From positions 248,001 through 312,000 of the forward strand of contig NZ_CP114065.1 in the NCBI RefSeq assembly GCF_027627575.1: a stretch of 64,000 nucleotides of DNA, read 5' to 3'. A program made the translations under genes and the position numbers. Positions within the stretch are counted from its first letter, which is position 1; each line of letters starts with the position of its first letter. Source of the stretch: Kribbella sp. CA-293567 (GTDB taxonomy: Bacteria; Actinomycetota; Actinomycetes; Propionibacteriales; Kribbellaceae). Shown piece after piece: positions 1 to 64,000 of this stretch. The notes beneath the pieces were generated by a model. That model saw only the letters and a list, made by a program, of their open reading frames with translations, ran no database searches and was not told the origin of the DNA.

Positions 1-1
1 C

Positions 2-334
2 CGGTACGTCGGCATGGCCGGCGAGCGCGCCGGCGGCGGCCGCCCCCAAGGCCTCTACGGCCGCCTCCGCGTCTACAGCAACGGCCGCGGCGCCATCAGC
101 GGCTTCGGCGAAGCCGCCCTGGACCGCGCCCTCGCCGACCCCGCCTGGCTGGAGCAACAACTCCTCGACCTGCGCCACCACGGCCCCAAACGCGCCCAGG
201 ACTGGGCCCGCGAAGCCGTCCTCCGGCTGGACCTCGAGGTCGCCTGGTCGGTCACCCCCGACAGCCACGACGCCCGCTACCTCGAAACCCGCATCCAGAC
301 CCTGCTCCGGACCACCGGCCTCTGGAACCGCTGA
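2..334 (+). CDS. C-terminal part of a GIY-YIG-nuclease-like protein (5' end outside window)
   Basis: The reading frame is open from base 2, so the true start lies upstream of the window; an internal ATG at 14 is unlikely to be the start. The visible part begins RYVGMAGERAG and continues with LYGRLRVYSNGRG, which resembles the beta-strand and Arg-containing helix of GIY-YIG domains (the YVG would be the YIG half). The rest is helical with a charged LRHHGPKRAQDW segment. The gene ends 26 bases before the terminator of the opposing tRNA gene, so the two are convergent. Family assignment rests on a short motif only. A nuclease role is inferred, not shown. Confidence 0.5.
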   Translation, partial: RYVGMAGERAGGGRPQGLYGRLRVYSNGRGAISGFGEAALDRALADPAWLEQQLLDLRHHGPKRAQDWAREAVLRLDLEVAWSVTPDSHDARYLETRIQTLLRTTGLWNR

Positions 335-360
335 GGGCTAGATCACAACCGCGTTTCGGG

Positions 361-400
361 GCAAACAAAAACTCCCGGTCAGTGATCACTGACCGGGAGT
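361..400 (-). terminator. Intrinsic terminator of the tRNA-Leu gene
   Basis: Bases 371-400 form a perfect 30-base palindrome (15-bp arms, starting ACTCCCGGTC on both strands). On the minus strand it is followed by TTTTTGTTTGC, the U-tract of a factor-independent terminator. It lies 5 bases past the 3' end of tRNA-Leu. It may also stop transcription of the converging plus-strand gene. Confidence 0.85.
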
Positions 401-405
401 CGCTG

Positions 406-489
406 TGCGCGAGGGGGGAGTTGAACCCCCACACCCTTTCGGGCACACGGACCTGAACCGTGCGCGTCTGCCTATTCCGCCACTCGCGC
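406..489 (-). tRNA. tRNA-Leu (anticodon CAG)
   Basis: Read on the minus strand, the acceptor arms GCGCGAG (489-483) and CTCGCGC (413-407) pair fully and are followed by discriminator A (406). The anticodon stem CACGG/CCGTG encloses the loop TTCAGGT, giving anticodon CAG, which reads leucine codon CTG. The T-arm GGGGGTTCAACTCCCCC and the long variable arm of a class II tRNA are visible. The 3' CCA is not encoded. A tRNA-Leu next to fhaA is a familiar arrangement in actinobacteria. Confidence 0.95.
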
Positions 490-724
490 GCTGGCTGTTC
501 GAGGGCCGAAAAACTGCCATCTGCAACCGAGAGAAAACACTAGCACGGCCTCGGGCAGACTCTGACATTGCGGGTTCGGTCGAACCTGCCGATACGATCG
601 ATCGTCGTACCAGTGTGTTCACCCACGCACCGGTGGACACGGGGTACGGCGAGCCTCTTGAAGGTGCCGTACGGCAAGCACGATCGTTGGGTCCACCCGA
701 CGACCGAACCGTGGAGGAGGACGC

Positions 725-1537
725 GTGCGACCGCTGCAGCGCTTCGAGCGACGCCTCGAGGGCATCGTGAGTGGTGTCTTCGCGCGCGCGTTCAAGGGAG
801 ACGTGGAGCCGATCGAGCTGGCCGCGGCCCTCAAACGCGAGATCGACAACACCGCCCGGATCCTGTCCCGGGACCGCCGGCTGGTGCCCAACCACTTCAC
901 CATCGAGCTCGGCCCGGGGGACTTCGAGCGGCTGAACGCCTACGGGCGGACGCTCAACCACGAGCTCGCGAACGAACTGCGCGACCACGCAGACATCCAG
1001 CGCTACACCTTCTCCGGACCGATCGAGATCCAGTTGACCCAGGAAGACGAGCTGCCGACCGGCAAGTTCCGCGTCGTCAGTGCCACCGTCGGCAACCAGC
1101 CGCGCCCGCAGCAGCCGCAGCGCCCGCCGGAGCCGGACCCGAACGCGACCGTGCTGCAGAGCGCGCCCGTGCCGCCACCGCCCGGCCCGCCGCCGGTCCG
1201 CCGTGGCCACCCGCAGGTGATGCTCGAGGTGAACGGCCGGCGCCGGCCGATCAACCCGCCGGGCGTCGTGCTCGGCCGGGGGACCGACGCCGACATCCAG
1301 ATCAACGATCCGGGGGTGTCCCGGCGGCATGCGGAGATCCGGTTGATGCCCGAGGGACCCGGAGGTGTCAAGGTGGTCCTGGTCGACCTGGGGTCCACCA
1401 ACGGCACCCTGGTCAACGGACGCCGGGCCGCCGAGGCCGAACTGACCGACGGATCGACCGTGAGGATCGGGAACACCACCATGACGCTGCGCCTAGCGGA
1501 CGAGCCCATCGCCCAGCCGCCGAGCAGCGGGTGGTGA
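725..1537 (+). CDS. fhaA: FhaA-like DUF3662 and FHA domain protein
   Basis: This is a cytoplasmic phosphothreonine-binding protein of the PknB signalling module; in mycobacteria its homologue binds phosphorylated kinase and the MviN pseudokinase complex at sites of wall synthesis. Residues 1-115 form the DUF3662 domain (RPLQRFERRLEGIVSGVF, PIELAAALKREID). A Pro/Gln-rich linker follows, then an FHA domain at about 165-265 with the hallmark residues GRG, SRRHAEI and DLGSTNGT. The start is the GTG at 725 because GGAGGAGG (713-720) sits 4 bases before it. An inverted repeat GGTTCG/CGAACC (573-586) and a TACGAT box (593-598) in the 235-base leader suggest the operon promoter, unproven. Confidence 0.92.
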   Translation: MRPLQRFERRLEGIVSGVFARAFKGDVEPIELAAALKREIDNTARILSRDRRLVPNHFTIELGPGDFERLNAYGRTLNHELANELRDHADIQRYTFSGPIEIQLTQEDELPTGKFRVVSATVGNQPRPQQPQRPPEPDPNATVLQSAPVPPPPGPPPVRRGHPQVMLEVNGRRRPINPPGVVLGRGTDADIQINDPGVSRRHAEIRLMPEGPGGVKVVLVDLGSTNGTLVNGRRAAEAELTDGSTVRIGNTTMTLRLADEPIAQPPSSGW

Positions 1538-1547
1538 CTGGACTTCC

Positions 1548-2036
1548 ATGTCGGAACTGACACTGACCCTGATCAAACTGGGGTTCCTGGCCCTGTTGTG
1601 GATGTTCGTGCTCGCGGTGCTGTCCGTGATCAGGTCCGATCTGTTCGGCGCCAAGGTGGACGCCCGGTCGATCGCGCCGGCCTCCTCGCCGCAGCCCAAC
1701 GGCCGGACCCCGAAGCCCGCCAAGCCCAGCAAGAAGCGCAAGGGCCTGCCCGGTTCGGTCACCATCGCCGACGGCCCGCAGGCCGGTGTCGGCGCGACCC
1801 TGGTCGAGGAGCCGGTCGTGATCGGCCGCGGCTCCGACTGCCAGATCCGGCTCGACGACGACTACTCCTCCACCAGGCACTCCCGGGTGTTCCTGTCCGA
1901 GGGCGAGTGGTGGGTCGAGGACCTGGGCTCGACCAACGGCACGTACCTGGACGGCCAGCGGGTGACCCGGCCGGTCCCGGCAGAGATCGGCGGTTCCATC
2001 CGGATCGGTCGCACGACGCTCAACATCGCGAAGTAG
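1548..2036 (+). CDS. fhaB: FhaB/FipA-like membrane-anchored FHA protein
   Basis: A short FHA protein that reads threonine phosphorylation and helps link PknB signalling to division and peptidoglycan synthesis. An N-terminal hydrophobic segment (about residues 5-27, LIKLGFLALLWMFVLAVLSV) anchors it in the membrane. A basic linker (about 45-65) precedes the FHA domain (about 85-160) with IGRGSDCQIRL, TRHSRVF and DLGSTNGTYLDG. At 162 residues the length is normal for the family. It starts 10 bases after fhaA and ends 10 bases before pstP, so it is part of one transcription unit. Confidence 0.92.
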   Translation: MSELTLTLIKLGFLALLWMFVLAVLSVIRSDLFGAKVDARSIAPASSPQPNGRTPKPAKPSKKRKGLPGSVTIADGPQAGVGATLVEEPVVIGRGSDCQIRLDDDYSSTRHSRVFLSEGEWWVEDLGSTNGTYLDGQRVTRPVPAEIGGSIRIGRTTLNIAK

Positions 2037-2046
2037 GGCGCCGGTC

Positions 2047-3441
2047 ATGACGCTTTCGCTAGACTACGCCGCACTGTCCGATGTCGGACGCGTGCGCCGC
2101 AACAACGAGGACTCCGCGTACGCCGGTCCGCACCTGCTGCTGCTGGCCGACGGCATGGGCGGGGCCGCCGCCGGTGAGGTCGCCAGTGCCGCGGCCGTGC
2201 AGGTGATCCGACGTCTGGACAAGCCCGGCATCGAGGGTCCCGACATGATGGAGGCGCTGGCCGGCGCCGTCCACCGGGCCAACGAGCGCCTCTCCGAGCT
2301 GGTCGAGGAGGATCCCGAGCGCGAGGGCATGGGGTCGACCGTGACCGCGCTGCTCTTCGACGGTTCTCAGCTCGGGCTCGCCCACCTCGGCGACTCCCGT
2401 GCCTACCGGATGCGCGACGGGCTGCTCTACCAGCTCAGCCACGACCACACGTTCGTCCAGTCGCTGGTGGACGAGGGCCGGATCTCCAAGGAGGAGGCCT
2501 TCACCCACCCGCACCGCAACCTGATCCTGCGCGTGCTGGACGGCCGGCCCGACTCCGACCCGGACCTGGAGATGCTCGACGTCCAGGCCGGCGACCGGCT
2601 GATGCTGTGCAGCGACGGTCTACCCGACTACGTGAGCGACCAGGTGATCGCCACCGCGATGGCCGACGGTACGCCGGACTCGGTCGTGGTCGACCTGATC
2701 ACCCAGGCACTCGAAGCGGGCTCCAACGACAACGTCACCTGTGTGGTGGCCGACGTGGTCGAGACCGACCCCACCAGCGGCAGTCAGCCGCAGCTGGTCG
2801 GTGCGGCCGCCGAGCTGGCGCAGGGCAGCACCGGCCCGGCGACGTCGTCCATGCGCGCCGTCGGCGGCGAGGGCAGCGGAGGCGGGGGCGGCGGTACGGC
2901 GAACCTCGATCCCGAGGAGCTCCGCTACGCCCCGCAGGCCCCCAAGCGCTTCCTGTGGCTACGCCGCCTCGCCGTCCTGGTCGTGGTGCTCGGTCTGATC
3001 GGCGGCGGTGGCTGGTTCGCCTACAGCTGGACCCAGAAGCAGTACTACGTAGGCACCGACGGCGACTACGTCGCGATCTACAAGGGTGTCGACCAGGTGC
3101 TGCCCGGGCTCAACCTGTCCAGCCTGTTCGAGAAGCAGAGCCTGCAGGTCGACCAGCTGCCGACGTACAACCGGGAGCAGGTCGAGGGCACGATCCAGGC
3201 CGACGACCTCGGCGCGGCCCGGCAGATCGTCAGCGAGCTGCAGCGCGCCGCCACCGAGTGCGCCGCCAAGCCGAACCCGAAGCCGAGCACCCCGGTCAGC
3301 ACTCCGCCGAAGGTCGCTCCTCCCGTCTCGACGCCGCCCAAGCCGCCGGCGACCACGCCTGTCTCGACGCCGGTGACCCCTCCGGTCTCCACGCCGGGCA
3401 ACGGCGGGGTCAACCCCGACGACTGTGACGGCGTCAAATGA
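2047..3441 (+). CDS. pstP: Membrane PP2C-type Ser/Thr phosphatase PstP
   Basis: Dephosphorylates PknB and its targets and so resets Ser/Thr signalling in growth and division. The N-terminal PP2C domain (about 1-240) carries all the expected metal-site motifs: RRNNEDS, LADGMGGAAAGE, GMGSTVTAL, HLGDSRAYRM, LCSDGLPDYV and SNDNVTCV. A Gly-rich linker leads to one transmembrane helix (about 303-325), followed by an extracellular domain that ends in a Pro/Thr/Ser-rich tail with repeated VSTPP units. Its stop overlaps the rodA start (ATGA, 3438-3441), pointing to translational coupling. Length (464) is close to that of other actinobacterial PstP proteins, whose tails vary. Confidence 0.95.
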   Translation: MTLSLDYAALSDVGRVRRNNEDSAYAGPHLLLLADGMGGAAAGEVASAAAVQVIRRLDKPGIEGPDMMEALAGAVHRANERLSELVEEDPEREGMGSTVTALLFDGSQLGLAHLGDSRAYRMRDGLLYQLSHDHTFVQSLVDEGRISKEEAFTHPHRNLILRVLDGRPDSDPDLEMLDVQAGDRLMLCSDGLPDYVSDQVIATAMADGTPDSVVVDLITQALEAGSNDNVTCVVADVVETDPTSGSQPQLVGAAAELAQGSTGPATSSMRAVGGEGSGGGGGGTANLDPEELRYAPQAPKRFLWLRRLAVLVVVLGLIGGGGWFAYSWTQKQYYVGTDGDYVAIYKGVDQVLPGLNLSSLFEKQSLQVDQLPTYNREQVEGTIQADDLGAARQIVSELQRAATECAAKPNPKPSTPVSTPPKVAPPVSTPPKPPATTPVSTPVTPPVSTPGNGGVNPDDCDGVK

Positions 3442-4835
3442 GTATCGCTTCGACGTCCGTCATCCAGATCATCCCGCGCAGCCGGCGCGGGGTGGAGCTG
3501 ATGCTGCTGATCGTGGCGATCGGCGTCTCGGTCGGTGCCTACGTCAACATCGGCCTGACCGTCCAGAACAGGGTCCCGGCCAGCACCGGGTACTACGCGG
3601 CCGGCATCGGCCTGCTCGCGTTGATCGCCCACCTCGCGCTGCGCTACCGGGCGCCGTACGCCGATCCCGTCCTGCTGCCGTGCGCGGTGCTGCTGAACGG
3701 CCTCGGCGTCGCGATGATCCACCGGATCGACCTCGGCCTGGCCGCGACCAGGATCGCCAAGGGGCAGGCCCCCAAGGCGGCCGCCGCGCCGCAGCAGATC
3801 ACCTGGACGGCGGTGGGGGTGATCTTGTTCCTGCTCGTCATCCTGCTGATCAGGGACCACCGTCGGCTGCAGGCACTGACCTACACCGCCGGCCTGGCCG
3901 GTCTGGTGCTGCTGGTGCTGCCGCTGGTCCCGGGCCTCGGCGTCGACCTGAACGGCGCCCGGATCTGGATCCGGCTGGCCGGGATGTCGTTCCAGCCCGG
4001 TGAGTTCGCGAAACTCTGCCTGGTCGTCTTCTTCGCCGGTTACCTGGTGCTGAAACGTGACGTCCTGACGCTGGCCGGGCACCGGTTCCTCGGGCTCGAC
4101 CTGCCCCGCGCTCGCGACCTCGGGCCGATCGGCATCGCCTGGGCGGTCAGCCTGGGCGTGCTGGTCTTCGAGAAGGACCTCGGCTCCTCGCTGCTGTTCT
4201 TCGGGCTCTTCCTGTTCCTGCTGTACGTCGCGACCGAGCGGGCCGGCTGGCTGATCATCGGTGGCCTGCTGTTCGCCGGCGGCGCGTTCTTCGCCTCCCA
4301 GACCTTCGGCCACGTGCAGCGGCGCGTGGACGGCTGGCTGGACCCGTTCGCCGAGGACCGTGGCCAGGTCGCGACCGGTCTGATGGGTCAGGCCTGGGGC
4401 GGCATCCTGGGCCGGGGCCTCGGTCAGGGCCGGCCGGACCTCACCCTCTACGGGCAGAGCGACTTCATCATCTCCTCGTTCGGCGAGGAGCTCGGCCTGA
4501 CCGGGGTGATCGCGATCATCCTGGTCTACACCCTGATCATCGAGCGCGGCCTGCGCACGGCGCTGGGCTGCCGGGACGTCTTCGGCAAGCTGATCGCGAC
4601 CGGCCTGGCGATGTCGTTCGCGCTGCAGGTGTTCGTGATCATCGGCGGCGTCACCGGCCTGATCCCGTTGACCGGTCTGGTCACGCCGTTCATGGCGCTC
4701 GGTGGCACCTCGCTGGTCGCCAACTGGGCGATCGTGGCGCTGCTGCTGCGGATCAGTGACCAGGCCCGGCGGCCGCAGACCCCTGCGGCCCCGGTCTCCG
4801 ACGAGACGATCGCGATGGCGGTGCAGAAGGCATGA
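3438..4835 (+). CDS. rodA: RodA/FtsW/SpoVE-family peptidoglycan glycosyltransferase
   Basis: An integral membrane SEDS protein that polymerises lipid II into glycan strands together with a class B penicillin-binding protein. The 465-residue protein is hydrophobic throughout, with about ten to twelve membrane segments. SEDS motifs are visible: WIRLAGMSFQPGEFAKL (about 176-193), the KDLGSSLLF segment and GQGRPDLTLYGQSDFIIS (about 333-350). It shares ATGA overlaps with pstP upstream and pbpA downstream, so RodA and its partner transpeptidase are made from adjacent coupled cistrons. Position in the pknB cluster supports RodA rather than divisome FtsW. Confidence 0.93.
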   Translation: MSIASTSVIQIIPRSRRGVELMLLIVAIGVSVGAYVNIGLTVQNRVPASTGYYAAGIGLLALIAHLALRYRAPYADPVLLPCAVLLNGLGVAMIHRIDLGLAATRIAKGQAPKAAAAPQQITWTAVGVILFLLVILLIRDHRRLQALTYTAGLAGLVLLVLPLVPGLGVDLNGARIWIRLAGMSFQPGEFAKLCLVVFFAGYLVLKRDVLTLAGHRFLGLDLPRARDLGPIGIAWAVSLGVLVFEKDLGSSLLFFGLFLFLLYVATERAGWLIIGGLLFAGGAFFASQTFGHVQRRVDGWLDPFAEDRGQVATGLMGQAWGGILGRGLGQGRPDLTLYGQSDFIISSFGEELGLTGVIAIILVYTLIIERGLRTALGCRDVFGKLIATGLAMSFALQVFVIIGGVTGLIPLTGLVTPFMALGGTSLVANWAIVALLLRISDQARRPQTPAAPVSDETIAMAVQKA

Positions 4836-6283
4836 ACTCGGCGATCCGACGACTGGCCGTGGGCGCGATCATCCTGATGCTCGCGCTGATGGCCAACTCG
4901 ACCTACCTGCAGGCCTTCCGCTCCACCGAGCTGAACGGCCGCAACGACAACACCCGGGTCCGCGACCAGCAGTTCTCGGTCGACCGCGGCCCGATCCTGA
5001 TCGGCAACACCCCGATCGTGGACAGCAAGGAGACCAACGACCAGTACAAGTACCAGCGGACCTACTCCAACGGTCCGCTGTACGCGCCGGTGACCGGGTT
5101 CTACTCGTTCCAGTTCGGCCGCGGCGGGATCGAGCTGAACCAGAACAGCGAGCTGAACGGGTCCGACCCGTCGCTGGCGTTCCGCCGGGTCGTCGACGTG
5201 ATCACCAACCGCCGGCAGAAGGGCGCGAGCGTCACCCTGACGCTGAACGCGGCGGCCCAGCAGGCGGCGTACAGCGCGCTGGGCAGCAAGAAGGGCGCGG
5301 TGGTCGCGCTCGACCCGAAGACCGGCAAGGTGCTCGCTCTGGTCAGCAAGCCGTCGTACGACCCGAACCTGCTCGCCTCGCACGACCTCGGCAAGGCCAG
5401 CGACGCCTGGAAGTCGCTGAACGCCAGTGACGACAAGCCGATGCTGAACCGGGGGATCAAGGAGCTCTACCCACCGGGCTCGACCTTCAAGCTGGTCACC
5501 GCGGCGGCCGCGCTGGCCAGCGGCAAGTACAAGCCGGACACCCCGGTGAACTCGCCGGCCGAGCTGCCGCTGCCGCAGACCACCGTCCCGCTGGTGAACG
5601 AGAACGGCAGCAACTGCGGTGGCAGCAACAACGCGACGCTGACCGTCGCGCTGCGGCTGTCCTGCAACACCGCGTTCGGCACGATCGGGCTCGACCTGAA
5701 GGCGGACGCGCTGCGCGAGCAGGCCGAGAAGTTCGGCTTCGGCGAGCGGCAGCTGCCCGAGCTGGGCGCGGTCGCCAGCCAGTTCCCCGGCGACCCGAAC
5801 GAGCCGCAGACCGCGCAGTCCGCGATCGGCCAGTTCGACGTCCGGGCCACCCCGCTGCAGATGGCGATGGTGGCGGCCGGGATCGCCAACAAGGGCGAGG
5901 TGATGAAGCCCTACCTGGTCCAGAACATCCGTACCTCGGATCTGAAGACCGTGTCGGAGACGAAGCCGGAGTCGCTGCACCAGGCGGTCGACTCCGACGT
6001 CGCCGCTCAGCTGACCGCGATGATGGTCGACGTCGTGAACAACGGCACCGGCAAGCCGGGCCGGATCGACGGCGTCCAGGTGGCGGGCAAGACGGGCACC
6101 GCGCAGACGGCCAAGGATCGCCCGCCGTACGCGTGGTTCACCGCCTTCGCGCCCGCCGACAACCCGCAGGTCGCGGTGGCGGTGATGATCGAGGACGCCG
6201 GAGTCAAGCGCGACGAGATCGCCGGTGGAACCTTGGCGGCCCCGGTCGCCAAGAAGGTGATGGAAGCGGTGCTCGGCCGGTGA
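4832..6283 (+). CDS. pbpA: Class B penicillin-binding protein PbpA (transpeptidase)
   Basis: Cross-links peptidoglycan as the partner of RodA. An N-terminal transmembrane helix (about 8-27) is followed by a short dimerisation region and the transpeptidase domain. The three active-site motifs are intact: SxxK as S217-T-F-K220 (PPGSTFKLV), SxN as S277-C-N279, and KTG at about 420-422 (GKTGTAQ). At 483 residues it matches mycobacterial PbpA. There is no PASTA domain. The ATG overlaps the rodA stop. A 127-base gap follows before pknB, where mycobacteria place pknA. Confidence 0.94.
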   Translation: MNSAIRRLAVGAIILMLALMANSTYLQAFRSTELNGRNDNTRVRDQQFSVDRGPILIGNTPIVDSKETNDQYKYQRTYSNGPLYAPVTGFYSFQFGRGGIELNQNSELNGSDPSLAFRRVVDVITNRRQKGASVTLTLNAAAQQAAYSALGSKKGAVVALDPKTGKVLALVSKPSYDPNLLASHDLGKASDAWKSLNASDDKPMLNRGIKELYPPGSTFKLVTAAAALASGKYKPDTPVNSPAELPLPQTTVPLVNENGSNCGGSNNATLTVALRLSCNTAFGTIGLDLKADALREQAEKFGFGERQLPELGAVASQFPGDPNEPQTAQSAIGQFDVRATPLQMAMVAAGIANKGEVMKPYLVQNIRTSDLKTVSETKPESLHQAVDSDVAAQLTAMMVDVVNNGTGKPGRIDGVQVAGKTGTAQTAKDRPPYAWFTAFAPADNPQVAVAVMIEDAGVKRDEIAGGTLAAPVAKKVMEAVLGR

Positions 6284-6410
6284 CGACGATGCGACGTCGC
6301 CCGGTGACGGAGCGTCCGGCCGGCGGGGCCCGGTGCAGCACCCGGGCTACCGTGGGCATCTTGAGTGAGATTTGGCCGAGTTCGATCCGCGCAGGTTGGA
6401 AGGCAGAGTA

Positions 6411-8261
6411 ATGACATCGCAGGCACGTCTCGTCGGCGGGCGCTACGAAGAAGGCGAACCGCTCGGTCGAGGGGGGATGGCAGAGGTCCGCAAGGGCGTC
6501 GACAACCGTCTGGGCCGGACGGTCGCGATCAAGCGGCTGCGGGTCGATCTGGCCAGCGACTCGACCTTCCAGGCCAGATTCCGGCGGGAGGCGCAGTCGG
6601 CCGCCTCGCTGAACCACCCGACGATCGTGTCGGTCTACGACACCGGCGAGGAGCCGGACCCGAACGGTTCCGGCGTCACCATCCCGTACATCGTGATGGA
6701 GTACGTGGCCGGCAAGACCCTGCGGGATTTGATCCGCGAAGGCCGCAAGATCATGCCGGAGCGCGCGCTGGAGATGACGTCCGGCGTGCTCGAGGCGCTC
6801 GACTACAGCCACCGGGCCGGCATCGTGCACCGCGACATCAAGCCCGGCAACGTGATGCTGACCCCGCAGGGCCAGGTCAAGGTGATGGACTTCGGTATCG
6901 CCCGGGCGGTCGCCGACACCACCTCCGACATGACCCAGACCGCGGCCGTCATCGGTACGGCGCAGTACCTGTCGCCCGAGCAGGCCCGCGGCGAGACCGT
7001 GGACGCCCGCTCCGACCTGTACTCGACCGGTTGCCTGCTCTACGAACTGCTCGTCGGCCGGCCGCCGTTCGTCGGTGAGTCGCCGGTGTCGGTGGCCTAC
7101 CAGCACGTCCGCGAGGAGCCGGTGCCGCCGTCGTCGTTCGACCCCGACATCCCGCCGGAGGTCGACGCCGTCGTCCTGAAGGCGCTGACGAAGAACCGCG
7201 AGCACCGGTACCAGAGCGCGAACGAGATGCGCCAGGACATCCACCGGGTGCTGGCCGGGCAGCAGGTGACCGCGCCGATGGCGGCCGTCGCCGAGACCCG
7301 CTCGATGGCACCGACGCAGGTCGCGCCGGCCGCCGCCACCCAGGCGTACCAGCCGCAGTCCAGCGACCTGCTGCCGCCCGGCGACGGCAACCACGAGGTC
7401 GAGGACGCCCGGTCCCGGCGCAACCGCGGGCTCGCGTACTTCCTGCTCGGTCTGGCGATCGTGGCGATCGCCGTCGGTGCCTACGCGATCATCACGAACA
7501 TGGGCGACAAGGACGCTGCCGGGGGCGACCCGACCACCAGCAACACGCCGGCCGCCCAGGTCGACGTACCGAAGGTGGAGGGGGTGGCGCTGAAGGAGGC
7601 CACCGATCTGCTGGCCGCCCAGGGACTGACGATCAAGCCGACCTACGAGACCAGCAGCACGGTCGGCAAGAGCACGATCATCAGCCAGGACCCGGCGTCG
7701 GGGACCAAGGTGGACAGGAACACCGCCGTGTCCGTGGTGGTCTCGTCCGGCCGGGCCGAGCCGACCGCCTTCTCGGTGCCGGACGTGCTGAACAAGTCCG
7801 AGTCCGAGGCGAAGAAGCTGCTGCAGAACGCGCCCGGCGACTTCAAGGTGGCGTCGAACTCCAAGGAGGTCGACAACGAGGCTCCCAAGGGCACCGTGAT
7901 CGGGATCGAGCCCGGCCCGGACCAGCAGTACCCGAAGGGCCAGCGGTTCACCCTGACCATCTCGACCGGGCAGGTCGAGGTGACCGTGCCGGACGTCGCG
8001 GCGCTGAGCAAGGCCGACGCGGAGAAGCAGCTCAAGGAGCTGGGGCTGACCGTCGGGTTGATCAACGACGACACCAACCCGGCCGCTCCTGAGGGCACCG
8101 TGACCAAGCAGAGTGTCAAGGCCGGCTCGAAGGTCAAGGAGGGCACCAAGGTGATCCTGTCGATCGCCACCAAGCCCTCCCCGCCGCCCAGCTCCCCGAC
8201 GCCGACCGACACGCCGTACACCCCGCCGATCACCATCGGTGGCGGTGGCGGCGAGGGCTGA
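6411..8261 (+). CDS. pknB: Transmembrane Ser/Thr protein kinase PknB with PASTA repeats
   Basis: Senses muropeptides or lipid II through extracellular PASTA domains and phosphorylates division and wall-synthesis proteins. The kinase domain (about 12-275) has the glycine loop LGRGGMAEV, catalytic lysine K41, HRDIKPGN (D142), DFG (160-162) and the activation loop around MTQTAAVIGTAQYLSPEQA. A transmembrane helix spans about 340-361. Three PASTA repeats follow (about 383-595), then a Pro/Ser-rich end. The start chosen is ATG 6411 with GGAAGG at 6398-6403; an in-frame TTG at 6372 would add 13 residues but has no ribosome binding site. The mycobacterial orthologue has four PASTA repeats. Confidence 0.95.
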   Translation: MTSQARLVGGRYEEGEPLGRGGMAEVRKGVDNRLGRTVAIKRLRVDLASDSTFQARFRREAQSAASLNHPTIVSVYDTGEEPDPNGSGVTIPYIVMEYVAGKTLRDLIREGRKIMPERALEMTSGVLEALDYSHRAGIVHRDIKPGNVMLTPQGQVKVMDFGIARAVADTTSDMTQTAAVIGTAQYLSPEQARGETVDARSDLYSTGCLLYELLVGRPPFVGESPVSVAYQHVREEPVPPSSFDPDIPPEVDAVVLKALTKNREHRYQSANEMRQDIHRVLAGQQVTAPMAAVAETRSMAPTQVAPAAATQAYQPQSSDLLPPGDGNHEVEDARSRRNRGLAYFLLGLAIVAIAVGAYAIITNMGDKDAAGGDPTTSNTPAAQVDVPKVEGVALKEATDLLAAQGLTIKPTYETSSTVGKSTIISQDPASGTKVDRNTAVSVVVSSGRAEPTAFSVPDVLNKSESEAKKLLQNAPGDFKVASNSKEVDNEAPKGTVIGIEPGPDQQYPKGQRFTLTISTGQVEVTVPDVAALSKADAEKQLKELGLTVGLINDDTNPAAPEGTVTKQSVKAGSKVKEGTKVILSIATKPSPPPSSPTPTDTPYTPPITIGGGGGEG

Positions 8262-8283
8262 CCGGCCGCGCCTGACGAACGCG

Positions 8284-8319
8284 AAAGGGCCGCTGGAGCA
8301 ACTGCTCCGGCGGCCCTTT
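8284..8319. terminator. Bidirectional terminator between pknB and trpG
   Basis: The arms 8284-8300 and 8303-8319 pair over 17 bp with one mismatch (AAAGGGCCGC against GCGGCCCTTT at the ends). The flanking A and T runs serve either strand. It lies between the convergent pknB and trpG genes. Confidence 0.85.
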
Positions 8320-8350
8320 GCTGTTGGTTCGGGCCAGCTGACGACCGGGG

Positions 8351-8968
8351 CTAGCTGACTACCGGGGCCATCCCGGCGGAGCGCTCGACGGCACCCACGT
8401 CGCCGCACATCTCCAGCCAGTTGGCGAGCATCCGGTGGCCGCCCTCGGTCAGCACCGACTCGGGGTGGAACTGCACGCCCTCGACCGGCAGGTCGCGGTG
8501 CCGGGCGGCCATGATCACGCCGGCCTCGGTCCGCGCGGTCACCTGGAGGGCGGCCGGCACGCTGTCCTGGGCGATCGCCAGCGAGTGGTAACGAGTCGCG
8601 GTGAACGGTGACGGCAGCCCGGACAGTACGCCGGCGCCCTCGTGGAAGACCTCGCTGGTCTTGCCGTGCAGCAACTCGTCCGCGCGGCCCACCACCCCGC
8701 CGTACGCGACGCCGATCGCCTGCAGGCCCAGGCAGACGCCGAAGATCGGCACCTCGCCGCCCTTCTCCTTGACGATGTCCACGCACGCGCCGGCTTCCTC
8801 CGGCGTACCGGGGCCGGGGGAGAGCAGGACGCCGTCGTACTCCGAGACCTGGTCCGGGGTGACCTCGTCGTTGCGCAGCACGGTCGTGTCGGCCTGCAGC
8901 TGCTGCAGGTACTGCACGAGGTTGTAGACGAAGGAGTCGTAGTTGTCGACGACGAGGATCCGCGGCAT
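8351..8968 (-). CDS. trpG: Glutamine amidotransferase, anthranilate/aminodeoxychorismate synthase component II
   Basis: Releases ammonia from glutamine for the chorismate-using partner subunit in tryptophan and/or folate synthesis. The class I amidotransferase signature is complete: PGPGTPEEAG, the nucleophile loop IFGVCLGLQ and the His/Glu pair in GVQFHPES. The start is taken as ATG 8968, giving MPRILVVDNYDSF as in homologues; upstream GTG 8983 and ATG 8977 are possible and no clear ribosome binding site favours any of them. No synthase component I gene is nearby, so pabA is an equally fair name. Its place between pknB and the DUF881 gene is conserved in actinobacteria. Confidence 0.9.
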   Translation of the reverse strand: MPRILVVDNYDSFVYNLVQYLQQLQADTTVLRNDEVTPDQVSEYDGVLLSPGPGTPEEAGACVDIVKEKGGEVPIFGVCLGLQAIGVAYGGVVGRADELLHGKTSEVFHEGAGVLSGLPSPFTATRYHSLAIAQDSVPAALQVTARTEAGVIMAARHRDLPVEGVQFHPESVLTEGGHRMLANWLEMCGDVGAVERSAGMAPVVS

Positions 8969-9023
8969 GCGGACCATTGTCACAGACCGGCCCAGGCCGC
9001 CGGTCCGGTCGGCTCAGCGGCCC

Positions 9024-9794
9024 TCAGCGGCTGGTGACCGAAGGGCTGGTGCTCGGCGTCTTCTCGAAGCCGGGCACGGTCGCGCTCTGCAGCTCCAGCG
9101 TGCCCTCGTAGGCGGGCATCGCGATCGAGGCCTCGTTCTTCACCTCGTAGCCGAGCTGGAACCGGACCACGTAGTCCTGCAGGTTCTCGATGTACTTCGA
9201 GTCGTCCAGCGCGCGTTGCAGCTTCTGCCGGTCGCCGATCGCGGTGATCTTGTACGGCGGGAGGTAAGGCACGCCGTGCAGCACGACGGAGTTGCCGACG
9301 CACTTGATCCCCGTGGTAGAGATCACCCGATGGTTCTGGATCGAGAGGGCGTCGGCGCCACCGGCCCACAGTGCGTTCACCACCGCCTGGATGTCCTGCT
9401 GGTGGATCACCAGCCAGTCGGCGTCCACGTCCGGGTTCTCCTTGACCACCTCGGGCGGGGCGTCCTTGAGCGTGACGGTGAGGCCCGGGCCGGTGACCGG
9501 CGTCGTCCCGACCTGGTCGGACAGGTCCTTCAGCTGCTTGGCCAGTCTGGGCTCGATCGAGCCCTGCTGAGCCTGCAGCTTGACGATGTCCTGGCTCAGC
9601 GCGGCGTGCTGGCGGGTCAGGTTGGCGCTGCGGCGACTCTGTTCCTCGACGAGGCCCGCGAGCGTAGTGTTACGGCTGGGACGCAGATCGGTACCGCGGG
9701 CGTTCGTGGCACTGGTGGCGAAGAGCAGGCCGGCGCACAGCAGAGCCACCGGCGCACTCGCGCGCCAGAGCGAAAAACGCCGCAGCTTGCTCAC
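9024..9794 (-). CDS. DUF881 family membrane-anchored protein
   Basis: Function unknown; members are found next to crgA or in division-related clusters of actinobacteria and firmicutes. A short basic N-terminus and a hydrophobic segment (about 10-30) suggest an exported protein held by one membrane anchor. A coiled-coil-prone region follows (EEQSRRSANLTRQHAALSQD), then the DUF881 core with GPGLTVTLKDAP, ADWLVIHQQDIQAVVNALW and GADALSIQNHRV. The start is GTG 9794, preceded by AAGGGGA; a GTG at 9821 would add nine residues without a binding site. It is divergent from crgA across about 105 bases. Confidence 0.88.
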   Translation of the reverse strand: MSKLRRFSLWRASAPVALLCAGLLFATSATNARGTDLRPSRNTTLAGLVEEQSRRSANLTRQHAALSQDIVKLQAQQGSIEPRLAKQLKDLSDQVGTTPVTGPGLTVTLKDAPPEVVKENPDVDADWLVIHQQDIQAVVNALWAGGADALSIQNHRVISTTGIKCVGNSVVLHGVPYLPPYKITAIGDRQKLQRALDDSKYIENLQDYVVRFQLGYEVKNEASIAMPAYEGTLELQSATVPGFEKTPSTSPSVTSR

Positions 9795-9899
9795 CCGTGA
9801 TCCCCTTGCTCTCGTCTGCACTACGCTAACCGAGGCCAGAGCTAGCTTATGTGTCTCCAGCAGTGATCCTGTCAGGTGTCCGTTACGAGGAGTCGAGTC

Positions 9900-10166
9900 G
9901 TGCCCGAGTCGAGCAGTCGCAAAACCAAGAAGTCGTCCGCCGAGAAGGTCAAGGTGGAGAAGACTCCGAAGAAGCCGCGTACCACCAGCCGGGTGTGGGT
10001 CGCCCCGGTGATGCTGGGCTGCTGGCTGCTCGGCCTGATCTGGCTGGTCGTGTTCTACGTGGCCGGCCAGGACATCCCGGTGATGCGCGACCTGAACAAC
10101 TGGAACCTGCTGATCGGCATGGGTCTGATCGCCGTCGGCTTCGTCGTCTCCACCCAGTGGATCTAG
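9900..10166 (+). CDS. crgA: Cell division protein CrgA
   Basis: A small membrane protein that binds FtsZ- and PBP-containing complexes and coordinates septation with growth. It has a basic, Lys/Ser-rich N-terminus (SSSRKTKKSSAEKVKVEK) and two transmembrane helices, about 39-60 (VWVAPVMLGCWLLGLIWLVV) and 72-88, ending STQWI. The start is GTG 9900 with GAGGAG at 9887-9892. At 88 residues it has the usual length. It stands at the edge of the conserved block; the DnaA-box patch lies directly downstream. Confidence 0.95.
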   Translation: MPESSSRKTKKSSAEKVKVEKTPKKPRTTSRVWVAPVMLGCWLLGLIWLVVFYVAGQDIPVMRDLNNWNLLIGMGLIAVGFVVSTQWI

Positions 10167-10271
10167 CCGTTCCCCAGCGTTCCGGACTTCGGACCCCAGC
10201 CGGCGATCGGGCGCAACCGGCTCGGGTCCGAAGTCAACCGCGGTAGCGTCAGCGCCGCTCGGCTCGGCGGT

Positions 10272-10408
10272 TTATCCACATGGGTATCCCCAGCTGTGCA
10301 CAGCTTTCAGCCGACTTTTCCCCAGGTTTTCCCCGGTTTTCCGGCCGATTCGGCCGAAAATGGCCGAAATCTGTGGATAAAGAAGGTTTGATCACGGCTT
10401 TATCCACA
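10272..10408. promoter_or_regulatory. Cluster of three perfect DnaA boxes
   Basis: TTATCCACA occurs at 10272-10280 and 10400-10408, and its complement TGTGGATAA at 10372-10380. All three match the consensus 9-mer exactly. Between them lie a 14-base palindrome AGCTGTGCACAGCT (10292-10305) and a T/C-rich run with three TTTTCC units, unusually AT-rich for this genome. The last box overlaps the stop codon of the hydrolase gene. dnaA and dnaN are not in the window, so this is more likely a DnaA-binding regulatory or titration site than oriC itself. Confidence 0.65.
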
Positions 10409-11299
10409 GCTGGGGAGCACGCTCCCCAGCCGGGCGGCGAAGTCCTGGGGAAACTCATGGGCCAGGCCCGGCACCCGCTCGATCGTGATGCCGAACGAGG
10501 TCAGCCGGGCTGCCGCGTCGTCCACCACCTCGAGCAGTTCGTCGGCGGTGCCGATCAGGATCGTGGCCGGAGCCAACGGCTGCTGAGCCTGCTCCGGCAG
10601 GACGCGCAGAGCCGGCCCCACTACTACGACCCCCGCCGTCGGCACCGGCTCGGCTTCGAGAGCCCAGTTGAGCGCGATCCGTCCGCCGGCCGAGAAGCCC
10701 GCGGCGATCAGCGGCAGGTCACGGAGCTCCGCCGGCAGGTGATCCAGCGCCCGGGCGACGTCCTTGGCCGACTGCGCCGGATCCGGCCAGGTCCGGTACA
10801 TCGGCGACATCAGTTGCGACGACTCCACGCCGACCAGCGCGTAGCCGAGGTCGAGCACACCGGCCCAGTCGCGCATCGCGTGCGTGGCGCGCTGCCCGGC
10901 GCCGTGCAACGCGACGACGACACCGCCGGGCTTACCCGACTCGGGCAGAGCGATCAGCGGCGGATCCTCCGCGACGACCTTGCGAGCGCGTGACAGCTCG
11001 ACGATCGCCTGGAACGCGGGAAGGTACTGGAGGGCGGTCAGGTCGTCGTCCTCGGTGAGGATGCTCTCTTCCCACCAGCCGCCGGCCTCGCTGGCCTGCT
11101 GCAACGCGACCAAGGCCTGAGTCGACTCACCGATCGAGCCCAGCAGGCAGGCCCGCAGATGGGCGAGCTCCGCCGTCCAGGGCTGGAGCTCGGCGTCAGC
11201 GGTGTCCAGCAGGTCCAGCGCGACCTGCTGCAGGCCCTCGTCGTACAGAGCGGACACTCGGTCGGTGAGCTGGTCGTAGCGGTTCTCAGGAGTCTGCAC
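10400..11299 (-). CDS. Alpha/beta-hydrolase fold protein with helical N-terminal region
   Basis: Probably a carboxylesterase- or dienelactone-hydrolase-like enzyme; the substrate is unknown. The N-terminal third (about 1-110) is helical with TPR-like features (ALYDEGLQQVALDLLDTADA, ACLLGSIGESTQALVALQQA). The C-terminal part carries the fold: oxyanion strand VVALHGAGQ, nucleophile elbow GFSAGG and a late His in GLAHEF. The start is taken as GTG 11299; a longer in-frame start at 11341 would reach into the divergent promoter. It faces the EXLDI gene across a short region with repeated CTACGTAG, so the pair may be co-regulated. Confidence 0.7.
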   Translation of the reverse strand: MQTPENRYDQLTDRVSALYDEGLQQVALDLLDTADAELQPWTAELAHLRACLLGSIGESTQALVALQQASEAGGWWEESILTEDDDLTALQYLPAFQAIVELSRARKVVAEDPPLIALPESGKPGGVVVALHGAGQRATHAMRDWAGVLDLGYALVGVESSQLMSPMYRTWPDPAQSAKDVARALDHLPAELRDLPLIAAGFSAGGRIALNWALEAEPVPTAGVVVVGPALRVLPEQAQQPLAPATILIGTADELLEVVDDAAARLTSFGITIERVPGLAHEFPQDFAARLGSVLPSCG

Positions 11300-11316
11300 C
11301 GGACGAGTTTGGCATA

Positions 11317-11359
11317 TATGTAGACGCCTACGTAGAGACATGCGTATAGTTCTACGTAG
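11317..11359. promoter_or_regulatory. Duplicated CTACGTAG operator in a divergent promoter
   Basis: The 8-base palindrome CTACGTAG occurs at 11328-11335 and 11352-11359, exactly 24 bases apart. Partial identity extends upstream of each copy (13 of 19 positions match between 11317-11335 and 11341-11359). The second copy abuts the GGAGGAG ribosome binding site of the EXLDI gene. Ribbon-helix-helix proteins usually bind such short tandem palindromes, and the EXLDI protein has a candidate RHH segment. Confidence 0.55.
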
Positions 11360-11370
11360 GAGGAGACATC

Positions 11371-11904
11371 ATGCCGAACAAGACGATCTACGTGTCCGAC
11401 GACGACCTGGCCCTCTACAAGCGGGCCCAGGAACTGGCCGGAAACCTGTCCCAGGCGATCTCGACCGCGCTGCGCCGGTACGTCGAGATGGAGGAGGGCC
11501 GGCTCGAGGGCTTCGAGGAGATCACCGTCCGGGTCGGGCGGGGGGCCGGCCGCAAACAGCGGTTCTCCGGCGTCCTGCTGGCCGAGGGCGGCCGCTCCAA
11601 CAAGAACGGCTACGAGGCCTTCAAGGTCTACCGCAGCCGGACCGGCAAGTTCGTCCTGTACGCCGACCGCAGCCAGCAGTACAGCAACCTGACCACCGTC
11701 GACGGCGTGGAACAGGAGTTCACCGGCTGGCGCAGCTGGATCGGCAGCCTCGCCACCAACCAGAGCTGGAGCATGGCCCAGGGCGAGGCGACGCTGCACG
11801 TCGTGGAAACGGTGGAAGAGCTCCGGGAACTGATCCCTGAGGACCTCTACACCCTGGTCGAGGAGGCGGCCGACCAGCCGGCCGTGGAGGACCTCGACAT
11901 CTGA
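11371..11904 (+). CDS. EXLDI family protein
   Basis: The protein ends in EDLDI, the motif that defines the EXLDI family, and at 177 residues has its typical length. The biochemical function of the family is not known. The first 40 residues (KTIYVSDDDLALYKRAQELA, then LSQAISTALRRYVEMEE) look like a strand-helix-helix segment of a ribbon-helix-helix DNA-binding domain. The rest is a mixed domain rich in aromatic residues (WRSWIGSLATNQSW). A strong GGAGGAG site precedes ATG 11371. A DrrAB-like exporter follows in the same direction after 164 bases, suggesting a regulator or accessory of that transporter. Confidence 0.8.
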   Translation: MPNKTIYVSDDDLALYKRAQELAGNLSQAISTALRRYVEMEEGRLEGFEEITVRVGRGAGRKQRFSGVLLAEGGRSNKNGYEAFKVYRSRTGKFVLYADRSQQYSNLTTVDGVEQEFTGWRSWIGSLATNQSWSMAQGEATLHVVETVEELRELIPEDLYTLVEEAADQPAVEDLDI

Positions 11905-12068
11905 CCCCTCCGCAGTCTGACCAACCGAACACCTGATCTCCCCGTACGGCGGCGCACCCACGGCCGGCCGGCCGGATCAGTGCGCCCCGAAACGGCGGCG
12001 AGCTCCTCCTCCCACACTGCCAAGCCACCTGGGTCGGGTTCACCCTGCCCAAAACCAAGCGAGGACCC

Positions 12069-13022
12069 ATGAACAACTCATCCCTGGCGATCGACGTCAC
12101 CGGACTGCACAAGTCCTACGGCGACCAGGTGGTGCTCGACGGCATCGACCTGAAAGTTGCCGAAGGCACCATCTTTGCCCTGCTCGGCCCGAACGGCGCC
12201 GGCAAGACCACCGCGGTGCAGATCCTGTCCACCCTGATCACCGCCGACGCCGGCGAGATCCGGGTCGCCGGGCACGACCTGCACGGCGACCCCGACGCGG
12301 TCCGCGCCTCGATCGGCGTCACCGGACAGTTCTCCGCGGTCGACGGTCTGCTGACCGGCGAGGAGAACCTGATCATGATGGCCGACCTGTACCACCTCGG
12401 CCGGGTGGAGGGACGCCGCCGGGCGGCCGAACTGCTGGAGCAGTTCGATCTGGTCGAGGCCGGCAAGAAGCCGGCCATGACGTACTCCGGGGGCATGAAG
12501 CGCCGGCTCGACCTGGCGATGACGCTGGTCGGCAGCCCGCGGATCATCTTCCTGGACGAGCCGACGACCGGGCTCGACCCACGCAGCCGGCATCGCATGT
12601 GGCAGGTCATCCGCGAGCTCGTCGCCGGTGGCGTGACGGTTCTCCTCACCACGCAGTACCTGGAGGAGGCAGACCAGCTCGCCGGCCGGATCGCAGTACT
12701 GGATCACGGGAAGTTCGTTGCCGAGGGCACTCCCGAGCAGCTGAAGCGGCTGGTACCGGGCGGGCACATCCGGCTCAGGTTCAACGCACCGGACGAGTTC
12801 GCCCTGGCCACGCAGGCATTGCCGACGGCGGCTCCCGACGAAGAGGCGCTGGTGCTCCAGGTGCCGAGCGACGGCAGCGTGCAGGCACTGCGCGCGCTGC
12901 TGGCCCGGATCGACGACGCCTCTCTCGAGGTGGACGAACTGACTGTCCACACCCCCGACCTGGACGACGTCTTCTTCGCCGTCACGGGCCAGAACACTGA
13001 CCGGAAGGTGACCAGCAGATGA
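12069..13022 (+). CDS. DrrA-like ABC transporter ATP-binding protein
   Basis: Powers export of a drug-like or lipid compound with the permease encoded next to it. The ABC domain has Walker A GPNGAGKTT (40-48), signature YSGGMKRRLDLA, Walker B IIFLDEPTTGLD and a switch region ending TTQYLEEAD, the pattern of daunorubicin-resistance type ATPases. The C-terminal 90 residues match the DrrA-type extension (HTPDLDDVFFAVTGQ). GAGGA lies just before the ATG. Its stop overlaps the permease start (ATGA). The substrate cannot be told from sequence. Confidence 0.9.
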   Translation: MNNSSLAIDVTGLHKSYGDQVVLDGIDLKVAEGTIFALLGPNGAGKTTAVQILSTLITADAGEIRVAGHDLHGDPDAVRASIGVTGQFSAVDGLLTGEENLIMMADLYHLGRVEGRRRAAELLEQFDLVEAGKKPAMTYSGGMKRRLDLAMTLVGSPRIIFLDEPTTGLDPRSRHRMWQVIRELVAGGVTVLLTTQYLEEADQLAGRIAVLDHGKFVAEGTPEQLKRLVPGGHIRLRFNAPDEFALATQALPTAAPDEEALVLQVPSDGSVQALRALLARIDDASLEVDELTVHTPDLDDVFFAVTGQNTDRKVTSR

Positions 13023-13825
13023 GCACCGTGCAACTGTCGACCAGGACCCACCCGATCGCCGACACGGCGACCATGTTGCGGCGCAACCTCCGGCACGCCC
13101 TGCGCTACCCCGGCCTCTCGCTGGGCGCGATCGGGATGCCGGTGGTGATGCTGCTGCTGTTCGGCGTCGTCTTCGGCAAGACCTTCTCGGCCGGGATCGG
13201 CGGCGGCAACGGCTTCGAGTACATCGACTTCCTCACCCCGGGCCTGCTGCTGATGTCGGTCGCGTCCGGGATCATGTCGCCCGCGATCGGCGCCGCCACC
13301 GACATGTCCGAGGGCATCGTCGCCCGGTTCCGGACGATGGCGATCTTCCGCCCCGCCGTGCTGACCGGCCATGTGCTGGCGAACGCGATCCTGACCGTCG
13401 TCAGCCTGGCCCTGCTGATCGGTTTCGCCACGCTGATCGGCTTCCGCCCGAACGCGTCCCTGGCCGACTGGCTGCTGGCGAGCGGCCTGCTGATCGCCCT
13501 GACCGTCGCCCTGACCTGGTTCGGCGTCGCCCTCGGGCTGATCAGCAAGACACCGGAGGGCGCGAGCAACATCGTGCTGCCGATCTCCCTGCTGCTGCCG
13601 CTGCTCAGCACCACGTTCGTCCCGCTCGCGGCGATGCCGGGCGGCCTGCGCTGGTTCGTCGAGTACCAGCCCTTCACCCCGATCATCGAGACCCTGCGTC
13701 ACCTGCTCCTCGGCAGCCCGCTCGAGTCCGGCAACGGCTGGCTCTCGCTCGCCTGGTGCCTGGCGATCGGCCTGGTCGGCTACTTCTGGGCCCAGAAGAA
13801 CTACAACAAGGGCACCGCTGCCTGA
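13019..13825 (+). CDS. DrrB-like ABC-2 type permease
   Basis: Membrane partner of the preceding ATPase. The 268 residues contain about six transmembrane segments (for example MPVVMLLLFGVVFG, LLIGFATLIGF, SNIVLPISLLLPLLSTTFVP). The family signature around LPLLSTTFVPLAAMPGGLRWF and the end with YQPFTPIIETLRHLL are typical of DrrB/NodJ-type permeases. Start ATG 13019 overlaps the ATPase stop. A structured inverted repeat separates its 3' end from the convergent PPOX gene. Confidence 0.88.
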   Translation: MSTVQLSTRTHPIADTATMLRRNLRHALRYPGLSLGAIGMPVVMLLLFGVVFGKTFSAGIGGGNGFEYIDFLTPGLLLMSVASGIMSPAIGAATDMSEGIVARFRTMAIFRPAVLTGHVLANAILTVVSLALLIGFATLIGFRPNASLADWLLASGLLIALTVALTWFGVALGLISKTPEGASNIVLPISLLLPLLSTTFVPLAAMPGGLRWFVEYQPFTPIIETLRHLLLGSPLESGNGWLSLAWCLAIGLVGYFWAQKNYNKGTAA

Positions 13826-13836
13826 CGCGGCGTGCG

Positions 13837-13927
13837 CAACGACAGGTAGTGCACCCGGAGACGCTGTACGCGTCGGCGCAGATCGCGCTCGGGTGCACTA
13901 TTTGCCGTGCACTACTTCCTGTCGTTG
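13837..13927. terminator. Nested inverted repeats between convergent genes
   Basis: CAACGACAGGTAGTGCAC (13837-13854) pairs with 13907-13927 apart from a 2-base bulge, while TAGTGCACCCG (13847-13857) can pair instead with CGGGTGCACTA (13890-13900). The right arm includes the last codons and stop of the PPOX gene. It probably acts as a bidirectional terminator with two alternative folds. Confidence 0.5.
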
Positions 13928-14613
13928 TGCACAGACGGAGCGCCGAGCTGGTTGGCGCGGGTCCGGATGTGGGCAGGGACCAGCAGGTCGCAGTCGGGGT
14001 TGGTGACGGGGGCGTCGGCGACGACCCGGAGCGGGATCACACCGGTCCAGTGCGGGAGGTCCAGGTCGTCCTCGTCGTCGTTGGCGGCGCCGCTGCGGGT
14101 CTTGACGGAGGCTTCGGTGAGGGCGAGCGCCAGGACGGTGGTCTTGGCCAGTTCCTTCCGGTTCGGCGGGCGGACGGAACCGGAGCGGCCGGGGACCAGG
14201 TGGTCGACGATCCGGTTGAGTCCGTGCAGCTTCTCGTCCGGGTCGGTGACGATCCGCGGGAGGCCGAAGATCACCGCCGAGCGGTAGTTCACCGAGTGGT
14301 GGAAGGCGGACCGCGCCAGCACCAGCCCGTCGGCGTGGGTGACCGTGACGCAGATCGTCTGGTCCGGGGCGGCCATCACGCTGCGGGCGGCCACCGAGCC
14401 GTGCAGATAGAGCGTGCCGTCGGGTCCCCGGTCCAGATCCACCCCGTACGCCGTGGGCAGGACGAGCGGCGCCCCGTCGAGGACCACCCCGAAATGGCAG
14501 AACATGCCGTCAAGCAGGACGTCGTGCAGCACACCACGGTCGGTCGCGGCGCGTTCCTTCGACCGGCGCAGCTTGGTCCGGTCGGTGGGCTGGAGCGGCG
14601 AGGTGATGGTCAT
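13912..14613 (-). CDS. Pyridoxamine 5'-phosphate oxidase-fold (FMN-binding) protein
   Basis: A split-barrel flavin or heme-binding oxidoreductase of the PPOX superfamily; the substrate is unknown. Barrel motifs include FCHFGVVLDGAPLVLPTAYG, TLYLHGSVAARSVM and RSAVIFGLPRIV. The start is ATG 14613 (MTITSPLQPTDRTKLRR), since homologues begin near this point; an in-frame codon at 14655 would intrude on the opposite promoter. It is divergent from a MocR regulator, a pairing often seen when a PLP-responsive regulator controls a vitamin B6-like oxidase. That link is inferred from position. Confidence 0.8.
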   Translation of the reverse strand: MTITSPLQPTDRTKLRRSKERAATDRGVLHDVLLDGMFCHFGVVLDGAPLVLPTAYGVDLDRGPDGTLYLHGSVAARSVMAAPDQTICVTVTHADGLVLARSAFHHSVNYRSAVIFGLPRIVTDPDEKLHGLNRIVDHLVPGRSGSVRPPNRKELAKTTVLALALTEASVKTRSGAANDDEDDLDLPHWTGVIPLRVVADAPVTNPDCDLLVPAHIRTRANQLGAPSVHNDRK

Positions 14614-14649
14614 GAGACCAGCTTCGCGACTCAATGGCATGCTGGCACG

Positions 14650-14686
14650 GTCCACTCATCGACGAAACAGGTAGTCCACTTTGGAC
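14650..14686 (+). promoter_or_regulatory. Candidate MocR operator with direct and inverted repeats
   Basis: GTCCACT is repeated at 14650-14656 and 14674-14680, 24 bases apart, and the second copy is also half of an inverted repeat GTCCA-CTT-TGGAC (14674-14686). MocR-family regulators commonly bind direct repeats near the shared promoter. The site overlaps the first codons of the MocR gene, which would fit autorepression. Confidence 0.45.
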
Positions 14687-16048
14687 AGCTCACTCCCGCT
14701 GGTGCTGGCGCGCGACGGCGCCGGCCCGCTGCATCTGCAGTTGGCCGAGCAGTTTCGGGCAGCGGTGCGCGACGGGCGACTGCAGGCTGGTCACCGGCTC
14801 CCCTCCACGCGAGACCTGGCGAGGGAGCTCTCCGTTTCGCGCTCGGTGGCACAGGCGGCGTACGACCAACTGCACGCCGAGGGGTGGATCGCGGGGCGGA
14901 CCGGCTCGGGCACCTACGTCGCTGACGTCGTACCGCTCCAGCCCGCACTACGCGCCGCCACGCGCCCACCGGCGTCTGCAGGGCCGCCTCTTCTCACACT
15001 CCGCCCGGGGATCCCGTACATCAGTCCCGCGGTTGACGCCGGGTGGAAGCGCGCCTGGCGAGAGGTATCGGTTCAACCGCCGACTCGTGGCTACGACCAC
15101 CCTGCTGGGCTACCGGAACTGCGAGCGGCGCTGGCTGATCACGTCGGACGCGTCCGCGGTATCGCTTGCGGCCCGGAGAACCTGCTCATCACCGACGGCA
15201 CCTCCCACGGCCTGCGTCTCCTGCTGTCGCTGACTCTGCGGCGCGGCGACCGGATCGCGATCGAGGACCCCGGGTTCGCCACCGCGGTCTCCGCTGCCCA
15301 GCAGCACGGTCTGGAGATTGTGGATATCGGTGTGGACGAAGACGGTCTGCTGGTCTCCGACCTGGGTCCGGACCTGTCGGCGGTCTACGTGACGCCGTCG
15401 CATCAGTATCCGCTGGGCGGCCGGCTCCCCGTTGCCAGACGCAACGAGTTGATCCGCTGGGCCCGGCGTACCGGGGCGACCCTGATCGAGGACGACTACG
15501 ACAGCGAGTTCCGGTACGACGTGGCGCCGCTGCCCGCACTGGCCCAGCTCGACCTCGACCGGGTCGTCCACCTCGGCACGCTGTCGAAGATCCTCAGCCC
15601 GGCCCTGCGCCTGGGCTGGCTGGTCGCCTCACCGGAGGTGGTCGACCGGCTGGCGGAGTACCGGCAGGCTGTCGGCGACTGGCCCGGCTGGCCGATGCAG
15701 GCCGCGTTCCTGGCCATGCTCCGCGACGGCTACCTCGACCAGGTGATCCGCAGATCAAGACGCCTGTACTCCGACCGCCGCAACCGCACCTGCGCAGCGC
15801 TGGCTCCCTACGGCCAGATCGTCGGTCAGGACGCCGGACTCCACATCACCTTGCTGCTACCGGGCACGGACGACGTGGCCCTGGCCGCCGAAGCGAGAGC
15901 GGCCGGGGTGGTGGTCGCTCCACTCTCCGACTACCGCCGCTCCGTTCCCGGCCTTCCGGGCCTGGTGATCGGCTACGCCACACCTACTGACGAAGACTTT
16001 CACCAGGCCCTGACCAGGCTCTGCGCAGTACTCGGTCGATCTGGTTAG
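14681..16048 (+). CDS. MocR/PdxR-type transcriptional regulator (GntR HTH plus aminotransferase fold)
   Basis: A PLP-binding regulator. Residues about 10-75 are a GntR winged helix (PLHLQLAEQFRAAVRDG, GHRLPSTRDLARELSVSRS, GSGTYVAD). Residues about 105-450 are a class I aminotransferase-like domain with PSHQYPLGG, DDYDSEFRYD and the PLP lysine in GTLSKILSPALRLGW. At 455 residues it is full length. The start is a TTG at 14681 with no good ribosome binding site, so translation may be weak or from a leaderless mRNA. Its 3' end overlaps the convergent GH43 lipoprotein gene by 4 bases. Confidence 0.88.
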   Translation: MDSSLPLVLARDGAGPLHLQLAEQFRAAVRDGRLQAGHRLPSTRDLARELSVSRSVAQAAYDQLHAEGWIAGRTGSGTYVADVVPLQPALRAATRPPASAGPPLLTLRPGIPYISPAVDAGWKRAWREVSVQPPTRGYDHPAGLPELRAALADHVGRVRGIACGPENLLITDGTSHGLRLLLSLTLRRGDRIAIEDPGFATAVSAAQQHGLEIVDIGVDEDGLLVSDLGPDLSAVYVTPSHQYPLGGRLPVARRNELIRWARRTGATLIEDDYDSEFRYDVAPLPALAQLDLDRVVHLGTLSKILSPALRLGWLVASPEVVDRLAEYRQAVGDWPGWPMQAAFLAMLRDGYLDQVIRRSRRLYSDRRNRTCAALAPYGQIVGQDAGLHITLLLPGTDDVALAAEARAAGVVVAPLSDYRRSVPGLPGLVIGYATPTDEDFHQALTRLCAVLGRSG

Positions 16049-17067
16049 GGCTTCTCCGGGTTGTCCGCCAGTGGCGGCTGGACGACGGGCACATCGCCGT
16101 TCCAGGTCAGCTCGGAGAGCCACATCGTGCGGCCGGGCGGGTCGGCACCGACCAGGGCCGGATCCCAGGCGTGGTAGACGAACCAGTAGCGGTCGTCCTT
16201 CACCAGCACCATGTTGTGACCGGGCCCGGCGGCATCGTCCGAGGTGGTGAGGATCGGGTCGCCGGACTTCTGACATGGGCCGGCCGGGGTGGCGCAAAGG
16301 GCGTGACCGACGGCGTACTCGGCCTTGTCGTAGGCGTTGGCGGAGTAGAAGAGGTGGAACTTGCCGTTGCGCTCGACGACATAGGGCGCCTCGACCAGAT
16401 TGCCCTCCCACGGCAGGGTCTGTTTGATCAGCCGAGTGGTCTCGCCGACCAGCTTCAGGCCGTCCGGCGACAGCCGCGAGACGTAGATCCAGGTGTCCTT
16501 GCCGACCGCGTTGCCGTCGTTCTTCCAGTACAGCCACCACTGACCGCTCGAGTCCCGGAACGGGCTCGCGTCGATCGAGCCACCCTCGTCAGCCTGGCAA
16601 ATGAGTGGCTTACTCGACTTGTCGACATATGGACCTTTGGTCGACGCGGCGATCGCGACACCGATGCACTGGTGACCGGACGCGGTGTCGGAGGTCGTGT
16701 AGTACATGGCGAACCGATCCGCCCCCAGTACGCCGACCTCGGGCGCCCAGACCTTGCCCGCCGACGTCCAGGCGGGCAGCGACGGCAGCGCGTCCCCGAC
16801 CTGGTCCCACGAGACCAGGTCGGTGGACCGCAGCGTCTGCACGTTGCCGAGCGGCCCGTTCGTCGCGAAGGCGTAGTACTCCGAGCCGACGGCGACCACC
16901 TGCGGGTCGGCGAAGTTCCCGTCGTACACCGGATTCGTGAAGCCCATCGTCGTCCCCTCGGTAACCTGCTCGGAGGCCTTGTTGGTAGCGCTGCCGGTAG
17001 CGCTGCCGGAGCTGCTGCACCCCACCGTCAGCACGACGAGCAGCAGCAACCCCGGCCAGCGTGACAT
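16045..17067 (-). CDS. GH43 family glycosidase lipoprotein
   Basis: A lipid-anchored extracellular enzyme, probably an arabinofuranosidase or arabinanase. The signal ends in a lipobox (LLLLVVLTVGCSSSG). The GH43 five-blade propeller shows the three acidic positions: base Asp in DGNFADPQVV, Asp in GSIDASPFRD and acid Glu in EAPYVVERN. The length is 340 residues. ATG 17067 overlaps the stop of the upstream GH43 gene (ATGA). It is the last gene of the arabinan operon, transcribed from about 23.9 kb. Confidence 0.88.
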   Translation of the reverse strand: MSRWPGLLLLVVLTVGCSSSGSATGSATNKASEQVTEGTTMGFTNPVYDGNFADPQVVAVGSEYYAFATNGPLGNVQTLRSTDLVSWDQVGDALPSLPAWTSAGKVWAPEVGVLGADRFAMYYTTSDTASGHQCIGVAIAASTKGPYVDKSSKPLICQADEGGSIDASPFRDSSGQWWLYWKNDGNAVGKDTWIYVSRLSPDGLKLVGETTRLIKQTLPWEGNLVEAPYVVERNGKFHLFYSANAYDKAEYAVGHALCATPAGPCQKSGDPILTTSDDAAGPGHNMVLVKDDRYWFVYHAWDPALVGADPPGRTMWLSELTWNGDVPVVQPPLADNPEKP

Positions 17068-19292
17068 CACTTGCTCGCGTAGAACCGCAGGTAGTCGAAC
17101 GTGGCGACCGGCGGCGGGTTGGAACCGGTCTGGTCGCCGTGCGCGAACAGGCCGAGCTTCGGAGTCGTTCCGGCCGGCAGCACCCAGGAAGCGCCCCAGG
17201 TCCAGGCCTTGCCGTCGGTGCTCGTGCCCGCCCGGTAGACGTGCTCCCCGGCCGCGTTGCGGTGGTAGGCGAGCCGCATCCACATCGTCGACGCCTGCCG
17301 CCCGATCGCCGCGCCGCCGTAGCTCGTCGCTCCGTCGGCACGCGCCACCAGCTCACGGCCGAACTCGGTCTGCCGCGTGCGCCAGATCGACACGTCACCG
17401 AGCCGGGCGAAGTCGTCGTCGTTCAGGTAGGCGATCATCCCGGCCTGCTGGTAGTTGCGGATGTCCCCCTCCCCGAGGTCGAGGTGCAGCTTCGTCTCCG
17501 CGATCCAGCTGGTGCCGGCCGGCGTCCGGTGGAAGAGCAACCCGGCGTTGTTGCCCGAGCCGACCAGGTCGGTGTTGGACAACGGCCAGGACAAGTTGCC
17601 ATTGGCAACAACAGCGCGGGCGTCCGGCCGAACCCACGACCACTGGGCGCCCAGCGGTGCGCTGAACTCGTCACCGGCCAGCAACTTCCCGGTCACCGGT
17701 ACTGCGGCCTCGCGGCGTACCGGCGCCGCCACCGGGCGCACCGTGAGGTTGTCGAGCTCGGCAGTTCCGAGCCAGGCAACCGGAACGGATCGCACCTTCA
17801 ACCCACGAACCTCGAGTCGCGCCTCGGCATAGAGATCACCCAGGCCCGCATCGTTCACCCGGGCGGTGACGGTGCTTCCGGCGACCTGCACCACCAGGTT
17901 GTTCCACTGCGACCGGTCGAAGCCCGCGGGCAACGGCGCGCTCGCAACCTTGCCCCCGGCAACGATGCTGAGCTTGTCGCGACCGACGGTGACCACCACC
18001 GCGCCACCACCGACCACGGTGGTGAAGCTGCTGCCCAGCTTGACGTTCGCCTCGACCCGCACCGACCCCGCAGGCGCCGGTTGCCTCGTCGCGGCCGCGA
18101 CACGAATCGAAGCGGTGGGCCCACCGAGCGAGTCGCCGGCCGACCTGGTCGCGCCGCGGATGCCGCCGGCCGGATCAGCGGCGTCGATCCCGGCGCCCGA
18201 GCCGGTCGTGGGCGCGGGCTGCGGAGTGTCGGACGGGCCGGCACCGGCCCGGGTCCGCGGCCAGCCGTCGATCCAGTCGATCCGGTCGATCAGCATCGGC
18301 CGCCGGTTGATCCCGAACGGGTCGGTCAGCCACGGCGTCGCCCGGTCGATGGCGTGGTAGACGATGTGGTCCTGCCCCGCCGCGTCGGTCATGAAGGCGT
18401 GGTGGCCCGGACCGATCCACTTGTTGCCGTTCTGGGTGATCACCGTGGTGCCGCCGACCCGCGACTCGGTCAGGTCGACGCCGTCCTTGTCGAGGAACGG
18501 CCCCTTCGGCGAGCGCGAGCGCCCGGCGAAGACGGAGTACCCGGTGGTCGGGCCCGCGCAGCAGTTGCTCGACGAGCCCATGAAGTAGTACCAGCCGTCG
18601 CGGTAGACGACGTACGCGCCCTCGTAACGGTCGCCGATGGTGACCTGGGTCGGCGTACCGACGGAGCGGAGGCCGTCAGGGGTCAGCTCGGTGACCGCGA
18701 TGCCACCGTAGAAGCCGCCGGAGTACATGTAGCGCTTGCCGTCGGCGGCGGTCAGCATGGCCGGGTCGATGTTCCCGAAGTAGCCGCCGTTGCCGTCGGG
18801 CTTCGGCGCCACGACCGGACCGTCGGTGGCGGTCCACGGACCGCGCGGGGTCGGTGCGGTGGCCACGCCGATCGCCGGGTCGCCACCAGGGTTGGCAGCG
18901 GTGTCGGTGACGGTGAAGTACATGACGTACCGGCCGCCGAAGTACCGGATGTCGGGTGCCCAGAAGAACGAGCCCGGTGCTGCCCAGGCGGGTTTGTTGC
19001 TGTCGTTGAAGACCGTGCCGAGGTACTCCCAGGAACCGAAGTCCTTGGTCCTGGCCATGTGCATCAGGCCGAAGGGGCCGCCTGCGACCAGCGGGTCGGA
19101 GGTGGCGTAGGCGTACCAGTAACCGTCGCGGCCCTGGATGATCGACGGGTCGGCAAAGGTGTCGGCGAACGGCTTGGAGATGTCGTTCTGGGTGGTCAGA
19201 GGCGGTCGCGGGGGCGCGGCGACGGCAGCCGTGGTACCGGTGGCTACCGCTGCGACGGCAAGCGCTGCCGCTAGAAAGCGCTTAGGAGGCAC
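17067..19292 (-). CDS. Secreted multidomain GH43 arabinan-degrading enzyme
   Basis: Cleaves arabinose-containing glycans outside the cell. The signal peptide is 1-26 (AALAVAAVATGTTAAVAA). The GH43 domain (about 35-350) has FADTFADPSIIQG, FWAPDIRYFGG, YFGNIDPAMLT and EGAYVVYRDGWYYFMG, so all three catalytic acids are present. A low-complexity linker leads to two jelly-roll-like regions: about 380-530, and a C-terminal concanavalin-like domain (about 550-741; DEFSAPLGAQWSWVRP, IAETKLHLDLGEGDIRNYQQ) as in GH43 beta-xylosidase tails. It lies 24 bases behind the permease gene in the operon. Confidence 0.88.
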   Translation of the reverse strand: MPPKRFLAAALAVAAVATGTTAAVAAPPRPPLTTQNDISKPFADTFADPSIIQGRDGYWYAYATSDPLVAGGPFGLMHMARTKDFGSWEYLGTVFNDSNKPAWAAPGSFFWAPDIRYFGGRYVMYFTVTDTAANPGGDPAIGVATAPTPRGPWTATDGPVVAPKPDGNGGYFGNIDPAMLTAADGKRYMYSGGFYGGIAVTELTPDGLRSVGTPTQVTIGDRYEGAYVVYRDGWYYFMGSSSNCCAGPTTGYSVFAGRSRSPKGPFLDKDGVDLTESRVGGTTVITQNGNKWIGPGHHAFMTDAAGQDHIVYHAIDRATPWLTDPFGINRRPMLIDRIDWIDGWPRTRAGAGPSDTPQPAPTTGSGAGIDAADPAGGIRGATRSAGDSLGGPTASIRVAAATRQPAPAGSVRVEANVKLGSSFTTVVGGGAVVVTVGRDKLSIVAGGKVASAPLPAGFDRSQWNNLVVQVAGSTVTARVNDAGLGDLYAEARLEVRGLKVRSVPVAWLGTAELDNLTVRPVAAPVRREAAVPVTGKLLAGDEFSAPLGAQWSWVRPDARAVVANGNLSWPLSNTDLVGSGNNAGLLFHRTPAGTSWIAETKLHLDLGEGDIRNYQQAGMIAYLNDDDFARLGDVSIWRTRQTEFGRELVARADGATSYGGAAIGRQASTMWMRLAYHRNAAGEHVYRAGTSTDGKAWTWGASWVLPAGTTPKLGLFAHGDQTGSNPPPVATFDYLRFYASK

Positions 19293-19316
19293 GGGCGGGT
19301 TCCTCTCACAAAAGAT

Positions 19317-20144
19317 TCAGCCTTTGATGCCGCTGCGTGCGACACCTTCGATGACGTACCGCTGGACGAAGACGTAGAGGATCAGCACCGGTACGGCGGC
19401 GACGGTCGCGCCGGCCATGATCACCGGGTAGTCGGTGGTGTAGGCGCCCTGCAGCAGGCTCAGACCGGCCGGCAGGGTGAGACGTTCGGGGCTGAAGAGC
19501 ACGAACAGCGGCCAGACGAAGTCGTTCCAGTTGGCCAGGAACGAGAGCACCGTCAGGGTGGCCAGGGCCGGTTTGGCGTTCGGCAGGATGATCCGGGTGA
19601 AGACCGTCCAGGCGTTCGCGCCGTCGATCAGCGCGACCTCCTCCAGCTCCTTGGGGATGGCCAGGAAGAACTGCCGCATGAAGAACACCCCGAACGCGCC
19701 GGCCGCGCCCGGGACGACCAGCGCCCACAGCGTGTCCAGCCAGCCCAGGTTGTCCATCAACAGGTAGTTCGGCATCAGGAAGACGAAGCCCGGGATGAAC
19801 AACGTCAGCAGGATGAAGCTGAAGATGAAGTTCTTGAACCGGAACTGCATCCTGGCCAGCGCGTACCCGGCCATCGAGGCGACCACCACGACCAGGGCGG
19901 CGTGCAGGGTCGCCGCGGCGAAGCTGTTCAGCGCCCAGCGCAGGACCGGGTTCTGGCCGCCGGTGGTGAGCACCTCGCCGAACGCTCGCCCACTCGGGTC
20001 CTGCGGGACCAGGGTGGGTGGATCCGCCTGGGCCTCGCCGACGCTCTTGATCGAGGTGATCACCATCCACAGCAGTGGCAGCACCACCAGCAAGGTCAGC
20101 AGGACCACCATCACCCAGAACGCGGCGGACGGTCGGCGTTTCAT
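19317..20144 (-). CDS. Carbohydrate ABC transporter permease (MalG type)
   Basis: Second membrane subunit of the sugar importer. The 275 residues carry six predicted membrane helices and the cytoplasmic EAA loop that contacts the ATPase, EEVALIDGANAWTVFTRIIL. It ends in GVARSGIKG, typical of the family. Its start overlaps the stop of the MalF-type gene (20141-20144). There is no ATPase gene in the operon, so a shared MsiK-like ATPase encoded elsewhere probably energises it, as in other actinobacterial sugar importers. Confidence 0.92.
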   Translation of the reverse strand: MKRRPSAAFWVMVVLLTLLVVLPLLWMVITSIKSVGEAQADPPTLVPQDPSGRAFGEVLTTGGQNPVLRWALNSFAAATLHAALVVVVASMAGYALARMQFRFKNFIFSFILLTLFIPGFVFLMPNYLLMDNLGWLDTLWALVVPGAAGAFGVFFMRQFFLAIPKELEEVALIDGANAWTVFTRIILPNAKPALATLTVLSFLANWNDFVWPLFVLFSPERLTLPAGLSLLQGAYTTDYPVIMAGATVAAVPVLILYVFVQRYVIEGVARSGIKG

Positions 20145-21022
20145 GACTCACGCTCCTTCATCAGCCGGAAGGTGACCAGCGCGACGATCGCCAGGCAGAT
20201 CGCGAGCAGGTAGCTCATCGCGGCGGCCTGCCCCATCCGGAACTGGCTGAAGCCGGTGTCGGTGATCACCATCAACGCGGTCGTGGTGGTGTCACCGGGC
20301 CCGCCCTGGGTGATCAGCAACGCCTGGCCGAACATGTTGGCGCTGGCCAGCAGCGTGATCACCACGATGAAGACAGTGACCGGGCGCAGGCCGGGCAGGG
20401 TGACGTGACGGAACTGCTGCCAGGCGTTGGCCCCGTCCAGCTCGGCCGCCTCGTACTGCTCGCCCGGGATGTCCTGCAGCCCGGCCAGGTAGATGATCGC
20501 GTTGAAGCCGGCCGTCCACCACACCGTCACCGCGACCAGCGCGACGAAGGCCCACGGCTGCTCGGTGGTCCAGCCGATCTCGCTGATCCCGAAGACTCCG
20601 AGGAAGGCGTTCAGGATGCCGAACGTGGTGTCCAGGATGTAGCGGAACATCAGGCCGATGACCGCCACCCCCAGCACGTACGGCGCGAAGTACACGGCCC
20701 GGAAGAACGTCCGGCCCGGGAACTTGCGGTTCAGCAGCACGGCCAGGCCGAGCGGTACCGCCACCAGGAACGGCACCGACGCGACCGTGAAGATCCCGGT
20801 CGCCCGCATGCCGTGCCAGAACGGCTCGGCCGTGGCCGACAGCGGGTCGAACAGGTCCTTGTAGTTCTGCAGCCCGACGAACGGTTTGCCCGGCAGCTGG
20901 AAGTCCCAGTCGTGCAGGCTCATCCAGAGACCGAAGACCGCCGGACCGATCACGAACAACAGGAACAGCAGCAGGTACGGCGCCAGGAACAGGTACGGCG
21001 TGGCCCGGCCGTGCGCTCTCAT
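20141..21022 (-). CDS. Carbohydrate ABC transporter permease (MalF type)
   Basis: First membrane subunit of the sugar importer. The 293 residues include six membrane spans (YLFLAPYLLLFLLFVIGPAV onward) and the EAA motif YEAAELDGANAWQQFRHVTL. It overlaps the solute-binding protein gene upstream (21019-21022) and the MalG-type gene downstream, so the three subunits are translationally coupled. Confidence 0.92.
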   Translation of the reverse strand: MRAHGRATPYLFLAPYLLLFLLFVIGPAVFGLWMSLHDWDFQLPGKPFVGLQNYKDLFDPLSATAEPFWHGMRATGIFTVASVPFLVAVPLGLAVLLNRKFPGRTFFRAVYFAPYVLGVAVIGLMFRYILDTTFGILNAFLGVFGISEIGWTTEQPWAFVALVAVTVWWTAGFNAIIYLAGLQDIPGEQYEAAELDGANAWQQFRHVTLPGLRPVTVFIVVITLLASANMFGQALLITQGGPGDTTTTALMVITDTGFSQFRMGQAAAMSYLLAICLAIVALVTFRLMKERES

Positions 21023-22347
21023 GCTCCGTACTTCTTGCGGTTGGCCTCCAGGATCTTGTCCGCGCGGGCGGCCGCGTCGGACAGCGCCTTGGCGGGCTCG
21101 GCCTTCTGCAGTACCGCCTCGTTGACCGCCTTGTTCAGCTCGGCCAGCGCGTCACCGATACCGGGCACCGGCGGCGGGAAGTGCAGGTCGTCGATCTGGG
21201 TGGCCAGCGCGGCCTGGTCGGTCAGCGCCTTGAAGTCGCCCGACTCGCGGACCTGCTTGCGGGCCGGGACCTGACCGCCCTTGGCCCACTCCAGCGACTT
21301 CTGGCTGACGTAGTTGACGAAGACGCGGGCCGCGGTGGACTTGTTCTGGTCCGGCGTCTTCAGCTTCGGCAGGCAGAACTGGTGCGAGCCGGCCCAGGCC
21401 GCCTTCTGGCCGCCGATGTTCGGCAGCGGCGCGACGCCCCACTCCAGGCCCTTCTTCTCCTTGAGCGTGTTGATGTTCCAGATGCCGTTCCAGTTGAACG
21501 CGTTCTTGCCGTTCTGCAGCGCGATGGCGTCGGCGTCCTGGGCAACGTTCTTGGGGCTGTAGCCCTTCTTCACCAGGTCGGTGAACCAGCTCAGCGCCTT
21601 GACGCCGGGCTCCTCGGCCCAGGTCGCCTTGCTCGAGTCGTCGTTGAACAACTCGCCGCCGAACTGCCACAGCAGCGCCTCGACACTGAGCACGCCGGTG
21701 AACTGGAACGGCGTCGCCCAGTGGCCCTGGATGCCCTTGCCCTTCAGCGCTTCCAGCGCCGCCATGTACTCGTCGGCGTTGGTCGGCGGCTTGGCCGGGT
21801 CGAGGCCGGCCTGCGTCATCAGGGTCTTGTTGTAGAAGAAGCCGAGCGGGTGCACGTCCAGCGGGATCCCGTACCGCTTGCCGTTGAACTCGCCGGCCTT
21901 CCAGACCACCTCGGCGAAGTCGTCCTGCTTGAGGTCGAGCGCCTTGGCCACGTCGTCGAGCGGCTCGATCACGTTGCGGGCCGCGTTGGTGGCCAGCGAG
22001 TCGACGTGCATGATCGCGACCGCGGGGCCGCGGCCGCTGCTGACGGCGGTGGGCAGCTTGGTGTAGTAGTCGGCCCACTGCATCACGGTCATCTTGACCT
22101 TGATGTTCGGGTTCTCGGCGTTGAACGAGTCGACCAGCTTGCGCATGAACGGGCCGTCACCACCGGTGAACCCGTTCCAGAAGTCGAGCTCGACGGCAGG
22201 ACCGTCGTACCCCTTGGCGCCGCCGTCGCCGTTCGCGGGTCCCGCGCCGGGCGTGCCGGCCGAGCCGGAGCCACAGCCGGCCAGTACGCCGGCCGCCCCC
22301 AGAGCGCCGAGTCCGCCGAGCATGAGCCGCCGATTGATGGTGTTCAC
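21019..22347 (-). CDS. Sugar ABC transporter substrate-binding lipoprotein
   Basis: Captures an oligosaccharide, presumably arabino-oligosaccharide from context, and delivers it to the permeases. The signal begins NTINRRLMLGGLGALGAAG and ends in lipobox LAGC; the twin arginines suggest possible Tat export. The remainder is a cluster-B binding protein (family 1) of 442 residues. The start is GTG 22347 with GGAGGT upstream, overlapping the stop of the GH51 gene as GTGA. Confidence 0.9.
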   Translation of the reverse strand: MNTINRRLMLGGLGALGAAGVLAGCGSGSAGTPGAGPANGDGGAKGYDGPAVELDFWNGFTGGDGPFMRKLVDSFNAENPNIKVKMTVMQWADYYTKLPTAVSSGRGPAVAIMHVDSLATNAARNVIEPLDDVAKALDLKQDDFAEVVWKAGEFNGKRYGIPLDVHPLGFFYNKTLMTQAGLDPAKPPTNADEYMAALEALKGKGIQGHWATPFQFTGVLSVEALLWQFGGELFNDDSSKATWAEEPGVKALSWFTDLVKKGYSPKNVAQDADAIALQNGKNAFNWNGIWNINTLKEKKGLEWGVAPLPNIGGQKAAWAGSHQFCLPKLKTPDQNKSTAARVFVNYVSQKSLEWAKGGQVPARKQVRESGDFKALTDQAALATQIDDLHFPPPVPGIGDALAELNKAVNEAVLQKAEPAKALSDAAARADKILEANRKKYGA

Positions 22348-23846
22348 CGTGTACCTCCAGGGGAGAGCCTGATCATGTGCCACGAGGCAGGAGGCAACGT
22401 GGCCGTACAGCTGTTGTCCTTGACCTCGGTGCCGTCGATACGTCGCGGCACCACCCGGTCGGGGTCCTCGGCGGTGTTGACCGCACTCCGGTCGTCGTCG
22501 TAGAGCGCCAGGTGCTCGACCACTTGCAGGCCCGGCATCAGAGGGGCTTCGAGCTCGACCTTGTCGGTCTCGCTCCGGTTGACCACGAACAGCACCACCT
22601 CGCCGGTGCTTTCCTCGTACGTCGCGGTGCTCCACAGCGCCGGTACCCGCCCGTACGCCGCGGTCTCGATCTCGGGGCCGGCCACCTCGGTCCGCAGTAC
22701 GGTCGAGCCGGCGTGTCTCGCGGTCAGCGCGAAGGGATGGAAGATCGTCTGCCGCCAGGCCCGGCCGTCCGGCTCGGTCCGGATCGGTCCGATCACGTTC
22801 ACCAACTGGGCCAGGCAGGCGATCTTCACCCGGTCGGCGTGCCGCAGCAGGGTGATCAGCAGGCTGCCGACCACCACCGCGTCGTCGACCGAGTAGGTGT
22901 CCTCGATCAGCGGGGCGACCTCGCGGACGTCCAGGCCCAGCTCGCCGGGGAACTTCTCCTGGTACCAGACGTTCCACTCGTCGAAGGAGAGGGTGATCTC
23001 CTTGTCGCTGCGCTTCAGCGCCTTGACGTGGTCCGCGGTGGCGACCACCTCGGAGATCATCCGGTCCATCTCCTCGGCGGCCGCGAGGAAGCTCTGCTGG
23101 TCGCCGTTCTTCGGCTCGTAGTACGCGTGCAGGCTGATGTGGTCGACCAGGTCGTAGGTGCGCTCCAGGACGGTGCGCTCCCACTCGCCGAAGGTCGGCA
23201 TGTGCCGGTTGCTCGATCCGCAGGCGACGAACTCGACGCTCGCGTCGACCCGGCGCATCGCGTTCGCGGTCTCCTCGGCCAGCCGGGCGTACTCCTCGGC
23301 GGTCTTGTGGCCGATCTGCCAGGGGCCGTCCATCTCGTTGCCCAGGCACCAGACCTTGATGCCGTGCGGCTCGGGGGTGCCGTTGGCCACCCGGCGGTCG
23401 GCGGTCGCCGTACCGGCCGGGAGGTTGCAGTACTCGAGCAGCTCGACCGCCTCGGTGATCCCGCGGGTGCCGAGGTTGACCGCCCAGATCGGCTCGACGT
23501 CCGCCTTGCGGGACCACTTGACGAACTCGTCGGTACCGAACTGGTTCGACTCGATCGCGCGCCAGGCCAGATCGAGCCGCCGCGGCCGCTGGTCCGCCGG
23601 GCCGACGCCGTCCTCCCAGCGGTAGTTGGAGACGAAGTTGCCGCCGGGATAGCGGATCGCGGTCACGCCCAGCTCGCGGACCAGCGCCAGCACGTCCTCG
23701 CGGAAACCGTCCGGGTCCGCCGTGGCGTGCCCCGGCTCGTAGATGCCGGTGTAGACGCAGCGGCCCATGTGCTCGACGAACGAGCCGAACAGGCGCCGGT
23801 CCAGTGCACCGACGACAAACGCGGGATCAACCGCAAGACGCGCCAC
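22344..23846 (-). CDS. abfA: Alpha-L-arabinofuranosidase, GH51
   Basis: Releases arabinose from imported arabino-oligosaccharides in the cytoplasm; no signal peptide is seen. The acid/base Glu lies in CLGNEMDGPW (about residue 170) and the nucleophile Glu in LSFDEWNVWYQ (about 289). Family landmarks GSFVEHMGRCVYTGIYEPGH and AIRYPGGNFVSNYRWEDG are intact. At 500 residues it is full length. The start is GTG 23846 with GGAGGATCT before it. It is the first gene of the operon and lies downstream of a duplicated operator. Confidence 0.95.
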   Translation of the reverse strand: MARLAVDPAFVVGALDRRLFGSFVEHMGRCVYTGIYEPGHATADPDGFREDVLALVRELGVTAIRYPGGNFVSNYRWEDGVGPADQRPRRLDLAWRAIESNQFGTDEFVKWSRKADVEPIWAVNLGTRGITEAVELLEYCNLPAGTATADRRVANGTPEPHGIKVWCLGNEMDGPWQIGHKTAEEYARLAEETANAMRRVDASVEFVACGSSNRHMPTFGEWERTVLERTYDLVDHISLHAYYEPKNGDQQSFLAAAEEMDRMISEVVATADHVKALKRSDKEITLSFDEWNVWYQEKFPGELGLDVREVAPLIEDTYSVDDAVVVGSLLITLLRHADRVKIACLAQLVNVIGPIRTEPDGRAWRQTIFHPFALTARHAGSTVLRTEVAGPEIETAAYGRVPALWSTATYEESTGEVVLFVVNRSETDKVELEAPLMPGLQVVEHLALYDDDRSAVNTAEDPDRVVPRRIDGTEVKDNSCTATLPPASWHMIRLSPGGTR

Positions 23847-23864
23847 AGATCCTCCAGGAAAATC

Positions 23865-23898
23865 TCTACAACGATTAACCTGAGTTTCTACAACGATT
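23865..23898 (-). promoter_or_regulatory. Duplicated 12-base operator upstream of the arabinan operon
   Basis: TCTACAACGATT is present at 23865-23876 and again at 23887-23898, a 22-base period close to two helical turns. The ACAACG core resembles half-sites of LacI-family operators. It lies 19-52 bases upstream of abfA and faces the lacI gene, so repression by that protein is the simplest reading. Confidence 0.6.
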
Positions 23899-23963
23899 GA
23901 CATCGGCTGTAAAGACCCGACCATTGAGTCAACTGGTCTTGTCGCCGTGTTGTGACCGCACAA

Positions 23964-24064
23964 AGGGTGCGTCTCCCAGTACCCGCCGTAGCGAGCAGGT
24001 GCTCGGTGCGTCGAGGTGCCGTGCCGAGTGCCGCGCAGTAGGCGGGTACTGGGAGACGCACCCT
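23964..24064. repeat. 101-bp element with perfect 24-bp terminal inverted repeats
   Basis: The arms 23964-23987 (starting AGGGTGCGTC) and 24041-24064 are exact reverse complements over 24 bp. The 53-base middle contains a second imperfect stem (GGTGCTCGG near 23997-24005 against CCGAGTGCC near 24024-24032). No clear target duplication is seen. It lies in the abfA-lacI intergenic region, in the leader or promoter of lacI. It could be a MITE-like insertion or an mRNA structure. Confidence 0.75.
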
Positions 24065-24117
24065 GAGCGCGGCGCCGACGTGACAGACTGCGACAGATCT
24101 TGCGGGAGGGAGTCCAG

Positions 24118-25119
24118 ATGGCGACCAGGTTGAGTGACGTGGCGGCACGCGCCGGGGTGTCGGTGAAGACGGTCTCCAACGTCATCAACGACTACCCGCA
24201 CATCACCGCGCGGACCCGGGCCAAGGTCGAGGCCGCGATCGAGGCGCTCGACTACACCCCGAACGTGAGCGCCCGGTCGCTGCGCAAGGGCCGCTCGGAC
24301 TTCATCGCGCTGGCGATCCCGGAGATGGGTTCGCCGTACTTCGCCGAGCTCGGCGCCGCGATCAGCCGGGCCGCGAAGAAGCGCGGCATCACCGTGCTGA
24401 TCGACCAGACCGAGGGAGAGGCGGCCGGCGAGAAGCTGGTCCTCGACGGGATGCGCGGTCAGCTGATCGACGGCATCATCTTCTCGCCGATCACCACCTC
24501 ACCGGCCAGGATCGACCTGGCCGCCACCGCGAAACCGATCGTGCTGCTGGGCGAGCGGCAGGCCGGCGGCACGCTCGACCACGTCGCGGTCGACTCCGTC
24601 CAGGCCTCCTTCGACGCGACCACGCACCTGATCTCGATCGGCCGGCGCCGGATCGCCGCTATCGGCGTCGGCGGCGGGGCCGGGACGGGTGCCGTACGGC
24701 GTAAGGGGTACCGCAAGGCGCTGAAGGCGGCCGGACTGGCGCACGACCCCGCGCTCGAGCTGGCCGGCACCGGCTATCACCGCGAGGACGGCGCCGCGTC
24801 CATGCGCGAACTGCTGGCGCTGCCCGAACCGCCCGATGCCGTCTTCTGCTTCAACGATCTGCTCGCGCTCGGCGCGTTGCGGACCCTCGCCGAGGCGGGC
24901 TTGTCGGTGCCGGGCGACGTCGCGGTGGTGGGCTTCGACGACATCGAGGACGGCCGCTACCACTCGCCGTCGCTGACCACGATCTCGCCGGACAAGGAGT
25001 GGCTCGCGGAGAACGCCGTCGGGCTGCTGCTGGACCGGATCGCGGGAACCGGTGAGGTCGCTCGACGCGACCTCACCGTCCCCTACACGTTGCAGATCAG
25101 GGAGTCCTCGGCCGGCTGA
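24118..25119 (+). CDS. LacI family transcriptional repressor of the arabinan operon
   Basis: A DNA-binding repressor with a sugar effector. The HTH is at residues 3-50 (RLSDVAARAGVSVKTVSNVI, then the hinge LDYTPNVSARSLRKG). The periplasmic-binding-like core runs to about 333, with FCFNDLLALGALRTL and VGFDDIEDGRYHSPSLTTI. The start is ATG 24118 with GGGAGGGAG upstream. Divergence from abfA across an operator pair makes it the likely local regulator. The effector is not visible in the sequence. Confidence 0.92.
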   Translation: MATRLSDVAARAGVSVKTVSNVINDYPHITARTRAKVEAAIEALDYTPNVSARSLRKGRSDFIALAIPEMGSPYFAELGAAISRAAKKRGITVLIDQTEGEAAGEKLVLDGMRGQLIDGIIFSPITTSPARIDLAATAKPIVLLGERQAGGTLDHVAVDSVQASFDATTHLISIGRRRIAAIGVGGGAGTGAVRRKGYRKALKAAGLAHDPALELAGTGYHREDGAASMRELLALPEPPDAVFCFNDLLALGALRTLAEAGLSVPGDVAVVGFDDIEDGRYHSPSLTTISPDKEWLAENAVGLLLDRIAGTGEVARRDLTVPYTLQIRESSAG

Positions 25120-25126
25120 CGGTGCT

Positions 25127-25186
25127 CGATCAGCCCGCTTTCGATCAGGCGGCCTCCGATCAGTCCGCTTTCGATCAGGCGCGTTG
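25127..25186. repeat. Four tandem 15-bp units with core CGATCAG
   Basis: CGATCAG starts at 25127, 25142, 25157 and 25172, exactly every 15 bases. Units 1 and 3 share the tail CCGCTTT (CCCGCTTT versus TCCGCTTT), so a 30-bp period is superimposed. The array fills the 69-base gap between the convergent lacI and carboxypeptidase genes. Confidence 0.75.
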
Positions 25187-25188
25187 CA

Positions 25189-26853
25189 TCAGAAGTTCGC
25201 CGCGCAGGTGGTGAGGTTCGCGGTGACCGACGCGCCGCGGGCCACCGTGATCTGCCGGGTCTCCAGGACCTGACCGGTCGGTCGCTCACAGGTCAGCGTC
25301 CAGGCCTCCGTACCGCCTTGCTGGACGACGATCGGGCGCGTCGACGGGTTGGCGTGGTACGTGTAGCTGCCGTTGGCCGGGACGGTCATCGTGGTGTTCA
25401 GGACATCGGGGATGTTGGTGCCGTTCCAGGTCTTGGTGTTGAAGGACTTCTTCAGCCGCAGTACGGCGCCGGCCGGACCAGTGCCGGTGATGACCGAGTG
25501 CCGGGCCGGGTTGATCGTGCTCTCGGCCGCGATCAGGTAGGCCTCGCGATTTCCCTTGCCTGCGGTGCTTCCGGAGCCGAAGTAGTAGTTCGGGATGTTG
25601 CTGAAGGCCGGGTGGAAGCTGCTGGCGCCGACCTCGAAGGTGAAGCCGAGACCGCCTGTCGCGTAGTACGACCAGTCCTCGGTGGTGCCGGTGGTGTCGT
25701 AGAGCTGGTAGCTGTACTGGCTGGAGTAGCCGTTCTGCGCGGCCATCTGGTCACCGAGCGACTTGTAGAGCGTCTCGTCGGGGGTCTTGCCGGCGCTCGC
25801 GTAGCCCGGCGGACGCAGTACGAGGTTGGAGTAGGTGTGGTTGGTGATCAGCGTGGTCGCCTGGTAGCCCGAGAGGAGGGACTGGATGTTGCGCGACTCG
25901 GGCTCACTGAACGCGCTCGGACCGCGGTACGTCTCCGAGGTGAGGCTGGTCGACGCGCCCGGTCCGCCCCAGAAGCCGGCATAGTTGCGGTTGAGGTCGG
26001 TACCGCGCGACTGGTTGGACGACTGCGCGCACTGACCGGGAGTCGGCAGCTGGCCGTTGGTGATCCGGCAGTTCTTCCGCTTCATCTCGTAGCCGAGGGT
26101 GCGGCTCAGGGTGAAGCCGTCGGGATTCACCACCGGGACGATGACCACCCGCGCCTTGTCCAGGATGTTGGTGATCCGCGGCACCACCCCGTCGTTCTTC
26201 AGCAGGTCGTAGGCGAACTCGATGGTCAGCTCACCCGACGGCCACTCCCGCGCGTGGTGCAGCCCCATCATGACGAAGACGGGCTTTCCGCTGCTCACGT
26301 TGACGTCCCGGCTGATCTCGATGCCGCGCACCGCGCGACCCTCCAGCGAGGTGTTCTTCAACGTGATCGGCTTGACCTTCGTCGGGTACTGCTGCGCCAG
26401 CGCGGTCAGGTCGTTGGTGTAGTCGGCCAGCTGCCGGTACGCCGATCGCCCACTGGGCAAGGTCGCCAGGATCGCCCGGCTCCGGACCGCCTTCGCGTAC
26501 GCCGCGTCGGCCGCCTCCCGCTCCTGGTCCGCGCCGACCAGATCGTCCTCGATCACCGACCAGCTGAAGCCGGCCAGCTTCAGCAACCGCCGATCCTGGT
26601 TGCCGTAAGCAACAACATCGACGTACCCCGGCCCGGCCGACTCGGCCAGATCGAGATCGAGGCCGGCCAGCCGCTGGCGATCGGCCGCGGTCGGGGTGTT
26701 GATCCGGAGCAGCTGGATCAACTCCGCGTTCTCGTAGGCCTGCGTCTTGCGATCCGGCGGCGCGGTCGCCTGGACGTTCGCGCCGGCGCCGATCACGACG
26801 GCGGCCGCGATCGCGAGCGGGACAAGTCGGTGCCATCGGGCGGGATGGAACAC
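25189..26853 (-). CDS. Secreted M14 family zinc carboxypeptidase
   Basis: Removes C-terminal residues from extracellular peptides. The signal peptide is about 1-32 (PLAIAAAVVIGAGANVQATA). A propeptide-like region leads to the M14 domain (about 145-430): zinc ligands in LHHAREWPSGE, substrate Arg/Asn region RGTDLNRNYAGFWG, zinc His in TNHTYSNLVL and catalytic Glu in FTFEVGASSFHP. A C-terminal beta domain of about 110 residues follows. The start is GTG 26853 with GGAGGT upstream. It appears monocistronic. Confidence 0.92.
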   Translation of the reverse strand: MFHPARWHRLVPLAIAAAVVIGAGANVQATAPPDRKTQAYENAELIQLLRINTPTAADRQRLAGLDLDLAESAGPGYVDVVAYGNQDRRLLKLAGFSWSVIEDDLVGADQEREAADAAYAKAVRSRAILATLPSGRSAYRQLADYTNDLTALAQQYPTKVKPITLKNTSLEGRAVRGIEISRDVNVSSGKPVFVMMGLHHAREWPSGELTIEFAYDLLKNDGVVPRITNILDKARVVIVPVVNPDGFTLSRTLGYEMKRKNCRITNGQLPTPGQCAQSSNQSRGTDLNRNYAGFWGGPGASTSLTSETYRGPSAFSEPESRNIQSLLSGYQATTLITNHTYSNLVLRPPGYASAGKTPDETLYKSLGDQMAAQNGYSSQYSYQLYDTTGTTEDWSYYATGGLGFTFEVGASSFHPAFSNIPNYYFGSGSTAGKGNREAYLIAAESTINPARHSVITGTGPAGAVLRLKKSFNTKTWNGTNIPDVLNTTMTVPANGSYTYHANPSTRPIVVQQGGTEAWTLTCERPTGQVLETRQITVARGASVTANLTTCAANF

Positions 26854-26977
26854 GGTGACCTCCAGTAGTGAGGTTGTCGCATTGGGTAACTGGAGGGTAG
26901 GGGGCGGGGTGGGTTAGGCGGAAGCCGTTCGGGGAAGAGCGCGGGGAAACTTGCGCGGAGTGTTTCAGGGCTTCCGT

Positions 26978-27003
26978 GTCTGCAGGCTTCCCTGCCTGCA
27001 GAC
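26978..27003 (-). terminator. Hairpin downstream of the SDR gene
   Basis: GTCTGCAGGC (26978-26987) and GCCTGCAGAC (26994-27003) form a perfect 10-bp stem with a 6-base loop, starting 27 bases past the SDR stop. There is no T-tract, so termination is likely but not certain. Confidence 0.5.
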
Positions 27004-27029
27004 TTCCGCGGCCCGTGCCGGGTGTCCGG

Positions 27030-27743
27030 TCAGTCGCGCCAGGTGCGGGCGAGGTCGGGGTACATGTCCTCGGGCGGGCCGGACAGCAACGCCTTCGACT
27101 GCCGGGTGTCGTCGTCGACGAGCACCTCGGTCAGCCCGGCCTCCAGTCCGTCGAGGGCCGCGCTCACCACGTCCTCGGGCCGGTTCTTGGGGATGTCCCA
27201 GCCGGCCATCATGTCGGTGTCGGTGGCCGCGAGGTGCAGCCCGAGCACCTGAGTGCCCTGATCCGCCAGCTCGAGCCGGGTGCTGTTGGTCAGCATCCAC
27301 TCGGCCGCCTTCCCCACGGCGTACGCGCCGGCGTTCGGGAAGGCCCGGAACGACAGGTTCGACAAGACGTTGATGATCCCGCCGCCGCCGTTGGCGCCCA
27401 GGATGGGAGCGAAGGCCCGGGTCACCGCGAGGGTTCCGTAGAAGTGGGTGTCGAGCTCGGCGCGGACCAGCTCCAGGTCGCCGGTCAGCAGGTTCTGGTG
27501 CGTCGTGATGCCCGCGTTGTTGATCAGCAGGTCGACGTCGCGCGCGGCCTCGGCAACAGCGCGAACAGCGTCCGGATCGGTGATGTCGAGGGCCAGCGCC
27601 TTGACTCCGTCGAGATCGATCGTCTCAGGCCGGCGGGCAGTGGCATAGACCATCGCACCCCGCTCGACCAGCTGGCGAGCGAACTCACGGCCGATCCCAC
27701 GGTTGGCGCCGGTGACAAGGGCAGTCGCATTCGTGATCTTCAT
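27030..27743 (-). CDS. Short-chain dehydrogenase/reductase
   Basis: An NAD(P)-dependent oxidoreductase of unknown substrate. The cofactor motif is VTGANRGIG (near residue 8), followed by NNAGI, catalytic Ser in NVLSNLSF and the YxxxK pair in GAYAVGKAAEW. The length from ATG 27743 is 237 residues; in-frame starts at 27767 and 27782 are possible. It is divergent from a MerR regulator gene with an 83-base promoter region between them. Confidence 0.88.
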   Translation of the reverse strand: MKITNATALVTGANRGIGREFARQLVERGAMVYATARRPETIDLDGVKALALDITDPDAVRAVAEAARDVDLLINNAGITTHQNLLTGDLELVRAELDTHFYGTLAVTRAFAPILGANGGGGIINVLSNLSFRAFPNAGAYAVGKAAEWMLTNSTRLELADQGTQVLGLHLAATDTDMMAGWDIPKNRPEDVVSAALDGLEAGLTEVLVDDDTRQSKALLSGPPEDMYPDLARTWRD

Positions 27744-27826
27744 ACCGTCCACGGTAGAATCTGACATCCATGTGAGGTTCAACCCCGACCCATGTGACCT
27801 GCCTCACTACACCCCCCGGAGGATGC

Positions 27827-28183
27827 GTGAAGATCGGCGAACTGGCACGACGTACGGGCGTCAGCGTGCGGTCACTGCGCTACTACGAAGAACAAGGCCT
27901 GATCACCTCCGAGCGCACTTCAGGCGGGCAACGCGTCTACTCGAAAACAACCGTCGGCTACGTCGACTTGATCCAGCTACTGTTCCGCGCGGGCGTCAGC
28001 AGCCGCGACGTCCTGGCGATCATGCCCTGCGCGGAATCCGGCACGACGACACCCGCGATGCTCGACCGGCTCGCCGCCGAACGATCCCGCCTCGACGCCA
28101 AGGTCACCGAACTGATCGCAACCCGCGAACGCCTCGACGGCATCCTCGTCGCGGCTACTGCGCGCTTGCGTATGCCCGCGTAA
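27827..28183 (+). CDS. MerR family transcriptional regulator
   Basis: A small regulator (118 residues) with an N-terminal winged helix (KIGELARRTGVSVRSLRYYE, GGQRVYSKTTVGYVDLIQLL) and a short coiled coil (AAERSRLDAKVTELIATRER). It has no long effector domain. The start is GTG 27827 with GGAGG upstream. CCATGTGA is repeated in the divergent promoter region. It most likely controls the neighbouring SDR gene. The dispersed repeat array begins 40 bases after its stop. Confidence 0.9.
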   Translation: MKIGELARRTGVSVRSLRYYEEQGLITSERTSGGQRVYSKTTVGYVDLIQLLFRAGVSSRDVLAIMPCAESGTTTPAMLDRLAAERSRLDAKVTELIATRERLDGILVAATARLRMPA

Positions 28184-28222
28184 GCGGCGGCTGTATTGCG
28201 GGGTTGTTGCTTCTGCTTTCAG

Positions 28223-28964
28223 CGATGCGGGCGGCGGGGTTGGAGCGCAGCAGCCGTCGCGAGCCCCACACCGAGTTCGCGCGCAGCCCGCGTACCCCGC
28301 GAGCGAACCTGCACCACTCGGGTTCACGCGCGCAGCGCCAAACCTCACGCTGCGATGCAGGCGGCGGAGCGAAGCGCAGCAGCCGTCGCGAGCCCGCGCG
28401 CGCAAACTCCAGCACCGCCGATTCGCCCGCAGCACCACCCATCACCCCGGCGATGCAGCCGGCGTAACGAAGTGGAGCAGGCGCCGCGAGCCCACCCAGC
28501 ACGTACCTGCACACTCGGGTTCGTGCGCGCGGCGCCAAACCTCACGCTGCGATGCAGGCGGCGAAGCGAAGCGGAGCAGCCGTCGCGAGCCACCTCAGCT
28601 CCGCCGCGGGTTTGCGCGCGCAGCCCCATCACGCTGCGATGCAGGCAGCGGAGCGAAGCGCAGCAGCCGTCGCGAGCCCCACACCGAGTTCGTGCGCAGC
28701 GCCAGCACCCGCCCTGCGATGCAGGCGGCGGAGCGAAGCGGAGCAGCCGTCGCGAGCCCGCGTACCCCGCGAGCGAACCTGCACCACGCGGGTTCACGCG
28801 CGCAGCGCCAGACCTCACGCTGCGATGCAGGCGGCGGAGCGAAGCGGAGCAGCCGTCGCGAGCCCGGGCGCACGCGAAGCTCCAGCACTGCGGGTCCGCG
28901 CGGAGCGCCAGCACTCGCCTACGATGCAGCCGGCGTAACGAAGTGGAGCGGGCGCCGCGAGCCC
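28223..28964. repeat. Array of eight dispersed 43-bp repeats
   Basis: Copies start at 28223, 28353, 28451, 28550, 28637, 28717, 28823 and 28922, spaced 80-130 bases. The common unit begins CGATGCAGGCGGCG, passes through GAGCGAAGCG and AGCAGCCGTCGCGAGCC. Copies 3 and 8 form a second type (CGATGCAGCCGGCGTAACG, with GGCGCCGCGAGCCC); copy 1 is diverged. Spacers are also partly repeated: GAGCGAACCTGCACCAC after copies 1 and 6, and CACACCGAGTTCG after copies 1 and 5. Five copies contain GCGAAGC, a sequence known for forming very stable DNA mini-hairpins. Long open frames cross the array on both strands but read as low-complexity Arg/Ala peptides. The 894-base stretch 28184-29077 holds no recognisable gene. 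Confidence 0.85.
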
Positions 28965-29077
28965 ACCCACCGACCAACCAGCACAGCATTGTCGGCCGGG
29001 GATCCGGCAACTAGAGTCGGCCTGCCGGCTGGGGGACCGCCAGGTTCACGGCGATCGACGCTTCGAAAGGTGTTGTC

Positions 29078-29573
29078 ATGCGCATCTCCCCGGGCTTTCT
29101 GAGGTCCAGGCTGGTCAAGAGTGTCACCGGGTTGGCGGTGGTCGCGACGATGGTTGCCGGGGGCGCGCAACCGGCGGCGGCCGACGCCAGCGTGCCGTAT
29201 CTGCGGACGGACCCGACGGCGTACCCGAGCGGGTACGGGGTCGCGCGGGCCGGTTCGGTGAAGTTCTTCAGCACTCAGCGCGCTTCCTACTACTTCGAGG
29301 GTGCACGACGAGTGCGCCGGTGACGGGCAGGGGGACGGGTTCGTCGCGATGATCCGCGGGCGCGCGATCCGTGGCGACGGGACCGTGACCGCCTGGTCTG
29401 AGTGGGAGGGCGACAACAGCGGTTGCGCGGACAACGCCGGGATGATCGCACTGCACAGCTGGGATATGCCGAACCGCCGCATCCTTCGCGTCGAGATCCA
29501 GTTCTGCCTGCGCAAGCCCAGCGGCACGGTGACCGGGTGCGTCCAGCCGTCCTGGCGCAACCAGTACATCTAG
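29078..29573 (+). pseudogene. Secreted protein gene interrupted by a frameshift
   Basis: The first frame (29078-29323) encodes a signal peptide (SVTGLAVVATMVAGGAQPAAA) and a mature start ASVPYLRTDPTAYPSGYGVA, ending soon after RASYYFEG. The second frame continues from about 29300 with HDECAGDGQGDGFVAMIRGR and ends CVQPSWRNQYI at 29573. Removing one G from GGG at about 29298-29300 would join them into one protein of about 165 residues with several Cys. No homologue is recognised. It may be a natural pseudogene, a strain mutation or a base-calling error. Confidence 0.7.
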
Positions 29574-29580
29574 ACGGGCT

Positions 29581-29611
29581 CGCCCGGCAGCACCGATCGG
29601 TGTGCCGGGCG
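29581..29611. terminator. Bidirectional terminator hairpin
   Basis: CGCCCGGCA (29581-29589) and TGCCGGGCG (29603-29611) enclose the palindrome CACCGATCGGTG (29591-29602). The resulting long stem lies between the convergent pseudogene and the YciI gene. Confidence 0.75.
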
Positions 29612-29619
29612 ACAGGTCT

Positions 29620-29982
29620 TCAGGAGTCGGTGCCCGGGAACTGAGGGAACCGGTGGACCTCCTGCGGCCAGTCGAGCGCGACAGCCAGCCGCCCGGCCCA
29701 GTACTTCGCGGTGGCGTCGTCGGGGACTTCGATCACGGCGAAGCCACCCAGGTGTTCCTTGGTCTCGGCGTACGGACCGTCGGTGAATACCGGCTCCCCG
29801 TTCTGCGCCTCGACGCTGCACAACGCGGTCGACGCGTCGATGCCTCCGTTGCTGAAGAGGAAGATGCCCGCCGCCTTCATCTCCTCGACCACAGCTGTTC
29901 CGGAGACCGACTTCGCCCGCAACTGGTCCAGGTTGTGCTCCGGCACCCACTCGTCATTGAAACTGATCAGGTACTCCGCCAC
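29620..29982 (-). CDS. YciI (DGPF-motif) family protein
   Basis: A small ferredoxin-fold protein of the YCII group; the enzymatic role is unknown, and several relatives sit next to sigma factors. The 120-residue protein carries the family motif TDGPYAETKEHLGGF and the N-terminal strand AEYLISFNDEW. The start is ATG 29982 with GAGAGGAGA upstream. No sigma factor gene is adjacent here. Confidence 0.88.
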   Translation of the reverse strand: MAEYLISFNDEWVPEHNLDQLRAKSVSGTAVVEEMKAAGIFLFSNGGIDASTALCSVEAQNGEPVFTDGPYAETKEHLGGFAVIEVPDDATAKYWAGRLAVALDWPQEVHRFPQFPGTDS

Positions 29983-30190
29983 TGCTGTCTCCTCTCAGGT
30001 CATGCCGACGTCCAGCACGGCCGCCGCGCATCAACTCAACGAACAGCAGCACCCCGATACGACACCATCCAGCAGTCCGGTTCAAGACGGGTTCGCACGG
30101 CCGACGGAACAGAAACCCGGTGGAGGGACGGCGCGCCGGAGCGCACTGAATCTTCTCATCAGCGGTGTTCATGATATTCAATGATTCCGT

Positions 30191-30208
30191 GGTCCACGGA
30201 GGTGGACC
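30191..30208 (+). promoter_or_regulatory. Inverted repeat operator candidate of the AbiE-like operon
   Basis: GGTCCAC-GGAG-GTGGACC is a perfect 7-bp inverted repeat with a 4-base spacer, 30 bases before the antitoxin ATG. AbiEi-type antitoxins are known to bind inverted repeats in their own promoter, so autoregulation is a fair inference. Confidence 0.5.
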
Positions 30209-30237
30209 TTAACCTGAATTCGAGGAGGTCGGCCTCA

Positions 30238-31314
30238 ATGACGCAGCCCGCTGCTCGAATGACGGAGCGAGAGTTCCTCGACCGCTCCTTGGCGCTTCTC
30301 AAGGACCGCTTGCCTCCTGGATGGGAAGTCGCAGTCGGGCCCGCCCGATCGGACGGGCCAGACCTGCTCGTCGATCTGGTGAGTCCGGGCGGTGACAGCG
30401 CCGGGCTTTTGATCCAGACGAAACCCTCCTCACCCAGGCTTCGTGACCTGGCTTCAGTCAGCGAATACTTGCGTCTCTGGCGGCACCGATTCCCCCAGGC
30501 GACTCCTGTACTACTCGCGCGCTACCTCGGCCCAACGGTTCGTGACCGCCTTACCGAGGAAGGGATTTCCTATCTCGATCTCACCGGGAACATCCGCCTT
30601 GTCGTTGAGCAACCGGCGGTGTTCTTGGCCGATCGCGGCGCAGACAGCGACCCTTGGAGAGGGCCAGGCCGACCTTCAGGGGATCTTAAGGGGCCGGTCG
30701 CCGCGGCAATCGTCCGCACTTTGATCGACGTCGACCGGGAGTGGCGAATCACCGGGCTCATCGCTGCAGCCGGCACGTCGACAGGTTCGACGTACCGGGT
30801 GGTCGAACTGCTCGAGCAGGAGCGGATACTCGAGCGCGACGGTTCCCAGATCTATGTGCCGGACTGGTCCGCCTTGCTACGGCGCTGGTCGCGTGACTAC
30901 AGCTTCGTCCATAGCAATACGACTACGCGCTGGCTGGCCCCTAGGGGACTGGACCACCTCCAAGGCGTACTGACGGCCGGACAGGTGCCGTATGTCGTTA
31001 CAGGCAGCATCGCGGCTGCAGAGTGGGCTCCGTATGCGCCCGTCCGCGCGGCGATGATTTTCACGCCCGATCCGTCCGCAGCAGCTGCGGAGTGGAACTT
31101 GCGTCCTGCTGAGACCGAAGCGAACGTCCTGCTTGCCGAGCCTTCCGGCAACTACGCCTTCACGCGACCGGTCATAGCGCAGAACTGGCACGGCGTACTG
31201 GCAGCACCTGCTCAAGTGACCGCCGACTTGTTGACCGGCCCCGGACGGAACCCCTCCGAGGGCGAGGAACTACTTGGATGGATGACCCGCAATGAATCCT
31301 CCTGGCGCTGGTAG
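30238..31314 (+). CDS. AbiEi-like antitoxin/regulator with nuclease-like N-terminal domain
   Basis: Likely the DNA-binding antitoxin of a type IV toxin-antitoxin pair. Residues about 20-130 resemble a restriction-endonuclease-like fold (GPDLLVDLV, then GLLIQTKPS, where a Gln replaces the usual Glu of the ExK motif) and end in GISYLDLTGNIRLV. A winged helix follows at about 155-220 (GLIAAAGTSTGSTYRVVELL, IYVPDWSALLRRW). The C-terminal half is of unknown fold. The start is ATG 30238 with GAGGAGGT 8 bases before it. It overlaps the nucleotidyltransferase gene by 23 bases. Codon use is less GC-biased than in the neighbours, suggesting transfer. Confidence 0.7.
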   Translation: MTQPAARMTEREFLDRSLALLKDRLPPGWEVAVGPARSDGPDLLVDLVSPGGDSAGLLIQTKPSSPRLRDLASVSEYLRLWRHRFPQATPVLLARYLGPTVRDRLTEEGISYLDLTGNIRLVVEQPAVFLADRGADSDPWRGPGRPSGDLKGPVAAAIVRTLIDVDREWRITGLIAAAGTSTGSTYRVVELLEQERILERDGSQIYVPDWSALLRRWSRDYSFVHSNTTTRWLAPRGLDHLQGVLTAGQVPYVVTGSIAAAEWAPYAPVRAAMIFTPDPSAAAAEWNLRPAETEANVLLAEPSGNYAFTRPVIAQNWHGVLAAPAQVTADLLTGPGRNPSEGEELLGWMTRNESSWRW

Positions 31315-32158
31315 CCCGGATCTCTTGGTCGCCTCTCGAGGCGCGCTGCTGGACGCACTCAACGCATTGGCCGAACACCGCGACGCCGTCGTGGTCATCG
31401 GCGCCCAAGCGGTCTATCTCCACACCAGCGAAGTGCGTAGCAGGGTGGCCCTCGCTGAGTCGACCAAGGACAGCGACGTGGCGGTCGACCCACAGAAACT
31501 TGCAGACGAACCGCTGCTCGAAGAGGCGATGCTGCGCGGCGGCTTCACTCCGAACCCGATCAAGAACCAGCCTGGCGCCTGGGTAAATGCCGCTGGGCTC
31601 GAGGTCGATCTGATGGTTCCCGCTGTACTGGCGGGCAGCGGAGGTCAGCAGACACGTGGCGCCCGGATTCCGCCGCATTCCAAGCGTGCTGCACGTCGCG
31701 CGCGCGGCCTCGAAGCCTCCATGGTCGACAACTCCCCGATGTACATCAGTGCTCTCGATCCGTCTGATCCCCGACGGCTCCTAGTCGCTGTCGCAGGTCC
31801 CGCGGCGCTGCTGGTGGCCAAACTTCACAAGATTGGTGAGCGCGTCGGCGACTCCAATCCCAAACGCCTGCAGGACAAAGATGCCCATGACGTGTATCGG
31901 TTGCTCGTCGCGATCGAGACCGAAGACCTAGCAGCACCGATGATGCATCTGCTCGGTGCGGAGGTATCCGGAGCAGTGACCGCGGAAGCGCTTACCCACT
32001 TGCGCGAACTGTTTGCTGCGGGTCCGCACGCACATGGCTCCGCGATCGCTGGGCGAGCCGAGGACGGCATCGGAAACCCAGACCAGGTCGCTGCGAGCGT
32101 TTCGGCCCTCGCCGAGGACCTGCTTTCCGCAGTCAGTTTCTCGGCGGTTGCGACCTGA
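31292..32158 (+). CDS. AbiEii-like nucleotidyltransferase (putative toxin)
   Basis: A minimal nucleotidyltransferase-like protein of 288 residues. Visible motifs are VVVIGAQAVYLHT (the GxxAV helix), STKDSDVAVDP (metal-binding DxD) and GLEVDLMVP (third acidic residue). AbiEii-type toxins transfer nucleotides to RNA or protein targets and halt growth during phage infection; this role is inferred from motif and partner. It starts inside the last codons of the AbiEi-like gene, so both are co-translated. The C-terminal part (KDAHDVYRLLVAIETEDL) matches the helical region of the family. Confidence 0.75.
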   Translation: MNPPGAGSPDLLVASRGALLDALNALAEHRDAVVVIGAQAVYLHTSEVRSRVALAESTKDSDVAVDPQKLADEPLLEEAMLRGGFTPNPIKNQPGAWVNAAGLEVDLMVPAVLAGSGGQQTRGARIPPHSKRAARRARGLEASMVDNSPMYISALDPSDPRRLLVAVAGPAALLVAKLHKIGERVGDSNPKRLQDKDAHDVYRLLVAIETEDLAAPMMHLLGAEVSGAVTAEALTHLRELFAAGPHAHGSAIAGRAEDGIGNPDQVAASVSALAEDLLSAVSFSAVAT

Positions 32159-32223
32159 GCCAGCGCGAACATCCACTACGTCTCAAGCAATGGCCCGGCC
32201 TGCCGGTTCATGATCCCGGATGC

Positions 32224-33378
32224 TCATTGGCGCGTATGGGTGAGGCCGGCGAGCTGGTTGGTCAGAGATCGGCGGAAGGCGGGGAAGCGGGAGAGCAACC
32301 GGAGTACTGCGTTGCGGGACGGCCGGGCAAAGGGTGGGACGGTTGCTACTCGGGTCAGGCGGTGGGCGAGGGCTACTACCCGAACAGCTTCGGCGCGACT
32401 CGCTGCGGCGTACTGGTCGAGTTGACTCTCATTGCCGGTCGTCAGTGCTGCCGACAGTGCCTCCCCAAGAGTGACGGCGTCTCGGAGGCCCAGGTTCATG
32501 CCCTGGCCGCCAGCGGGACTGTGGGTGTGGGCGGCGTCGCCGGCCAGCAGGACTCGGCGGTCGCGGTACCGGTCGGCCACCCGCTCATGAATCCGGAAGC
32601 GTGAACCCCAGACCACCTCGGTGACGCGGACCGGAGCGCTCTGCGGACCGCGCAGTTCAAGGAGGCCCTGCGCGTAGGCGACGTCCGGCCGCTCGGGAGC
32701 ATCGTCGACCTCCGCGACCAGCCGGAACGAGCCGTCGGGCAGGGGAGCCACCACCAGCATGCCGGGGCGGGACAGGTAGAGCTGAACGACGTCGTGCTGT
32801 AGCCCGTCCTGCACCCGTACGTCGGCCAGCGTGAAGTTCAGCGCGAGCGTGTCCGAGTGATCGAAGCCCAGCCCGGCGGCGTCGCGGATCTTGCTGTTCA
32901 TCCCGTCGGCGGCAACGACGTACCGGGCAGTGACCACGTCTCCACTGTCGAGCGTCACCTCGGCTCCTTCGGCGCTCTGGGTCACGTCGACTGCGGCGTA
33001 CGGGCGATGCACCGAGCCGCCCAACTCCTCCAGCCGCTCCAGCAGCACCTGCTCGGTGACCTGCTGCGGAACCATCAGCACATACCGGTACGCCGACGCC
33101 AGCTCGCGGAACTGCAGCGGCACCAGCGCGCGGTCACCGTCGCGGATGGCGAACTGCTCGGCGTGGATCCCGGCCGTGGTGAGTTGCTCGGTCACGCCGA
33201 TCCGCTCGAGCATCTCCAGCGTTCGCGGATGCACCACACAAGCGCGCGAGGTGTTCGCACCGGCCGCCAGCCGGTCGACCACCACGACCTCGTGACCGCG
33301 GTCGACCAGACCGACGGCCAGCGCCAGCCCGACCGGACCGGCTCCCACGATCACCACGTCAGCCCGCTTCGGCATCAT
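32224..33378 (-). CDS. FAD-dependent aromatic-ring-type monooxygenase
   Basis: A class A flavoprotein hydroxylase (PheA/TfdB-like) that would insert oxygen into an aromatic or polyketide-like substrate using NAD(P)H. FAD motifs are VVIVGAGPVGLALA at the N-terminus and the GD-motif LLAGDAAHTHSPAGGQGMN near residue 270. The length of 384 residues lacks the extra C-terminal thioredoxin-like domain found in larger members. The start could be ATG 33378 or 33375. It is divergent from a TetR gene, with palindromic operators between. Confidence 0.88.
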   Translation of the reverse strand: MMPKRADVVIVGAGPVGLALAVGLVDRGHEVVVVDRLAAGANTSRACVVHPRTLEMLERIGVTEQLTTAGIHAEQFAIRDGDRALVPLQFRELASAYRYVLMVPQQVTEQVLLERLEELGGSVHRPYAAVDVTQSAEGAEVTLDSGDVVTARYVVAADGMNSKIRDAAGLGFDHSDTLALNFTLADVRVQDGLQHDVVQLYLSRPGMLVVAPLPDGSFRLVAEVDDAPERPDVAYAQGLLELRGPQSAPVRVTEVVWGSRFRIHERVADRYRDRRVLLAGDAAHTHSPAGGQGMNLGLRDAVTLGEALSAALTTGNESQLDQYAAASRAEAVRVVALAHRLTRVATVPPFARPSRNAVLRLLSRFPAFRRSLTNQLAGLTHTRQ

Positions 33379-33401
33379 CCCGGCCCACCCTCTCAGTCAA
33401 A

Positions 33402-33476
33402 GTCAACAACCGTTGGCCAACGCTTGTTGACTTCAACAGTAGGGCGATCCGGCGAGCAGGTCAACAGGTGTTGACC
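33402..33476. promoter_or_regulatory. TetR-type operators between monooxygenase and regulator
   Basis: GTCAACAA (33402-33409) and TTGTTGAC (33424-33431) flank the palindrome CGTTGGCCAACG (33411-33422). Further on, GGTCAACAGGTGTTGACC (33459-33476) is a perfect 8-bp inverted repeat with a 2-base centre, ending 12 bases before the TetR start. The shared GTCAACA half-site suggests one protein binds both and represses both promoters. Confidence 0.7.
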
Positions 33477-33488
33477 TAGGATGGCGCC

Positions 33489-34094
33489 ATGACAGCAGGC
33501 GATTCCCGGCCGACCACGCAGACCGGCGTACCGGCTCGCGGCAAGCGCTCGGGAGACCAGACCCGGGCGACGATCCTGACGGCGGCGCGGGAGCGGTTCG
33601 CCGCCGACGGGTACGAACGGGCGACCATCCGGGCGATCGCGGCGGACGCGGCGATCGATCCGGCGATGGTCATGCGGTACTTCGGCACCAAGGAGAAGCT
33701 GTTCGCGGCGGCGGCTGAGTTCGATCTCCGACTCCCCGACCTGAGCGGACTACCGCGAGAGCAGGTCGGCGCGGCCCTCACCAACCACTTCCTCGACCGG
33801 TGGGAGGACGACGAGTCGCTCAAGGCACTGCTCCGCGCCAGCGTCACCAACGAGGTCGCGGCCGACCGCATGCGGCAGCTTTTCGCCGAGCAACTCGGCC
33901 CGATGATCTCCACCCTGGCCGACCCGGCGACCGCGGCGACCCGCGCCGGTCTGGTCGCCACTCAAGCCCTCGGCTTCGCGCTCTGCCGCTACGTCCTCGC
34001 GCTGCCACCGGTGGCAGCGCTCAGCCGCGAGGAAGCGGTCGCCTGGCTCGGGCCGACGATCACCCGCTATCTGACCGGCAGCCTCAGCGACTGA
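33489..34094 (+). CDS. TetR family transcriptional regulator
   Basis: A ligand-responsive repressor of 201 residues. The HTH is at about 25-68 (TRATILTAARERFAADGYER, AMVMRYFGTKEKLF). The C-terminal ligand domain ends LGPTITRYLTGSLSD. It most likely controls the divergent monooxygenase through the GTCAACA operators. Its 3' end overlaps that of the rhomboid gene by 11 bases in convergent orientation. Confidence 0.9.
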   Translation: MTAGDSRPTTQTGVPARGKRSGDQTRATILTAARERFAADGYERATIRAIAADAAIDPAMVMRYFGTKEKLFAAAAEFDLRLPDLSGLPREQVGAALTNHFLDRWEDDESLKALLRASVTNEVAADRMRQLFAEQLGPMISTLADPATAATRAGLVATQALGFALCRYVLALPPVAALSREEAVAWLGPTITRYLTGSLSD

Positions 34095-34827
34095 ACTTGG
34101 AGCGCCGGCGTTTCGCGTCCTGCAGGAAGATCCAGGCCAGCGCGGCACCGGTGACGAAACCCCCGAGGTGGCCCTGCCAGGAGATGTTCGGGACGGCGAA
34201 CGAGATCACCGCGGTGATCGCCACGTAGACGAGGATCCAGGTCGTCTCCAGACCCCGGGCCTTGCTGATCACCAGCAGCGCGCCCACCAGGCCCAGCACC
34301 GCGCCGGAGGCGCCGAGAGTCGGCCGGACGGGGCTGCTCAGCAGCCAGACCGCAACGCCGCCGCCGAGCGCTGACAGCAGGTAGAGCGCGGCGAACCTGA
34401 ACCGGCCGAGCATGTGTTCCAACTGCGGACCGACCTGGAACAACATGAACAGGTTCGAGAAGATGTGGAAGATCGCCACGTGCGTGAACGCCGACGTGAG
34501 CAGCCGCCACGGCTCCGACTGCACCAGGAACGGGTAGAGCACCAGATCGCTGAGCAGCCGGTCGCTGCCGCTCTGCACGGCGATGAAGACCAGCACGTTC
34601 AACGCGAGCATCACGTAGGTGACGACCGGCGTGTTGCCGCGCGCCGCGACACCACCGAGCGACGTACGGGTCTTGGGGACCGACTTCACGCCCTCGTTGA
34701 AGCACGACGGGCACTGGAAGCCGACCGCCGCGCTGTTCATACAGGACGGGCAGATCGGCTTCTCACAGCGCTGGCAGCGGACTCCTGCCGGTCGATCCGG
34801 GTGCCGGTAGCAGACGGTCTCGATCAC
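34084..34827 (-). CDS. Rhomboid intramembrane serine protease with N-terminal zinc ribbon
   Basis: Cleaves membrane proteins within or near the membrane; the substrate is unknown. The N-terminus (1-45) is a B-box-like zinc finger with Cys at 6, 18, 21, 26, 29, 39 and 42. Six transmembrane helices follow, with the catalytic Ser174 in LGASGAVLG and His220 in WQGHLGGF. The family motif HIFSNLFMLFQVGPQLE is present. In many actinobacteria this gene lies beside ppiA near crgA, as here apart from the inserted 24 kb. Confidence 0.93.
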   Translation of the reverse strand: MIETVCYRHPDRPAGVRCQRCEKPICPSCMNSAAVGFQCPSCFNEGVKSVPKTRTSLGGVAARGNTPVVTYVMLALNVLVFIAVQSGSDRLLSDLVLYPFLVQSEPWRLLTSAFTHVAIFHIFSNLFMLFQVGPQLEHMLGRFRFAALYLLSALGGGVAVWLLSSPVRPTLGASGAVLGLVGALLVISKARGLETTWILVYVAITAVISFAVPNISWQGHLGGFVTGAALAWIFLQDAKRRRSKFSR

Positions 34828-34897
34828 GCCAGGTCCTCCGCTGTGGGGAAAGATGCAGGCCGGCCACCTTCCGGCGGCCGGCCCACGGTGACTCGGA

Positions 34898-35440
34898 TCA
34901 GACGGTCTTGCGCTCGATCTTGACGCTGTTGATCACGATCGGCTCGGTCGGCCGGTCGCCCGCCGTGGTGTCGGCGGTGGCGATCGCGTCCACGATCTTC
35001 TTCGAGTCCTCGTCGACGACCTCGCCGAAGATGGTGTGCTTGCGGTTCAGGTGCGGGGTCGGGACCACGGTCACGAAGAACTGCGACCCGTTGGTGCCCT
35101 TGCCGAACTGGATCCCGGCGTTGGCCATCGCCAGCAGGTACGGCCGGTCGAACTGGAGCTCCGGGTGGATCTCGTCGTCGAAGCTGTAGCCCGGCGAGCC
35201 GGTGCCGGTGCCGAGCGGGCAGCCGCCCTGGATCATGAATCCGTCGATCACCCGGTGGAAGCCGAGGCCGTCGTAGAAGCGCGCGGTGCTCGCCTCGCCC
35301 GTGGTCGGGTCGGTCCACTCCTTCGTGCCCTCGGCCAGACCGACGAAGTTCTGCACCGTCTTCGGGGCGTGATCGGGGAACAGCTTGATGACGACATCGC
35401 CCTTCGTCGTCTGCAGCGTCGCGAACAGTTCTTCGGCCAC
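34898..35440 (-). CDS. ppiA: Cyclophilin-type peptidyl-prolyl cis-trans isomerase
   Basis: Speeds proline isomerisation during protein folding. The cyclophilin core is complete: FHRVIDGFMIQGG (with the catalytic Arg), GTNGSQFFVTV and LNRKHTIFGEV. There is no signal peptide, so it is cytoplasmic. The 180-residue length is normal. It is followed by the rhomboid gene on the same strand after 70 bases. Confidence 0.95.
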   Translation of the reverse strand: MAEELFATLQTTKGDVVIKLFPDHAPKTVQNFVGLAEGTKEWTDPTTGEASTARFYDGLGFHRVIDGFMIQGGCPLGTGTGSPGYSFDDEIHPELQFDRPYLLAMANAGIQFGKGTNGSQFFVTVVPTPHLNRKHTIFGEVVDEDSKKIVDAIATADTTAGDRPTEPIVINSVKIERKTV

Positions 35441-35613
35441 GAGATACTCCTCATCGGTTACGGCTTACGGCAACGATCCTGTCATGGCCCACAAAATCGG
35501 CCGTCAGGGGGATCTCAGGGGCGGCTGACCCGTTTATCGACTGGGTACGTCGTACGATGCAGATGAAGCCAGATTTGTCCAGAAGTCGTAATCGAAGCGT
35601 CCATGGAGGAACC

Positions 35614-36390
35614 GTGGGTTTGTTGAAGTCCAAGGGCCGGGTCGAGACCGCGAAGGACAAGGTCCGTCCGCTGGCCGAGTCCGCCGTGGGCAGCGCACGG
35701 GACCGCGTGTCGCCGTACGCCGAAAAAGCCGTGGAGCGAGTCTCGCCGTACGCCGAGAAGGCGGTCGAGCGTGGCGCCAACGTCGCCCACGCGGCCGTGG
35801 AGAAGGCCGGGCCGGTGATCGACGACGCGCTCCGCAAGGTGGGTCCAGCCACCGAGCACGCCGCCGAGAAGGCCCGTGAGCGCTTCAACGACGACCTGCT
35901 GCCGAAGGTGACCGCCGCGCTCGCGACGCTGGCCGCCGCGGCCGAGCCGGTCATCGAGGAGAGCTCGCGCCGGGGCCGGGCCACGGCAGCCGCGCTGAAG
36001 GGCGAGATCGAGGTACCGAAGAAGAGCCACAAGCTGCGCAAGGTGGTCCTCTTCCTCGGCTTCGGCGCCCTCGCTGCCGCGGCAGTGAAGAAGCTGCTGA
36101 CTCCGCCGGAGCCGGCCTGGCAGTCGACGCCGACCAGCGGCCGCGACTACAGCTCCGCCCCAGCCGGTACGACGTCGCGCCCGGCCGCCGACAAGCCGGC
36201 CGCTGCCGCGCCGAAGGCCGAGTCGGCCGACACCTCGGCCGTCAACGGGTCTGCCAACGGCAAGACCGTGGACGCGAAGGCGGAGACCGACGCCAAGACC
36301 GACGAGGCGGCCAAGGCCTCCTCGAACGGCGCCGCGAAGAAGACCAGCACCACCCGGAAGTCGACGGAGACCAAGCCGACCGACTCCTGA
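35614..36390 (+). CDS. DUF5324-like repeat protein with one membrane segment
   Basis: Function unknown. The N-terminal 150 residues are an amphipathic helical region with a repeated unit (RVSPYAEKAVE occurs twice) and Ala/Lys-rich heptads. One hydrophobic stretch follows (about 147-165, KVVLFLGFGALAAAAVKKLL). The C-terminal 80 residues are Ala/Lys/Thr-rich and probably disordered. The start is GTG 35614 with GGAGG upstream rather than ATG 35557. Its position divergent from ppiA resembles the DUF5324 genes of streptomycetes. A strong terminator follows. Confidence 0.65.
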   Translation: MGLLKSKGRVETAKDKVRPLAESAVGSARDRVSPYAEKAVERVSPYAEKAVERGANVAHAAVEKAGPVIDDALRKVGPATEHAAEKARERFNDDLLPKVTAALATLAAAAEPVIEESSRRGRATAAALKGEIEVPKKSHKLRKVVLFLGFGALAAAAVKKLLTPPEPAWQSTPTSGRDYSSAPAGTTSRPAADKPAAAAPKAESADTSAVNGSANGKTVDAKAETDAKTDEAAKASSNGAAKKTSTTRKSTETKPTDS

Positions 36391-36429
36391 TGACCGGCGG
36401 GCCGCACCGGCTCGCCGATCCCGTGACGA

Positions 36430-36467
36430 CGAAGGCCGCGATCCTCAGGTGGAGGTCGCGGCCTTCG
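36430..36467. terminator. Terminator after the DUF5324-like gene
   Basis: CGAAGGCCGCGA (36430-36441) and TCGCGGCCTTCG (36456-36467) form a perfect 12-bp stem with a 14-base loop, then TTCG. It lies between convergent genes and can serve both. Confidence 0.75.
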
Positions 36468-36497
36468 TTCGTCGTGGCAACTGCTCGGCGCCGGCGG

Positions 36498-36830
36498 TCA
36501 GTTCGCCGTGGGCTCCGCGGAGTCCTCGTCGTGCCGGTCCGGGCGGGAATTGGGGAGCCGGCCGGCCGACAGCAGCTGCGTGGCGTAGCGGTGGGTGATG
36601 CACGGATAGCTGCCGCCGCACTCGCGGCAGACGGCGTCGTTGCGGTGCAACCAGGGCAGAACGCCGAAGCGTTTGATCCAGGTCAGTGGCTCGCGGTCCG
36701 GCGCGTGCAGCTGAAGGGCCGAGCGGGCGGCGTCCTGGATCTCTGGCGCGGACCACTCTTCGGCGCTCTTGTCCATCAGCTGGCTCAGGTCGTCGTCGTG
36801 AGGCGCTGAGCTGGACGAGGGGTGAGTCAT
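36498..36830 (-). CDS. Small hypothetical protein with a CxxC...C motif
   Basis: Not recognised. The 110-residue protein has an acidic, Ser-rich start, a helical middle (EIQDAARSALQLHAPDREPL) and a conserved-looking segment WIKRFGVLPWLHRNDAVCRE followed by CGGSYPCITHRY, which could bind a metal through Cys and His. The tail is charged. ATG 36830 is preceded by GGAG at a suitable distance. The high density of Trp and Cys in a defined block argues that it is a true gene. Confidence 0.65.
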   Translation of the reverse strand: MTHPSSSSAPHDDDLSQLMDKSAEEWSAPEIQDAARSALQLHAPDREPLTWIKRFGVLPWLHRNDAVCRECGGSYPCITHRYATQLLSAGRLPNSRPDRHDEDSAEPTAN

Positions 36831-37040
36831 CTCTTCGGTCTCCGGGCAGGTCGGGGCGGAACCAGGATGCGACCGCGGGCAGCGGCGAACGGACCGGAGC
36901 TCTTGGCCTGGTGGGTGATCGAACTCGTGTCAGCCCGATTGCACACCGCGACATTAGCGCTTGGCCGGCCGACGGCGGTCATCGGTAGGGCCGGTCCGGA
37001 GACTTCTTTACGCTGCGGCCCGAACTTCTTCACGGATTGT

Positions 37041-37520
37041 TCAGAGCCAGCTGGTTTCGAGCGTGACCCGCGCCTCCAGCTCGAGCAGGTGCCGCTTGGC
37101 CGGGATCCCGCCGCCGAAGCCGACCATCTTGCCGCCCGCCCCGACCACCCGATGACACGGCACAACCACCGCGATCGGGTTGCGGTTGCAGGCCACCCCG
37201 ACCGCGCGAGCGGCGCCCGGGTCACCGAGCGCCTTGGCGATGTCGCCGTAGGTCTGCATCTCGCCGTACGGGATCTGCTTGAGCCGCTCCCAGACCGCAC
37301 GCTCGAACTGCGACCCGCTCCGCACCGACAGCGGCAGGTCGAACGCGGTCAGCTCACCGGCGAAGTACCCCTGCAGTTGCTTCCCCGCGGCCAGCAGCAA
37401 CTCGTCGCGTGACCGCTCCGGGCCGAGCTCGACGGCACCGAACCGCAGCCGGCACAGACCGTCGTCGTCGACCGCCACGGACAGGTCCCCTATCGGAGAA
37501 TCGAACACAGACCAGCGCAT
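37041..37520 (-). CDS. ogt: Methylated-DNA--protein-cysteine S-methyltransferase
   Basis: Repairs O6-alkylguanine by transferring the alkyl group to its own cysteine. The acceptor Cys122 is in VVVPCHRVVG, and the DNA-recognition helix region YGEMQTYGDIAKALG and ARAVGVACNRNP is complete. At 159 residues it is a single-domain Ogt without an AdaA domain. It appears monocistronic. The 210-base gap to the preceding gene shows no further feature. Confidence 0.95.
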   Translation of the reverse strand: MRWSVFDSPIGDLSVAVDDDGLCRLRFGAVELGPERSRDELLLAAGKQLQGYFAGELTAFDLPLSVRSGSQFERAVWERLKQIPYGEMQTYGDIAKALGDPGAARAVGVACNRNPIAVVVPCHRVVGAGGKMVGFGGGIPAKRHLLELEARVTLETSWL

Positions 37521-37632
37521 CGGGCCATCGTCCCGCCCGGGACCGACACTTTCCAGACCGTACGCAAGGTTCGGGTCCGATCACTGTCGGTGTGCTATTC
37601 CTGGTTTTCCTCTTCTTTCCCAGGGGGTGCGG

Positions 37633-38361
37633 ATGACCGCTCAGCCACCGATGGACCGATGGTTCAGCTCCGAGCAGGCGATGGGCCTGGGCGCCTCGGT
37701 GCTGATCGGCGTGGTCACGGTGCTGGGCTGGGCCACCGCATGGTCCGACTGGTACTCCTACCGCACCCTGCTGCTGTACGCCGACGACGAGCGCCGGCTC
37801 GACCAGGCCGACCTGATCTCCGGCCTGTTCGGCATCGTCGCCGCGCTCGCGCTGCTGGCCGCCGCCGTGGTCTTCATCGTCTGGCTCTGGCGGGTCCGCT
37901 GGAACGCGGAGATGTTCTGCCGCGGCGAGCACCGGCTGACCCGCGGCTGGGTGCTCGGCAGCTGGATCTGCCCGGTGGTGAACCTCTGGTACCCGAAGTG
38001 GGTGATGGACGACGTGGTCGCGGCCAGCGACCCGCGCACCCCCGCTCACGTCCTGAGTCTGCGCGGTATCCCCGGCACCCGGCTGGTCTGGGCCTGGTGG
38101 CTCACCTGGGTGGTCGGGCTGGTGCTGGACAACGTCGCCCAGCGCAGCGTCCTGGACGGTGAGCCGCAGCTTTCCGAACTCCGGACGAACGCTGTGATGT
38201 CCTTCATCTCGGCCCTCAGTACGTCGGTCGCGGCAGTACTGGCAGTGATCCTGATCCAGCGCGTCAACGAGCTCCAGCTGCACCGGCCCTGGACTCCCTG
38301 GTGGTCCCGGGACCAGGCGGATTTCCCGCTCGGCCGCGGTTTCCCACCGCCCACGGGGTAA
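37633..38361 (+). CDS. DUF4328 membrane protein
   Basis: Function unknown. The 242-residue protein has about four to five transmembrane segments and the DUF4328 core: FIVWLWRVRWNAEMFC, then LTRGWVLGSWICPVVNLWYP and KWVMDDVVAASDP. ATG 37633 has AGGGGG just upstream. It is the first of three paralogues in the window; the next gene is the second. Confidence 0.85.
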   Translation: MTAQPPMDRWFSSEQAMGLGASVLIGVVTVLGWATAWSDWYSYRTLLLYADDERRLDQADLISGLFGIVAALALLAAAVVFIVWLWRVRWNAEMFCRGEHRLTRGWVLGSWICPVVNLWYPKWVMDDVVAASDPRTPAHVLSLRGIPGTRLVWAWWLTWVVGLVLDNVAQRSVLDGEPQLSELRTNAVMSFISALSTSVAAVLAVILIQRVNELQLHRPWTPWWSRDQADFPLGRGFPPPTG

Positions 38362-38566
38362 ACCGGACCGTCACAGATGGTCGAGTTGGTCGTTACAAGT
38401 GGTGATGGGCCTACGAAAAGACCGCGTTAAGTCGATACCCTCCGTGCTGGCATCGACTCCACAGGGGTACTTACTTCGTGGTATCAATGTGGCTCGGTCA
38501 CGCGGGGGCAGGATTCGACCGAAACGCCGAACAGACGGAGTTCCAGCAACGCGAGGGACGCACGAC

Positions 38567-40693
38567 GTGAGCCACCCGCAACGAGCAGTTCTTTCTGCTG
38601 TTGAAGACAACGACGAGTGGCAGCCACATGCCGCCGAGGAGTTCCAGCAGGTCGGCACGGTCGGAAAGATCGCGATCGGGCTGCTCGGTGCCTCCACGGT
38701 GACCCATCTGCTCTGTACGTGGTCCGACTGGAACACCTACGGCGTGGTCAACACCTATCTCAGCGGCGGGCCCGGCGTCGACAACCCGGACCTGAACCGC
38801 GCGGACGCGATCTCCCGCCTGACCGCGATCCCGAACGTGATCGTCTCCGTCGCCGCCGCCGTGGTCTTCGTGATCTGGCTGTGGCGGGTCCGGGTCAACT
38901 CCGAGGTCTTCTGCCAGGCCGACCACCGCCGCAGCCACGGCTGGGTGCTGGCCAGCTGGTTCTGCCCCGGCCCCAACCTGGTCTATCCGAAACAGATCGT
39001 CGACGACATCTGGCTGGCGAGCGATCCGCGGACGCCGGTCTACGCCGACGACCTGCGCCGGCTCAGGAAGCCCCTCCTCACGAACGTGTGGTGGGTCGCC
39101 TGGGTCGGCGCTCTCGTGTTCGACGTGGTGGTCCGCCGCGCGCTGATGTGGATGGAGGCCACCATCGGCTCCCTCCGCGGCATCGCCCTGGCCGGTACGG
39201 CGTCCCTGGTGCTGACCGCCGTCTCGGCCGTCGCCGCGACGCTGATCATCCGCAAGATCAACGCCATGCAGACCTCCCGCGAGTGGATGCCCTGGTGGGA
39301 CCAGCGCGAGCCGAAGCTGGTCGCCGTCCCGTCGTACCGGGTGGCCGCCGACGACGACACCTCCGAGCAGCCCGTGATCGCCGAGCCGATCGCGGCCCCC
39401 GCCGCCCGCCCGGAGCGTCAGCCCGCACTTGCCCTCGCCGCCGGCGCGCCGGTCGGTGGCTCGTTCGGCAGCCCTGCCGCCCCCGCGGACGAGGCGCCGA
39501 AGTGGAGCCCGTTCGCCCCGGCCCCGGCCGCTCAGGCCCCCGCCGCTCCGTCCTGGGATGACGCAGGCCCAGCCACGGAGCAGTTCAGTCCGGTGGAGAG
39601 CTGGCGCGAAGACACCGGCCAGGTCATCGAGGCACAGCCGTCGTACCAGCCGACCGCCTCCGGTCTGGACGCGCCGACCTGGTCGAGCCCTGCGAATCCC
39701 TACCCGCCGGCTGCCAGCAACGATCTGCTGTCGGCGCCGCTGCCGAGCTGGCAGGCCGAGACCGTGGCCCCGCCGTCGCTCGCCCCCGCCCAGCCCGAGC
39801 CGTACGCGTACCAGCCCGCGGCCCGCAGTACCGAAGAGCCGTCGTGGTCGAGCTCGTACTCCGAGCCCTACTCGTACAGCGACACCAATTCCGATTACCT
39901 GACCTCCACCCAGCCCGCACCCGAGCCTGAGCCCGCGCCCGTTGCGCGCGCTGGTCGCAGGGCCGCTCGGGTCGCGGTCGACAGCCCGTCGACGGTCCCG
40001 CAGGCGGCGGAGCCCTCCTCGGACAGCTACTACCAGCAGGCGCCGTCCCTGCCCTCGCAGGACGACTACCTGACTCCCTCGAAGCCGCTGCCGTCGGTCC
40101 CGTCGTACGGGCCGGAGCCGTCGTACGCGCCCGAGACCAGCTACAGCGCCCCGGCACCGAGCTACGCGCCGGACACCACCTACACCGGGTACGACGCTCC
40201 CACCGTCCCGCCGAGCACCACCGACTACGAGACGTCGTACACCTCGGACTACTCGTCCAACTACTCGTACTCCGAGCCGGCCGCGCCAGTCACGCCCGAG
40301 CCGGCCTACACGCCGGACACCAGCTACACCTCGACGTCGTACGACAACTACTCCTCGGAGAGCTCGTACGACGCCTACAGCGCGAACGCGAGCTACGACT
40401 CGTACACGCCGCCGTCGACGCCGGAGACCTCCTACACCGCGCCGCAGTCGGACTACAGCCAGGCGAGCTACGACAGCTCCTACAGCCCGACGTACCCGCA
40501 GACCGACTACTCCAGCGACTACTCGTCGGACTACAGCTCCAGCTACTCCGGCCGGCCGGCCGCGGACGAGCAGTCCTCGCCGTACTCCTACGAGGCACCG
40601 TCCGAGCCGGCCGCCCCGGCCAAGCAGGACGCCGGAAACGACGAGCCGGAGACCACAGCTCCCCGCACGCACCCGCGTCGACGCTGGGTCTGA
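38567..40693 (+). CDS. DUF4328 membrane protein with long Tyr/Ser/Pro-rich tail
   Basis: Residues about 30-245 repeat the DUF4328 core (FVIWLWRVRVNSEVFC, HGWVLASWFCPGPNLVYPKQ, IVDDIWLASDPRTPVY). From about 270 to 708 the protein is a low-complexity cytoplasmic or external tail very rich in Ser, Pro, Ala and especially Tyr (many SY, DY and TSY units, such as YSSDYSSDYSSSYSG). The start is GTG 38567 with GAGGG 9 bases before; an upstream in-frame ATG at 38399 would add an unlikely Arg-rich extension. The tail is probably disordered. The isomerase gene follows after 4 bases. Confidence 0.8.
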   Translation: MSHPQRAVLSAVEDNDEWQPHAAEEFQQVGTVGKIAIGLLGASTVTHLLCTWSDWNTYGVVNTYLSGGPGVDNPDLNRADAISRLTAIPNVIVSVAAAVVFVIWLWRVRVNSEVFCQADHRRSHGWVLASWFCPGPNLVYPKQIVDDIWLASDPRTPVYADDLRRLRKPLLTNVWWVAWVGALVFDVVVRRALMWMEATIGSLRGIALAGTASLVLTAVSAVAATLIIRKINAMQTSREWMPWWDQREPKLVAVPSYRVAADDDTSEQPVIAEPIAAPAARPERQPALALAAGAPVGGSFGSPAAPADEAPKWSPFAPAPAAQAPAAPSWDDAGPATEQFSPVESWREDTGQVIEAQPSYQPTASGLDAPTWSSPANPYPPAASNDLLSAPLPSWQAETVAPPSLAPAQPEPYAYQPAARSTEEPSWSSSYSEPYSYSDTNSDYLTSTQPAPEPEPAPVARAGRRAARVAVDSPSTVPQAAEPSSDSYYQQAPSLPSQDDYLTPSKPLPSVPSYGPEPSYAPETSYSAPAPSYAPDTTYTGYDAPTVPPSTTDYETSYTSDYSSNYSYSEPAAPVTPEPAYTPDTSYTSTSYDNYSSESSYDAYSANASYDSYTPPSTPETSYTAPQSDYSQASYDSSYSPTYPQTDYSSDYSSDYSSSYSGRPAADEQSSPYSYEAPSEPAAPAKQDAGNDEPETTAPRTHPRRRWV

Positions 40694-40697
40694 CCGA

Positions 40698-41474
40698 GTG
40701 ACCTCGCTCGCCTTCTCCACCCTCGGTTGTCCTGGAGAGCCCCTCGATCACGTCCTGGCGCTGGCCGAGCGCCACGGCTTCACCGGCCTGGAACTGCGGA
40801 CCGCCGACGACGAGTTCACCCACGTCGGCCTGACCGCCACCGAGCGGCGTGGGCTGCGCACCCGGATCGAGGACGCCGGCCTGGAGATCCTCGCGGTCAA
40901 CAGCTACGTGAAGCTGTGCGCCGTCGAGGAACAGCCTCTGGAGTCCCACCTCGAACTGGCGGCCGATCTCGGCGCCCGCGGGGTCCGGGTCTTCCCGGGC
41001 GACGATCCCGACTTCGCCGGTACTTCGCCGAGCCCTGGTGAGATCCGCGCGCTCGACCGGGTCACCTCCGCGCCGAAGGACTCCTGCATCCTGCTGGAGA
41101 CCCACGACTCGCACTCGGCCGGCGCCAAGATGGCCTCGCTGTGCCGGCTGCTCGACGCCGAGGCGCCCGGTCACAACGTGAAGGTGCTCTGGGACAGCGC
41201 CCACACCTGGAGCCGCGGCGAGACCCCGGCCGAGTCCTTCGCTCTGCTCGAGCCGTGGATCGACTTCGTCCAGATCAAGGACGAGGACTCGGTGCGCTTC
41301 AAACCGGTCGCGATCGGCGCCGGCGACTACCCGATCGCCGACCTGCTGACCGCCCTCGAAGGCACCGGCTACTGGCTCTCCCTCGAGTGGGAACTGAAGT
41401 GGCATCCCCACCTGCCTCCGCTGGGCGAAGCCCTGCCGGCCACCCGAGAGTGGCTGTCGGCCCACCGTCGTTGA
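40698..41474 (+). CDS. TIM-barrel sugar phosphate isomerase/epimerase family protein
   Basis: A xylose-isomerase-like barrel, probably acting on a sugar or inositol derivative. Metal-ligand motifs are ILLETHDSHSAG (Glu), VLWDSAHTW (Asp, His), FVQIKDED and YWLSLEWELKWHP (Glu, His). The 258-residue length is usual. The start is GTG 40698, four bases after the DUF4328 gene, so they are likely co-transcribed despite unrelated functions. Confidence 0.88.
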   Translation: MTSLAFSTLGCPGEPLDHVLALAERHGFTGLELRTADDEFTHVGLTATERRGLRTRIEDAGLEILAVNSYVKLCAVEEQPLESHLELAADLGARGVRVFPGDDPDFAGTSPSPGEIRALDRVTSAPKDSCILLETHDSHSAGAKMASLCRLLDAEAPGHNVKVLWDSAHTWSRGETPAESFALLEPWIDFVQIKDEDSVRFKPVAIGAGDYPIADLLTALEGTGYWLSLEWELKWHPHLPPLGEALPATREWLSAHRR

Positions 41475-41536
41475 ATCCGGTACCAGTTTGGGCCTAGGCC
41501 ACAATTTCGCCTCGACGCATGACATTGGGCACCGAT

Positions 41537-41570
41537 CACTCGTCAAAGGAGTGAAGTCCCAACGGGGGAC
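41537..41570 (+). promoter_or_regulatory. Two adjacent hairpins in a leader upstream of mini-ORFs
   Basis: CACTC (41537-41541) pairs with GAGTG (41549-41553), and GTCCC (41556-41560) with GGGAC (41566-41570) around loop AACGG. They are followed by AAGGA and an ATG at 41589. The tandem arrangement right before a ribosome binding site suggests a structured 5' leader. No known riboswitch class was matched. Confidence 0.35.
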
Positions 41571-41588
41571 CTGCAGGTAAGGACAGTC

Positions 41589-41624
41589 ATGACGTCTACG
41601 AACATCAGGTGGTGGCCGCGGTGA
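41589..41624 (+). CDS. 11-codon mini-ORF (possible leader peptide)
   Basis: ATG 41589 is preceded by AAGGA six bases upstream and encodes MTSTNIRWWPR. Its stop overlaps the GTG start of the next small frame (GTGA, 41621-41624), the usual sign of translational coupling. Tandem Trp codons recall attenuator leader peptides, but no trp gene follows. Confidence 0.3.
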   Translation: MTSTNIRWWPR

Positions 41625-41782
41625 GTCCGCGGGCCGTCGACAAGCGGGCCCGGCCCGGCAACGAAGCAAGCCCGGCACCCATCGGACCACCGGCAGCCCT
41701 CAGCACTGCCGACTTCGACCCGGCCGAGCAGGTCGTGGTCGTCGCCGACGACGCCGAGGTCAGTGACGCAGCAGCAGACTGA
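41621..41782 (+). CDS. 53-residue small ORF coupled to the mini-ORF
   Basis: Starts at GTG 41621 and encodes a peptide beginning SPRAVDKRARPGNEASPAP and ending VVVADDAEVSDAAAD, basic first and acidic last. Its 3' end overlaps the QueA-like gene by 23 bases on the opposite strand. It is not recognised. Support comes from the overlap with the preceding mini-ORF and the structured leader only. Confidence 0.3.
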   Translation: MSPRAVDKRARPGNEASPAPIGPPAALSTADFDPAEQVVVVADDAEVSDAAAD

Positions 41783-42788
41783 CGTCACCGAACTCGTGCC
41801 ACAGGTAGGAGTGTTCGAGGGCGGCGTCGTAAGCGTTCTGTACGACGTCGCCCCCGACCACCGACTCGAGCAGCAGCAGGTGCGACGCCTCCGGCGCATG
41901 CATGCCGGTGATCAATCCGTCGACCACTGTTGCCGGGTGGTCGGGTCCGAGCACGAGATCGGTCCAGCCCTTCGACGCGACCACGTCAGGCCGGGCTGCC
42001 GACTCGATCGCCCGCACCGCCGTGGTACCAGCGGCGATCACCCTGCCGCCGTTGGCCTTCACCCAGTTGACCAGCCGGGCAGTGTGCTCCGAGACCTCGA
42101 ACCGCTCGGGCAGAGGTGGCTCGTGACTCTCCAGTGACGAGACCCCGCAGTGCAACAGGATCGGCGCGATCAGTATGCCGGCTGCCGCCAGCCGGCTCAC
42201 CAGTTCGAAGCTGAACGGCCTGCCCGCACTGGGCATCTCAGCAGAACCGGGCTGGTCCGCGAACACCGTCTGGTAGAGCGCGAGCGGCCACCGCCGGCCG
42301 ACGTACTTGTAGCTGATCGGACGCCCGTTCCTCCGCAGATAGCCCACCATCTCGCCAACTGGCGGTCTGGCCCGCCACAGCCTGGTACCACTCGGCTGGT
42401 ACGGCTCCAGCAACGTCAGCACTCCTTCAGGCAGCTCCACCTGATCACCTGCCGAGCCACCGAACACGGGTGAGCCGTCGTGACGGAGCTCGACCACCCA
42501 GTCGCCGTCGTCGAGCGCGGTCGAGAAGTGCACGACTACGGGAGCGACCCCCGAACCGGTGATCCACGATCCGTCCACCGCGGCGGCCAGGGTCTCCGAC
42601 GTGTTGACCAGCAGCAGGTCGCCCGGCCGCAGGTGCTCGCCGATGCGATCGAACCGGGTGTGCGTGACGGTCGTCCCCTTCGCGACCAGTAGCTTCACCT
42701 GGTCCCGCGCCAGTCCACGGGCCTCGGGCGGCTCGACCGCGTTCAGCTCGTCGGGCAGCGTGAATCTCGTGTGGGGATGAAGCGTCAT
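41760..42788 (-). CDS. queA: S-adenosylmethionine:tRNA ribosyltransferase-isomerase (QueA-like)
   Basis: QueA transfers and isomerises the ribosyl part of SAM onto preQ1 in tRNA, a step of queuosine synthesis. The 342-residue protein matches the family: RPGDLLLVNTSETLAAAV, YQTVFADQPGSAEMPSAGRP, FEVSEHTARLVNWVKANGGR and VIAAGTTAVRAIES. Canonical forms read NDT and PTAGLH at the corresponding places, so this is a diverged subfamily and its substrate may differ. ATG 42788 overlaps the stop of the SDR gene upstream (ATGA). No other queuosine gene is in the window. Confidence 0.8.
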   Translation of the reverse strand: MTLHPHTRFTLPDELNAVEPPEARGLARDQVKLLVAKGTTVTHTRFDRIGEHLRPGDLLLVNTSETLAAAVDGSWITGSGVAPVVVHFSTALDDGDWVVELRHDGSPVFGGSAGDQVELPEGVLTLLEPYQPSGTRLWRARPPVGEMVGYLRRNGRPISYKYVGRRWPLALYQTVFADQPGSAEMPSAGRPFSFELVSRLAAAGILIAPILLHCGVSSLESHEPPLPERFEVSEHTARLVNWVKANGGRVIAAGTTAVRAIESAARPDVVASKGWTDLVLGPDHPATVVDGLITGMHAPEASHLLLLESVVGGDVVQNAYDAALEHSYLWHEFGDVSLLLRH

Positions 42789-43504
42789 GAAGTCACCGCC
42801 GGCGCGAACTCGGAGGCGCGGTACCGGCCACTGGCCGGCCGGCTGTCCAGCAACCGCAGGAACGCCGGTACGACGCTCGCCGGCTCGGGCCGGTCGGAGA
42901 TGTCCTCGCCGGGGAAGGCCGCCTGATGCATCGCGGTCCGCAGATCGCCCGGATCGACCGCGTACACAGCCAGTCCAGGGTTCTCCACTGCCAGTACCGC
43001 GCTCGCGTGGTCCAGCGCCGCCTTGGCCGAACCGTAGCCACCCCACCCTTCGTAGGCCTCGACCGCGGCATCCGAGCTGAGGTTGATCACGATCCCGGCC
43101 GCCTTGCTCAACTCGGGCACCAGCGCCTGGGTCAGCGCGATCGGCGCCACCACGTCGACCTCGTACACGCGCCGCAGTTCCTCCAGCTCCACCCCTGCCA
43201 ACGGCTGGAGCGGACTGGCCCCGAGGTAGCTCGCGTTGTTGACCAGCAGATCGAGGCGGCCGAGTTCACCCACCGCGTCGACCAGGTCGGCGCGATGCTC
43301 GGCATCGGTGACGTCACCGGCCAGCGGCACCACATCGGTCTTGGCGGCCAGCGCGTCGGCCGCGTCCTTCAGCGCCGCGGCGCCCCGGGCGTCGATGATC
43401 AGGGCCCAGCCGCGATCGGCCAGACCGTGCGCCAGCGCGAGGCCGAGCCCCGCGCTGGCGCCGGTGAGGAGTGCAACAGGACGAGTCACAGATTCTGAGG
43501 TCAT
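42785..43504 (-). CDS. Short-chain dehydrogenase/reductase coupled to the QueA-like gene
   Basis: An NAD(P)-dependent enzyme with LLTGASAGLGLALA, VNNASYLGASP, catalytic Ser in INLSSDAAVEA and Tyr/Lys in GYGSAKAALDH. It is about 239 residues from ATG 43504, with GAGGG upstream. The ATGA overlap with the QueA-like gene implies stoichiometric production and a linked role. The substrate is unknown. Confidence 0.88.
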   Translation of the reverse strand: MTSESVTRPVALLTGASAGLGLALAHGLADRGWALIIDARGAAALKDAADALAAKTDVVPLAGDVTDAEHRADLVDAVGELGRLDLLVNNASYLGASPLQPLAGVELEELRRVYEVDVVAPIALTQALVPELSKAAGIVINLSSDAAVEAYEGWGGYGSAKAALDHASAVLAVENPGLAVYAVDPGDLRTAMHQAAFPGEDISDRPEPASVVPAFLRLLDSRPASGRYRASEFAPAVTS

Positions 43505-43546
43505 GCCGGTCACCCTCGTACCTCAAGCGAACTTGAGGTCAAGCGG

Positions 43547-45739
43547 TCAGCTGCCGTAGATCTCGTACTCCGAGAGCTGACCGGCCGGCCACCCGGTGTT
43601 GCCGGTGAAGGTGAGCCGCACCCAGCGGGTGCTGACCGCGGCCGGCAGCGTGATCGTCGCCGCGTTGCCCGAGCCGGGGTCGAACGTACGACCCGCCGCA
43701 CCGGCCAGCTGGCTGTACGACGAGTTGTTCGTGCTGCCCAGCACCGCGATGGTCTGGGTCCGGGAACCCCAGCCAGGCGGGAGTTTCAGGACCAGCCGCT
43801 TGACGTTCAGGTTGCCGCCCAGGTCGACGGTCAGCGACTGCGGCCAGCTGTTGTTGGCGCTCTCCCAGTAGCTTCCCGCGTTGCCGTCGACCGTGTTGCC
43901 CGCGACGTAGTTCTGGTTGACGCTGCTCGCCGAAACTTGCTTGCCTGCGGCAAGGTTTCCGGTCGGCTGACCCGGGTCGGTACCGCCACCGCTGCCGGGC
44001 TCGACCCAGTTGCACCCACTCCAGGTGGAGTCCCAGCCGCTGTTGCCGGAGCCACGGTTGAGCGCGAACGTCCCGCTGGGGTAGGCGCAGTTGTAGACAC
44101 CGGCCCGGCCGATCCCGCTCGCGACGACGTTGCTGATCGTGGCCGCTCCGGCCGTCTCGGCCTGGAAGGCGAAGGTGCCCGCGCCCTCGATCGAACCGCC
44201 GTCCACGGTGATGTTCTGCACCCGCCGGCCGGCGCCACCACCATCGACGAACTGGTACGCCGACCACGGGCTGGCGACCAGCCGGTTGTTGGTCAACCGC
44301 ACCTGCGCGTTGATCTGGGTGTCGTACGCATCCACCCGGATCGCGCCGTGCGGGTGGTTCTGGCCCCAGTTCGGGTTCATCGCGCCGGTCCGGATCAGCG
44401 TGTTGCCTGCGACGTTGATCGTTCCCGCGAGCGGGAAGAACGGCGACCCGAACGACTGGTTCGAGATGGCGATCCCGCCACCGAGCGCGTTGGTGTCGGA
44501 GATCAGGTTGTCCCGCACGGTCAGGTCGGTGCCACCGTAGATCGCGATGCCGTTCGCCAGGTTCGGCTGCACGATCGTGTTGTTGGCGAAGGTGCTGTTC
44601 CGGTTCGCCGCGTGCAGCGACCAGGCCGCGAGCGCGTCGTCACCCTGGTTGCGGAGGAAGTTGTTCCGCACCTGCACGTTGTACGCCGTACCGTTCAGGT
44701 TCAGGCCGTCGGCGGTCATGTCGTAGAACCGGTTGTTCTCGACCACCAGGTTGTCGTTGTTGCCGGTCAGCCACAGCCCGACCTTGAGGTGCTGCAGCCA
44801 CAGGCCGGAGACCACCGAGTTCGGCCCGAGACTGCCGTTGACGAAGTTGTCCGGCGACTGGTCGTTGCGTTCGGTCACCTCGCCGATCACCGCGAAGTCG
44901 TGCAGCCGGAGGTTGCCGCCACCGTTCGGGCGGTCGATCAGGTGATGGCTGAGCAGCGTCGAGTGCCAGCGGCCGGCCCCGCGCAGCGTCACCCCGTCGG
45001 GGTTGATGGTGCCACCGACCCGGAACCGGCCGGCCGGGATCCAGACGGTTCCACCGGAGCCGCGAGCACTGTCGATGGCGCTCTGGATCGCGCCGGTGGA
45101 GTCGTTGGTGCCGTTCGGGTCGGCGCCGCGGTCGGTGATCGAGATCGAGCCGGCCGGCTGACCGGCGGGACCGGCCACGTTCTCGAACTCGACGTCGTCG
45201 ATCGTGTACGGGCCGGCGGTGTTCTCGCCGTCCACCTGCAGCCTGATCTTCGCGCCCGCGGCAACGGTCTGGCCGAGCAGCAGGCGCGAGTGGTCGTAGA
45301 GCTTGTGAGTGCGTGACCCCGGGATCCAACTGGTGTCGAGGTAGCTGTACTTCGCTGTCACCGCTAGGGACCGCGAGAGCTTCTGGCCGTTGACGTAGAC
45401 CGACAGTGTGCCGGTGCGGCCATCCGGAACGGAGTACGCGACGTTGATGGCGTTGGTGGTGCCAGGAGCGGTGAACTCGACGAACTGGCCGCCGTTCAGC
45501 GTCACCGCCTGGCGGTTGGAGGCTTCGGCAGCCAGCGTTCCCTGGGCGTAGCTGGGGCCGATCCTGCTGCCGTTGGTCGCGGCGCTCTCCGCCTCCAGGA
45601 TGGTGAAGGGGAGGGTGGCGCCGGCCGCCTGGATCGCGGCCGGCGCCTGAGCTACGGCTTGAGCTGGGAGCGCGGTCAGACCGGCTCCGGCGGCCATCGC
45701 GAGCGCGGCGGCCAGGTGGGGGTACTTGCGTGGGGGCAT
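43547..45739 (-). CDS. Secreted GH87-like alpha-glucanase (mycodextranase type) with CBM and discoidin domains
   Basis: Probably hydrolyses alpha-1,3-linked glucan of fungal walls or dextran-like polymers. The signal peptide is about 1-30 (AAALAMAAGAGLTALPAQAVA). A CBM6/35-like domain (about 48-190; FTILEAESAATNGSRIG, VDGENTAGPYTIDDVEFENV) precedes a right-handed beta-helix (about 205-570). The helix has the GDDALAAWS motif (about 366-374) and IAIYGGTDLTVRDNLISDT, which match GH87. A coagulation-factor 5/8-type domain ends the protein (about 600-730). The start is ATG 45739 with AGGAAGG upstream. Exact linkage specificity is uncertain. Confidence 0.75.
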   Translation of the reverse strand: MPPRKYPHLAAALAMAAGAGLTALPAQAVAQAPAAIQAAGATLPFTILEAESAATNGSRIGPSYAQGTLAAEASNRQAVTLNGGQFVEFTAPGTTNAINVAYSVPDGRTGTLSVYVNGQKLSRSLAVTAKYSYLDTSWIPGSRTHKLYDHSRLLLGQTVAAGAKIRLQVDGENTAGPYTIDDVEFENVAGPAGQPAGSISITDRGADPNGTNDSTGAIQSAIDSARGSGGTVWIPAGRFRVGGTINPDGVTLRGAGRWHSTLLSHHLIDRPNGGGNLRLHDFAVIGEVTERNDQSPDNFVNGSLGPNSVVSGLWLQHLKVGLWLTGNNDNLVVENNRFYDMTADGLNLNGTAYNVQVRNNFLRNQGDDALAAWSLHAANRNSTFANNTIVQPNLANGIAIYGGTDLTVRDNLISDTNALGGGIAISNQSFGSPFFPLAGTINVAGNTLIRTGAMNPNWGQNHPHGAIRVDAYDTQINAQVRLTNNRLVASPWSAYQFVDGGGAGRRVQNITVDGGSIEGAGTFAFQAETAGAATISNVVASGIGRAGVYNCAYPSGTFALNRGSGNSGWDSTWSGCNWVEPGSGGGTDPGQPTGNLAAGKQVSASSVNQNYVAGNTVDGNAGSYWESANNSWPQSLTVDLGGNLNVKRLVLKLPPGWGSRTQTIAVLGSTNNSSYSQLAGAAGRTFDPGSGNAATITLPAAVSTRWVRLTFTGNTGWPAGQLSEYEIYGS

Positions 45740-45806
45740 GAACTGCGCCTTCCTGGGGGGCGGACGGAGGGCAAGGTGCGCCACACCCTAAGGAAGGAGA
45801 CAACCC

Positions 45807-45835
45807 CGCGCAAGAGTTCGACTACGTCTTGCAAG
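45807..45835 (-). promoter_or_regulatory. CTTGC repeats upstream of the GH87-like gene
   Basis: On the minus strand CTTGCAAG (45835-45828) is followed 21 bases later by CTTGCG (45814-45809). CTTGCA-type repeats are known operators of MalR/Reg1-like LacI repressors in streptomycete amylase and maltose promoters. Control of an alpha-glucan-degrading enzyme by such a repressor would fit. Confidence 0.4.
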
Positions 45836-45853
45836 TTTTTAACAGTGAGTGAT

Positions 45854-46723
45854 TCAGGAGTGCGGGCAGGTGTCCCGGTACTCCGCGATCTGCAGGTTGG
45901 CCGAGGGCGCCGGGCAGAGGAACTGCTCGTATCTGGTGTCGTTGTCGATGAACCGCTTGAGCCACGAGATGCTGTACTTCGCGATCGTGGTGTTCGAGCT
46001 GTTCGGGGTGAAGTGGCTCGCGTTCCGCAGCTCCAGGTAGGCCTTGTCCAGCGACGACGGCAGCGTGTTGTAGAACGGCGACGAGTGCGAAGAGACCGGC
46101 GCGACCGTGTCGCCGTCCGCGCCGATCACCAGGGTCGGTACCGAGACGTCACCCCACGTCTTGTCGGTGTGCCACCCGGTCAGCGGGATCGCCGCCTGCA
46201 GCGCCGGGCGCTGCGCCGCCGCGCGCAGGGTGCCACCGCCGCCCATCGAGTGACCCATCACGCCGAGCCGGCTGGCATCGATCCGGGTCCGGACCGTACT
46301 GCGCTGGGTCAGGTAGTCCAGCGCGGCCAGCAACTGGGTGGACCGGCTGTCCGGCTGGTCGTAGACCGAGTTGGTGTCGATGGTGAACACCACGAAGCCC
46401 TGGGAGGCCAGCCGCGGCCCCAGCCAGGAGATCGACGACTGCCGGGCGGTGAAACCGGGCGAGATGGCGATCGCGCCGAATGTTCCCGCGGTGGTGGTGG
46501 TCGGGTAGTAGATCGTGCCACCGCCGAAGCCGGCGACGGCAGAGGACACCGAGGTCGAAGCGGTCGCGAACGAACCGCGGGTCGCCTCGATACTGGAGTT
46601 GGTCGGCGCCGGGCCACGCTCGTAGGGATTCTCGGCGGCCTGCACCGAAGGAGCCGTGACGGCGACGGCGCCCACCAGGGCGGTCGTCATCGTCAGGGTC
46701 GTGAGTACGTTGCGAAGTTTCAT
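45854..46723 (-). CDS. Secreted cutinase / polyester hydrolase of the PET-hydrolase-like family
   Basis: An extracellular alpha/beta hydrolase closely resembling Thermobifida cutinases and leaf-compost cutinase. The signal peptide is 1-30, and the mature protein begins [20 protein letters not shown]. The triad is Ser159 (GHSMGGGG), Asp205 ([10 protein letters not shown]) and His237 (NASHFTPN). The substrate-clamp Trp184 is in [10 protein letters not shown], and a C-terminal Cys270-Cys286 pair could form the usual disulfide. The oxyanion-side residue is Phe91 (SPGFTARQ) where Tyr is common. ATG 46723 lies 36 bases after the ABC binding-protein gene, without an obvious terminator, so it may be the last operon gene. 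Confidence 0.9.
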
Positions 46724-46759
46724 GGCGTCCACGTCCTTCTGGGTTGGGGCGGTTCGATC

Positions 46760-48076
46760 TCACTGGCCGACGAGGCTGATCTCTTCCGGGGTCGATCGCT
46801 TCTCCTCGTACGGCGTCACCTCACCGGTCTCACGGTCGGTCACCCTGGGCTCCTGCAGCGTCTCGACGTTGCCGTCGGCCGCGATCCGGAACACCATGGC
46901 GCCGGTGTAGCCGGCGTGGTCGTCCTTGCTGAAGGCGAACGGCGTCAGGCCCGGGCCCTTGAGCTCACCCGAGCTCATCGCGTCCATCAGCTTCTGCCGG
47001 GTCAGGTCCCGGCCGGCGGCCTTGAGCACCTGACCGAAGGTGTAGGCCTGCACCATCCCGTAGAGCAGCGTGTCGGTGAACGGCTCCTTGGGGATGTACT
47101 TGTCGTGGATCCCGCGGAAGTACTTGGTCCACGGGTCGTCGGCCGCCCGGGAGCTCGGCAGGTACCGCGTACCGATCACGCCGGTCAGCAGGGCACCACC
47201 GGACACCTCGCTCCCGCCCTGCTTGGCGAACTGCTCGACCAGTCCGGTCAACGTCGCCGGGTCGGCCCCGATGCTGCTCACCACCAGCTGCGGCCTGTAG
47301 CCGAGCTTCAGTGAGGTCAGGATCGTCAGCGCGGTGAAGGCCGGGATGCACTCGCACACCAGCACTTCGGCGCCCGCGGCCTTCAGGGCGGAGAGTTGCG
47401 GAGTCACGTCCGTGTTCGCCGGGTCGTAGGTCTTGCGCGCCACGATCTGCGGCTTGATGAACTGGTCGAGGCCCTTCTGGGTGTCGGCGCCGACGTCGTC
47501 GCCCTGGACCAGCAGGCCGACCTTCTTGCCGGCGAACTTCTCCTTGATGTACTGGCCCTGCACCTTGCCCTCGCGGGTGTAGTCGACCTGATAGCCGAAG
47601 GTGTTCGGGTGTTTGTCCGGTGAGTTCCACATCAGCGCGCCGGAGGAGACCAGCAGATCCGGTACGCCCTCGGCGGTGAGGTAGTCGAGCACCTTCGAGT
47701 GCGTCGGCGTTCCCAGGCCGCCGACGATCGCGAAGACCTTGTCCTGCAGGACGAGTTTCTTGACCACCTCGACCGTCCTGGTCGGGTTGTAGCCGTCGTC
47801 CTCGACCTTGTAGGTGATCTTGCGCCCGTTGATCCCGCCGCCGTCGTTGAGGTGGTCGTAGACGGCCCTGGCCCCGACGGAGATCTTGCTGTACCCCGGC
47901 GCGGCGGGCCCGGTGAGCGGCTGGTGCGTTCCGATCACCACCTCGGTGTCGGTGACGCCGGGAGCAGCCTCGCCCTTCTGGCCGCCGTCGGCCGGTGTCT
48001 CACCGGCGCCGCCGCAACCACTGATCACGAGTGCGGTGGCCAGGGCGACCGCAACGGCAGAACGCTTGTTCCTCAT
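46760..48076 (-). CDS. Branched-chain amino acid type ABC transporter substrate-binding lipoprotein
   Basis: Binds the substrate of the Liv-type importer encoded upstream. The lipobox signal ends ALVISGCGG. The periplasmic-binding fold of the LivJ/LivK group shows EVVIGTHQPLTGPAAPGYSK, VAFAIVGGLG-like core (KVFAIVGGLGTPTH) and DADTQKGLDQF-like segments. At 438 residues it has the usual size. ATG 48076 overlaps the livM-type stop (ATGA). The ligand could be an amino acid, an amide or an aromatic acid. Confidence 0.88.
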   Translation of the reverse strand: MRNKRSAVAVALATALVISGCGGAGETPADGGQKGEAAPGVTDTEVVIGTHQPLTGPAAPGYSKISVGARAVYDHLNDGGGINGRKITYKVEDDGYNPTRTVEVVKKLVLQDKVFAIVGGLGTPTHSKVLDYLTAEGVPDLLVSSGALMWNSPDKHPNTFGYQVDYTREGKVQGQYIKEKFAGKKVGLLVQGDDVGADTQKGLDQFIKPQIVARKTYDPANTDVTPQLSALKAAGAEVLVCECIPAFTALTILTSLKLGYRPQLVVSSIGADPATLTGLVEQFAKQGGSEVSGGALLTGVIGTRYLPSSRAADDPWTKYFRGIHDKYIPKEPFTDTLLYGMVQAYTFGQVLKAAGRDLTRQKLMDAMSSGELKGPGLTPFAFSKDDHAGYTGAMVFRIAADGNVETLQEPRVTDRETGEVTPYEEKRSTPEEISLVGQ

Positions 48077-49092
48077 TGTTCTCCTCGGTGAGAGGGAGCC
48101 GGGCGTCGTACCCGGGTCCAGACCTTGTGCAGGCCGCCTTGGATCCCCGCCGGGAAGGCGAGGACGATCACGATCAGCACCACGCCGTACAGGGCGAGGG
48201 GGAGGTTGTCGGACAGGTTGCTGCGCAGACTGAACAGTTCGGCGAGATCGTCGGTCCAGACCTGGACGTAGACGAGAGCGATGGCGCCCCACAGCGCACC
48301 CCACAGGCTGCCGAGACCGCCGAGCACCAGCGCGGCCAGCAGACTCAGCGACAAGGCCGGTGTGAACGAGCCAGGTGCGGCAGTCCCGAGCAGGAACGCT
48401 TGCAGACCACCCGCCAGGCCTCCGCAGGCCGAGCTGACGAGGAACGCCAGGATCTTCGTGCGACCGACGTGGATGCCTGCCAGTGACGCGGCCACCTCGT
48501 CGTCACGCACTGCCCGCAGGGTGCGGCCCAGCCGGCCACGAGCGAGATTCGCCAGCACCACAAGGGCGAGCAGAACGGCAAGCCAGACGATCCACGCCTG
48601 CCACCGAGTCGCCGGTACTGCGCTGAGCGCGGCCGGCTGACTGTTGACGGTGAAGCTCAGCCCGTTGCTGCCTGCCAGCAAGTCCGGGAAGCGTTGTGTC
48701 ACAGCAGGAAGCCCGACCGCCAGCGCCAGTGTGGCACCCGCCAGGTACGGACCGCGCAAGCGAGCTGCGGCAGCACCGGCCAGCAATCCGGCCAGACCAC
48801 CCGCGACCGCCGCCAGCAGCAGGTCCACCCAGATCGGGAGCGCCGGAACCCGCAGTACCAAGAGGGCGACCGTGTAGGCGCCGATGAACATGAAAGCCCC
48901 GTGACCCAAGGAGATCTGACCGTTGAAGCCGGTCAGCAACGCCAGTCCGGCGACTGCGATCAGGTAGTAGCCGACGGTCGCGATGCGGAGGTTCGTGAAC
49001 GGATCCGTCAGGAAGGTCAGCAGGACCAGCAGCACCAGGCCGGCCAGTGCCGCCAGGAGATGGGTCGCCGAAGGCGGGAGTCTGCGAAGCAT
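48073..49092 (-). CDS. Branched-chain amino acid type ABC permease (LivM)
   Basis: Membrane subunit of the importer. About ten hydrophobic segments are visible in 339 residues, with the LivM motif GFNGQISLGHGAFMFIGAY and the cytoplasmic loop GRLGRTLRAVRDDEVAASLAG. Both ends overlap neighbouring genes: the start with the livH-type stop (ATGA at 49092), the stop with the binding-protein start. Confidence 0.92.
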   Translation of the reverse strand: MLRRLPPSATHLLAALAGLVLLVLLTFLTDPFTNLRIATVGYYLIAVAGLALLTGFNGQISLGHGAFMFIGAYTVALLVLRVPALPIWVDLLLAAVAGGLAGLLAGAAAARLRGPYLAGATLALAVGLPAVTQRFPDLLAGSNGLSFTVNSQPAALSAVPATRWQAWIVWLAVLLALVVLANLARGRLGRTLRAVRDDEVAASLAGIHVGRTKILAFLVSSACGGLAGGLQAFLLGTAAPGSFTPALSLSLLAALVLGGLGSLWGALWGAIALVYVQVWTDDLAELFSLRSNLSDNLPLALYGVVLIVIVLAFPAGIQGGLHKVWTRVRRPAPSHRGEQ

Positions 49093-49943
49093 CAGGCTCG
49101 CCTCGCCGTCGCCCGGCCGAAGAGGCCGGTGGGCCGGATCGCCAGCACTGCAACGAGAATCGCCAAGGCGGCGAGCGGCACCAGCTCCGGCCCCAGCAGT
49201 CCTGACACGTACGACAGGCCGATGCCGACGGCGAGGCCGCCGACGATCGTGCCGAGCGGATTGTCCAGCCCACCGAGAACCGCCGCGGTGAGCGCGTAGA
49301 CGAACACCTCGTCCAGCACGGTCGGGGAGATGAACGGAGGAATCGCCAGCATCCCGGCCAGTGAGCCGACCGCAGCGGCCAGTCCCCACCCGATCGTCAG
49401 CATCAGCCCCACCCGTACGCCGAGCAGCCGTGCCACCTCGGGGTTGAACGCGGCCGCCCGGAGCCGGAGCCCGAGCGAGGTGAACTTGAACAGCAGCAGG
49501 ACTCCGGCCGCCGTACCGATCACCGCGAGAACGGCGAACAGGTCGCTCGCGGCGAACCGGCCACGGAAGTCGAACGCGTACGAGAAGGCGTGCGGCTCGT
49601 TGGACCAGATCATTCCGGCCACCGCCTGCAACACCAGCAGCAGTCCCAGCGTCACGATGATCGCGCTCAACTCGCCCGCGTTGCGCAGTGGCCGGATCAG
49701 CAGCCGCTCCACCGCGACGCCGAGGAGAGTGCCCGCGACGATGGCGACGGCGAAGCCCAGCCAGTAGCTGCCGGTGCTCTTGGTGACGGAGTAGGCCAGG
49801 TAGCCCGAGATCAGGGCGAGCGCGGGCTGAGCGAAGTTCACCACCCGGGTCGCGCGGTAGATGATCACCAGCGACAGGCCCAGCGCGGCGTACACGGCAC
49901 CGCTGGACAAGCCGGCCACGGTCAGGTTCAGGAAGGTGGTCAT
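49092..49943 (-). CDS. Branched-chain amino acid type ABC permease (LivH)
   Basis: Second membrane subunit, 283 residues, about eight membrane spans. Family motifs are LTVAGLSSGAVYAALGLSLV, RVVNFAQPALALISGYLA and LGGLDNPLGTIVGGLAVGIG. It overlaps the livF-type gene upstream by 4 bases. Confidence 0.92.
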   Translation of the reverse strand: MTTFLNLTVAGLSSGAVYAALGLSLVIIYRATRVVNFAQPALALISGYLAYSVTKSTGSYWLGFAVAIVAGTLLGVAVERLLIRPLRNAGELSAIIVTLGLLLVLQAVAGMIWSNEPHAFSYAFDFRGRFAASDLFAVLAVIGTAAGVLLLFKFTSLGLRLRAAAFNPEVARLLGVRVGLMLTIGWGLAAAVGSLAGMLAIPPFISPTVLDEVFVYALTAAVLGGLDNPLGTIVGGLAVGIGLSYVSGLLGPELVPLAALAILVAVLAIRPTGLFGRATARRA

Positions 49944-50665
49944 CGGGCTCCCTTGAGCCGGAGGCCGAGGTACGCGTCGCTCAGCTGCTCGTCTGCGAGG
50001 AGCGTGGCGGCGTCGTCCGACGCCACCACCTCCCCGAGGCCCAGCACGAAGCCGTGGTCCGCCACGGACAACGCGCTGTGCGCGTTCTGCTCGACGAGCA
50101 GAACGGTGAGGCCGGTCTCCGCGCGGAGGTCGCGGAGGACGGCCATGATCCTGGCGGCGACCAGCGGTGCCAGACCGAGGGAGGGCTCGTCCAGCAACAG
50201 CATCCGCGGCCGGCCCATCAGGCCGCGGCCGATCGCGAGCATCTGCCGCTCGCCGCCGGAGAGGGTGCCCGCCGCCTTGGTCAGGCGTGGCCCGAGCGGC
50301 GGGAACAGCTCGACCATCTCGTCGAGGGCTGTGACCCGGTCCGCTCGATCGGCCCGCCAGAGCGCGCCGAGGCGCAGGTTCTCCAGCACGGTCAGCTCCG
50401 GGATCACGCCGCCGCCTTCCGGCACGTGCGCTACGCCGGACCGGGCGATCTGGTCGGCCGACCAGGCGGTGATGTCCTGGCCGAACGCGGTGATCCGGCC
50501 GGTGGTCGGCCGGAGCAGGCCGCTGATCACCCGCAGCAGCGTCGTCTTCCCGGCGCCGTTCGCGCCGAGGATGGCGGTGATGCTGCCTTCCCGGACCGTC
50601 AGCGACACGTTCGAGAGCGCCCGGACGAGTCCGTGGTGAGCGGTCAGTTCCTCGATCTCAAGCAC
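49940..50665 (-). CDS. Branched-chain amino acid type ABC ATPase (LivF)
   Basis: One of two ATPases of the importer, 241 residues. Walker A is GANGAGKTT, the signature LSGGERQMLAIGRGLMGRP, Walker B MLLLDEPSLGLAP, and the switch His region VEQNAHSALSVAD is present. It overlaps the livG-type gene by 8 bases and the livH-type gene by 4. Confidence 0.93.
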   Translation of the reverse strand: MLEIEELTAHHGLVRALSNVSLTVREGSITAILGANGAGKTTLLRVISGLLRPTTGRITAFGQDITAWSADQIARSGVAHVPEGGGVIPELTVLENLRLGALWRADRADRVTALDEMVELFPPLGPRLTKAAGTLSGGERQMLAIGRGLMGRPRMLLLDEPSLGLAPLVAARIMAVLRDLRAETGLTVLLVEQNAHSALSVADHGFVLGLGEVVASDDAATLLADEQLSDAYLGLRLKGAR

Positions 50666-51467
50666 TCGACGGCTCCCCGGGGGCGAGGCCCAGATAGGCG
50701 TCGGCGACGGCCGGCGCGGCGCGGACCTCGTCCGGCGTACCGGTCGCGATCACCTCTCCGAAGTCGAGTACCACGACCTGGTCGCAGACGCCCATCACCA
50801 GATCCATGTGGTGTTCCACCAGCACGACCGCCGTCTTGCCGGTCAACGCCCGGATCCGGGCCGCCAGTTCGTCCGTCTCCGCCATCGACAGGCCGCTCGC
50901 GGGTTCGTCGAGCAGCAGCAGTTCCGGCTCGGAGACGAGTGCCCGGGCGAGAGCGACCCGCTTGCGCGAGCCGTACGGCAGCGCGCTGGGGAGCAGGTCG
51001 CGTACGTCGGCCAGGTCGAGCTCGGCCAGCAGCCGCAGCGACCGGCTGCGCAGTTCGTCCTCGTCACGAGCAGCTTTGGCGGTGCCGAGAAGCGCCGCCA
51101 CTGATCCGGTCCGGGCGAACCTGCCGGCACCGGTCATCACGTTCTCCAGCACGGTGAGGCCACCGAACAGGCCGAGCCCCTGGAGCGTACGGGCGATGCC
51201 GAGCCGGGCGAGCTGGTCCGGCCGGTGAGCGGGCAGCGGCCGGCCCTTCCAGCGCAGCTGCCCTGCCTCCGGCCGGAGGAAGCCACAGATCACGTTGAAC
51301 AAGGTCGTCTTGCCCGCGCCGTTGGGCCCGATCACCCCCACCACACTGCGCGGCGGGATGCTCAGCGAGACCTCACGGAGCGCGACCAGGCCGCCGAACC
51401 TGACCGTGACGCCGGTGACGTCCAGCAGCTTCTCAGGGGAAGGGTCGTTGTGGAGGGGGACACTCAT
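50658..51467 (-). CDS. Branched-chain amino acid type ABC ATPase (LivG)
   Basis: First gene of the Liv-type operon, 269 residues. Walker A GPNGAGKTT, a signature LPYGSRKRVALARAL, Walker B LLLLDEPASGLS and VEHHMDLVMGVCD are visible. The start is ATG 51467 with AAGGAG upstream; a longer frame to 51542 would run into the divergent promoter. The order livG-livF-livH-livM-binding protein differs from the E. coli order. A LAL regulator is divergent. Confidence 0.92.
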   Translation of the reverse strand: MSVPLHNDPSPEKLLDVTGVTVRFGGLVALREVSLSIPPRSVVGVIGPNGAGKTTLFNVICGFLRPEAGQLRWKGRPLPAHRPDQLARLGIARTLQGLGLFGGLTVLENVMTGAGRFARTGSVAALLGTAKAARDEDELRSRSLRLLAELDLADVRDLLPSALPYGSRKRVALARALVSEPELLLLDEPASGLSMAETDELAARIRALTGKTAVVLVEHHMDLVMGVCDQVVVLDFGEVIATGTPDEVRAAPAVADAYLGLAPGEPSSA

Positions 51468-51626
51468 GTGTGACTCCTTCCCGAGGCCGACAGTGAGCAG
51501 CAGTCTGGGCCGATCGCTCGCGGGGGGCATCGGTAGAACCACCAGTCATGTGGTCCTGTCTCGTCACAGGCGGTAATTCGGCCCCAGCCCTTCCGTGCTC
51601 GGGCCAGGCAACCTTTACTGGTCGGT

Positions 51627-54293
51627 ATGGCTGCCGAGGTCGTACTCCGCGGGCGGGATCAGGAGCGCGCCACAGTGCAGGAACTGCTGGCAGCCTCTCG
51701 AGCCGGCCAGGGCTCCGCGTTGGTGATCACCGGTGGCTCCGGAACGGGCAAGTCCTCGCTCTTGAAGGCCGCTCCGACCGCCGGCTTCCGCGTACTGACG
51801 GCGCAAGGCGTACCGGCCGAGTCTGCGCTCGAGCCCGCGGGTCTGCACCGCTTGCTGCAGCCGCTGACCGATCGGCTCCCCGAGTCATTGCGACTGGCAA
51901 CGGGATTGGCGCCGGGCTCTCCGTCCAGCACCTTCGCGCGGCAGACCGAGCTGCATCGGCTGCTGTGCGAACTGGCGACCGAGGATCCGGTGCTCGTCCT
52001 CGTCGACGACGCCGGCTCGCTCGACCGGCCGTCCCTGGAAGCACTGGCCTTCGTCGCTCGCCGCGCCGCGGGCCACCGGCTGGCGGTGCTGTTCGCGCTG
52101 GAACCCCACCGGGGTGAGAATCCCCTGACCGGCCTCCCCGTCCTGGAGTTGCGGCCGCTCGACGACCCTGCGGCGATGGAGGTGCTGTCCGATCTCAGTC
52201 CACTCGGGCTGTCGGAGGACTTCGCCGAAGAGGTGCTCCGGCTGGCCGGCGGCAATCCGCTGGCGCTGACCGAGCTGGCGAGGACGGGAGAGCTACCGCC
52301 GGACAGTGCGTTGCGGGCGCGCCTCAGAGCCCGCTTCGACGCTCTGTCGCCGGATACCCGGCGGCTCGTCCTGCTCGCGGTGGCCGACGAAGACCTGGAA
52401 CTCGACTCCGTCATCCGCGCGGAACTGGAGACCGAAGCGCTGGAAGAGGCCCGGGCCGGCGGCCTGCTCGTACTGCGTGGCGAGCGCGTCGAGCTGGCGA
52501 CCCAGCTGACCCGCTCCGTACTGCGAACCGAGGTCCCGGTCAGCGACCATCGGCAGGCCCACGCGTTGCTGGCGGACGTGCTCGACTCCGAGCAGCACAC
52601 GTCGCGCTGGCTGTGGCACCGGGCAGCGATGAGCCGCGAGCCGATCGAGGGTCAGGCCGGCGAACTCGGCGCCGCGGCCGCGCGCGCACGGCGTACGGGC
52701 GATTATCCGGCGGCTTCGCTGGCGTCCGAACGCGCGGCCTCACTGGCAAGGTCACCGCAGGACAAGGCCGCCCATCTGCTCGCCGCGGCGGCCGACGAGT
52801 GGTCGACCGGGCGGCCACGGCGGTCCCGCGCGATGCTTCGTGAAGCTGCCGTCCACGTTCGCGGGCGAGAGCTGCGCGGGCTGGCGGACTTCGTCCGTGG
52901 CGGGATCGAACTGGGCGACAGCGTCCCCGGTACGGCGGTCCGCAGCCTGCTGAAGGCCTCCGACGAACTGCTCGACTCGCATCGCCCGTTGGCCGTCACC
53001 GCCTTGGTCTTCGCTGCCGAGGCCGCGAGCATCGCGGGCGACCAGGCCGATCACGCCACCACCGCCGCGCGCGCGGCCGCCCTTCGCCGGACGGACGAAC
53101 CGCCGGCCACGGCGCTGATGTTCGACCACCTCGAAGGGATGGCCGCCACCTTCGCCGGGGACCATCTCGCCGCCAGGCCCGCCCTCGACCGAGCGGTGCG
53201 GCTGGCGACCGAACTGCCGGATCCGCGATCGAAGATCTGGGGCAGCCAGGCCGCTTATGTTCTCGGCCGCGCCAGCCGTTCGCTGGAGCTGGCGACCCAG
53301 GCGGCGGCAGCAGCGCGTGACACCGGGATGACCTCGCTCGTGCCATGGGCGCTGGTCTACAAGTCACTGGCCGCGCTGCTGCTCGACCAGCACTCGATCT
53401 CGCTGGACTCTTCGCTGGAAGGCGTGCGCGAGGCGACCGCGATGGGCCAGCCCAACACGGTGGTCGACCACCTGACGATCCTGGCGTTGATGGCGGCGTT
53501 GCAGGGCGACAAGACCACCGCTGTCCACCGGCTGCACCTGGCCGCCGCCGACGTCAGCCGCCGTGGCCTCGGCCGGCCCAGCACCTTCGGGTCCTGGACG
53601 CTGGCGTGTGTGGACCTCGTCGACAACCGGCCTGCCGACGCACTCAACCGGCTGCGGCTGCTCGCCGTCGACACCGGTCGCGTGCACCCCGGTATCAAGG
53701 TGATGACCGCGCCGCACTTCGTCGAGGCCGCGGTGGCCTGCGGCCGGCAGGCGGCGGCTGCCAAGGTGCTTCAGCAGTTCGAGGGCTGGGCGACCGGGAC
53801 GGGCTGCCCGGCAAGGCTGGCGCTCTCCCATCGTTCGCATGCCCTGCTGGCCGGCACTCATCCCTCGGCGGACGAGCACTTCCGCGAAGCGATCCGGCTG
53901 CACCGGGTCGGCGGTACGCCGATGGAACTGGCCAAGACCGAGCTGTTCTACGGTCACCGGCTCCGGCGCGATCGCCAGCCCAAGGCCGCGCGGGAGCACC
54001 TCCGCGACGCCTTGCGGATCTTCCAGCAGTACGACTCCGACCACTTCGTCGGCCTGGTCAGGGCCGAACTGCGGGCCTCCGGCGACACCATCGCGCCCAC
54101 CCGGACGACCGCCACCGCCGAGTTGACGCCGCAGCAGTCGCAGATCGCCCGGCTGGCTGCCGAAGGTGCGACCAACCGGGAGATCGGGGCGCAGTTGTTC
54201 ATCAGCCACCGCACGGTGGAACACCATCTGCGCAACATCTTCGCCCGGCTGGAGGTGCGCTCCCGGGTCGAGCTGGCCCGGTTGCTGGGATAG
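51627..54293 (+). CDS. LAL-type LuxR family regulator with N-terminal ATPase
   Basis: A large ATP-binding transcription activator (888 residues). Walker A is TGGSGTGKSS (35-44); a Walker B-like VLVLVDDAGSLD is near 125-136. The middle is TPR-like helices. The C-terminal LuxR helix-turn-helix (about 828-888) reads LTPQQSQIARLAAEGATNRE and LFISHRTVEHHLRNIFARLE. Its place divergent from the livGFHMK-cutinase operon makes it the first candidate regulator of that operon. The inducer is unknown. It may be translated from a leaderless or short-leader mRNA, since no strong binding site precedes ATG 51627. Confidence 0.88.
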   Translation: MAAEVVLRGRDQERATVQELLAASRAGQGSALVITGGSGTGKSSLLKAAPTAGFRVLTAQGVPAESALEPAGLHRLLQPLTDRLPESLRLATGLAPGSPSSTFARQTELHRLLCELATEDPVLVLVDDAGSLDRPSLEALAFVARRAAGHRLAVLFALEPHRGENPLTGLPVLELRPLDDPAAMEVLSDLSPLGLSEDFAEEVLRLAGGNPLALTELARTGELPPDSALRARLRARFDALSPDTRRLVLLAVADEDLELDSVIRAELETEALEEARAGGLLVLRGERVELATQLTRSVLRTEVPVSDHRQAHALLADVLDSEQHTSRWLWHRAAMSREPIEGQAGELGAAAARARRTGDYPAASLASERAASLARSPQDKAAHLLAAAADEWSTGRPRRSRAMLREAAVHVRGRELRGLADFVRGGIELGDSVPGTAVRSLLKASDELLDSHRPLAVTALVFAAEAASIAGDQADHATTAARAAALRRTDEPPATALMFDHLEGMAATFAGDHLAARPALDRAVRLATELPDPRSKIWGSQAAYVLGRASRSLELATQAAAAARDTGMTSLVPWALVYKSLAALLLDQHSISLDSSLEGVREATAMGQPNTVVDHLTILALMAALQGDKTTAVHRLHLAAADVSRRGLGRPSTFGSWTLACVDLVDNRPADALNRLRLLAVDTGRVHPGIKVMTAPHFVEAAVACGRQAAAAKVLQQFEGWATGTGCPARLALSHRSHALLAGTHPSADEHFREAIRLHRVGGTPMELAKTELFYGHRLRRDRQPKAAREHLRDALRIFQQYDSDHFVGLVRAELRASGDTIAPTRTTATAELTPQQSQIARLAAEGATNREIGAQLFISHRTVEHHLRNIFARLEVRSRVELARLLG

Positions 54294-54327
54294 CGGCCGA
54301 TGACCTCTGCTCTGACACGATGACGGC

Positions 54328-55938
54328 GTGACGGATGACGAGCGGTCGACACCTTGGCGTGGCTGGCAGCGAGCGGCGCTGGCCTCCCTCGCCGTCTGTG
54401 GTGCCTCACTCGCCTTCTTGCTCGCGTTCGCGTCCACCCAGTGGCCTTGGCGGATGCCGGATTTCGCGCCGACCCGGCTCTGGCTGGCGGTGCTCCTGAC
54501 AATCGTCGCGCTGGCAGCCGTTCCGTTGCTGTTCCGCTTCTCGCGCCGCAAGGGCCGTACGGCGCGGATGGTGGACGGCGGGGTGACCGCGGCCGGTGTG
54601 CTCGGCGTGGCAGCCGTCCTGTACTTCGCCCCGGACACGAACCCAGCAGTCGGTGTCGGCGCTCGAGTGCCCTTGCTGCTCACCGCTTCGGTATTGCTCG
54701 TCGTCGCGGGTGGCTCGTCGATGGCCGCGTCCGCGCTCGACCCGGCGCCGCCGCTCGCCCGCGGACCGCTGCTGGCCAGGACCGCGGTGCCACTGGCCCT
54801 CGTATTGGTGATGGTGCTCGGCGTCCTGCCGCTCTGGCGCGCGTACGCGCTCACCACCAACGAGTACGTGAGTGATTCGCGGTCACCGGTCGCACCGATC
54901 GCGTGGTCGGAGCTGACCGGCCAGGTGGCCTGGTCCAGCAGGTCGAACGGTTACAACTCCGACGGCTTCCGCAATGCCGTGAGTACGCCGTACGGGGTGG
55001 CCACCACCCGGACGATCGGCAGCGTCGAGATGCTCGATCCGGCCACCGGCGAGCTGCGCTGGCGGTACTCACGGTCGGACTCCGACGGCCTGCCCGATCT
55101 CACCGTCACCGGCGACGGCCGGTTCCTGCTCGTGTCGTTCGACGATGTCGGCTACCTCCTGCTCGATGCCGACACCGGCGAACGCAAGGCGGCCTGGCCG
55201 GGCAGGACCCAGGATCACGACGTTCTGTCCGCCGACCCACTGCTCACCGGTGAGGCCGTCGGCAAGGGCTCGGACAAGCTGCGCGGTGTCGATGCTGATG
55301 GCAACGACCGGTGGACCTTCGAACCCGGCCGGTGCACCAGCATCACCGCCGTCGCCACGGCGGACACCGCGCTGGCCTCCTTCCACCGGAGCTGCGGCAA
55401 GGACCCCGACGAGCTGACCGCGCTCGATCTCCGGAGTGGGAGGAAGCTGTGGAGCCGGGCCGAGAAGTGGTCCGCGAGCCCGGTGGTGGCCGGCGGTCTG
55501 GTGGTCGGGCTACGGACGGACCGCGAGCTGGTGGGGATGGAGGCCCGCACCGGTGACGTGAAATGGCGCTGGCAGTTGCCGGCCGCGCTGTCGTGCGAGA
55601 CCAAGCTGTTCGAGGCGGACCAGAAGGTCGTGCTGCTCAACTGCCCGGCCGGCACGGACAAGACCCAGACGGTGGTGACGGTGATCGACGCCACCACCGG
55701 CGTGGTCGGCTGGCAGCGGACGGCGCCGATCGACACTTCCGCGAAGCCGGCGGTGACGACTGACGGCCGGGTGGTGTCGTTCGTCGACCTGCCGGCCGGG
55801 TGCAGGCTGAACGTGGTCGAGGAGACCGGCTACCGCGCCGCTCCGGTGCCGGACGAGGTCCGCTGTCCCCTGGGGCTTCGGGCCGTGGGCAACGTCGTAC
55901 TGGCGCGGGGGAAGGACTCGCTCATCGCGTTGCGTTGA
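54328..55938 (+). CDS. Membrane protein with PQQ-like beta-propeller domain
   Basis: Residues about 10-180 contain four to five transmembrane helices (LAVCGASLAFLLAFA, LAVLLTIVALAAVPLLFRF, LALVLVMVLGVLPLW). The remaining 350 residues form an extracellular PQQ-like repeat propeller with blade motifs such as LDPATGELRWRYSRSD, LDADTGERKAAWPG, LDLRSGRKLWSR and IDATTGVVGWQR. Such domains usually act as protein-binding scaffolds; no enzyme residues are seen. The start is GTG 54328. The 3' end overlaps the convergent flavoprotein gene by 17 bases. Confidence 0.82.
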   Translation: MTDDERSTPWRGWQRAALASLAVCGASLAFLLAFASTQWPWRMPDFAPTRLWLAVLLTIVALAAVPLLFRFSRRKGRTARMVDGGVTAAGVLGVAAVLYFAPDTNPAVGVGARVPLLLTASVLLVVAGGSSMAASALDPAPPLARGPLLARTAVPLALVLVMVLGVLPLWRAYALTTNEYVSDSRSPVAPIAWSELTGQVAWSSRSNGYNSDGFRNAVSTPYGVATTRTIGSVEMLDPATGELRWRYSRSDSDGLPDLTVTGDGRFLLVSFDDVGYLLLDADTGERKAAWPGRTQDHDVLSADPLLTGEAVGKGSDKLRGVDADGNDRWTFEPGRCTSITAVATADTALASFHRSCGKDPDELTALDLRSGRKLWSRAEKWSASPVVAGGLVVGLRTDRELVGMEARTGDVKWRWQLPAALSCETKLFEADQKVVLLNCPAGTDKTQTVVTVIDATTGVVGWQRTAPIDTSAKPAVTTDGRVVSFVDLPAGCRLNVVEETGYRAAPVPDEVRCPLGLRAVGNVVLARGKDSLIALR

Positions 55939-57514
55939 GCCTCGGCGGAAGAAGGATGCCGGGGTTGAGGATGCCGTTCGGGTCGAGCACCTGCTTGACC
56001 GCCTGCAGTGCCTCGATGGCGAGTGGGCCGACCTCGGCCACGTAGGCCTCGCGGTGGTCGGTGCCCACCGCGTGGTGGTGGGTGATGGTGCCGCCCGCCG
56101 CGGCGATCGCCTGACCGGCCGCGGCTTTCGCCTTGCGCCATTGGGTGACCGGCTCGTCCGTCTGGGCGGAGACGACGGTGAAGTAGAGCGAGGCGCCGGT
56201 CTCGTAGACGTGCGAGACGTGGCAGAGCACGATCGGCGGTGTGCCCTGACCGGACAGTGAGCTGACCAGCGCCTCGGTGACGCGGGCCTTCAGAGCAGGT
56301 AGTGCCGACCAGAAGCCGGCCGTCTCGAGGGTCTCCACCAGCGCGCCTTCGTCGAGCAGGGGATCGCGGAGGTACGGAGCGCGGTACCGGCCTTGGCGCC
56401 ACGTCTCGCCGGGGCCTTCTCCGACCGGCTCGCCGCCGGCCGCTGTCAGGACCTCGGCCACCTCGGCGCGGCGTACCGCAGTACGGGGGCCTTCGAAGCC
56501 GACGATCGCCAGCACTCCGCCGGAGCCACCACCGAGGACATCAGGATCGGCCAGGTTGATCGCGGTCTCGGCTTCGTCGGACAGCCGCAGGACGGTCGGC
56601 AACGGCCCGTCCTGCGCGAGCCGGCGGATCGCGGCCAGGCCCTGGTCGAACGACTCGAAGCGCCAGCCCTCGAAGGACCGCTCGGTGGGACGTGGGCGGA
56701 TCCGCAGGACGACGCTGGTGATGATGCCGAGAGCGCCTTCGGAACCGAGCACGAGCTGGCGGAGATCCGGACCTGCTGCCGACATCGGGGCGTGGCCGAG
56801 CTCGATGGTGCCGCGCGGGGTCGCGAGCGTGAGGCCGACGACCATCTGGTCGAAGCGTCCGTACCCCGCGGAGGACTGCCCGCTCGACCGGGTCGCCGCA
56901 TAGCCGCCGATGCTCGCGCCCTCGTAGGACTGCGGAAAGTGCCCGAGCGTGTAGCCGTGCTCGGCCAGCAGAGCCTCGGCAGCGGTACCGCGGACGCCCG
57001 CCTCGATCGTCGCCGTCCTGGAGACCTCGTCGACCGCAACCAGGCGATCGAGCCGGCTCAAATCGACCGCCACGAACTGAGTGTCCTGTGGCGCCAGCCC
57101 GCCGACCACCGAGGTGCCACCGGCGAACGGGACTACGGCGATGCGCTGCTCGGAGCACGCGGCCAGCAGAGCCTGTACGTCGTCGTGGGAGCCGGGGTAG
57201 ACGACCGCGGCAGGCATGTCGGTGGTGTCGCCCGCGCGGTGGCGCAGGAGATCAGGAGTCGAGTAGCCGCGAGTGTGGGCCCAGCGGGTCTCCAGATCCG
57301 TCTTCACGTACTCCGCGCCGAGCACCTTCTCCAGCAGCGCGATGGTGTCGTCGCCGGCGCCGGCCCTCGGCACCGGAGACACAGGAGCCGGCGGGCGGCG
57401 TACGCCGAGGTGTTTGAGCGCCTCCAACGCGGCGGCCGGCACCTCGACCACCTGGGCCGGGTCGCCCCAGCGGCCGGGCGTGAGCTTGACCACCGCAAGG
57501 TCGGACTCGGTCAT
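55922..57514 (-). CDS. FAD-binding oxidase, alkylglycerone-phosphate synthase-like
   Basis: A VAO-family flavoprotein of 530 residues. The FAD-binding domain holds AAVVYPGSHDDVQALLAACS, VPFAGGTSVVGGL and YEGASIGGYAATRSSGQSSA; ETRWAHTRGYSTPDLLRHRAG resembles the ADPS N-terminal region. The C-terminal cap includes HVSHVYETGASLYFTVV and the HHHAVGTDHR motif, a hallmark of ADPS relatives, before DPNGILNPG. The start is ATG 57514. It is divergent from tetR-glpD, so a role in glycerol-ether or glycerolipid metabolism is plausible. A dehydrogenase for another hydroxy acid remains possible. Confidence 0.82.
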   Translation of the reverse strand: MTESDLAVVKLTPGRWGDPAQVVEVPAAALEALKHLGVRRPPAPVSPVPRAGAGDDTIALLEKVLGAEYVKTDLETRWAHTRGYSTPDLLRHRAGDTTDMPAAVVYPGSHDDVQALLAACSEQRIAVVPFAGGTSVVGGLAPQDTQFVAVDLSRLDRLVAVDEVSRTATIEAGVRGTAAEALLAEHGYTLGHFPQSYEGASIGGYAATRSSGQSSAGYGRFDQMVVGLTLATPRGTIELGHAPMSAAGPDLRQLVLGSEGALGIITSVVLRIRPRPTERSFEGWRFESFDQGLAAIRRLAQDGPLPTVLRLSDEAETAINLADPDVLGGGSGGVLAIVGFEGPRTAVRRAEVAEVLTAAGGEPVGEGPGETWRQGRYRAPYLRDPLLDEGALVETLETAGFWSALPALKARVTEALVSSLSGQGTPPIVLCHVSHVYETGASLYFTVVSAQTDEPVTQWRKAKAAAGQAIAAAGGTITHHHAVGTDHREAYVAEVGPLAIEALQAVKQVLDPNGILNPGILLPPRLNATR

Positions 57515-57559
57515 GGAGGCTCCCCATCTGAGGTCTTCGGAGGTAGCGTCGCGGAGGCG

Positions 57560-57598
57560 CTGCAACGCTGTTGCAGTCGGCCAAGTCGCTGATACACT
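57560..57598 (+). promoter_or_regulatory. TetR operator and promoter of the tetR-glpD unit
   Basis: CTGCAAC-GCT-GTTGCAG (57560-57576) is a perfect 7-bp inverted repeat. Its right half overlaps a TTGCAG -35 box (57571-57576), followed after 16 bases by TACACT (57593-57598). Transcription from this promoter would start about 7 bases on, at or next to GTG 57606, implying a leaderless message. Binding of the TetR protein here would block RNA polymerase. Confidence 0.6.
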
Positions 57599-57605
57599 CT
57601 GACGT

Positions 57606-58241
57606 GTGATGTCTCAGCGTAGCAGCGAAGCCGATACCGCCTCCAGCCCGACCGGATCGTCGCGCCCGACCCCGGCGAACGCGATCGGCGAGGAGCGGAT
57701 CCTCGACGCGGCGTACGAGTTGCTGCTGGCGATCGGTATGCGCCGGATGACGATGGCCGACATCGCCCGCCATGCGGAGGTCTCCCGGGCCACCCTCTAC
57801 CGGCGCTGGCCGAACGTGCAGGCGGTGGTCGCCGCGCTGATGACGCGGGAGTGGACCACGGCGCTGGTCTCCGCCTTCCAGCCCGACGCCGTCGACGGTC
57901 GCGCTCGGCTGGTCGAGGGAGTGGTCGAGGTGGTGGCCAAGACCCGGACGCATCCGCTGATGCGCAAGATCATCGAGCTGGACCCCGAGTTCCTCACGCC
58001 GTACCTGCTGGAGCGGCGCGGCAGCAGCACGGTCGCGCATCTCGCCCTGGTGAAGGCCGGGATCGAGTCCGGGCAGGCGGACGGTTCGATCCGGGCCGGC
58101 GATCCCGAGTGGATCTCCCGGCAGATCATCCTGGTCTCGCTCGCCTCCGCGGTGTCCGGACCGGTGCTGGCCGAGCCGAAGGAGTATCCGGAGCTGGACG
58201 AGGAGCTGCGGGTCATGCTGGTCAGGTACCTGACGCCATGA
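57606..58241 (+). CDS. TetR family regulator of the glpD/ADPS-like locus
   Basis: A repressor of about 211 residues. The HTH is at about 28-75 (ERILDAAYELLLAIGMRRMT, ARHAEVSRATLYRRWPNVQA). The start is GTG 57606 or ATG 57609; a promoter directly upstream suggests leaderless translation. Its stop overlaps the glpD ATG (ATGA, 58238-58241), so the regulator is co-produced with the dehydrogenase and probably represses both divergent units. Confidence 0.9.
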   Translation: MMSQRSSEADTASSPTGSSRPTPANAIGEERILDAAYELLLAIGMRRMTMADIARHAEVSRATLYRRWPNVQAVVAALMTREWTTALVSAFQPDAVDGRARLVEGVVEVVAKTRTHPLMRKIIELDPEFLTPYLLERRGSSTVAHLALVKAGIESGQADGSIRAGDPEWISRQIILVSLASAVSGPVLAEPKEYPELDEELRVMLVRYLTP

Positions 58242-59791
58242 TCGCGGTGGGCAACTCCAGCCTCAACGCGGCCCGCCGGACGCGTGAGCTCGACTCGCTC
58301 GACACCACCGGCCGGGTCGACGTGCTGGTGATCGGTGGCGGCGTCACCGGTGCTGGAGTGGCCCTCGACGCGGCTGCCCGCGGTCTGACCGTCGCGCTGG
58401 TCGAGAAGCACGACCTCGCCTTCGGTACCAGCCGCTGGAGCTCCAAGCTCGTTCACGGCGGCCTGCGGTATCTCGCCTCCGGTCAGGTGGGAATCGCCTA
58501 CGAGAGCGCCGTCGAGCGCGGCATCCTGATGAAGACGACCGCTCCCCATCTCGTCCACCCGGTGCCGCAGGTCGCGCCCTGGTTCCCGCAGGCCCGTTTC
58601 GCTCAGGCCGCGATGCTGCGCGGCGCCTTCCTCGGTGGCGACGTCCTCCGCACCTTCGCCCGCACCAGCGACGACTATCTGCCGCACTCCCGCCGGGTCA
58701 GCTCTGCCGAGGTGCTGCGTTATGCCCCGACCGTGCGGCCCGATGGCCTGCGCGGCGGCTTCCTCACCTGGGACGGCCAGCTGTACGACGACGCGCGGCT
58801 GGTGGTCGCGATCGCGCGCACCGCCGCGTCGTACGGCGCTCGCGTGATCACGCACTGCGCGGCCGAGCAGGTGACCGGGCGCGGGGCGGTGCTGGTGGAC
58901 CAGCTGTCCGGGCGGCGACTCGACCTGGATGCCGGCATCGTCATCAACGCGACCGGGATCTGGGCCGATCAGGTTGCCTCCGGCATCAAGCTCCGGCCGA
59001 GCCGGGGGACGCATCTGGTGCTGCCGCAATCGGCGTTCGGTGGGCTGTCGGCGGTGCTGACCGTGCCGGTGCCGGGGGAGCTGCGGCGGGTGGTGATGGC
59101 GATTCCGGCGCCTGACGGGCGGGTCTATGTCGGGCTGACCGATGAGGACGCGCCTGGCCCGGTCAGCGACGTGCCGCACGCGACCGAGGCGGAGATCGAC
59201 TTCCTGCTGACCACGATCAGTGCGGCCGTGCGAGTGCCATTGACGCGGGACGATCTGCTCGGCAGCTACGCGGGGCTGCGGCCGCTGCTCGACACCGGGC
59301 ACCACAAGGGGATCGGCAAGACGGCCGACATCTCCCGGCGGCATGCGGTGATCACCAGTCCTGACGGGGTGGTGACGATCGTGGGCGGGAAGCTGACGAC
59401 GTACCGGCGAATGGCGCAGGACGCGCTCGACACCGCCCTGCAGCAGTCCTCGGCCCGCCAGTCGCTGACAGCGCGGCGACCGTGTCTGACGCACCGGATT
59501 CCGCTGGTGGGAGCGGCAGATCGGGTACACCTGGCGGCGGTGCGGGCACCGGGCCGCTTCGTCGACCGGTACGGCGTGGAGGCGACTCAGGTGATCGCGG
59601 TCGAGCCTGCGCTGCTGCAGCCGATCGCGCCGGGGTTGTCGACGACACATGCCGAGCTGCGGTTCGCCGTACGGCACGAAGGGGCGATGACGGAGGACGA
59701 TCTGCTCGACCGGCGGACCCGGATCGGGTTGTCCGCGGTGGATCGGCTGCTGGCCCTGCCTGCCGCGCGCGAGGCCTTCGCCGCGGTGTGA
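58238..59791 (+). CDS. glpD: Aerobic glycerol-3-phosphate dehydrogenase
   Basis: Oxidises glycerol 3-phosphate to dihydroxyacetone phosphate and passes electrons to the quinone pool at the membrane. The FAD motif VLVIGGGVTGAGVALDAAAR (near residue 28) is followed by AFGTSRWSSKLVHGGLRYL. Substrate-side segments include ATGIWADQVA, SRGTHLVLP and VGLTDEDAPGPV, and LTTYRRMAQDALD is near 390. The length of 517 residues is short of the 570 or so of larger forms, with a smaller C-terminal cap. ATG 58238 overlaps the tetR stop. Confidence 0.92.
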   Translation: MIAVGNSSLNAARRTRELDSLDTTGRVDVLVIGGGVTGAGVALDAAARGLTVALVEKHDLAFGTSRWSSKLVHGGLRYLASGQVGIAYESAVERGILMKTTAPHLVHPVPQVAPWFPQARFAQAAMLRGAFLGGDVLRTFARTSDDYLPHSRRVSSAEVLRYAPTVRPDGLRGGFLTWDGQLYDDARLVVAIARTAASYGARVITHCAAEQVTGRGAVLVDQLSGRRLDLDAGIVINATGIWADQVASGIKLRPSRGTHLVLPQSAFGGLSAVLTVPVPGELRRVVMAIPAPDGRVYVGLTDEDAPGPVSDVPHATEAEIDFLLTTISAAVRVPLTRDDLLGSYAGLRPLLDTGHHKGIGKTADISRRHAVITSPDGVVTIVGGKLTTYRRMAQDALDTALQQSSARQSLTARRPCLTHRIPLVGAADRVHLAAVRAPGRFVDRYGVEATQVIAVEPALLQPIAPGLSTTHAELRFAVRHEGAMTEDDLLDRRTRIGLSAVDRLLALPAAREAFAAV

Positions 59792-59878
59792 CCCGGCGGT
59801 GAGTTGCAGCAACTGGCCTGTGGACAACCGCCCGGGGCTCCCACCAGCGGGTTAACTTGTCGGTGGGAGGTGAGGCGC

Positions 59879-60856
59879 GTGAGCCAGCACTATCCGGGAC
59901 CACCCGGCTATTTTCCAGCGCCTCATCCGGGCGTTCCGCCGATGGTTCCGCGGACCTATCAGTCGTTGCGCCGGATCACGGTGGTCTTCGGGATCCTGAT
60001 GGCGCTGACCACGATCGTCACCGGCGTGCAGGCAGCGCTGATGTGGCGGTCGTACGACGAGGTCAAGCGGTTCGTCTTCGGTCTGCTCTCCGACGACGAG
60101 CTCGATCGGGCGGTCCAGTCGGTGGCCGGCAGCGGGCCGCTCCTCAACGTGGTCGGCCTGCTCTTCCTCGGGACCACGATCGTCTTCCTGATCTGGTTGT
60201 GGCGGGCCCGGGAGAACACCGAGGTGCTGACTCCGGCGGCCGGTGGCTTCCAGGGCGGGTATCAAGGTGCGCAGCACGGCGGGCAGCGTGGTCGCGGCGG
60301 TCCACATCGACACGAGCAGGGCTGGGTGATCGGTGCCTGGGTCTGCCCGATCGTCCAGTTCTGGTATCCGCTGCAGGTGGTCGAGGACGTGGTGCGCGCC
60401 AGCGAGCCGACCGAGGCTCCAGGCCCCCACCGGACCGCCGGATGGACGCAGAGGGGTCAGGTCAGGACGCTGCTCTACGGCTGGTGGACCGCCTGGACGA
60501 CGTTCTGGGTGATCATCGTCGGCGGTGGCAGCGTCGCCATGTTCAGCGTCCTGGTCTGGATCGTGCGGGTGGTCGAGCGCGCGGAGGCGGCGGACGCCAG
60601 CGGTGACTACCTGGACCTCTACGACCTGCAGACCTTCATGGTGCGGCTGGCCCTCGCGGTGAACATCGGCTTCACCGTCGCTGCCGTGGCGCTGGTCGTG
60701 GCGGGTGCGACGATCGTGCTGCTGATGATCCGCACCAACTCCTGGCAGGACGGGCGGATGGCCGCGCGGTTCTCCCAACCACCGAGTGGTCCGCCGCAAT
60801 ACGTGCCGCGGCCGGCCTTCCCGTCGTACACGCAACGCTCACCCTGGCAGCGGTAG
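59879..60856 (+). CDS. DUF4328 membrane protein (third paralogue)
   Basis: Function unknown. A Pro-rich start (YPGPPGYFPAPHPGVPPM) precedes about four transmembrane segments and the DUF4328 core FLIWLWRARENTEVLTPAAG and HEQGWVIGAWVCPIVQFWYP, then LQVVEDVVRASEP. The start is GTG 59879 with GGGAGGTGAG before it. The length is 325 residues. The 3' end overlaps the convergent PP2C-like gene by 18 bases. Confidence 0.82.
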   Translation: MSQHYPGPPGYFPAPHPGVPPMVPRTYQSLRRITVVFGILMALTTIVTGVQAALMWRSYDEVKRFVFGLLSDDELDRAVQSVAGSGPLLNVVGLLFLGTTIVFLIWLWRARENTEVLTPAAGGFQGGYQGAQHGGQRGRGGPHRHEQGWVIGAWVCPIVQFWYPLQVVEDVVRASEPTEAPGPHRTAGWTQRGQVRTLLYGWWTAWTTFWVIIVGGGSVAMFSVLVWIVRVVERAEAADASGDYLDLYDLQTFMVRLALAVNIGFTVAAVALVVAGATIVLLMIRTNSWQDGRMAARFSQPPSGPPQYVPRPAFPSYTQRSPWQR

Positions 60857-61603
60857 GCGGCACAGTACTGCGGTCGCGTCGTCGTGCCGCTTCCCCCGAA
60901 ACGCAGTCGTGGCCGCAGCGGCGTCGTACTGCCTGACCGTGTCGATCAGCGCCTGCGGCCCGGCAGTGTCGAGCAGGTCAACCAGGTCCTGCCACGAGTG
61001 GCCGTAGCGCTCCGAGTAGCGAGAGGCGCCGTCGGTCAGCAGCGCTACCAGCTCGACCGCCGCGCGGTTCGTCGTACCGGAGACTGCTTGGTAGGCAGCT
61101 TTCGGATCGGTGCTGGCGACCCAGAAGCCAGCTGGCTGGTTGCGCGACCGGCGTACGGCCTCGAAGGTGTATTCCGGCAGCAGGTCCACCCGATTGTCCG
61201 CCATGACCGTCACCTGCCGGTCGGGACCGCGCAGCACGATCGGTGAGTCGGCCAGCACCAGGTGCTCGACCTGCTCGTCCATGACTCGCACCATCGCGAC
61301 TGTGGACGACGGACTGTCCGGGTTGGCCAGATCGCAGGTGTCCGCGTGCTCGGCCATGACCGCGGTGATCGCGTCGGCCAGTAGGTCCGCGAGGGTGGCC
61401 TTCGATCGCCCGAGCAGCGGGACGGCCAGTTGGGCTCCCAGCCGCGCGACCAGCCAAGCCACGGAGTGCCGGCAGCCCGAATCGAGCTGAGCCGGCGCGG
61501 TCGCTCCGTCGAGCACGACCACGAAGTCCGGGCCGCTGACCACCAGATCCTCGTTCGGCCCCTGCCGATCCGGCGCGGGTTCGCAAACCGAGGAGATATC
61601 CAC
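60839..61603 (-). CDS. PP2C-like phosphatase domain protein with altered motifs
   Basis: A soluble protein of 254 residues with the PP2C order of motifs: NEDLVV, VVLDGATAP (normally DGxGG), SSTVAMVRV (normally GSTa), LVLADSPIVL (normally GDSR), ALLTDGASRY (normally SDGL) and KRHDDATAVLCRL (normally DN). The three metal-binding aspartates remain, but glycines of the canonical loops are changed, so activity could be weak or specialised. The start is GTG 61603, ten bases after the epimerase gene. It is unrelated in position to pstP. Confidence 0.72.
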   Translation of the reverse strand: MDISSVCEPAPDRQGPNEDLVVSGPDFVVVLDGATAPAQLDSGCRHSVAWLVARLGAQLAVPLLGRSKATLADLLADAITAVMAEHADTCDLANPDSPSSTVAMVRVMDEQVEHLVLADSPIVLRGPDRQVTVMADNRVDLLPEYTFEAVRRSRNQPAGFWVASTDPKAAYQAVSGTTNRAAVELVALLTDGASRYSERYGHSWQDLVDLLDTAGPQALIDTVRQYDAAAATTAFRGKRHDDATAVLCRLPLPG

Positions 61604-61613
61604 AGGCTGGGCC

Positions 61614-62525
61614 TCATTCTCTGGGGCGGGCGGTCCAGGTATCGGCGAGGGACTGATCGAGGGAGATCTTGCTGGACCAGCCGAGGTGTTTGCCGATGAG
61701 GGAGGTGTCGGCCTGTTGCCAGGCGACCGCGTCGGCGGGCGAGCCCGCATGGCCGGCGTGCGGCTGACCCTCGACGATCTTCGTGGCCGTCTCGCTCAGC
61801 TCGACCAGCCTGTGGACGGCGTCCCGGGCCAGTGTCGCTTTGCCGGAGCCCACGTTGAGCACCGACGGCAGCTTCCCACCGGCCGTCGCGACGGCGACCA
61901 CCGCCTCGGCGACATCCCGCACGTCGACATAGTCGCGCCAGGCCTCCAGGGACCCGAGCTCGATCGTGTCGGTGGTGCCGAGCTGCCGCAGTACGCGGCC
62001 GAACAGGGTGCTCGGCGGTGAGCCCGGACCGGTGATGTTGAAGGAGCGCAGCACGACCGCGTCGGCGCCGTTGCGCTGCGCGCGCAGTACGAGCTCGGAG
62101 CCGGCCAGCTTGGTGTACCCGTACGCCGCCCCCGGGCGAAGCTCGGCCTGCTCGTCCTGGCTCGTCCCGCGCGGCGCTCCGCCGTACTCGGCTGCCGACC
62201 CGATCTGGACGAAGCGCGCGTTGCTGGCGTGCCCGTTCATCGCGGACAGCAACGCCTGCACCGCGACGACGTTTCCCCTGGTCAGCTCGAGCACGTCGCC
62301 CTGCGTCGCGGCGGCCGCGTTGACGATCACCGTCGGCTTGTAGAGGGCCAGCTGGGTGTCGAGCGCGAAGCAGTGCGCGCTCGCCAGGTCGAACCGCCGA
62401 TGCGGATCACCCGTACTTCGGGTGAAGCCGCGGTGCTCGATCCCCCGCTCCGCGAGCAACTCGCAGATCGCGCCGCCGAGGAAGCCGCCGGCGCCGAACA
62501 CCATCACTCGCTCTGATCCGCTCAC
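61614..62525 (-). CDS. NAD-dependent epimerase/dehydratase family protein
   Basis: An extended short-chain enzyme acting on a nucleotide sugar or similar. The Rossmann motif is VMVFGAGGFLGGAICELLAE; the catalytic residues are in VQIGSAAEYGG and AYGYTKLAGSELV (YxxxK), and RSFNITGPGSPP with WRDYVDVRDVAEAV follows as in UDP-glucose 4-epimerase-like proteins. The start is taken as GTG 62525, since GGAGG stands 9 bases upstream; ATG 62534 is too close to that site. It is divergent from the pentapeptide-repeat gene. Confidence 0.82.
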   Translation of the reverse strand: MSGSERVMVFGAGGFLGGAICELLAERGIEHRGFTRSTGDPHRRFDLASAHCFALDTQLALYKPTVIVNAAAATQGDVLELTRGNVVAVQALLSAMNGHASNARFVQIGSAAEYGGAPRGTSQDEQAELRPGAAYGYTKLAGSELVLRAQRNGADAVVLRSFNITGPGSPPSTLFGRVLRQLGTTDTIELGSLEAWRDYVDVRDVAEAVVAVATAGGKLPSVLNVGSGKATLARDAVHRLVELSETATKIVEGQPHAGHAGSPADAVAWQQADTSLIGKHLGWSSKISLDQSLADTWTARPRE

Positions 62526-62599
62526 ATCTGTCATCCTCCCGGTCGGGCTGAACATTGTCGGTGGCTGAGGGCAAACTGCTGGCTAACCAAGGGAGCGGC

Positions 62600-63211
62600 A
62601 TGGCAGATCGTGTGGGTGGCAGGGCGGCAGCGAAGACCGAGTCGACGATCCGGGACTGGGACGACGCCGACCCGTCCGGGCAGACGTACACCCGGGTGCT
62701 CTTCGTCGACTCGGACCTGACCGAGGTCGCCAACCAGCGGGGCGTGTTCGAGGAGTGTGTGTTCCGCGGCGTCCGGTTCAACGCGTCGACGCACACCGAG
62801 GCGGCTTTCGTGAACTGCACCTTCGTCCGGTGCTCGTTCTTCGACAGCACCTTCACCCGGTGCAAGCTGATGGGCAGCATGTTCGACGACTGCACCTACA
62901 ACCTGATGAAGGTCGTGGGCGGCGACTGGTCGTTCGTCGGACTACCGGGGGCCGACCTGCGCGGCGTCGAGCTGACCGGCACGAAACTGCGGGAGGCCGA
63001 TCTCACCGGCCTGCGCGCGAGCAAGGCCGTACTACGTGACGTGGACCTGTCCGGAGCCTCGCTGCAGCGGGCCGACTTCACCGGCGCCGACCTGCGGGGA
63101 TCCGACCTGTCGACCGTCGATCCACTCACCGTCGGGCTCAGGGACGCCATCGTCGACCTGACCCAGGCCGTCGTCATCACCACCTCGCTCGGGCTCGACG
63201 TCCGGCCCTGA
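62600..63211 (+). CDS. Pentapeptide-repeat protein
   Basis: Residues about 50-180 form a right-handed quadrilateral beta-helix of five-residue repeats, with typical A(D/N)LxG units in ADLRGVELTGTKLREADLTG and ASLQRADFTGADLRGSDLST; the earlier coils are Cys/Phe-rich (CTFVRCSFFDSTFTRCKL). Relatives include DNA-mimic gyrase protectors such as Qnr and MfpA, but no specific similarity can be claimed. The start is ATG 62600 with AAGGGAG upstream. The length is 203 residues. Confidence 0.85.
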   Translation: MADRVGGRAAAKTESTIRDWDDADPSGQTYTRVLFVDSDLTEVANQRGVFEECVFRGVRFNASTHTEAAFVNCTFVRCSFFDSTFTRCKLMGSMFDDCTYNLMKVVGGDWSFVGLPGADLRGVELTGTKLREADLTGLRASKAVLRDVDLSGASLQRADFTGADLRGSDLSTVDPLTVGLRDAIVDLTQAVVITTSLGLDVRP

Positions 63212-63224
63212 TACGAGCCTTGCC

Positions 63225-63284
63225 TGTGGATATCTCCGGGGTGATGACCCTTCATCCCCCGGTTTACCCACAACCTGTGGATAA
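63225..63284. promoter_or_regulatory. Second small group of DnaA-box-like 9-mers
   Basis: TGTGGATAA at 63276-63284 is a perfect complement of the DnaA box. TTACCCACA (63264-63272) and TGTGGATAT (63225-63233) each differ from the consensus by one base. The group fills the gap between the pentapeptide-repeat gene and the convergent VanZ gene. Confidence 0.4.
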
Positions 63285-63298
63285 CCATCCGACAATCC

Positions 63299-63982
63299 TC
63301 ACCGAGTCCTGACGACGGGTCGCGCCTTGACCAGCACCGGCGCCAGCTCGCCCCGCCGGTGTCTCGCGGCCGGACGCCTGATCAGCATCGCGCTGTGCTC
63401 CACGACGTACTCCGGAGGGGTCCGCAGCAGCACCGGGCTGGACGCCACTCGCACGGCGATCAGCAGTCCCGCGGCGAGGCCGACGCCCGCGAAGGCGCCG
63501 AGCGTGTTCGTCATCAGGTCGTGCAACTGACACGAGCGGCCGAGCGACGGGATCAGCGCCTGGATCGCCTCGACGGTGGCCGACATCCCGATCCCGGCGG
63601 CGATCCCGTCCGCGGGCCGGCCGCTCGCCAGCGTCAACAGGGCCGCTGCCGGGATGAACAACAAGACGTTGAGCAGCCCCTGCAGCGAGGTGAGACCGCC
63701 GGTGGTGGTCAGCTGGGTGCCACAGGTGCCGATCCCGGGTATTCGGTGCGCCGTCGGGCTGAGCGTGGCCGCGAAGATCAGTGCGATGGCGGCCGGCATC
63801 AGCAAGGAGGCGATCCGGGGGACCGCGTCCCCTCGCCGGCGGACCGACGAGATGGCGATCGGCACCGCCATCCCGGTCAGCACGATCCAGGTGTCCAGCA
63901 GATGCGGAATCCCGCGATAGGTCTCGAGCACGCGTCCGGAACCTCCGTAGTCGCCGGCTCGCGCAGTCCGGTCGGTGTCCAC
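63299..63982 (-). CDS. VanZ family membrane protein
   Basis: A small membrane protein of 227 residues with about four transmembrane helices (WIVLTGMAVPIAISS, LLMPAAIALIFAATLSP, GLLNVLLFIPAAALLTLA, LGAFAGVGLAAGLLIAV). The VanZ pattern SLQGLLNVLLFIP, then SATVEAIQALIPSLGRSCQL and HDLMTNTLGA is clear. Members of this family modulate glycopeptide susceptibility in enterococci; their general role is unknown. The start is GTG 63982, with an in-frame stop upstream, so the gene is complete. The C-terminal tail is basic. Confidence 0.85.
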   Translation of the reverse strand: MDTDRTARAGDYGGSGRVLETYRGIPHLLDTWIVLTGMAVPIAISSVRRRGDAVPRIASLLMPAAIALIFAATLSPTAHRIPGIGTCGTQLTTTGGLTSLQGLLNVLLFIPAAALLTLASGRPADGIAAGIGMSATVEAIQALIPSLGRSCQLHDLMTNTLGAFAGVGLAAGLLIAVRVASSPVLLRTPPEYVVEHSAMLIRRPAARHRRGELAPVLVKARPVVRTR

Positions 63983-64000
63983 GCGATCACGTCGTCAGTG

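Follow-up and report, generated by a model that had tools for sequence, protein, structure and literature searches.

The window analyzed here is a 64-kb stretch (positions 248001-312000) of the Kribbella sp. CA-293567 chromosome, a single contig of 7,611,196 bases; coordinates below are those of the window unless the genome is named. An ORF from the ORF list at 9876..10166 (+) codes for the cell division protein CrgA, as had been proposed from the letters alone, and this identity was borne out by a match to PF06781 (E 3.4e-30). The true start, judged by eye, is likely the GTG at 9900. The named relatives of this protein at 78-97% identity (n=15) were all from Kribbella, and the next best match had 55%. 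Downstream of the gene, a 12-bp inverted repeat was read at 10185..10235 (+; arms 10185-10196 and 10224-10235), which might possibly represent the crgA transcription end. A gene for an alpha/beta hydrolase-like protein (ORF list; PF22316 and PF12146) occupies 10400..11341 (-) and is convergent with crgA.

Exact copies of the DnaA box TTATCCACA were found where these genes converge, at 10272 (+), 10372 (-) and 10400 (+), which agrees with the earlier claim of three perfect boxes in 137 bases. The same reading had described the patch as AT-richer, and its GC content was indeed 51.1% (10272-10408) compared with 68.9% across the window; the lowest GC in any 30 bp was 37% in the element and 40% in the dnaA-dnaN gap. 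The element begins with a core at 10272..10303 (+), defined by positions and by a 32-row genus alignment, which consists of box TTATCCACA (10272, +), GTATCCCCA (10284, +) and a facing box over TGTGCACA (10295, -). Its parts TTATCCACA, TCCCCAG and TGTGCACA were invariant over the 32 rows. The palindrome noticed earlier between the boxes is readable as the 14-bp AGCTGTGCACAGCT at 10292-10305. The TTTTCC repeats, likewise present (10316, 10327 and 10337), form a segment of weak box-like words at 10316..10342 (+), the first of which corresponds in the alignment to the conserved TTnTCCCCA. Further on are the exact box at 10372..10380 (-), whose TGTGGAT was invariant across the genus alignment, the conserved word AGGTTTGA at 10384..10391 (+) with an invariant GTTT, and the exact box at 10400..10408 (+), which was aligned with TTTCCACA or TTGTCCACA in other Kribbella. 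The last box overlaps the stop codon of the hydrolase-like gene and doubles as its last codons plus stop (TGT GGA TAA, minus strand); the gene itself is outside the element proper.

A dinucleotide model predicted 0.037 exact copies of TTATCCACA per 64 kb. Genome-wide, this word occurred 46 times in 7.61 Mb versus 6 times for the reversed control word, and TTGTCCACA occurred 59 times versus 15 for its control. If the density of the 9-mer in this genome (46 copies counted) is used instead, still only ~1.4e-5 triples of this kind would be expected per genome. The three boxes in 137 bp are thus far above chance, as had been stated, and a chance origin was ruled out.

CrgA was detected in all 58 genomes searched (37 from the genus, ours included, and 21 from the order). 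In 31 of the 37 genus genomes, the 600 bp that follow the crgA stop contained a perfect TTATCCACA, and in most of these an inverted box came 100-102 bp later. The genus alignment and a sequence model were built on 32 of the 37 loci, with the five loci lacking TTATCCACA in the first 800 bp excluded. In this alignment 58 of 143 columns were invariant. Its left end reads GTTATCCACA-n3-GTATCCCCAG-n-TGTGCACA, its middle TTnTCCCCA, and its right side AAATCTGTGGAT, AGGTTTGA and TTnTCCACA, with a few varying positions. Mean pairwise identity (19 loci) was 32% in the upstream flank and 91% over the element's initial 32 bp.

When the model of the non-coding element was used in searches, each of the 37 genus genomes gave one strong match (E <= 9e-26 in 36 genomes and 8.7e-10 in G028). 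The G028 element (L076, G028:C1:5699560-5699686) was much diverged, and three further weak model matches were seen in that genome. The element was on the crgA contig in 36 of the 37 genomes, 4-1141 bp from the crgA match (within 400 bp in 31); in G014 it was on a contig other than that of crgA. Plain DNA similarity to the crgA intergenic region was detected in 36 of 38 genus genomes. Neighboring genes differed among the genus loci; the count of gene orientations behind this statement used a crude rule for calling ORFs and serves only to show that neighbors differ. Besides its main match, the model gave three others (up to E 10) in the Kribbella sp. CA-293567 genome, to the opposite strand of the same place (E 0.003), to DNA upstream of dnaB (E 0.05) and to a further site (E 2.4). 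The element is thus partly two-fold symmetric. These data exceed what had been noted from the window, in that the boxes belong to a larger, conserved, ~137-bp non-coding element, which is kept by close relatives (37/37 genomes), in 36 of them near crgA.

We then considered the whole class, in which CrgA (PF06781) occurred in 147 of the 148 genomes searched. The region downstream of crgA was studied in 93 of these 147, picked to cover all families outside the order of the window, and 21 from the order itself were analyzed separately. A perfect TT[AG]TCCACA was present within 500 bp after crgA in 67 of the 93 genomes, which represent 20 of 32 families, and was not found in this interval in the other 26. 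Its density was ~60-fold higher after crgA (103 in 46,154 bp) than elsewhere in the same loci (7 in 188,590 bp). In the order, a perfect box within 600 bp after crgA was seen in 13 of 21 genomes. A sample of named organisms (67 of 80 loci, after 13 of 15 Kribbella were dropped as already covered) yielded boxes in 38 of 67 loci, with 67 boxes in 33,444 bp versus 8 in 342,378 bp. All 13 Streptomyces loci in this sample had a perfect box after crgA, and none of the five Cutibacterium loci (L157, L165, L179, L187 and L189) had one within 500 bp; the Cutibacterium branch has apparently lost the element. Many of the loci that lack a perfect box have boxes with one mismatch at the usual spacing, but some have none of these either. 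By sequence, the association of crgA with these boxes appears to be old in the class. The constant box spacing favors a single homologous element in the class members over repeated recruitment beside crgA.

This spacing was analyzed with the rule TTnTCC[AC]CA, one mismatch being allowed. The usual class layout is a pair of head-to-head boxes at 10-11 bp plus a tandem third box. The pair was found at 10-11 bp in 57 of the 93 class elements and at 10-11 or 22-24 bp in 67, and the full trio, with the tandem box at 12-13 bp, in 48. Tail-to-tail pairs at 10-11 bp occurred in only 2 of 93, and counts in shuffled sequences were near zero. Facing pairs were also present in the f7/g12 genomes G060, G094, G116, G167 and G176. 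Two f7/g12 CrgA proteins were compared, and their best match was PDB 2mmu, which we take to be the M. tuberculosis CrgA structure. In Kribbella, 10 of 32 elements had a head-to-head pair at 10-11 bp under the strict rule and none of the 32 had the strict trio, because the facing box is TGTGCACA (invariant in 32/32); with this change the Kribbella core is recognizable mainly by position. The oriC regions, 21 in number (our genome, 10 other Kribbella and 10 of the order), had a different geometry, with a head-to-head pair in 1, the trio in none and tandem pairs at 12 bp in 18.

Several other groups of DnaA boxes were observed in the Kribbella sp. CA-293567 genome. The fourth exact TTATCCACA of the window (63276) is part of a group at 63225-63284, in which ATATCCACA (-) and TTACCCACA (+) are followed by the exact box (-), which faces the latter at 12 bp. 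This group is ~22 kb from dnaA; DNA similarity to it was detected in 35 of 38 genus genomes, and the boxes were kept in the six loci read. A box-rich stretch is also located upstream of dnaB, the replicative helicase gene (L108 2532-2821; genome C1:448.53-448.82 kb), and was conserved in 15 of the 16 loci aligned; the remaining one proved to be a different place. This stretch accounts for weak model matches 180-190 kb away, whose location upstream of dnaB ruled them out as oriC. The dnaB gene itself seems to bear an intein (split family match; intein recognized by eye). In addition, L033 (C1:485.0-486.5 kb) has three TTATCCACA and two TTGTCCACA in 1.5 kb, overlying genes that by eye look like those for an AsnC-type regulator and a cystathionine gamma-synthase-like protein, and L034 (C1:3098146-3098249) has three TTGTCCACA ~47 bp apart, each within a copy of a short direct repeat.

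The single match to the dnaA AAA+ domain in the genome was at genome positions 333673-334158 (minus strand), i.e., outside the window, which ends at 312000. Thus dnaA lies ~21 kb past the right end of the window and ~75 kb from the boxes after crgA, which agrees with the two earlier suggestions that the window is near the origin (the dnaA-dnaN gap is ~75 kb from the boxes) and that dnaA is absent from it. In the 32 genus genomes with both on one contig, the distance between the element and dnaA was 49-75 kb (median 63 kb).

What might this element do? Several perfect or near-perfect boxes outside oriC are a feature of titration clusters. The sequence-only reading had considered a locus that titrates or controls DnaA, similar to datA or DARS, and such a locus outside oriC is now well supported by conservation in the genus and the class, by a head-to-head geometry nearly absent from the oriC regions examined, and by published DnaA binding at the corresponding place in mycobacteria. 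We favor, with moderate confidence, an extra-oriC DnaA element that acts mainly by holding or inactivating DnaA. Several DnaA molecules would occupy the ordered boxes, with the perfect 9-mers as anchors, and assemble into a small complex, as published for mycobacteria; the core of the element has two boxes in tandem and one facing them. Being 49-75 kb from dnaA and oriC, the element would be duplicated soon after initiation and would then hold DnaA or alter its nucleotide state, thereby shifting the amount of active DnaA that reaches oriC. As similar stretches adjoin crgA in many actinobacteria, the element probably helps set the time at which chromosome copying starts.

The closest competitor is a DARS-like role, in which ADP-DnaA on the head-to-head pair, aided by the tandem box, would release ADP and yield ATP-DnaA, thus promoting initiation. 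Its polarity is that of E. coli DARS1 and DARS2 in the 48 class elements with the pair and tandem box, and the pair occurred in only 1 of 21 oriC regions. Head-to-head boxes I and II are described as characteristic of DARS, unlike oriC (PMC10380432). However, facing boxes are 10-11 bp apart here and 14 bp apart in both E. coli cores, the strict form is missing in all 32 Kribbella elements, and the clusters that S. coelicolor and B. subtilis have near oriC are described as acting negatively, repressing untimely initiation (PMC4585315). We regard a DARS-like function as possible, if rather unlikely, and net sequestration, by titration or inactivation, as somewhat likelier than reactivation. A more specific version, to which we give slightly less credence still, is that actinobacteria have in this element their own equivalent of DARS, with its own geometry. 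It would combine a facing DnaA pair only 1-2 bp apart with a tandem box, and would have stayed next to crgA as the class evolved, serving to exchange the DnaA nucleotide near oriC. If so, the cryptic DnaA site of mycobacteria would be an example of this type.

DnaA could also act at the element on transcription of crgA or a neighboring gene, and the regulation of crgA by DnaA had been considered earlier. The element does adjoin a cell-division gene, and the similar box group upstream of dnaB does precede a gene start. However, the element is 3' of crgA, between convergent genes in the window, and is probably not a crgA promoter element; its distance from crgA varies (4-1141 bp) and the neighbors change. 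Moreover, in M. tuberculosis dnaA mutants the expression of both flanking genes, Rv0010c and Rv0011c, was reported as unchanged (PMC7738170), the latter being crgA (PMC3989709). Control of crgA transcription is thus unlikely, and the earlier suggestion was not upheld. A second or former replication origin is very improbable: the box module GTTATCCACA-n3-GTATCCCCAG of the element does recur in the dnaA-dnaN gap and GC is lower, but that gap is itself box-rich, dnaA is 75 kb off, the box geometry is unlike oriC, and no origin-like GC-skew switch was seen at the element or anywhere in the 64-kb window, where skew was uninformative. That the stretch works as RNA (a hairpin or terminator) and not as DNA bound by protein, as the inverted repeats formed by the boxes at 10272 and 10372 might suggest, is equally improbable: changes in the 10372 box (rows L045-L047, L052 and L070-L072) are unmatched by the invariant first box, and Rfam gave just three weak matches, all below the gathering score.

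To our knowledge, only a small number of extra-oriC loci that control DnaA are understood, mostly from E. coli. Streptomyces clusters of DnaA boxes, named H69, H24 and D78, are located around oriC, and one of them may be the crgA-linked element. A holding or inactivating element would resemble the S. coelicolor clusters (Smulczyk-Krawczyszyn 2006, cited in PMC4585315), which are outside oriC and restrain initiation, those of B. subtilis, which are likewise outside oriC and limit initiation (PMC13220808), and E. coli datA, also a box cluster outside oriC that restrains initiation (PMC10380432). In datA, an IHF site between the boxes is needed, and the locus promotes ATP hydrolysis on DnaA (PMC10380432). 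In the E. coli DARS1 and DARS2 cores, as read from the MG1655 sequence, the first box is faced by a second at +14 and followed in tandem by a third at +26. These cores share with the class elements the facing boxes and the tandem third at ~12 bp in the same polarity (PMC8682772, PMC10380432); the facing spacing differs, being 14 bp there and 10-11 bp in 57 of the 93 class elements.

The element most similar in position is the mycobacterial one. The M. tuberculosis Rv0010c-Rv0011c region is a DnaA interaction site, bound in vitro and in vivo (Hicks 2020, PMC7738170), and ChIP in M. smegmatis recovered homologues of the same five mycobacterial DnaA regions (PMC7738170). It is directly 3' of crgA, as is the element in the window and in 36 of 37 genus genomes (4-1141 bp), and it contains a cluster of box-like words that includes a palindrome of two such sequences (PMC7738170), similar to the facing pairs of the class and to the TGTGCACA facing box of Kribbella. 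However, DnaA binding was demonstrated there and is predicted in Kribbella, where the element is also longer and has boxes separated by 100 bp. Mutations at the mycobacterial site are recurrent in clinical strains, and its variants led to longer cells (PMC7738170), although longer cells from engineered variants are not by themselves proof of titration. In Kribbella, box clusters were present at four of the five mycobacterial kinds of place (four were looked at): the dnaA-dnaN gap, the gap before dnaA (two TTGTCCACA 12 bp apart; rpmH recognized by eye), upstream of dnaB, where the stretch matches a published mycobacterial DnaA site (PMC7738170), and after crgA. Among titles and abstract openings in the open-licence literature, outside which most subscription papers fall, we found no report of a class-wide conserved crgA-linked DnaA element or of a DARS-like polarity with its own spacing. 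The kind of element was known already and one likely homologue had been mapped experimentally in mycobacteria; what is new is the class-wide conservation and the geometry. This locus is a candidate for DnaA titration, inactivation or reactivation in a class for which little is known about loci of this kind. The mycobacterial site, described by its authors as being without obvious counterpart in other bacterial species (PMC7738170), has likely counterparts that adjoin crgA in at least 20 of the 32 actinobacterial families sampled, with a regular box geometry unlike that of oriC, and its function thereby becomes testable in harmless model actinomycetes.

Follow-up and report, generated by a model that had tools for sequence, protein, structure and literature searches.

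Evidence for a REP-like extragenic hairpin family limited to one branch of Kribbella

Why should a gene-free stretch of actinomycete DNA carry eight copies of one short sequence, and what kind of element do these copies represent? In the window (the whole stretch of 64,000 nucleotides from Kribbella sp. CA-293567 that was analysed), positions 28222-28963 hold eight copies of a unit of about 43 nt and no gene. The array and its immediate context are composed as follows:

27794-28183, plus strand: MerR-family regulator gene (context; PF00376, PF13411), stop codon 38 bp before the array
28222-28265, plus strand: unit copy 1, decayed, with a 1-nt insertion and the loop lost
28352-28394, plus strand: unit copy 2, type 1, hairpin core 28360-28384
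28450-28492, plus strand: unit copy 3, type 2, X=C, Y=G, inner stem AC/GT, core 28458-28482
28549-28591, plus strand: unit copy 4, type 1
28636-28678, plus strand: unit copy 5, type 1
28716-28758, plus strand: unit copy 6, type 1, inside a 57-bp segment missing from the other block (see below)
28822-28864, plus strand: unit copy 7, type 1
28921-28963, plus strand: unit copy 8, type 2
29078-29573, plus strand: a pair of overlapping ORFs following the array (context), without a Pfam match

Successive copies start 130, 98, 99, 87, 80, 106 and 99 bp apart. A sequence-only reading had reported eight 43-bp repeats at distances of 80-130 bp, and this description stands: seven of the eight copies lie within 8 mismatches in 43 of the consensus GCGATGCAGXCGGCGNAGCGNAGCGNAGCAGYCGTCGCGAGCC (copy 1 is the decayed one) and beat all 20 shuffles of the window, in which the best match had 15 mismatches. 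The earlier reading had set copies 3 and 8 apart from the rest, and they do constitute a sub-type. The mini-hairpin core proposed earlier, GCGAAGC, is present in five of the eight copies (2, 4, 5, 6 and 7), is replaced by ACGAAGT in copies 3 and 8, and is found in neither form in copy 1; the full palindrome is longer and interrupted, with this core as its tip. An assembly artefact, also raised as a possible source of the units, is very unlikely, since they occur in independent assemblies of other species.

The array grew in part through duplication of a larger block, as the earlier reading had supposed from its partly shared spacers. Self-comparison gives a dominant offset of 470 bp and confirms that spacers are shared in patches, and two blocks align save for one unit-sized gap of 57 bp:

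28244-28494, plus strand: block A of the duplicated segment, aligning with 28657-28965
28657-28965, plus strand: block B of the duplicated segment, aligning with 28244-28494

The 57-bp segment is found only in block B. Its junctions share AGC, so that loss by microhomology and gain of a unit are both possible.

Could the stretch be what is left of a repeat-protein gene or of a CRISPR-like array? Long open frames traverse it on both strands, as a gene remnant might. Their codon-position GC is, however, flat at 0.72/0.72/0.74 (compared with 0.65/0.54/0.78 in the neighbouring MerR gene), the reading frame is not maintained between copies and the ORFs have no Pfam match, which bears out the earlier view that no convincing gene lies here. 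A CRISPR, already denied by that reading, would combine regular repeats with unique spacers, but here the spacing varies between 80 and 130 bp and the spacers are themselves repeated through block duplication. A remnant of either kind is refuted by the spacer duplication and the frame data and is scarcely conceivable. The array region has no match in Rfam, and six related loci gave a single sub-threshold microRNA match, which lies outside the arrays. Further downstream, ORFs 29078-29323 and 29301-29573 (plus strand, different frames) possibly encode a single small secreted protein, with a frameshift separating its two parts; the start of the former is signal-peptide-like and the latter resembles its continuation.

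What had been missed is that the unit belongs to a dispersed family common to four Kribbella genomes. This emerged from the genome-wide search that had been proposed, in which copies were collected by DNA search and with a sequence-only model (R2), so that structure was not favoured; copies of the family lie at extragenic sites. The window's own genome (G000; 7.61 Mb, one contig) has 18 copies at E<0.001, distributed over four sites (198 kb, the window, 4.05 Mb and 4.99 Mb). Among 38 Kribbella genomes, four carry the unit, namely G000 with 18, G034 with 19, G047 with 5 and G048 with 3 copies, and it is absent from the other 34. Searches of 28 other genera of the order (198-genome sample, stricter filters) and of plasmids, phages and viral contigs did not find it. 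An exact-pattern scan of 84,980 species had matches in just two, Kribbella catacumbae DSM 19601 and an entry under the name Streptomyces sp. SID13031, which correspond to the Kribbella carriers G034 and G047. The family is limited to one branch of Kribbella. In a tree of three adjacent proteins the carriers group with the non-carriers G031 and G041; G031 is placed inside the carrier group with a support of only about 0.80, and either a loss of the unit there or an unresolved branch is possible.

A hairpin constraint on the unit is well supported. The written strand folds as GXC-g-GC-GNA-GC-GNA-GC-GNA-GC-a-GYC, with a GXC/GYC stem, a G.A mismatch, GC/GC, a GNA/GNA internal loop, GC/GC and a GNA triloop, GCGAAGC being the tip. 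The highest mutual information of all column pairs is that of X:Y, unit positions 10 and 32, which read C-G in 19, G-C in 7 and T-G in 3 copies (n=32). Changes on both sides also occur at 18:24 (G-C to A-T) and at 11:31 (C-G to A-T and to T-A), and the three pairs nest within one hairpin. RNAalifold, unaided, returns the same hairpin with three two-sided pairs from the 32 ungapped cores, and no structure from the gap-rich set of all 55 matches, many of which are truncated. Paired cells reach 98% compared with 88.5% after shuffling, and the covariation score is 0.262 against 0.100, with 0 of 500 shuffles as high. Pair counts exceed those of 500 shuffles and of all slid registers, the copies counted being related to each other; because copies within one array are related, we count no more than about four independent two-sided changes. 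An outer pairing, GCGA/TCGC, was rejected, with no two-sided change and 8 A.C or otherwise unpaired cells. In the GNA modules the G and the A are as conserved as the stem pairs and the middle base is free, a pattern that we take to fit purine mismatches and a GNA triloop.

The strand that keeps this fold, as RNA or ssDNA, is the unit strand. Its stems hold 20 G.T against 5 A.C wobbles (17 against 3 when each site is counted once), and this excess, found in stems only, identifies the unit strand as the folding one. Stems have 17 C>T and 5 G>A changes and unpaired positions 4 and 12, so that the C>T excess is confined to stems (Fisher p=0.0026, an approximate value because stems and unpaired positions differ in base composition). 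The minimum-energy RNA fold of the isolated core is the proposed hairpin (-7.6 kcal/mol), and the type-1 core folds as RNA 2 kcal/mol better than the opposite strand; by total folding energy, neither the units nor the whole array do better than shuffles. These data bear on two other readings. The unit might be a double-stranded palindromic binding site, arrayed for a nucleoid protein, gyrase or a regulator. Symmetric X:Y changes are also expected of a palindromic operator, and the array spacing is roughly regular at 80-130 bp. However, such a site does not predict the 20:5 bias in the stems, and its half-sites would be broken by GNA positions that lack symmetry and in which G and A are conserved like the pairs, making this a very improbable explanation. 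Decaying, functionless duplicated DNA, in which apparent covariation is inherited from few ancestral variants, would account for truncated copies, for 5-bp length changes of the GCGNA module and for the block duplications. We nevertheless hold it to be quite unlikely, given the two-sided changes at three pairs, one of them in two versions, at separate loci and in separate species, and the confinement of the wobble bias to stems. Of the earlier guesses, a source of structured RNA (or folded ssDNA) ranks ahead of a simple protein-binding array and of passive decay, given the covariation and the strand specificity of the G.T wobbles.

Which known repeats does such a family resemble? Mycobacterial interspersed repetitive units (MIRU) are broadly similar, being likewise actinobacterial and intergenic, with short arrays in which each unit measures a few tens of bp. 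The tip of most units, GC-GNA-GC, resembles the d(GCGAAGC)-type DNA mini-hairpin, which is a physical-chemistry motif and not a repeat family; hairpins of this kind serve to stabilise DNA aptamers (PMC4686876). As short, dispersed, imperfect palindromes the units are bacterial extragenic palindromic repeats in the broad sense. The GTAG-tagged, RAYT-associated REP/BIME elements are dispersed outside genes, mostly behind gene ends, in clusters or head-to-head; they are short and imperfectly palindromic, and have internal mismatches and G.T pairs in their stems (PMC3733652, PMC8266576). The Kribbella units share the imperfect palindrome, the extragenic position behind genes, the clustered or head-to-head arrangement and the G.T pairs. 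They differ in that TGCA, and not the GTAG of GTAG REP/BIME, precedes the core in most copies, that the stem consists of 3+2+2 pairs split by purine mismatches, and that a genome holds only 3-19 copies. CGTC repeats carry an unpaired tag, their stem of 8-9 pairs begins with A-T pairs and encloses a loop of 4-5, and they were described from five phyla, Actinobacteria not among them (Di Nocera et al. 2013, PMC3733652); this main survey of REP-like repeats that we found lists mostly Proteobacteria. Like CGTC repeats, the Kribbella units are extragenic palindromes near gene 3' ends that lack a dedicated transposase. Their stem, in contrast, is interrupted and G-C-rich (3+2+2 pairs) with a GNA triloop. 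The hairpin is followed by CGTC, the first C of which also closes the stem. The Y1 transposase (PF01797, RAYT) has one match in the 38 genomes, in a non-carrier, and none in carriers; for present genomes, spread driven by RAYTs was therefore rejected. By the criteria that PMC3733652 and PMC8266576 set out, these repeats are REP-like yet form neither a GTAG nor a CGTC family. The best reading is that of new, clade-restricted REP-like extragenic palindromes without GTAG/CGTC tag or Y1 (RAYT-type) transposase, and that we are dealing with a REP-like hairpin family is very probable. A family so restricted, in a high-GC actinomycete and under base-pair constraint without the usual transposase, offers a small recent system for repeat origin and spread, which the empty and filled gene gaps of sister species make directly testable.

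The position of the units bears on their possible role. By our own gene calls, supported by Pfam, the copies fall in gaps that hold no recognisable gene, usually close behind the end of a gene and at most sites within 150 bp downstream of a stop codon; exceptions are L069, which is a divergent NACHT/MFS gap, L062, L068 and part of L057. Copies within 150 bp behind a stop are antisense to the nearer gene in 11 of 13 cases and sense in 2 (p=0.02; a hand tally in which convergent pairs were scored by the nearer gene). Against this trend, the array in the window is oriented sense behind MerR. Single loci hold both orientations, which is why orientation by replication strand was rejected; head-to-head and solitary copies occur elsewhere. 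No terminator or promoter consensus was found. A GCGCC[AG] box lies within 60 nt upstream in 23 of 48 copies (7 expected by shuffling), a lead only, since arrays share descent.

The best explanation of the array as a whole, which we consider reasonably probable, is a cluster of REP-like extragenic palindromes that belongs to this Kribbella-branch family and folds on the unit strand. On this reading the units cluster behind gene ends, in gaps free of genes, and increase in number there via block duplication, having arrived, presumably, through a non-RAYT route. Because the folded strand under constraint lies behind gene ends, structured RNA at the 3' boundary is suggested. The fold would act mainly in RNA read off the unit strand, where the units may form a structured non-coding block at the gene 3' boundary and possibly damp read-through from the neighbouring gene; the commonest orientation would place the folding strand in transcripts coming from the opposite side. 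This RNA-level role at the 3' boundary is tentative, and we doubt it somewhat more than we trust it.

Alternatively, the hairpin could act as ssDNA, the unit being a non-autonomous mobile element (REPIN/MITE-like) recognised by a putative recombinase, with 3' gaps as tolerated landing sites. The dispersal of the copies and their head-to-head arrangements agree with this, and DNA mini-hairpins are known to accommodate G.A mismatches and purine-rich GNA loops well. Moreover, the infA/MTES_1575 gap holds a unit in the carrier G047 and none in the window's genome, where it measures about 55 bp with only a terminator-like hairpin. Yet no carrier has a Y1/IS200-type transposase, neither a target duplication nor a constant element end was seen, copies per genome are few, and filled and empty gaps differ by large segments, not by single units. 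Such an element is unlikely, if less so than a binding site or mere decay.

Gene gaps of this kind, such as those at whiB/PLDc_N, infA/MTES_1575 and gltD, turn over fast. The convergent whiB/PLDc_N gap measures 687, 1893, 1970 and 3465 bp in the four carriers against 16-268 bp in 26 non-carrier relatives; in carriers it has outward-facing units, and three of the four have extra genes in it. So strong an enlargement would fit a recombination hotspot, one of the roles that the earlier reading had proposed. One could speculate that the units are a new class of self-spreading extragenic hairpin, a one-strand, purine-mismatched GNA hairpin moved by a non-Y1 enzyme, whose outward-facing pairs open convergent gaps and admit new genes, as at whiB/PLDc_N; this is a long shot. 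Behind gltD, only G047 has a unit among the genomes compared, and others have other repeats or hairpins.

Several observations on these gaps stand on their own. In the window's genome the whiB/PLDc_N gap (L071, 5500-8430) holds a sigma-factor-like and an alpha/beta-hydrolase-like gene, missing there in 29 relatives. The same gap in the non-carrier G041 (L106) has a different tandem repeat of the CGCGCCGACATCGCC type. Another short intergenic repeat, GGAAACTTTTCGTCG..GGTGCAAGTT, is confined to G034, G047 and G048 among the 38 genomes (L064 at about 3838-3880, L067 at about 3962-4000, G034 C80, G047 C47 and other G048 sites), with one copy between head-to-head hairpin units at whiB/PLDc_N in G047 and G048. 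Behind gltD, tandem repeats of the GGGTAACCCACCCGTACC type are found in the window's genome (L132, G000, near C1:4509163) and a long near-perfect hairpin in G034.
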